In this document: one piece after another, positions 1 through 14,415 of the stretch | How the letters are laid out: each line of letters begins with the position of its first letter | Numbering within the stretch: the stretch's first letter is position 1 | From: an uncultured Lachnospiraceae bacterium | GTDB taxonomy: Bacteria > Bacillota_A > Clostridia > Lachnospirales > Lachnospiraceae | Direction of reading: 5' to 3' | DNA length: 14,415 nucleotides | Assembly: GCA_900553635.1 (NCBI GenBank) | Contig: USDU01000042.1 | Coordinates: forward strand, 1-14,415 | Notes under the pieces: model-generated | Database searches by the model: none | What the model was told of the DNA's origin: nothing | Seen by the model: only the letters and a program-made list of their open reading frames with translations | Program-made: the position numbers and the translations under genes

Positions 1-466
1 AGCGACCGGTTTTGTTTTAAACCTTTTTAACACCCTTATGATTTCAATCCACGCTCCCGCGAAGGGAGCGACGGCTGACTTTTTCCGATTCGGGTATCAT
101 TGATAAATTTCAATCCACGCTCCCGCGAAGGGAGCGACATACCCGGTTCGGCGTGACTGCGGCGGTTCAGATATTTCAATCCACGCTCCCGCGAAGGGAG
201 CGACATGGGATAACCGTAATTTTAAGACCTTTAAGCCTATTTCAATCCACGCTCCCGCGAAGGGAGCGACGAAAAAGAGGGCGCTTCGTTTATCAAAAAT
301 GTTATTTCAATCCACGCTCCCGCGAAGGGAGCGACAGGCCATACCGTCGCAGTGAGCAAATAAACCATGATTTCAATCCACGCTCCCGCGAAGGGAGCGA
401 CAAAGTAACGAACCATTCCCAGGGATTCGAGCGGATTTCAATCCACGCTCCCGCGAAGGGAGCGAC
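1..466 (-). CRISPR. Type I-C CRISPR array, leader-proximal end (7 full repeats, truncated at left edge)
   Basis: Seven identical 32-bp repeats lie at 41-72, 107-138, 173-204, 239-270, 304-335, 370-401 and 435-466, and positions 1-6 are the last six bases of another, so the array continues off the window. In transcribed (minus) orientation the repeat starts GTCGCTCCC, has a TTCGC loop, and ends GGGAGCGTGGATTGAAAT. This is a classic type I-C repeat: a 7-bp stem followed by the 11-nt handle TGGATTGAAAT that Cas5c leaves on crRNAs. The seven spacers are 34, 34, 34, 34, 33, 34 and 33 nt. The leader lies on the right, between array and cas2, so the youngest spacer should be 402-434. No repeat is degenerate, as expected at the leader end. 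Spacer targets cannot be identified from the window. Confidence 0.99.
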
Positions 467-630
467 AGCAATTTTTACCCAAAATCTTATCTGATTCTCG
501 GCAAAAATTGTTTAAAACTTTTAAAATCATTAAACATTTCGATTTTCAGAACATATTTAAACATTCCATGACTTATTTTCAGGTGCGAATCCCTCCGTCC
601 ATTTATGTGTCATTGGCTTTCGCACCGAAC
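467..630 (-). promoter_or_regulatory. CRISPR leader
   Basis: This is the 164-bp non-coding stretch between the cas2 stop and the first repeat. It should carry the pre-crRNA promoter and the sequences Cas1-Cas2 uses to insert spacers. The array-proximal half (467-565) is very A+T-rich. It holds two related modules: TAAACATT at 531-538 and 558-565, and ATTTTCAG at 542-549 and 575-582. The cas2-proximal part holds an inverted repeat (582-589/619-626). A TAAGAT at 484-489 (minus strand) could be a -10 element, but I see no convincing -35 at the right distance, so the promoter is not assigned. Confidence 0.85.
582..626 (-). repeat. Inverted repeat in the leader, just after cas2
   Basis: GGTGCGAA at 582-589 and TTCGCACC at 619-626 are a perfect 8-bp inverted repeat enclosing 29 nt. 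It starts 4 nt beyond the cas2 stop codon. There is no U-tract after it in either direction, so it is not an ordinary terminator. From memory, a similar GGTGCGAA...TTCGCACC block occurs at the leader start of other type I-C arrays, which points to a conserved leader element acting in adaptation or at the cas2 mRNA 3' end. That link is recollection, not something computed here. Confidence 0.7.
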
Positions 631-921
631 TTATAAAATAAGCGTCTGATCTGCAGCAATCCCTCTGTCTACTCCAATATGTTCTATCTTCGTTTGATAT
701 TTGTTTCCTAAATAATAAATACGAAGACTATCCTTCTCTGGATCAATAATATCCGCAAGGATTGCTTTCAAGGTAATACTCTGTGCATTATCCAGGAGGC
801 ACTCAAATACCGAATTTTGCACTCTTCTGCCATAATTGACACACTGCTTTGCGACTTTCCGCAGCCTTGTCTTTCCGGCCGCATTTTCGGTATTCACATC
901 ATACGTAATTAATACTAACAT
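631..921 (-). CDS. cas2: CRISPR-associated endonuclease Cas2 (type I-C)
   Basis: Small 96-residue protein beginning MLVLITYDVNTE. This is the beta-1 strand of the ferredoxin fold with the conserved Asp (D8, in TYDV) expected of Cas2. The middle RRVQNSVFECLL is the family's RxxQxSVFE block. Cas2 dimerises and bridges two Cas1 dimers to integrate new spacers at the leader end. The reading frame stays open upstream to 1077, but that part overlaps cas1 and does not resemble Cas2. The ATG at 921 has a GAGGTG Shine-Dalgarno four bases upstream, overlapping the cas1 stop, and gives the normal family length. It follows cas1 by 8 bp and ends next to the leader, so it is the last gene of the operon. 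Confidence 0.96.
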   Translation of the reverse strand: MLVLITYDVNTENAAGKTRLRKVAKQCVNYGRRVQNSVFECLLDNAQSITLKAILADIIDPEKDSLRIYYLGNKYQTKIEHIGVDRGIAADQTLIL

Positions 922-929
922 TCCACACC

Positions 930-1961
930 TCATTTCCACAGAAAAACCGGATAGCCATCCAAATCGCCACGCAAAAAACGTGCCAGCAACATTGCCTGAA
1001 CATAAGGAACCATTCCCCACTCCACCTTTTCCTGTAAAAACGGATGCGTTATGAACTCCTTTTTTCTGTTCTGCCATTCCGTCAATATCAATCTGCGTCC
1101 ATTGTCATCAAGAAGTACCGCACCGTTTTCCTTCTGTGTAAAATTTTTGCCTGTAATCATTTTCTTATTCACTAACGACAACACAAACCGATCTGCCAGA
1201 ACTGCCCTGAGTTCTTCCATCATATCCAGTGCTAACGAAACTCTGCCGGGCCGTTCTGTATGAAGGTAACCGACACAGGGATCCAGCCCTACACTTTCCA
1301 GTGCAGACGTCTCCATATTGGTCAGCAATGTATAAACAAATGACAGCATTGCATTCATCTTGTCCATAGGCGGTCTTCTATTCCTGCCCTGAAACGTAAA
1401 ATCCTTTTTCTGCTGCAAGATCAGCTCGTCAAATACTCCAAAGTAAATGCTGGCCGCTTCTCCTTCATATCCTCTGAGTTCGTCCTTTGATGTACTGCTC
1501 CGAATCATCGCAATAGAATTTTTTAACAGTTCAGACGCCTTTTTTACACGCTCCGCATCTATCTGCATAGCGTGATCCCGAATAGCCCGCTCCAGAACCC
1601 AGCGCGCATTATGTACCTTTCCCAGAATGCAACTCTTAGCAATCTCCAGCGCGATTGTATCGTCGTTACTGCTCTCGTACTGCTGCTTACGCAGAACTAC
1701 ATTTCCCCGTGTTTTTCCTGTAACGCGCGCCAGGAATTTCCCCTGAGGAGTCATATAGCACAGGGAAATATTTTTTTCTGCGCAGGCGCCCATAAGCGCC
1801 GGACTGGTTCCACGATAACCAAAGGATACAATTCCTTCCAGATTATGCAACGGGACTCTTCCCAGTTCGCTTTCCTTCTCATAAATAACAATATTCTCGC
1901 CGTCCAATGACAGATAACTGTTTTCGGAAGTAACATATAACGTATTCAATAATTTTTTCAT
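930..1961 (-). CDS. cas1: CRISPR-associated endonuclease/integrase Cas1 (type I-C)
   Basis: 343-residue Cas1 starting MKKLLNTLYVTSE, the usual type I-C beginning. The N-terminal beta domain (about 1-90) is followed by the helical catalytic domain. The three metal ligands are visible as E166 (GYEGEAA), H234 (GYLH) and D246 (SLALDMMEE), so the integrase should be active. The frame extends upstream to 2060, but that segment overlaps cas4. The ATG at 1961 overlaps the cas4 TGA as ATGA, which indicates translational coupling. With Cas2 it forms the spacer-integration complex; the adjacent Cas4 sets PAM choice and orientation in type I-C. Confidence 0.97.
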   Translation of the reverse strand: MKKLLNTLYVTSENSYLSLDGENIVIYEKESELGRVPLHNLEGIVSFGYRGTSPALMGACAEKNISLCYMTPQGKFLARVTGKTRGNVVLRKQQYESSNDDTIALEIAKSCILGKVHNARWVLERAIRDHAMQIDAERVKKASELLKNSIAMIRSSTSKDELRGYEGEAASIYFGVFDELILQQKKDFTFQGRNRRPPMDKMNAMLSFVYTLLTNMETSALESVGLDPCVGYLHTERPGRVSLALDMMEELRAVLADRFVLSLVNKKMITGKNFTQKENGAVLLDDNGRRLILTEWQNRKKEFITHPFLQEKVEWGMVPYVQAMLLARFLRGDLDGYPVFLWK

Positions 1962-2623
1962 ACGTCTTCCTCCATAAGCGCCTGGGCCAGATACATTTTC
2001 ACAGAACCGTTTTTTCCAAGTTTTGGAAGGCATACATCTTTCAGCGAGCATGCTGTACATTTCTTGCCCGGTTTTACCTTCGGCGTATACCGTCGCTTAT
2101 AATATTGATGCATCTCCTGAAACATTTCTTTTACTTCATTGCGGAGCTCTTCCGTTATTTCCACAGGTTCACGCCGTCTTGTTTCCCCGTAGAACAAAGC
2201 CCCCTCTGAAATATGCGTGGAAAGCATTTCCTCCAGGCACATTGCCTGTGCGGTCAGCTGCAATCTGTCTTCTTCCGTAATTTTAGGCTTTCCTTTTTTG
2301 TATTCTATCGGATAAACAGAAAAATTGCCTCGATGTCCATACAGGCGAATTCCCTCCTCACATCGGTGAAACTCTACTACGTCGCATTCACCAGTGACGC
2401 CCATTTTTCTGGACGCCACCGGCATAGCCCGCGCAATGATGATATCTTTTCGTTTTTCTGTAAGATAGGGATCGTGTACTTTTTTATGCATCAATTCACC
2501 AATGACTGTGTGTTCATTCTCTGCCCACTGCTGTTCTATGTGAATCAACGCCCACTGCCTTTTACAGAACCTGAAATGCTGAATTCCGGATATCATAAGA
2601 TAATCGTCTTCTGTGTATTCCAT
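1958..2623 (-). CDS. cas4: CRISPR-associated exonuclease Cas4 (type I-C, RecB-like, Fe-S)
   Basis: 221-residue RecB-family nuclease. Four cysteines, C20 near the N-terminus and C189, C192 and C198 in the C-terminal CTACSLKDVC cluster, are the expected [4Fe-4S] ligands. Nuclease residues are visible as D81 (GECDVVEF) and E107/K109 (PIEYKKG), with Q residues at 122-126 in the following helix. Cas4 trims prespacers at the PAM before Cas1-Cas2 integration. Start choice: ATG at 2623 shares one base with the cas7 stop (TGATG) and has an AGAAGGA ribosome site seven bases upstream. A TTG one codon earlier (2626) is in frame but is spaced less well. The 3' end overlaps cas1 by 4 bp. Confidence 0.95.
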   Translation of the reverse strand: MEYTEDDYLMISGIQHFRFCKRQWALIHIEQQWAENEHTVIGELMHKKVHDPYLTEKRKDIIIARAMPVASRKMGVTGECDVVEFHRCEEGIRLYGHRGNFSVYPIEYKKGKPKITEEDRLQLTAQAMCLEEMLSTHISEGALFYGETRRREPVEITEELRNEVKEMFQEMHQYYKRRYTPKVKPGKKCTACSLKDVCLPKLGKNGSVKMYLAQALMEEDV

Positions 2624-3534
2624 CAATTTATCCTTCTTAATTCTACGGAATCAGGAATCTGTTCTTTGTGAACCGTTACGATATAATCCTGATATTTTCT
2701 GGGGTATTCCACATCTTCCTTTCTCTTTACTTCTACCGCGTCGAATAATTTGTACGCCGGACAATCTCCCAATTCCTTACTGTGCTTAAAGACAATCAAC
2801 TCCCGTACTGCCATATTTCCCCTTGCAGCAGAATGATCTATTTCAAACATATTGAGAATTGCTTCCCACAACAGTTCCAGATCTTCTTCCGAAAAGCCGG
2901 TTACTTTTCGCGCCAGATTTGCGGAAATATATCCCTCTGCGCGATAAAGTCCATAAGGAACGATCGTCTTTCTGCCCATTTCTGTATTTTTGTTTTCCGC
3001 ATCTTTTTCAGTAGTGATAGCAACTCTCGTAATTGTCACCTCCTGACCGATAATCGGATCAACGCTGCGGGCGAAACCAATCTGAACAGGACCTCTTACC
3101 TGACCACAGTTCAAAGAGGCTTTGACAAAAGTAGTCATTACGGCTCCAAAAGTACGAATATCATAGAAATTCCGGCACATATAATCCTTCAGCTTAAGAT
3201 CTGCGTCCGGATCATCTTTCTTTAATTTCTTCAGTTCTTCCGTTACCTTTTTTTCCTCTGTTTCCCTGATTCCCAGATCTGCGCAGGCCTCTCTGTCACT
3301 GCGGTTCAAAGGTACAGACTCTTTGATGTAAATTTTATATCCCTGCGCATCCTCTTTTACTGTTTCCACATAATTGCGAATCTTGCGCTTCAGGCAAACA
3401 TCTGTTACCAGTCCCAGTCCACTCTCGGGATCGATTCTGGGCATATTGCCTGCGTCGGGGTCGCCATTTGGATTTCCATTTTCCACGTCAAATAATATCA
3501 CAAACTCGTATCTGTTTTTAATCGCTTCACTCAT
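2623..3534 (-). CDS. cas7: Cas7 (Csd2), Cascade backbone subunit, type I-C
   Basis: 303-residue RAMP protein. The N-terminus has FVILFDVENGNPNGDPD, the Csd2/Cas7 signature: a beta strand followed by the Asn/Gly/Asp-rich loop. Further on, YDIRTFGAVM and GQVRGPVQIGFARSVDPI are also typical of the Csd2 family. Six or seven copies polymerise along the crRNA spacer and form the Cascade backbone. The ATG directly abuts the cas8c stop (TAA then ATG), and the stop shares a base with the cas4 start. The protein should also assemble on the candidate regulatory pseudo-crRNA at 6134-6218. Confidence 0.97.
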   Translation of the reverse strand: MSEAIKNRYEFVILFDVENGNPNGDPDAGNMPRIDPESGLGLVTDVCLKRKIRNYVETVKEDAQGYKIYIKESVPLNRSDREACADLGIRETEEKKVTEELKKLKKDDPDADLKLKDYMCRNFYDIRTFGAVMTTFVKASLNCGQVRGPVQIGFARSVDPIIGQEVTITRVAITTEKDAENKNTEMGRKTIVPYGLYRAEGYISANLARKVTGFSEEDLELLWEAILNMFEIDHSAARGNMAVRELIVFKHSKELGDCPAYKLFDAVEVKRKEDVEYPRKYQDYIVTVHKEQIPDSVELRRIN

Positions 3535-3900
3535 TTATTTTTCCTCCCCTTTTTCATATCTCTTCTGCTGCTGATGATAGTAACCCAGCGTAAATTGTCC
3601 CTGCTGCTCCAATGATAACCGTTTTGGAAATTCCTCCAGTCTCCCCATGATATCTGTCAACTGTTTTTCATAATAAATTTTTGCGCCCCCTTTATCTCTT
3701 TCCAGCTTCTTGATATGACTGTTTTTCAGTTTGATCAACACCGGGAATACGCTTGCAGGTGTTGCACAGGCGGAATTAAAATACCGATCCCGGATTGTCG
3801 TTGTGATTGATGGATTTGCTTCTTTCTGTATTGCTTCCAGCAGGGAAAATAATCTTCCTAATACATAAGCTGTATCCGTGCATTCTTCCTTTAGTCCCAT
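3535..3900 (-). CDS. cas11c: Cas11c small Cascade subunit, internal in-frame start within cas8c
   Basis: Type I-C has no separate small-subunit gene. It is known to make Cas11 by internal initiation inside cas8c. Here an in-frame ATG at 3898-3900, starting MGLKEECTDTAYVLGRLF, is preceded by AAAGGAG (plus positions 3909-3915) at an 8-base spacing, a near-perfect ribosome site in the middle of a coding region. The product would be 121 residues, mainly helical, and matches the size known for Cas11c. Two copies would sit in the belly of Cascade and stabilise the displaced strand. The sequence evidence is the ribosome site plus the length; expression is inference. Confidence 0.85.
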   Translation of the reverse strand: MGLKEECTDTAYVLGRLFSLLEAIQKEANPSITTTIRDRYFNSACATPASVFPVLIKLKNSHIKKLERDKGGAKIYYEKQLTDIMGRLEEFPKRLSLEQQGQFTLGYYHQQQKRYEKGEEK

Positions 3901-5265
3901 AAATCTTTCTCCTTTCTTCCACCCATAGTTGCGATTCAGATATGCTTTGATAATAGCGGCTCTCCCCCATGTAATCTTGCCATTCTCTGCCCGTATGCGA
4001 ATCAAAGTATCTGTATAAAGACTTGCCGGATATCTGCTTCCTGACAGAATCGCCTGCAATACAAGCGACGACATATTTGAAATGGGTGTTTTATCTTTCG
4101 ACTTCTGGTTCACGGTCTCATTCAGCATATCGCGAATTCCCAAATAATCCTGCTCTGCCCAGGCCGGTTTTACAATGCTGAGCCGCTCATAATGTTCCGC
4201 AATATTCTGCAATATCTTCCCAAATGAATTCATGTAAAAAAATCGTACCGATAAGCGAGCCGCATTGGGCGCCAACGCCAGGATATAAAATTTCTGTTCC
4301 GGATCCATCTCTGCGTTTTCCAGATATACCTTCGTATCTTCTTTTAAACTATCAAAAATATCCTTTAATTTTTTTTGATTATCTTTGGTCGGTCTCAGGA
4401 TATCAAAAAAGCACTTCTGATATTCTTCTTTTCCGTTTTCTGCCCAGTACACCACCATGGCGTCGCCCAGAGAAAAGGTATAGTCTCTCTGTGTCAAAAG
4501 ATAATTTAATGCTGTCGTATAGGCAAATTCCGCATATTTCCCCACCGGTGCATTGTAGCTCTGTTCTTTTCCATAAGACTCAAATGCCGGGGCATTAAAA
4601 GATACCAATGCCGCTCCGCTGGACTGCGCGCCCGGAACCCCTTTGATCGCTTTATGGATTCGGGAAATTTCAGTTTTCCTACCTGTAACAAGACAAAGCC
4701 CCTTACGTTCACCATCGTCTTGCTCCCGGTACTGTTCCCAACACGCCCGGATTTCCTCGTCCTCCTGCGCCTCCTGTCCTTCTACGCTGAAAATCAGGTT
4801 TCCGCCTTCTGTCAACTTCTCCCAGTTTTCTCGAATAACCGGATGCTGTTCTGCTTTTTGCGGATCCCACTTCTCAAAATAGGCCAAAATCGCGCGGGCT
4901 ATTTCTCCCTGTGCGTTTTTCAACACGCTCCGGTGCTTTTCTCTTGTGGCCTGAAAGCAATCAATAACACGCTGATTTGTTCCCTGCACATCAATTCCCA
5001 GCATATACTTGGAATTATCACACAGAAAATTAGCTGACACACCAGAAGAACGCGTCACCATTTCCGGGACAATCAGAGAAGCTGGTGCCCAGACGGTCTT
5101 TTTACCACGCATTTCTTCTATCTTCCGCGAAGTAACACCCAGAACGTCTCCATTTTTTGACAAATCAAGTTCGTATGACACTTTGGCCTGACACCAGCCC
5201 AGCCCGGATACTTTTCCCTGTCTTTCCAGATTCTCATATTGTTTTACCAATGCCTGCAAGATCAT
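3535..5265 (-). CDS. cas8c: Cas8c (Csd1), large Cascade subunit, type I-C
   Basis: 576-residue Cas8c/Csd1 beginning MILQALVKQYENLERQG, the usual family N-terminus, followed by conserved-looking blocks GLGWCQAKVSYEL and the SNMSSLVLQAILSGSRYPASL region in the second half. Cas8c recognises the TTC PAM and recruits Cas3. The frame opens at 5280, but the ATG at 5265 overlaps the cas5c TGA as ATGA and has GAGGTG five bases upstream, so I take it as the start. The last 121 codons are also read from an internal start as Cas11c (separate entry). No frameshift or truncation is seen. Confidence 0.96.
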   Translation of the reverse strand: MILQALVKQYENLERQGKVSGLGWCQAKVSYELDLSKNGDVLGVTSRKIEEMRGKKTVWAPASLIVPEMVTRSSGVSANFLCDNSKYMLGIDVQGTNQRVIDCFQATREKHRSVLKNAQGEIARAILAYFEKWDPQKAEQHPVIRENWEKLTEGGNLIFSVEGQEAQEDEEIRACWEQYREQDDGERKGLCLVTGRKTEISRIHKAIKGVPGAQSSGAALVSFNAPAFESYGKEQSYNAPVGKYAEFAYTTALNYLLTQRDYTFSLGDAMVVYWAENGKEEYQKCFFDILRPTKDNQKKLKDIFDSLKEDTKVYLENAEMDPEQKFYILALAPNAARLSVRFFYMNSFGKILQNIAEHYERLSIVKPAWAEQDYLGIRDMLNETVNQKSKDKTPISNMSSLVLQAILSGSRYPASLYTDTLIRIRAENGKITWGRAAIIKAYLNRNYGWKKGERFMGLKEECTDTAYVLGRLFSLLEAIQKEANPSITTTIRDRYFNSACATPASVFPVLIKLKNSHIKKLERDKGGAKIYYEKQLTDIMGRLEEFPKRLSLEQQGQFTLGYYHQQQKRYEKGEEK

Positions 5266-5924
5266 CGTAACACCTCGCATTCTCTTAAATCTATCACACC
5301 GTGACGCATAACCGCATGGAAAAACATGGGCTGAATATTTTCCGGATCGCTGTAATCCATATCGTATAACATAAGTCCCAAATCTTTTTCCGGCACTTCA
5401 TCATAAGCGGTATGGATCTCTTCTTCCTCGCAGAGAGCGAAATTCGCCGGAAATTCTCTGCATCCGAGGCACGGCATATGGAAGCACTCTCCCCTTCGCA
5501 ATCGCCGCATAATAATATCCTTAAATTTACCCGGATTATCCGACGCATTTGCCTTGTCTGTCATTTCAAAATGCGCCTCTATCACATAGGAAACATTACA
5601 CAACACCAGCGCTGCCCTCTGGACAATATCCTCTCTGGCGCTGATATACAACGGCTTGTCTGCGCCATTGTATGCCTGTAGCACACTGCTTGCCAGAATT
5701 TTGCTTTTTACTTCGTTCCGCCGTACACTTGTAAAACAAATAGGATTTTTCACATAGATTTTATCGATGACCCATCTCATACCTGGATGCCAATATACGG
5801 CGTCCAGGATGCCGCGGGCCGCCGAGGGGGTAATGACGTCATAGCTGTAGCGTTCTGTCTTAAGCTCCGGTCTTGAAAACAATGCGTAATCACCCCATAC
5901 ATGCACCTTTACTCCAATTCCCAT
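5262..5924 (-). CDS. cas5c: Cas5c (Cas5d), crRNA-processing endoribonuclease, type I-C
   Basis: 220-residue Cas5 of the catalytic type I-C kind, starting MGIGVKVHVWGDYALFSRPELK, with the family's PSAARGILDAVYWHP block (34-47). In type I-C there is no Cas6: Cas5c cuts pre-crRNA at the 3' base of the repeat hairpin and stays on the 11-nt handle. Y44 and H118 are candidates for the active-site Tyr and His of the family, by position only. A further ATG at 5945 lacks a ribosome site, whereas the ATG at 5924 has AAGGTG about eight bases upstream, so I chose 5924. It is the first gene of the cas5c-cas2 operon and overlaps cas8c by 4 bp. About 90 nt of 5' UTR precedes it. Confidence 0.95.
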   Translation of the reverse strand: MGIGVKVHVWGDYALFSRPELKTERYSYDVITPSAARGILDAVYWHPGMRWVIDKIYVKNPICFTSVRRNEVKSKILASSVLQAYNGADKPLYISAREDIVQRAALVLCNVSYVIEAHFEMTDKANASDNPGKFKDIIMRRLRRGECFHMPCLGCREFPANFALCEEEEIHTAYDEVPEKDLGLMLYDMDYSDPENIQPMFFHAVMRHGVIDLRECEVLR

Positions 5925-6020
5925 TTTATTTTCACCTTCTTTCATCGTTAAACTATTACTCTCATCTACAGTATCTGCGAGATAACGTTATATTTTGTTC
6001 TCCATTTATCTGATAATTAG

Positions 6021-6049
6021 ACTGTATCACATTTATTTCATAATTGCAA
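6021..6049 (-). promoter_or_regulatory. Promoter of the cas5c-cas8c-cas7-cas4-cas1-cas2 operon
   Basis: On the minus strand TTGCAA (6044-6049), a 17-base spacer and TACAGT (6021-6026) form -35 and -10 boxes. TGA just before the -10 makes it an extended -10. Start would be near 6014, about 90 nt before cas5c. A second fit exists further upstream: TATAAT at 6074-6079 with TTCAAT at 6097-6102, spacing 17. Two small palindromes lie in the leader (5972-5984 TATCT-GCG-AGATA, and 5982-5991 ATAACGTTAT). Which promoter is used needs 5'-end mapping. Confidence 0.65.
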
Positions 6050-6055
6050 CAAGAA

Positions 6056-6085
6056 TATTGATTCGTGGAATAAATTATAATTGAA
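6056..6085 (-). promoter_or_regulatory. Predicted Cascade operator: partial protospacer with TTC PAM, matching the pseudo-spacer
   Basis: Read on the minus strand from 6085, TTC (6085-6083, the type I-C PAM) is followed by AATTATAATTT (6082-6072). This is identical to the first 11 bases of the pseudo-spacer at 6160-6170. Matching continues imperfectly: positions 13, 15-18, 20, 23-25 and 27 agree, for 21 of 27. Position 12, one of the mismatches, is one of the every-sixth flipped-out guide positions that type I Cascade tolerates. The site overlaps the upstream TATAAT (6074-6079) and lies just upstream of the -35 at 6044-6049. A full 34-bp protospacer would reach 6049. Partial pairing should allow binding without Cas3 cleavage. 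Confidence 0.75.
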
Positions 6086-6097
6086 ATATTTATTGCA

Positions 6098-6127
6098 TTG
6101 AATAATTCATTTCAGTTGTGATATACT
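6098..6127 (+). promoter_or_regulatory. Plus-strand promoter of the pseudo-crRNA
   Basis: TTGAAT (6098-6103), an 18-base spacer, and TATACT (6122-6127) preceded by TGA, an extended -10. Transcription would begin near 6134, which is exactly the first base of the degenerate repeat. This promoter points against the cas genes and serves no protein-coding gene. It lies 13 bp from the predicted Cascade site, so bound Cascade might also affect it. Confidence 0.75.
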
Positions 6128-6133
6128 GTATGT

Positions 6134-6234
6134 GTCAGGAAATTCCTGTGGATTGAAATAATTATAATTTTTGCCACAAGGCAAGAGCGGCGGTACACTT
6201 TTTTATGGTGTACCGCCGTTTCCATTCTTCCTTT
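6134..6234 (+). ncRNA. creR: Candidate CreR-type Cas-regulating pseudo-crRNA (degenerate repeat + pseudo-spacer)
   Basis: The RNA runs antisense to the cas genes in the gap between cas3 and cas5c. Its first 26 nt (6134-6159) mimic a type I-C repeat: GT, a hairpin CAGGA-AAT-TCCTG, then TGGATTGAAAT. The last 12 bases, GTGGATTGAAAT, match the array repeat exactly and include the whole 11-nt Cas5c handle. The stem is shortened from 7 bp with a 5-nt loop to 5 bp with a 3-nt loop, so the repeat falls from 32 to 26 nt. The pseudo-spacer starts at 6160. Guide-like pairing extends to about position 27 (6186), and the terminator stem begins at 6188. Its target is the cas5c promoter region at 6056-6085. 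The base before the guide is handle sequence (AAT), not a TTC PAM, so the locus itself is not a target. CreA/CreR RNAs with this layout are known from other type I and V loci. That this one guides Cascade to repress cas5c-cas2 is inference. No second RNA or toxin gene like creT is evident. Confidence 0.8.
6188..6234 (+). terminator. Intrinsic terminator of the pseudo-crRNA
   Basis: An 11-bp perfect stem, CGGCGGTACAC at 6188-6198 with GTGTACCGCCG at 6208-6218, encloses a 9-nt loop. On the plus strand it is followed by a pyrimidine/T-rich tail (6219-6234, TTTCCATTCTTCC then TTT). This suits termination of the plus-strand small RNA. On the minus strand the hairpin follows the cas3 stop by 18 bp but has no U-tract, so cas3 readthrough into cas5c cannot be excluded. 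Confidence 0.65.
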
Positions 6235-6236
6235 AT

Positions 6237-8387
6237 TCAGATCAGTATCATTCCGCCCATTTCCACGTCCAGTTTCATTCCTGTATTTTCCAGATACTGC
6301 TCTTTATCCGTAAGCTCGTAAAAATCCTGTGCTCCGTCCACCACCAGACGCAGCATTCCCGCTCTGTACATCTTCTCAAACAGCATTTCTTTCCGACCGT
6401 CTCCCCGATAGACATTTACGCAATATTTTCCGGCCTTTCTCATCAATCCCTTTGTCAGTCCCTTTTGCCGAATTTCCTGCAAAAGCTCCTCTGCCTCCGG
6501 TTCTCTGTTTACATATACGGTAACTGAATTTTCTTCAATCAGATTAAATTCCCTGGCGACTGTTGCAAAATGGTAATCTCTGTCTTTGAATTTATCTAAA
6601 ATATCTTTTTTATCCAGGCTCCCGCCCCTGATGTGATAAAGTCTGCGGAAATATTCCGTAATATGCTCCAGGGTTGTAATATCTTTTCCCTCTGCCAACA
6701 GACTTTTTGTCGTATCGATCTGCTGCTGTTGTCCCGGTATGTGTTCTTTGTCCTCCCATTGAAATATATGGACCACACTCTCTTTTTTATCTCTGTTCCC
6801 ATTTCGATTGCAGCGTCCTGCTGCCTGAATAATGGAATCCACACTGGCAAGTTCCCGATATACAGACTTAAAATCCAAATCTACTCCCGCCTCTACCAGA
6901 CTTGTGGAAATAACGATACATTTTTTATCCTTCTCCTTTATCCTGCTGCGAATTTCATTCAGGACTCTCCTTCTGTGTAACGGATACATGCTGGTCGATA
7001 AATGATAGATCCCCTCGCCCCGCAGCTGTTCATAAAGTCTCTGCGCTCTTTTCCGTGTATTAACAATACACAGTGCCTGTCCCTCCTGACACAGACTTTC
7101 TATCATATTCTCTTCCGTTACCGTTCCCATATTCTGATAAGTAACTCTTTCAAAAAATTGAAACTGTTCCTCTCTTCTTGGACATAATTCTCTGACCGTC
7201 TGTTTTCCATGAAAAAACGGAAGCAACGCCGGCTGTGTCGCCGTACACAATACGATGCTGGCTCCATATCGCTGCAGCAATTCCTCCATGATTGCAATAC
7301 ACGGCTTTAAATAATTTGTCGGAAGCATCTGTGCCTCATCAAATATAATCACACTGTTTGCAATATTATGCAGCTTCCGGCATTTCGATGATTTATTGGC
7401 ATACAGAGATTCAAAAAACTGGACATTTGTAATCACCACTATCGGTTTATCCCAGTTTTCCGCCGCCAGCTGCATCGGTTTAAATTCCTCTGAGCTTTCA
7501 TAATCCACATTGCTGTGATTTTCCAATACATTTTCATTCCCCAGTATTTCACGAAATACCTGTGCATTCTGTTCAATAATACTTGTATAGGGAATGACAT
7601 AGATGATCCGATCCATCTGATTTTTCACGGCATGCTGCAATGCAAATGCCATCGAAGAAATCGTTTTTCCTCCACCGGTAGGCACCGTAAGTTGAAATAA
7701 CCCCTTATATGATTTGCCCTGCTCCAGACAATTTCTGAGAATCTCACTTCGTCTGCCGTTGATGGTTCTATCGTCCCAATCTTCAAGCCATGTAGCTATA
7801 TGCTCTTTGAACCTGAGTAAAAGATTTTCCATATTCTCCCCGGAATCTCTTTGAGCTGCCCCGCCACTCATGAATTGTTCCGTATCAAGGAAATCTGCAT
7901 CTACCAGACAGGAGTATAGCATACAGATAAAGGTACTCAATGAGAAATCAAAATCCGCCACCTGTTCCGGCGCAAATGGCTCCGTAGTGATTTTCGGAAT
8001 CTCTATTTCTTTTTTATATTCGCTGTAATCACAAACCTTTTTTTCAAGTCTGCCCAACAGGCTGGCGGATACTCCTTTTCTCCCGCAATCCGGAAGTCCG
8101 GCATGGTGTCCGGCGATACAATAGCTCATCAGGCTATAATATGCTCCCAATTCATTGCTTACCTGCGCCCCTGCCGTAGAGTGATCCACGCGCAGATCCG
8201 GATTCTCCTGAATTTTACGCTGGAATTCCGATGAATACTTCCCTATATCGTGAAGTAATCCGCAGTAATATCCCCAGTCTGCTGAGCCGAATTTTGCGGC
8301 AAACTTTTCAGCAAGCTTTGCTGTTCCCTGTAAATGTTCTTTTACCGATTGTTTCCTGCTCTCCGTCAGATGTGCATAATAATCCAT
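6237..8387 (-). CDS. cas3: Cas3 helicase-nuclease, type I-C
   Basis: 716-residue fusion of HD nuclease and superfamily 2 helicase, the standard order. HD domain residues are H18 (VKEH), H46-D47 (LLHDIGK), H69, H94-H95 (AGHHAGLP) and D164. The helicase shows Walker A VPTGGGKT (235-242), the DEAQ box (350-353, IIFDEAQ), a TAT motif (382-384), STSLVEAGVDLDF and the arginine-rich IIQAAGRCNRNG motif VI. Cas3 is recruited by target-bound Cascade to nick and degrade DNA. The frame is open to 8414, but the ATG at 8387 has GGGGGA four bases upstream while the earlier ATG has none. cas3 is separated from the remaining cas genes by a 312-bp gap with its own promoters, so it can be regulated apart from Cascade. 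Confidence 0.97.
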   Translation of the reverse strand: MDYYAHLTESRKQSVKEHLQGTAKLAEKFAAKFGSADWGYYCGLLHDIGKYSSEFQRKIQENPDLRVDHSTAGAQVSNELGAYYSLMSYCIAGHHAGLPDCGRKGVSASLLGRLEKKVCDYSEYKKEIEIPKITTEPFAPEQVADFDFSLSTFICMLYSCLVDADFLDTEQFMSGGAAQRDSGENMENLLLRFKEHIATWLEDWDDRTINGRRSEILRNCLEQGKSYKGLFQLTVPTGGGKTISSMAFALQHAVKNQMDRIIYVIPYTSIIEQNAQVFREILGNENVLENHSNVDYESSEEFKPMQLAAENWDKPIVVITNVQFFESLYANKSSKCRKLHNIANSVIIFDEAQMLPTNYLKPCIAIMEELLQRYGASIVLCTATQPALLPFFHGKQTVRELCPRREEQFQFFERVTYQNMGTVTEENMIESLCQEGQALCIVNTRKRAQRLYEQLRGEGIYHLSTSMYPLHRRRVLNEIRSRIKEKDKKCIVISTSLVEAGVDLDFKSVYRELASVDSIIQAAGRCNRNGNRDKKESVVHIFQWEDKEHIPGQQQQIDTTKSLLAEGKDITTLEHITEYFRRLYHIRGGSLDKKDILDKFKDRDYHFATVAREFNLIEENSVTVYVNREPEAEELLQEIRQKGLTKGLMRKAGKYCVNVYRGDGRKEMLFEKMYRAGMLRLVVDGAQDFYELTDKEQYLENTGMKLDVEMGGMILI

Positions 8388-8421
8388 TGAATTCCCCCAT
8401 ATATGAATCGTCATTTTTTAT

Positions 8422-8450
8422 ATTGTACCAAGCCAACGCTCCGACATCTA
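8422..8450 (-). promoter_or_regulatory. Probable cas3 promoter
   Basis: TACAAT on the minus strand (8422-8427) preceded by TGG is an extended -10 (TGGTACAAT). A weak TAGATG at 8445-8450, 17 bases away, may serve as -35. Start would be near 8415, giving a leader of about 28 nt with a GGGGGA ribosome site before the ATG at 8387. The promoter lies just downstream of the lipoprotein gene's terminator, so cas3 starts a new transcription unit. Confidence 0.5.
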
Positions 8451-8487
8451 GATCTAAGTTTCTAAAATAATCCTTTCAAATTCGTGC

Positions 8488-8525
8488 AAAAACACCCGGC
8501 GGAAGGATTCCTTCCGACCGGGTGT
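8488..8525 (-). terminator. Rho-independent terminator of the lipoprotein gene
   Basis: A long hairpin pairs 8492-8499 (ACACCCGG) with 8518-8525 and, after a one-base bulge at 8517, 8500-8506 (CGGAAGG) with 8510-8516, around a 3-nt loop. On the minus strand it is followed by a T-run (8492-8488). It begins 11 bp past the lipoprotein stop and insulates that gene from cas3. Confidence 0.92.
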
Positions 8526-8536
8526 CACACCTGTCT

Positions 8537-9394
8537 TTAACCTGCATAGGGCAGTGATTCAAACAGCTCATTCTCATCTACGCCGCCAATTGTATATGCG
8601 TAATTTCCTTCCCCGTCCAGATCCACCTGGAAACTGCCCGGAGTGCCGTCCTCCCTTTCAAAATAGAATACTCCGTCCTCCGAATATGCCGTCGGGGTGA
8701 TGATATCGCCAGGCTTCAGCTCCGTACTGCCGCCTTCGATCCGGCAGCTGATCTCGCCTGTTACGGTTAGCACAGGCCTGTATCCGTCCGGAGTGCCCCG
8801 GAATTCATACAGCGTGCTGTCTGTGGTAAAGCGGCCGTTTTCAATGGTGTAAGTCCGGGTACCGCCATAGCTGCCCAGCACGTCTATCTTGGAGGTAATA
8901 GAAAATCCGTCCTCGGGATTCTTTGGCATATCACCCAGAGAACCATCTATCACATCTGTCTCGGTGATTTCCTTCGCATCTGCCCGAAGCAGATAGACCA
9001 CCCGCCAGTCATTGAAGGTGCCGGTTTCTGTCAGCATATAGGTACCGTCCTTCTGAACTACCTCATAGATACTCTTTACTTCCAGACTTTCATCCAGCTT
9101 CAGGGTCTGATCCCCGTATATAGCGTTGACTGCAAGAATCTCATCGTCGTCCGGATATGCCTGCTCGGTGGTTATAGTGAATTTCTTTCCGTTTATCTCG
9201 GTCGGGATATTGACAGCCAGCGGGGTGACGCTTCCGGATTTTTCGTCCTCGGATATCAGCGGGGTATCGGAATCTGCGGTGTCTTCGGTGCTCTGGGATG
9301 GTGTCGTCGTATCCTTATCTGTGTTTTGGGCATTGCAGCCGACCAGCAGGGCTGCGGTCAGCAATATGCATAGCAATATCTTTTTTCTCTTCAT
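8537..9394 (-). CDS. Putative lipoprotein of unknown function
   Basis: 285 residues with a typical lipoprotein signal peptide: basic MKRKK, a hydrophobic stretch (6-18) and lipobox LVGC with the lipidated cysteine at 20. A Thr/Ser/Asp-rich linker (21-55) would space the body from the membrane. The rest is acidic and beta-rich in appearance, with no catalytic motif I recognise. The ATG at 9394 has AGGAGG nine bases upstream. It lies 78 bp downstream of the CsoR-family gene with no clear terminator or strong promoter between them, so co-transcription is possible. It ends at a strong terminator. I cannot assign a function. Confidence 0.85.
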   Translation of the reverse strand: MKRKKILLCILLTAALLVGCNAQNTDKDTTTPSQSTEDTADSDTPLISEDEKSGSVTPLAVNIPTEINGKKFTITTEQAYPDDDEILAVNAIYGDQTLKLDESLEVKSIYEVVQKDGTYMLTETGTFNDWRVVYLLRADAKEITETDVIDGSLGDMPKNPEDGFSITSKIDVLGSYGGTRTYTIENGRFTTDSTLYEFRGTPDGYRPVLTVTGEISCRIEGGSTELKPGDIITPTAYSEDGVFYFEREDGTPGSFQVDLDGEGNYAYTIGGVDENELFESLPYAG

Positions 9395-9472
9395 ATTCTT
9401 GCGCCTCCTGTTTCTGTTATCTTAGCGCATTTTTCCGTAGCTTCGTTTAAGTTTTTATGAAGAATTTTTTAT

Positions 9473-9904
9473 TTATTTGATGAAGCGGTCGATGGCTGCG
9501 GTCAGCTCTTCTATAGCTTCATGGTCGCCGCTTTCAACGGCGTCTACCATACAGTGCTCGATGTGATCCTTTAAGATCACCTTTGCCGTATTATTAATAG
9601 CTGCCTTTACGGCGGAAAGCTGTACCAGCACTTCGCTGCAGTCGCGGCCATCTTCCACCATGCGTTTGATGGACTCCATGTGGCCGATGGCCCTGGACAG
9701 GCGGTTCAGAACGGCCTTGGTGTTCTGATGGGTATGGGTATGCCCGTGACCATGGGCGTGACCGTCCTCATGACTATGCTCATGGCTGTGCTCATGTGTG
9801 TGCGGTTCCAAATGGCTGTGTTCCCCATCTGTGTGCGTATGCTCATAGACGGTGCCGTCCGGCGCTATATGTGTATGGGTATGTATCTGTTCCTTCATGA
9901 TCAT
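9473..9904 (-). CDS. CsoR/RcnR-family metal-sensing repressor with His-rich N-terminal extension
   Basis: About 143 residues in two parts. Roughly the first 60 form an extension packed with His in HTHTH, HEHSHEHSH and HGHGHTHTH runs. The C-terminal 80 are a CsoR/DUF156 four-helix-bundle repressor starting at KAVLNRLSRAIGHMESIKRM. The CsoR-type ligand set is present: Cys in DCSEVLVQL, then His and Cys four apart in DHIEHC, which points to Cu(I)-type sensing. The His-rich part could buffer or widen metal binding. Start is uncertain: ATG at 9904 or 9898 (two codons later) share an AAAGAG-type ribosome site, and the frame extends to 9940 upstream of the promoter start. No copper ATPase or chaperone gene is nearby, so its regulon lies elsewhere or it regulates itself and possibly the lipoprotein gene. 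Confidence 0.88.
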   Translation of the reverse strand: MIMKEQIHTHTHIAPDGTVYEHTHTDGEHSHLEPHTHEHSHEHSHEDGHAHGHGHTHTHQNTKAVLNRLSRAIGHMESIKRMVEDGRDCSEVLVQLSAVKAAINNTAKVILKDHIEHCMVDAVESGDHEAIEELTAAIDRFIK

Positions 9905-9928
9905 CGTTCTCTTTCTTGGGTTTTGTCC

Positions 9929-9957
9929 AGTATAGCACACGCATATTCAAAATACAA
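9929..9957 (-). promoter_or_regulatory. Promoter of the CsoR-family gene
   Basis: Minus-strand TTGTAT (9952-9957), 17 bases, then TATACT (9929-9934) preceded by TGC, an extended -10. Start would be near 9922, leaving a leader of about 18 nt. This rules out the longer 155-residue reading that begins at 9940. I see no convincing CsoR-type G/C operator palindrome overlapping it. Confidence 0.65.
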
Positions 9958-9996
9958 TCCTGGGTGAGGGGATGTTTTTCCCACTTTTTTGGGCTT

Positions 9997-11469
9997 TTAC
10001 GCCTGCTGCTCCGTCAATTTCCGGCGAAGCTCCTCCTCTTTTCCTCCGGCATTCAGAAAGTCTTCCGCCTCCCCGGAAAGCTCCCCCAGCTCCTCCTGCA
10101 ATACCCTGCTGCAGACCGGCTGCTCCCGGATGCCGGTCAGAAAGATCACCAACTCCTGCTTTTTCCCGAAGGCTTCACGGACGAAGGCTGCGCCGTTTTG
10201 CATGGCTGCGGTCAGTTCTTTCCGCTGCCGTTCTGCCCGGATCTGTTCCTGTCCGCTTCTCTCCGAAAATGCGTCCGTAGCTCCGCCTGTCCTGACTGCC
10301 TCCCTGCAGTCCCGGATCACGTTGAAAAGCCGCTGTTCCCGTTCTTCTTCCCCTGCATCCAGCAGACCGTTTTCTTTGCGTACCGCCAGGCTCTTTCTCC
10401 GACGGTCCAGGCGCTCGTCCACAAGCGCTGTCAGCTGCTCTGCGTTTCCCTGTCCCAGGCCGTCCGCAAAGAAGCGCAAACTGTCGGACAGCTTCTGCTG
10501 TTCCTCGTACGCCCTTCCCATGGTGTAAATGCGCTGTAACAGAAGCCAGACGATGCAGAGGCGCTCGTCAAAGGGCAGGGACGGCAGATTCGTCGGCACG
10601 TCCGCTGCTCCGGTCAGAATCTGCTCAGGCTTCAGCTCCTTCTTCCATTTTTCATAAAGACGGTAATAAAAGGTAAATTCCGTCGCCGTGTCCTCGTCCT
10701 GAAGATACTGGCCGAACAGCGCCTCCTCAACGCCAAGCTCCAGTTCCTCCATGGTTAGCAGTATCTCTGACAAATCTTCCCAGGCCCGTCCGGTCACAAA
10801 GCCCTTCTCGCCAGGCTCCATCACGTAAAAGCGTTCCGGGCGCAGCTCCAGGAAGGACAATACCGCCGGATGCAGGCCGCGCTCCACCGCATAATGCTTC
10901 CAGATGGGAAAATCCGGTTCCACCTTCATATAGCGCACCCGATCCAGGGTAACCGTATCGAATTCCCGCACCGAACGGTTGTAGGCAGGTGGATTACCGG
11001 CCGCCACGATGACCCAGCCCTCGGGCAGCGCATGGCTTCCGAAGGTCTTGTACTGGAGAAATTGCAGCATGGCGGGCATCAGGGTCTCTGACACACAGTT
11101 GATCTCGTCCAGAAATAAAATGCCGTCCCTACATCCGGTTTTTTCCATCTGCTCATAGACCGACGCAATGATTTCACTCATAGTATAAGAAGTCACGGTG
11201 TACTCTTTTCCCGCGAACTGCTTTTCTGTCAATACCGGCAAGCCGATGGCGCTCTGGCGGGTATGGTGGGTCATGGTGTAAGACACCAGGCCGACGCCGC
11301 ATTCTCCGGCAATCTGCTCCATGATGGCGGTCTTGCCGATACCCGGCGGGCCAATCAGCAGCACTGGCCGCTGTCTCGGCACCGGGATCCGGAAGGTTCC
11401 CGCCGCCGTTCTGGCTGTGTAAGCCCGGACTGTCTTTTTGATTTCTTCTTTTGCTTCCTGTATATTCAT
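9997..11469 (-). CDS. MoxR-type AAA+ ATPase
   Basis: 490 residues. The N-terminal half is an AAA+ module: Walker A GPPGIGKT (40-47), Walker B ILFLDE (117-122), sensor-1 Asn in AAGNPP (N159) and a likely arginine finger around R177 (TLDRVRYMKV). The C-terminal half (about 240-490) is helical and charged, without a motif I recognise. MoxR ATPases usually work with a VWA-domain partner as chaperones that assemble or activate other proteins. Here the partner gene is directly upstream, overlapping by ATGA at 11466-11469, so the two are translationally coupled. I see no clear terminator after the stop; only weak hairpins occur before the csoR-like promoter. Confidence 0.9.
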   Translation of the reverse strand: MNIQEAKEEIKKTVRAYTARTAAGTFRIPVPRQRPVLLIGPPGIGKTAIMEQIAGECGVGLVSYTMTHHTRQSAIGLPVLTEKQFAGKEYTVTSYTMSEIIASVYEQMEKTGCRDGILFLDEINCVSETLMPAMLQFLQYKTFGSHALPEGWVIVAAGNPPAYNRSVREFDTVTLDRVRYMKVEPDFPIWKHYAVERGLHPAVLSFLELRPERFYVMEPGEKGFVTGRAWEDLSEILLTMEELELGVEEALFGQYLQDEDTATEFTFYYRLYEKWKKELKPEQILTGAADVPTNLPSLPFDERLCIVWLLLQRIYTMGRAYEEQQKLSDSLRFFADGLGQGNAEQLTALVDERLDRRRKSLAVRKENGLLDAGEEEREQRLFNVIRDCREAVRTGGATDAFSERSGQEQIRAERQRKELTAAMQNGAAFVREAFGKKQELVIFLTGIREQPVCSRVLQEELGELSGEAEDFLNAGGKEEELRRKLTEQQA

Positions 11470-12671
11470 GCCCTTTTCTCCTCCAATACCAGTCTGTGTA
11501 CCCAGTCCGGCATATCGATACTGTCAAAATGCCCCTGCAGCATTACGAACCAGACCTGATAGTCCGGCTCCTTCTTCGGATACCAGCCGCAGCCGTCCGT
11601 AAAATACAGAATTCCCTGTAAATCCCGCAGCTCTCCCCGCTGCCTCAGCTCCTCAATCCGCGCGAAGGCCGGACGGAAATCTGTCCCGCCCCCGCCCCGG
11701 ATCTCCAGGTGCTCCAGATATTTTTCGAATTCTTCCCGGCTGTGAATGCAGTCGTCCCGTTGGATCTGATTGTCGCACTGGATCAGGTGCAGGCAGAAGC
11801 TTCGGAAAAACAGGCGATCCTGCTCCAGAATTCCCCTGGTCTCCTCCAGGAATACCCGCACCAGTTCTTTTTCACAGGAACCGGAGGTATCGATGACAAT
11901 GACCAGGTCGGCGATTTTCCGTTCCTCACTGTATTCCAGCGGTTCTATCAGCGGCATATTTCCATACATTTCCAGTCCGTAAGTGTACCAGGAATACTGA
12001 AACTCGTCCAGATTCAGACGGCTGTCTTCCCGGTAGGAGGACAGGCCTCTTAAAATACTCCGATAATCGCCCCGCTGACCGGCTGCCGGAACCAGCTGCC
12101 GGGTGCGGTGCCGCTTCGCCGTCCCCGCTTTCCGTTTTCCTCTGGGATTGCCGCTTCGAAGCAGCTTCTCCCCCTGCCCCTGCCAGAAGGCCTTTTCCCG
12201 CTCGTCAGGCTTCTGTCCCCAGAGGCTGTGGTCGTCTACCGGGGACTTTTCCGGGATAGATTTCCCCAAAAGTTCTTCCGTCAGCGCCCAGGCCTTTTCG
12301 TCGCAGTCAGACTCCCAGGCCTTTCGTTCCTTTGGTTCCACACGCCAGGTCTCGAAGGGGTGCCCCAGGAGACAGTGGCTGAGCATGTGCAGCAGCTCCC
12401 GGCAGAGGAAATCGCTGTCTTTTAAGAAATCTGACCTGAGCCGGGACGGGGAGAGATAAAAGACGCGGCCGTCGATCCGAAAGCCCGCGCAGGCCCTGTC
12501 CGCGCTTTCCTGTTCCACTCCCCCATTAGGTTCCGGCTGCTTCGGCTCTTCGATCCGGAACTTCACCGCGCCCAGCACAGGAGCCAGGCCGTGAAGCTGC
12601 TGGTAGAGCTTCAGCTTCAGCAGTTCAAGGATTTCATATTCGGTTGTGTACTGGCCGGCCTGATTTTCCAT
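11466..12671 (-). CDS. VWA-like protein with degenerate zincin motif (DUF2201-type)
   Basis: 401 residues. The N-terminal part resembles the putative metallopeptidase domain often joined to VWA-like domains: LLHMLSHCLLGHP (93-105) corresponds to HExxHxxxxH but carries Met96 in place of the catalytic Glu. D122 or D124 (SDCDEKA) could be a further ligand. The middle (140-215) is basic and likely a flexible linker. The C-terminal part (about 250-400) is a VWA-like domain with a complete MIDAS set: DTSGS (261-265), T330 in GGGGTDF and D359 in FTDG. The start at 12671 is preferred because GGAG lies seven bases upstream; in-frame ATGs at 12713 and 12746 lack a well-placed site. It is coupled to the MoxR ATPase downstream. 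Its client is unknown. Confidence 0.85.
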   Translation of the reverse strand: MENQAGQYTTEYEILELLKLKLYQQLHGLAPVLGAVKFRIEEPKQPEPNGGVEQESADRACAGFRIDGRVFYLSPSRLRSDFLKDSDFLCRELLHMLSHCLLGHPFETWRVEPKERKAWESDCDEKAWALTEELLGKSIPEKSPVDDHSLWGQKPDEREKAFWQGQGEKLLRSGNPRGKRKAGTAKRHRTRQLVPAAGQRGDYRSILRGLSSYREDSRLNLDEFQYSWYTYGLEMYGNMPLIEPLEYSEERKIADLVIVIDTSGSCEKELVRVFLEETRGILEQDRLFFRSFCLHLIQCDNQIQRDDCIHSREEFEKYLEHLEIRGGGGTDFRPAFARIEELRQRGELRDLQGILYFTDGCGWYPKKEPDYQVWFVMLQGHFDSIDMPDWVHRLVLEEKRA

Positions 12672-12774
12672 ATCCCCGCTCCGCTTCCTCTCACCTTTCT
12701 TCTTGTCTATCATTTTAACACGATGGCTCCGCTTTATAAAGAACATAAAATAGAATCCCGCGGAGCGTTTTTGT

Positions 12775-12801
12775 GTTATAGGACGAAGTTTCCTATGACA
12801 A
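12775..12801 (-). promoter_or_regulatory. Candidate promoter/operator for the VWA-moxR operon
   Basis: Minus-strand TTGTCA (12796-12801) and TATAAC (12775-12780) look like -35 and -10 boxes, but the spacing is only 15 bases. An inverted repeat ATAGGA-N7-TCCTAT (12778-12783/12791-12796) fills the spacer and touches both boxes, as an operator might. A second inverted repeat, GCTCCGC/GCGGAGC (12726-12732/12760-12766), lies in the leader. Support is weak. Confidence 0.35.
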
Positions 12802-12843
12802 AAAATATCTGTACCACGCCCCTAGGGAATGATACAGATATTT
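12800..12843 (-). terminator. Rho-independent terminator of asnS
   Basis: An 11-bp perfect stem pairs 12803-12813 (AAATATCTGTA) with 12833-12843, with a 19-nt loop. On the minus strand it runs straight into a T-run (12805-12800). It begins 24 bp past the asnS stop. Its tail overlaps the candidate -35 box of the VWA gene, so the two units are packed closely. Confidence 0.85.
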
Positions 12844-12866
12844 GCAATTTTCTGTAAACTGCAATC

Positions 12867-14258
12867 TTACAGCTCGCAGTTATTTACGGTTCTCGGGAAC
12901 GGAATCACGTCGCGGATATTACCCATACCGGTCAGATACATCACGCAGCGCTCGAAGCCCAGACCAAAACCGGAATGACGGACAGATCCGTATTTCCGCA
13001 GGTCAAGATAGAAGCCGTAATCCTCTTCCTTCAGACCCAGCTCCTGCATACGACCGGTCAGCTTCTCCAGGTCGTCCTCTCTCTGGCTTCCGCCGATGAT
13101 CTCACCGATACCTGGTACCAGACAGTCAACCGCTGCCACGGTCTTTCCGTCATCGTTCAGTTTCATATAGAACGCTTTGATATCTTTCGGATAGTCAGTG
13201 ACAAATACCGGACGTTTGTATACCTGTTCGGTAAGATAACGCTCATGCTCTGTCTGCAGATCGCATCCCCAAGATACTTTGTATTCAAATTTATCGTTGT
13301 TCTTTGTCAGAATATCGATGGCTTCTGTATAAGTCACACGGGCAAATTCAGAATTTGCCACGTTGTTCAGACGGTCTAACAGTCCTTTGTCGATGAAGGA
13401 GTTGAAGAAGTTCATCTCTTCCGGTGCATTTTCCAGAACGTAACGAATAATGTATTTGAGCATGGATTCCGCCAGAATCATATCATCGTCCAGATCTGCA
13501 AAAGCGATCTCCGGCTCAATCATCCAGAATTCTGCTGCATGGCGGGTAGTATTGGAGTTTTCTGCACGGAAAGTCGGTCCGAACGTATAGATGTTGCGGA
13601 ACGCCTGTGCATAAGTCTCACCGTTCAGCTGTCCACTTACAGTCAGGTTGGTCGGTTTATTGAAGAAGTCTTTGGAAAAATCTACTTTTCCGTCTTCCGT
13701 CTTCGGAATGTTGTTCAGATCCATAGTTGTTACCTGGAACATCTCTCCGGCACCTTCGCAGTCACTTCCTGTGATCAGTGGTGTATGCACATAGACAAAT
13801 CCTCTCTCCTGGAAGAACTTGTGAATGGCATAGGCAATCAGAGAACGCACACGGAATACTGCCTGAAACGTATTGGTTCTCGGACGCAGGTGTGAAACCG
13901 TACGCAGATATTCCATGCTGTGGCGTTTTTTCTGCAGCGGATAATCCGGTGCTGAAGCTCCCTCTACGCTGATCTCAGTTGCCTGGATCTCAAACGGCTG
14001 TTTTGCCTGTGGTGTTGCTACCAGTGTTCCTTTTACAATGATGGCCGCACCGACATTCAGTCTGGAAATCTCTGCAAAGTTCTCCATAGAATCGTGGTAT
14101 ACCACCTGTAAGGTCTCAAAAAATGTTCCGTCATGCAGAACGATAAAACCAAATGTTTTGGAGTCACGTACGCTTCGTACCCATCCCCCTACAGTAATCT
14201 CTTTGTCCAGGAATGTTTCCCGGTTTTTGTATATTTCTCTTACAGTTGTAAGCTGCAT
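12867..14258 (-). CDS. asnS: Asparaginyl-tRNA synthetase
   Basis: 463 residues, the usual AsnRS length. The N-terminal OB-fold anticodon-binding domain (about 18-110) contains [21 protein letters not shown]. The class II catalytic core follows: motif 2 is [21 protein letters not shown], and motif 3 is [27 protein letters not shown] near the C-terminus. The FRAE...TRHAAEF and PFPR forms fit AsnRS rather than AspRS. The enzyme charges tRNA-Asn with asparagine in the cytoplasm. The frame extends to 14321, but the ATG at 14258 has GGAGG nine bases upstream and gives the standard N-terminus [10 protein letters not shown]. It is an essential gene with its own promoter and terminator. Confidence 0.97.
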
Positions 14259-14330
14259 AACAAAAGTCCTCCCTCTCTGATGTTTTCTCAGGCAGCCTGC
14301 CCGTACCTGCAAACTGCCCATATTGCATTT

Positions 14331-14360
14331 ATTGTATCATTGTAACCATTCAACAGTCAA
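14331..14360 (-). promoter_or_regulatory. asnS promoter
   Basis: Minus-strand TTGACT (14355-14360), 18 bases, then TACAAT (14331-14336) preceded by TGA, an extended -10. Start would be near 14324, giving a leader of about 66 nt. That is too short for a T-box, and no T-box consensus is visible. Beyond it, 14361-14415 shows no gene. Confidence 0.7.
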
Positions 14361-14415
14361 CCATCCTGCGGAGTGTTTTTCATATCTTTTATTCGCTTTT
14401 GCTCGCCGCACCAAG

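What the first reader, a model, noticed from the sequence alone, without database searches (positions are those of the whole stretch)
6098..6234. Hidden pseudo-crRNA gene inside the type I-C cas locus: a CreR-type autoregulator
Between cas3 and cas5c, on the strand opposite all cas genes, a complete small-RNA gene is visible. It has an extended -10 promoter (6098-6127) placed to start at 6134, a 26-nt degenerate repeat, a pseudo-spacer and a terminator hairpin (6188-6218). The degenerate repeat keeps GT at the 5' end, a compensated but re-sequenced and shortened hairpin, and an exact 12-base match (GTGGATTGAAAT) to the array repeat covering the entire Cas5c handle. The stem bases differ from the array repeat but still pair, which suggests selection on structure. 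It would prevent loss by recombination with the array. Type I-C repeats differ from those of the loci where CreA/CreR were first described, so this instance looks undescribed.
Basis: partly seen in the sequence, partly recalled or inferred. Interest (0 to 1): 0.95.

Follow-up and report, generated by a model that had tools for sequence, protein, structure and literature searches.

The report
CRISPR guide RNA repressing own cas
Inside this bacterium's CRISPR locus lies one disguised CRISPR repeat followed by a short guide that matches DNA just upstream of the neighbouring cas genes, so the small RNA predicted to come from it would likely make the CRISPR complex turn down its own production; the same arrangement recurs in many related loci.

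Summary
At 6134-6159 (+), between cas3 and cas5c of a type I-C locus, lies a degenerate repeat with the exact array handle, a predicted promoter before it and a strong hairpin after it. The pseudo-spacer (from 6160) matches the opposite strand at 6082-6051 with an 11-nt perfect seed behind a TTC PAM, next to a predicted promoter of cas5c. Of 80 related loci, 35 carry such an element with its own TTC-seed self-target. Seeds differ between loci, yet mismatches cluster at positions 6, 12 and 18, the periodicity known for type I Cascade (recalled). Best reading: a CreR-type autoregulator of type I-C, with one repeat and a guide cut short by the terminator, so that Cascade would bind without cutting. 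Transcript, processing and repression are not shown. CreRs are in print for I-B, I-E and V-A; one key survey (Shmakov 2023) was not readable here, so novelty for I-C is provisional.

The parts
6098..6127 (+). predicted promoter of the small RNA: TTGAAT (6098-6103), 18 nt, extended -10 TG-A-TATACT (6119-6127)
   Evidence: in 26 of 36 elements scored the best predicted -10 ends 19-31 nt before the handle
6134..6159 (+). degenerate (pseudo-) repeat GT-CAGGA-AAT-TCCTG-TGGATTGAAAT
   Evidence: similar ones in relatives
6136..6148 (+). 5-bp hairpin of the pseudo-repeat, in the same register as the 7-bp array-repeat hairpin
   Evidence: z -0.9 alone; family alignment
6149..6159 (+). 11-nt 5' handle expected after a Cas5c cut between 6148 and 6149 (cut site inferred; handle length recalled)
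   Evidence: identical to the array repeat
6160..6186 (+). pseudo-spacer (guide); nt 1-11 match the target perfectly, 16 of the first 18
6169..6186 (+). second hairpin inside the pseudo-spacer (UUUUGCC-ACAA-GGCAAGA), function unknown
   Evidence: p 0.003 for the window
6187..6219 (+). 13-bp hairpin, likely terminator and 3' cap of the RNA
   Evidence: z -7.8
6083..6085 (-). PAM TTC of the self-target
6051..6082 (-). partly matching protospacer (self-target): AATTATAATTTATTCCACGAATCAATATTCTT
6021..6049 (-). predicted promoter of the cas5c operon: TTGCAA (6049-6044), 17 nt, TACAGT (6026-6021); one base separates it from the protospacer end
   Evidence: similar geometry in relatives
6074..6102 (-). 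alternative, lower-scoring predicted promoter TTCAAT-17-TATAAT, its -10 inside the seed
   Evidence: second-best site
5262..5924 (-). cas5c, first gene downstream of the target (220 aa; start at 5924 rather than 5945)
   Evidence: TIGR01876; most listed close homologues are 220 aa
3535..5265 (-). cas8c/csd1
   Evidence: TIGR01863
2623..3534 (-). cas7c/csd2
   Evidence: TIGR02589
6237..8414 (-). cas3, upstream of the element
   Evidence: TIGR01587 and TIGR01596
1..466 (-). CRISPR array, 32-nt repeats (edge of window)

Best explanation
The plus-strand element 6098-6219 is predicted to be a small-RNA gene whose RNA, likely cut by Cas5c, would guide the locus's own type I-C Cascade to a TTC-flanked, partly matching site at 6082-6051 beside the predicted cas5c promoter and so likely repress the cas5c-cas8c-cas7-cas4-cas1-cas2 operon. 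Shown by sequence: the pseudo-repeat with intact handle, the seed-PAM match, and its recurrence and coevolution in relatives. Inferred: transcription from about 6134, termination at 6187-6219, a Cas5c cut at 6148/6149, loading into Cascade, and repression by keeping RNA polymerase off the promoter. Binding without cutting is expected, because pairing fades near nt 18, the terminator stem begins near guide nt 26-28, and a type I-C system in Xanthomonas needed at least 27 matching bases for killing (PMC8406640, abstract and passages). When array crRNAs or anti-CRISPRs draw Cascade away, cas expression would rise (inferred from the published CreR model).
For: Seed-PAM match: an 11-nt run behind TTC; the other 725 TTC sites of the window reach at most 4. 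Null: 4 of 20,000 dinucleotide shuffles of the gap reach 11. Family: 35 of 80 Cas5c-selected loci hold a solitary handle plus TTC-seed self-target; 32 of the 42 loci with a cas3-cas5 gap of at least 190 nt hold it in the gap (cut-off chosen after seeing the gaps); joint handle-plus-seed scans give 0 hits in 188,028 bp of cas5-cas8 coding DNA, which is not composition-matched. In 28 of 31 elements tested the match beats all 300 shuffles of its region. With sites picked by identity alone, without PAM or position rule, 24 of 29 are the same sites and 24 of 29 have TTC, against 23 of 232 in cross-locus controls. In those 24 pairs nt 1-11 hold 16 mismatches, 13 at position 6; positions 6, 12 and 18 hold 45 of 68 in nt 1-18. 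34 of 35 eleven-nt seeds are distinct (34 loci and the window). In 18 of 20 sense-class elements the best predicted promoter has its -35 at +20 to +37 from the protospacer start; in 10 of 15 opposite-class elements the protospacer overlaps the best predicted -10.
Against: No transcript data. The promoters are consensus predictions; the main cas promoter matches 8 of 12 consensus bases (my count) and was not listed by the simple scan. The T-tract of the terminator is poor. The window's pseudo-repeat hairpin is not significant alone. In the window the protospacer abuts the -35 instead of covering it, so activation is not excluded. 10 of 42 wide-gap loci lack the element in the gap. In one search a guide from another locus scored as well as the own guide in 4 of 31 loci (L005, L013, and the near-copies L031/L034), and 3 of 31 did not beat all shuffles. 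No close copy of the window's own gap was found in 5 congeneric genomes, only one of which has a near Cas5c, 76%, so conservation of this exact guide is untested.
Confidence: 0.88

Rival explanations
1. The RNA guides Cascade to the same site, but binding upstream of the -35 activates the cas promoter instead of repressing it.
For: In the window and 9 other sense-class elements the predicted -35 begins at +32 to +37, just past the 32-nt protospacer, where activators can bind.
Against: In 8 of 20 sense-class elements the -35 starts within the protospacer (+20 to +28), and in 10 of 15 opposite-class elements the protospacer overlaps the -10, which fits occlusion. I know of no natural Cascade activator (recalled).
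Confidence: 0.05
2. It is the antitoxin RNA of an addiction module (CreTA or CrePA): the target promoter drives a toxin and not only cas genes.
For: 13 relatives carry a DUF3990 gene (PF13151 confirmed in the 10 tested) and a second small gene between target and cas5. Stand-alone elements beside small hydrophobic peptides exist.
Against: In the window the 96-nt leader 6020-5925 holds only two 5-codon ORFs (MENKI, MRVIV) besides the cas5c frame and an 8-codon GTG frame running into it. An RNA toxin there is not excluded.
Confidence: 0.05
3. It is a decayed relic of a CRISPR repeat, with a chance or no longer used match.
For: A single, shortened repeat; the stem alone is not significant.
Against: The handle is intact, the seed match is rare by chance, and many loci with different seeds keep guide-target pairing with six-base periodicity of mismatches.
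Confidence: 0.02
4. It is a phage-type RNA anti-CRISPR (Racr): a repeat mimic that ties up Cas proteins and needs no target.
For: A solitary repeat downstream of a predicted promoter; a type I-C Racr is known (PMC10651486, passages).
Against: It lies in the host cas locus and has a PAM-flanked self-target; two exact patterns found no copy in the viral collection, though only exact forms were searched.
Confidence: 0.01

Closest known systems
CreR (cas-regulating RNA) of types I-B, I-E and V-A
   Same: crRNA-like RNA with limited complementarity to the cas promoter; autorepression by the effector is the action (PMC13131331 and PMC12737573, passages; PMC12948488, one passage)
   Different: type I-C; processing expected from Cas5c and not Cas6; one repeat with no second repeat; guide ends in a terminator hairpin; an internal hairpin in the guide
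CreA of CreTA/CrePA addiction modules
   Same: degenerate ectopic repeat plus a partly matching spacer that guides Cascade to a promoter (PMC9458426, abstract; PMC12737573, passages)
   Different: in the window the genes downstream of the target are cas genes and no toxin gene was found
Standalone repeats and mini-arrays of Shmakov et al. 2023 (content recalled; not held)
   Same: computational class of cr-like RNAs with partial matches to cas promoters
   Different: could not compare; type I-C coverage not verified
tracr-L of Streptococcus pyogenes Cas9 (a reference title; details recalled)
   Same: RNA-guided effector represses its own cas promoter
   Different: unrelated RNA type and effector class
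Racr RNA anti-CRISPRs, RacrIC1
   Same: solitary type I-C repeat-like RNA (PMC10651486, passages)
   Different: phage-borne, no target needed, blocks immunity

Membership tests
CreR | crRNA-like: repeat-like part followed by a spacer-like part, outside the array | tested here: met
CreR | partial, PAM-flanked complementarity to the cognate cas promoter region | tested here: met
   TTC plus 11-nt seed at 6085-6051; the promoter itself is predicted
CreR | linked to a cas locus of the same type | tested here: met
   Cas3, Cas5c, Cas8c, Cas7, Cas4 and Cas1c, Cas2 by NCBIfam; array
CreR | is transcribed, loads the effector and represses cas genes | not testable with these tools
   needs RNA and reporter experiments
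two-repeat mini-CRISPR form of CreR/CreA | second repeat after the spacer | tested here: not met
   a hairpin with no handle follows; one or two repeats are reported for CreTA (PMC9458426 abstract)
CreTA/CrePA | toxin gene or toxic RNA under the targeted promoter | tested here: inconclusive
   only 5-codon ORFs in the leader; RNA toxin not excluded
Racr | encoded by a virus or mobile element, not in a cas locus | tested here: not met
   embedded between cas3 and cas5c

The most novel reading that the evidence does not exclude
Type I-C loci carry their own class of self-braking guide: one degenerate repeat and a structured guide whose internal hairpin and terminator cap hold pairing to the first 11-18 bases, making it a bind-only guide by design; in relatives the same brake also holds a DUF3990 toxin-like cassette in the cas operon, so anti-CRISPR attack would release new Cas proteins and the toxin together.
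Probability: 0.35. Interest if true: 0.82.

Novelty: new member of a known kind. Interest (0 to 1): 0.65.

Why it matters
[quoted passage not shown] If right, it regulates itself by RNA through a single-repeat guide, so RNA-guided autorepression reaches a subtype that processes crRNA with Cas5c instead of Cas6. The family gives natural guide-target pairs that show, by evolution alone, which bases Cascade reads (1-5, 7-11, then fading, with 6, 12 and 18 free) and how a guide is kept from triggering cleavage. It also suggests how cas expression could rise when an anti-CRISPR removes Cascade.

Tried and rejected
Rfam at gathering threshold: 0 matches in the window. Plasmid megablast of cas3-cas5c: none. 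Two exact patterns in viral contigs: 0 and 0, so no phage decoy of those forms. Exact pseudo-repeat pattern in 397 family genomes: 3 hits, reversed-pattern control 0. DNA search of the gap in 5 congeneric genomes: none; in 397 family genomes 10 weak hits, of which 5 hold an element with a TTC-seed target (two repeat the elements of L013 and L008 already counted).

First idea, that the seed covers the cas -10 box (TATAAT at 6079-6074), was demoted: the family comparison favours TTGCAA-17-TACAGT just past the protospacer. The idea that handle variants follow the local array repeat was tested and not supported: of 25 compared (24 loci and the window) 11 are identical, 1 shares a variant, 13 differ. 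A stem test of the pseudo-repeat gave only a modest excess over shuffles (mean 4.39 against 3.32 pairs, 31 elements). L078 has a solitary handle without a target. L034 (near-copy of L031) was dropped from the position counts; L079 (copy of L064) and the five other tier-2 loci (L017, L020, L026, L042, L069) were not in them.

Full report
What was checked. The window holds a type I-C cas locus on the minus strand: cas3 (6237-8414), cas5c (5262-5924), cas8c, cas7, cas4, cas1c (NCBIfam) and cas2, with a 32-nt-repeat array at 1-466. The element lies in the 312-nt gap between cas3 and cas5c, on the opposite strand. The pseudo-repeat, the 12-base handle match, the extended -10 and the downstream hairpin are there at the stated coordinates.

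The missing half: a target. The bases after the handle (from 6160) match the minus strand from 6082 down: AATTATAATTT, 11 of 11, then 19 of 24, preceded by TTC. TTC is a functional type I-C PAM in Xanthomonas (PMC8406640, abstract and passages). Of 726 TTC sites in the window, the other 725 reach a run of at most 4. In 20,000 dinucleotide shuffles of the gap, 4 reach 11. The protospacer ends at 6051; a predicted promoter TTGCAA-17-TACAGT begins at 6049 and points at cas5c. The predicted small-RNA promoter starts 12 bases beyond the PAM on the other side, so bound Cascade would sit between the two divergent promoters and might repress both (inference).

Relatives. A Cas5c scan of GTDB-species contigs confirmed 215 loci and kept the best 80, so the sample is the window's nearest relatives. 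One search lists solitary handles within 1 mismatch, on the strand opposite the cas genes, in 30 of 80 loci; its array mask hid L020 and L072. Thirty loci (those without L079, a copy of L064, plus L072) and the window gave 31 elements to test for a TTC-seed self-target. 28 of 31 beat all 300 shuffles of their own region; L072 gives p 0.010, L036 p 0.093, and L078 has none. A looser joint scan of the 51 other loci adds L017, L020, L026, L042, L069 and L079. In all, 35 of 80 loci carry element plus target (L036 and L072 counted, L078 not): 32 of 42 with a cas3-cas5 gap of at least 190 nt (inside the gap; cut-off chosen after seeing the gaps), one wide-gap locus (L026) with it upstream of cas3, 2 of 33 with a narrower gap (also upstream of cas3: L042, L049), and 0 of 5 without cas3 on the contig. 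The element thus seems to track the promoter of the operon. Joint scans (handle within 1 mismatch and core seed at least 9 of 10; within 3 and 10 of 10) find 0 in 188,028 bp of cas5-cas8 coding DNA, a control that is not matched in composition.

Coevolution with a Cascade signature. One search gives mismatches over 29 pairs: none at 1-5, 18 at position 6, 2 at 7, none at 8-10, 5 at 11, 23 at 12, and near-random after 18. Because that site choice tolerated mismatches at 6, 12 and 18, I repeated it with plain identity over nt 1-18 and no PAM rule: 24 of 29 pick the same site and 24 of 29 have TTC, against 23 of 232 cross-locus picks; the five that differ are L005, L016, L019, L027 and L028. In the 24, 13 of the 16 mismatches in nt 1-11 are at position 6 (binomial p about 1e-11) and 45 of 68 in nt 1-18 are at 6, 12 or 18; loci are related, so the p-values are optimistic. 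Type I Cascade flips out every sixth guide base (recalled). 34 of 35 seeds are distinct (34 loci and the window), and the target lies on either strand (20 sense, 14 opposite without L034 and L079), so pairing has been kept while letters changed.

How it likely works. RNA from about 6134 to 6219 would be cut by Cas5c at the base of the hairpin, leaving the 11-nt handle, and load Cascade. The guide is short: pairing fades by nt 18, and the strongest downstream stem begins at spacer nt 11-30 in 35 of 36 elements scored (L078: nt 40; window nt 26 by that script, 28 by RNA folding). A Xanthomonas type I-C system needed at least 27 matching bases for killing, so binding without cleavage is expected. 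Repression is inferred from position: in 10 of 15 opposite-class elements the protospacer overlaps the best predicted -10; in 8 of 20 sense-class elements the -35 starts inside the protospacer and in 10 (the window among them) just past it; L015 and L018 have it farther off.

An unexplained layer. In the window and several sense-class relatives the guide itself holds a hairpin (window 6169-6186). In 20 sense-class elements spacer nt 5-28 folds better than shuffles when combined (p 5.8e-5), in 14 opposite-class elements not (p 0.17); 11 of 150 sampled array spacers reach p < 0.05. In seven loci chosen by eye for one register (L005, L006, L008, L013, L015, L018, L026) the stem shows paired changes: 3 of 6 pairs with changes on both sides, 97.6% of cells paired, against at most 52.4% for slid controls. 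It may hold the R-loop to the seed (inference).

Literature. [quoted passage not shown] Searches for CreR, cas-regulating RNA, crRNA-like with type I-C, and standalone repeats or mini-arrays listed no title or abstract start that names a type I-C CreR; only the passages cited were looked at. Shmakov et al. 2023 (title seen in the reference list; content recalled) was not held and may include type I-C, so I file this as a new member of a known kind.

Host. No close copy of the gap itself was found.

Noticed in passing
L003, L005, L006, L008, L010, L011, L013, L015, L018, L019, L020, L027, L035 between element and cas5: In 13 loci the targeted region is followed by a DUF3990 ORF (PF13151 in all 10 tested; L011, L013, L015 judged by eye) and a second roughly 150-aa ORF without a family above cut-off (L003, L006 tested), then cas5; in L015 a transposase-like ORF intervenes. 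A toxin-like cassette (toxin role recalled, not tested) would share the same brake. Four more loci (L022 partial, L023, L025, L026) have the ORFs without an element in the gap.
   Followed up: partly
L084:1500-1772 and L088:1261-1550: Solitary pseudo-repeats away from cas genes, each with a TTC plus 10/10 core-seed self-target, upstream of a 29-aa hydrophobic peptide (Hol_Tox: E 0.00015, 21.9 bits, below the 23.3 cut-off, for L084; E 0.06 for L088): possible type I-C crRNA-guided toxin modules. G152 has Cas5c at 75% identity; G336 only a distant Cas5.
   Followed up: partly
L090:1500-1620: A further stand-alone element with a TTC-seed target and no obvious protein gene under it; possibly an RNA toxin.
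   Followed up: no
window 6169-6186 and seven relatives (alignment A1): Hairpin inside the pseudo-spacer, with paired changes in the seven relatives; function unknown.
   Followed up: partly
L012:3059-3280: The gap holds only a 73-aa remnant like the second cassette ORF and no element, suggesting decay of the cassette.
   Followed up: no
L078:3518: Solitary handle upstream of cas3 with a promoter-like site and hairpin but no TTC-seed target in the regions tested.
   Followed up: no
window 5924-5945: The cas5c start at 5945 is probably too early: most listed close homologues are 220 aa and a ribosome-binding-like AAGGTG precedes the ATG at 5924.
   Followed up: yes
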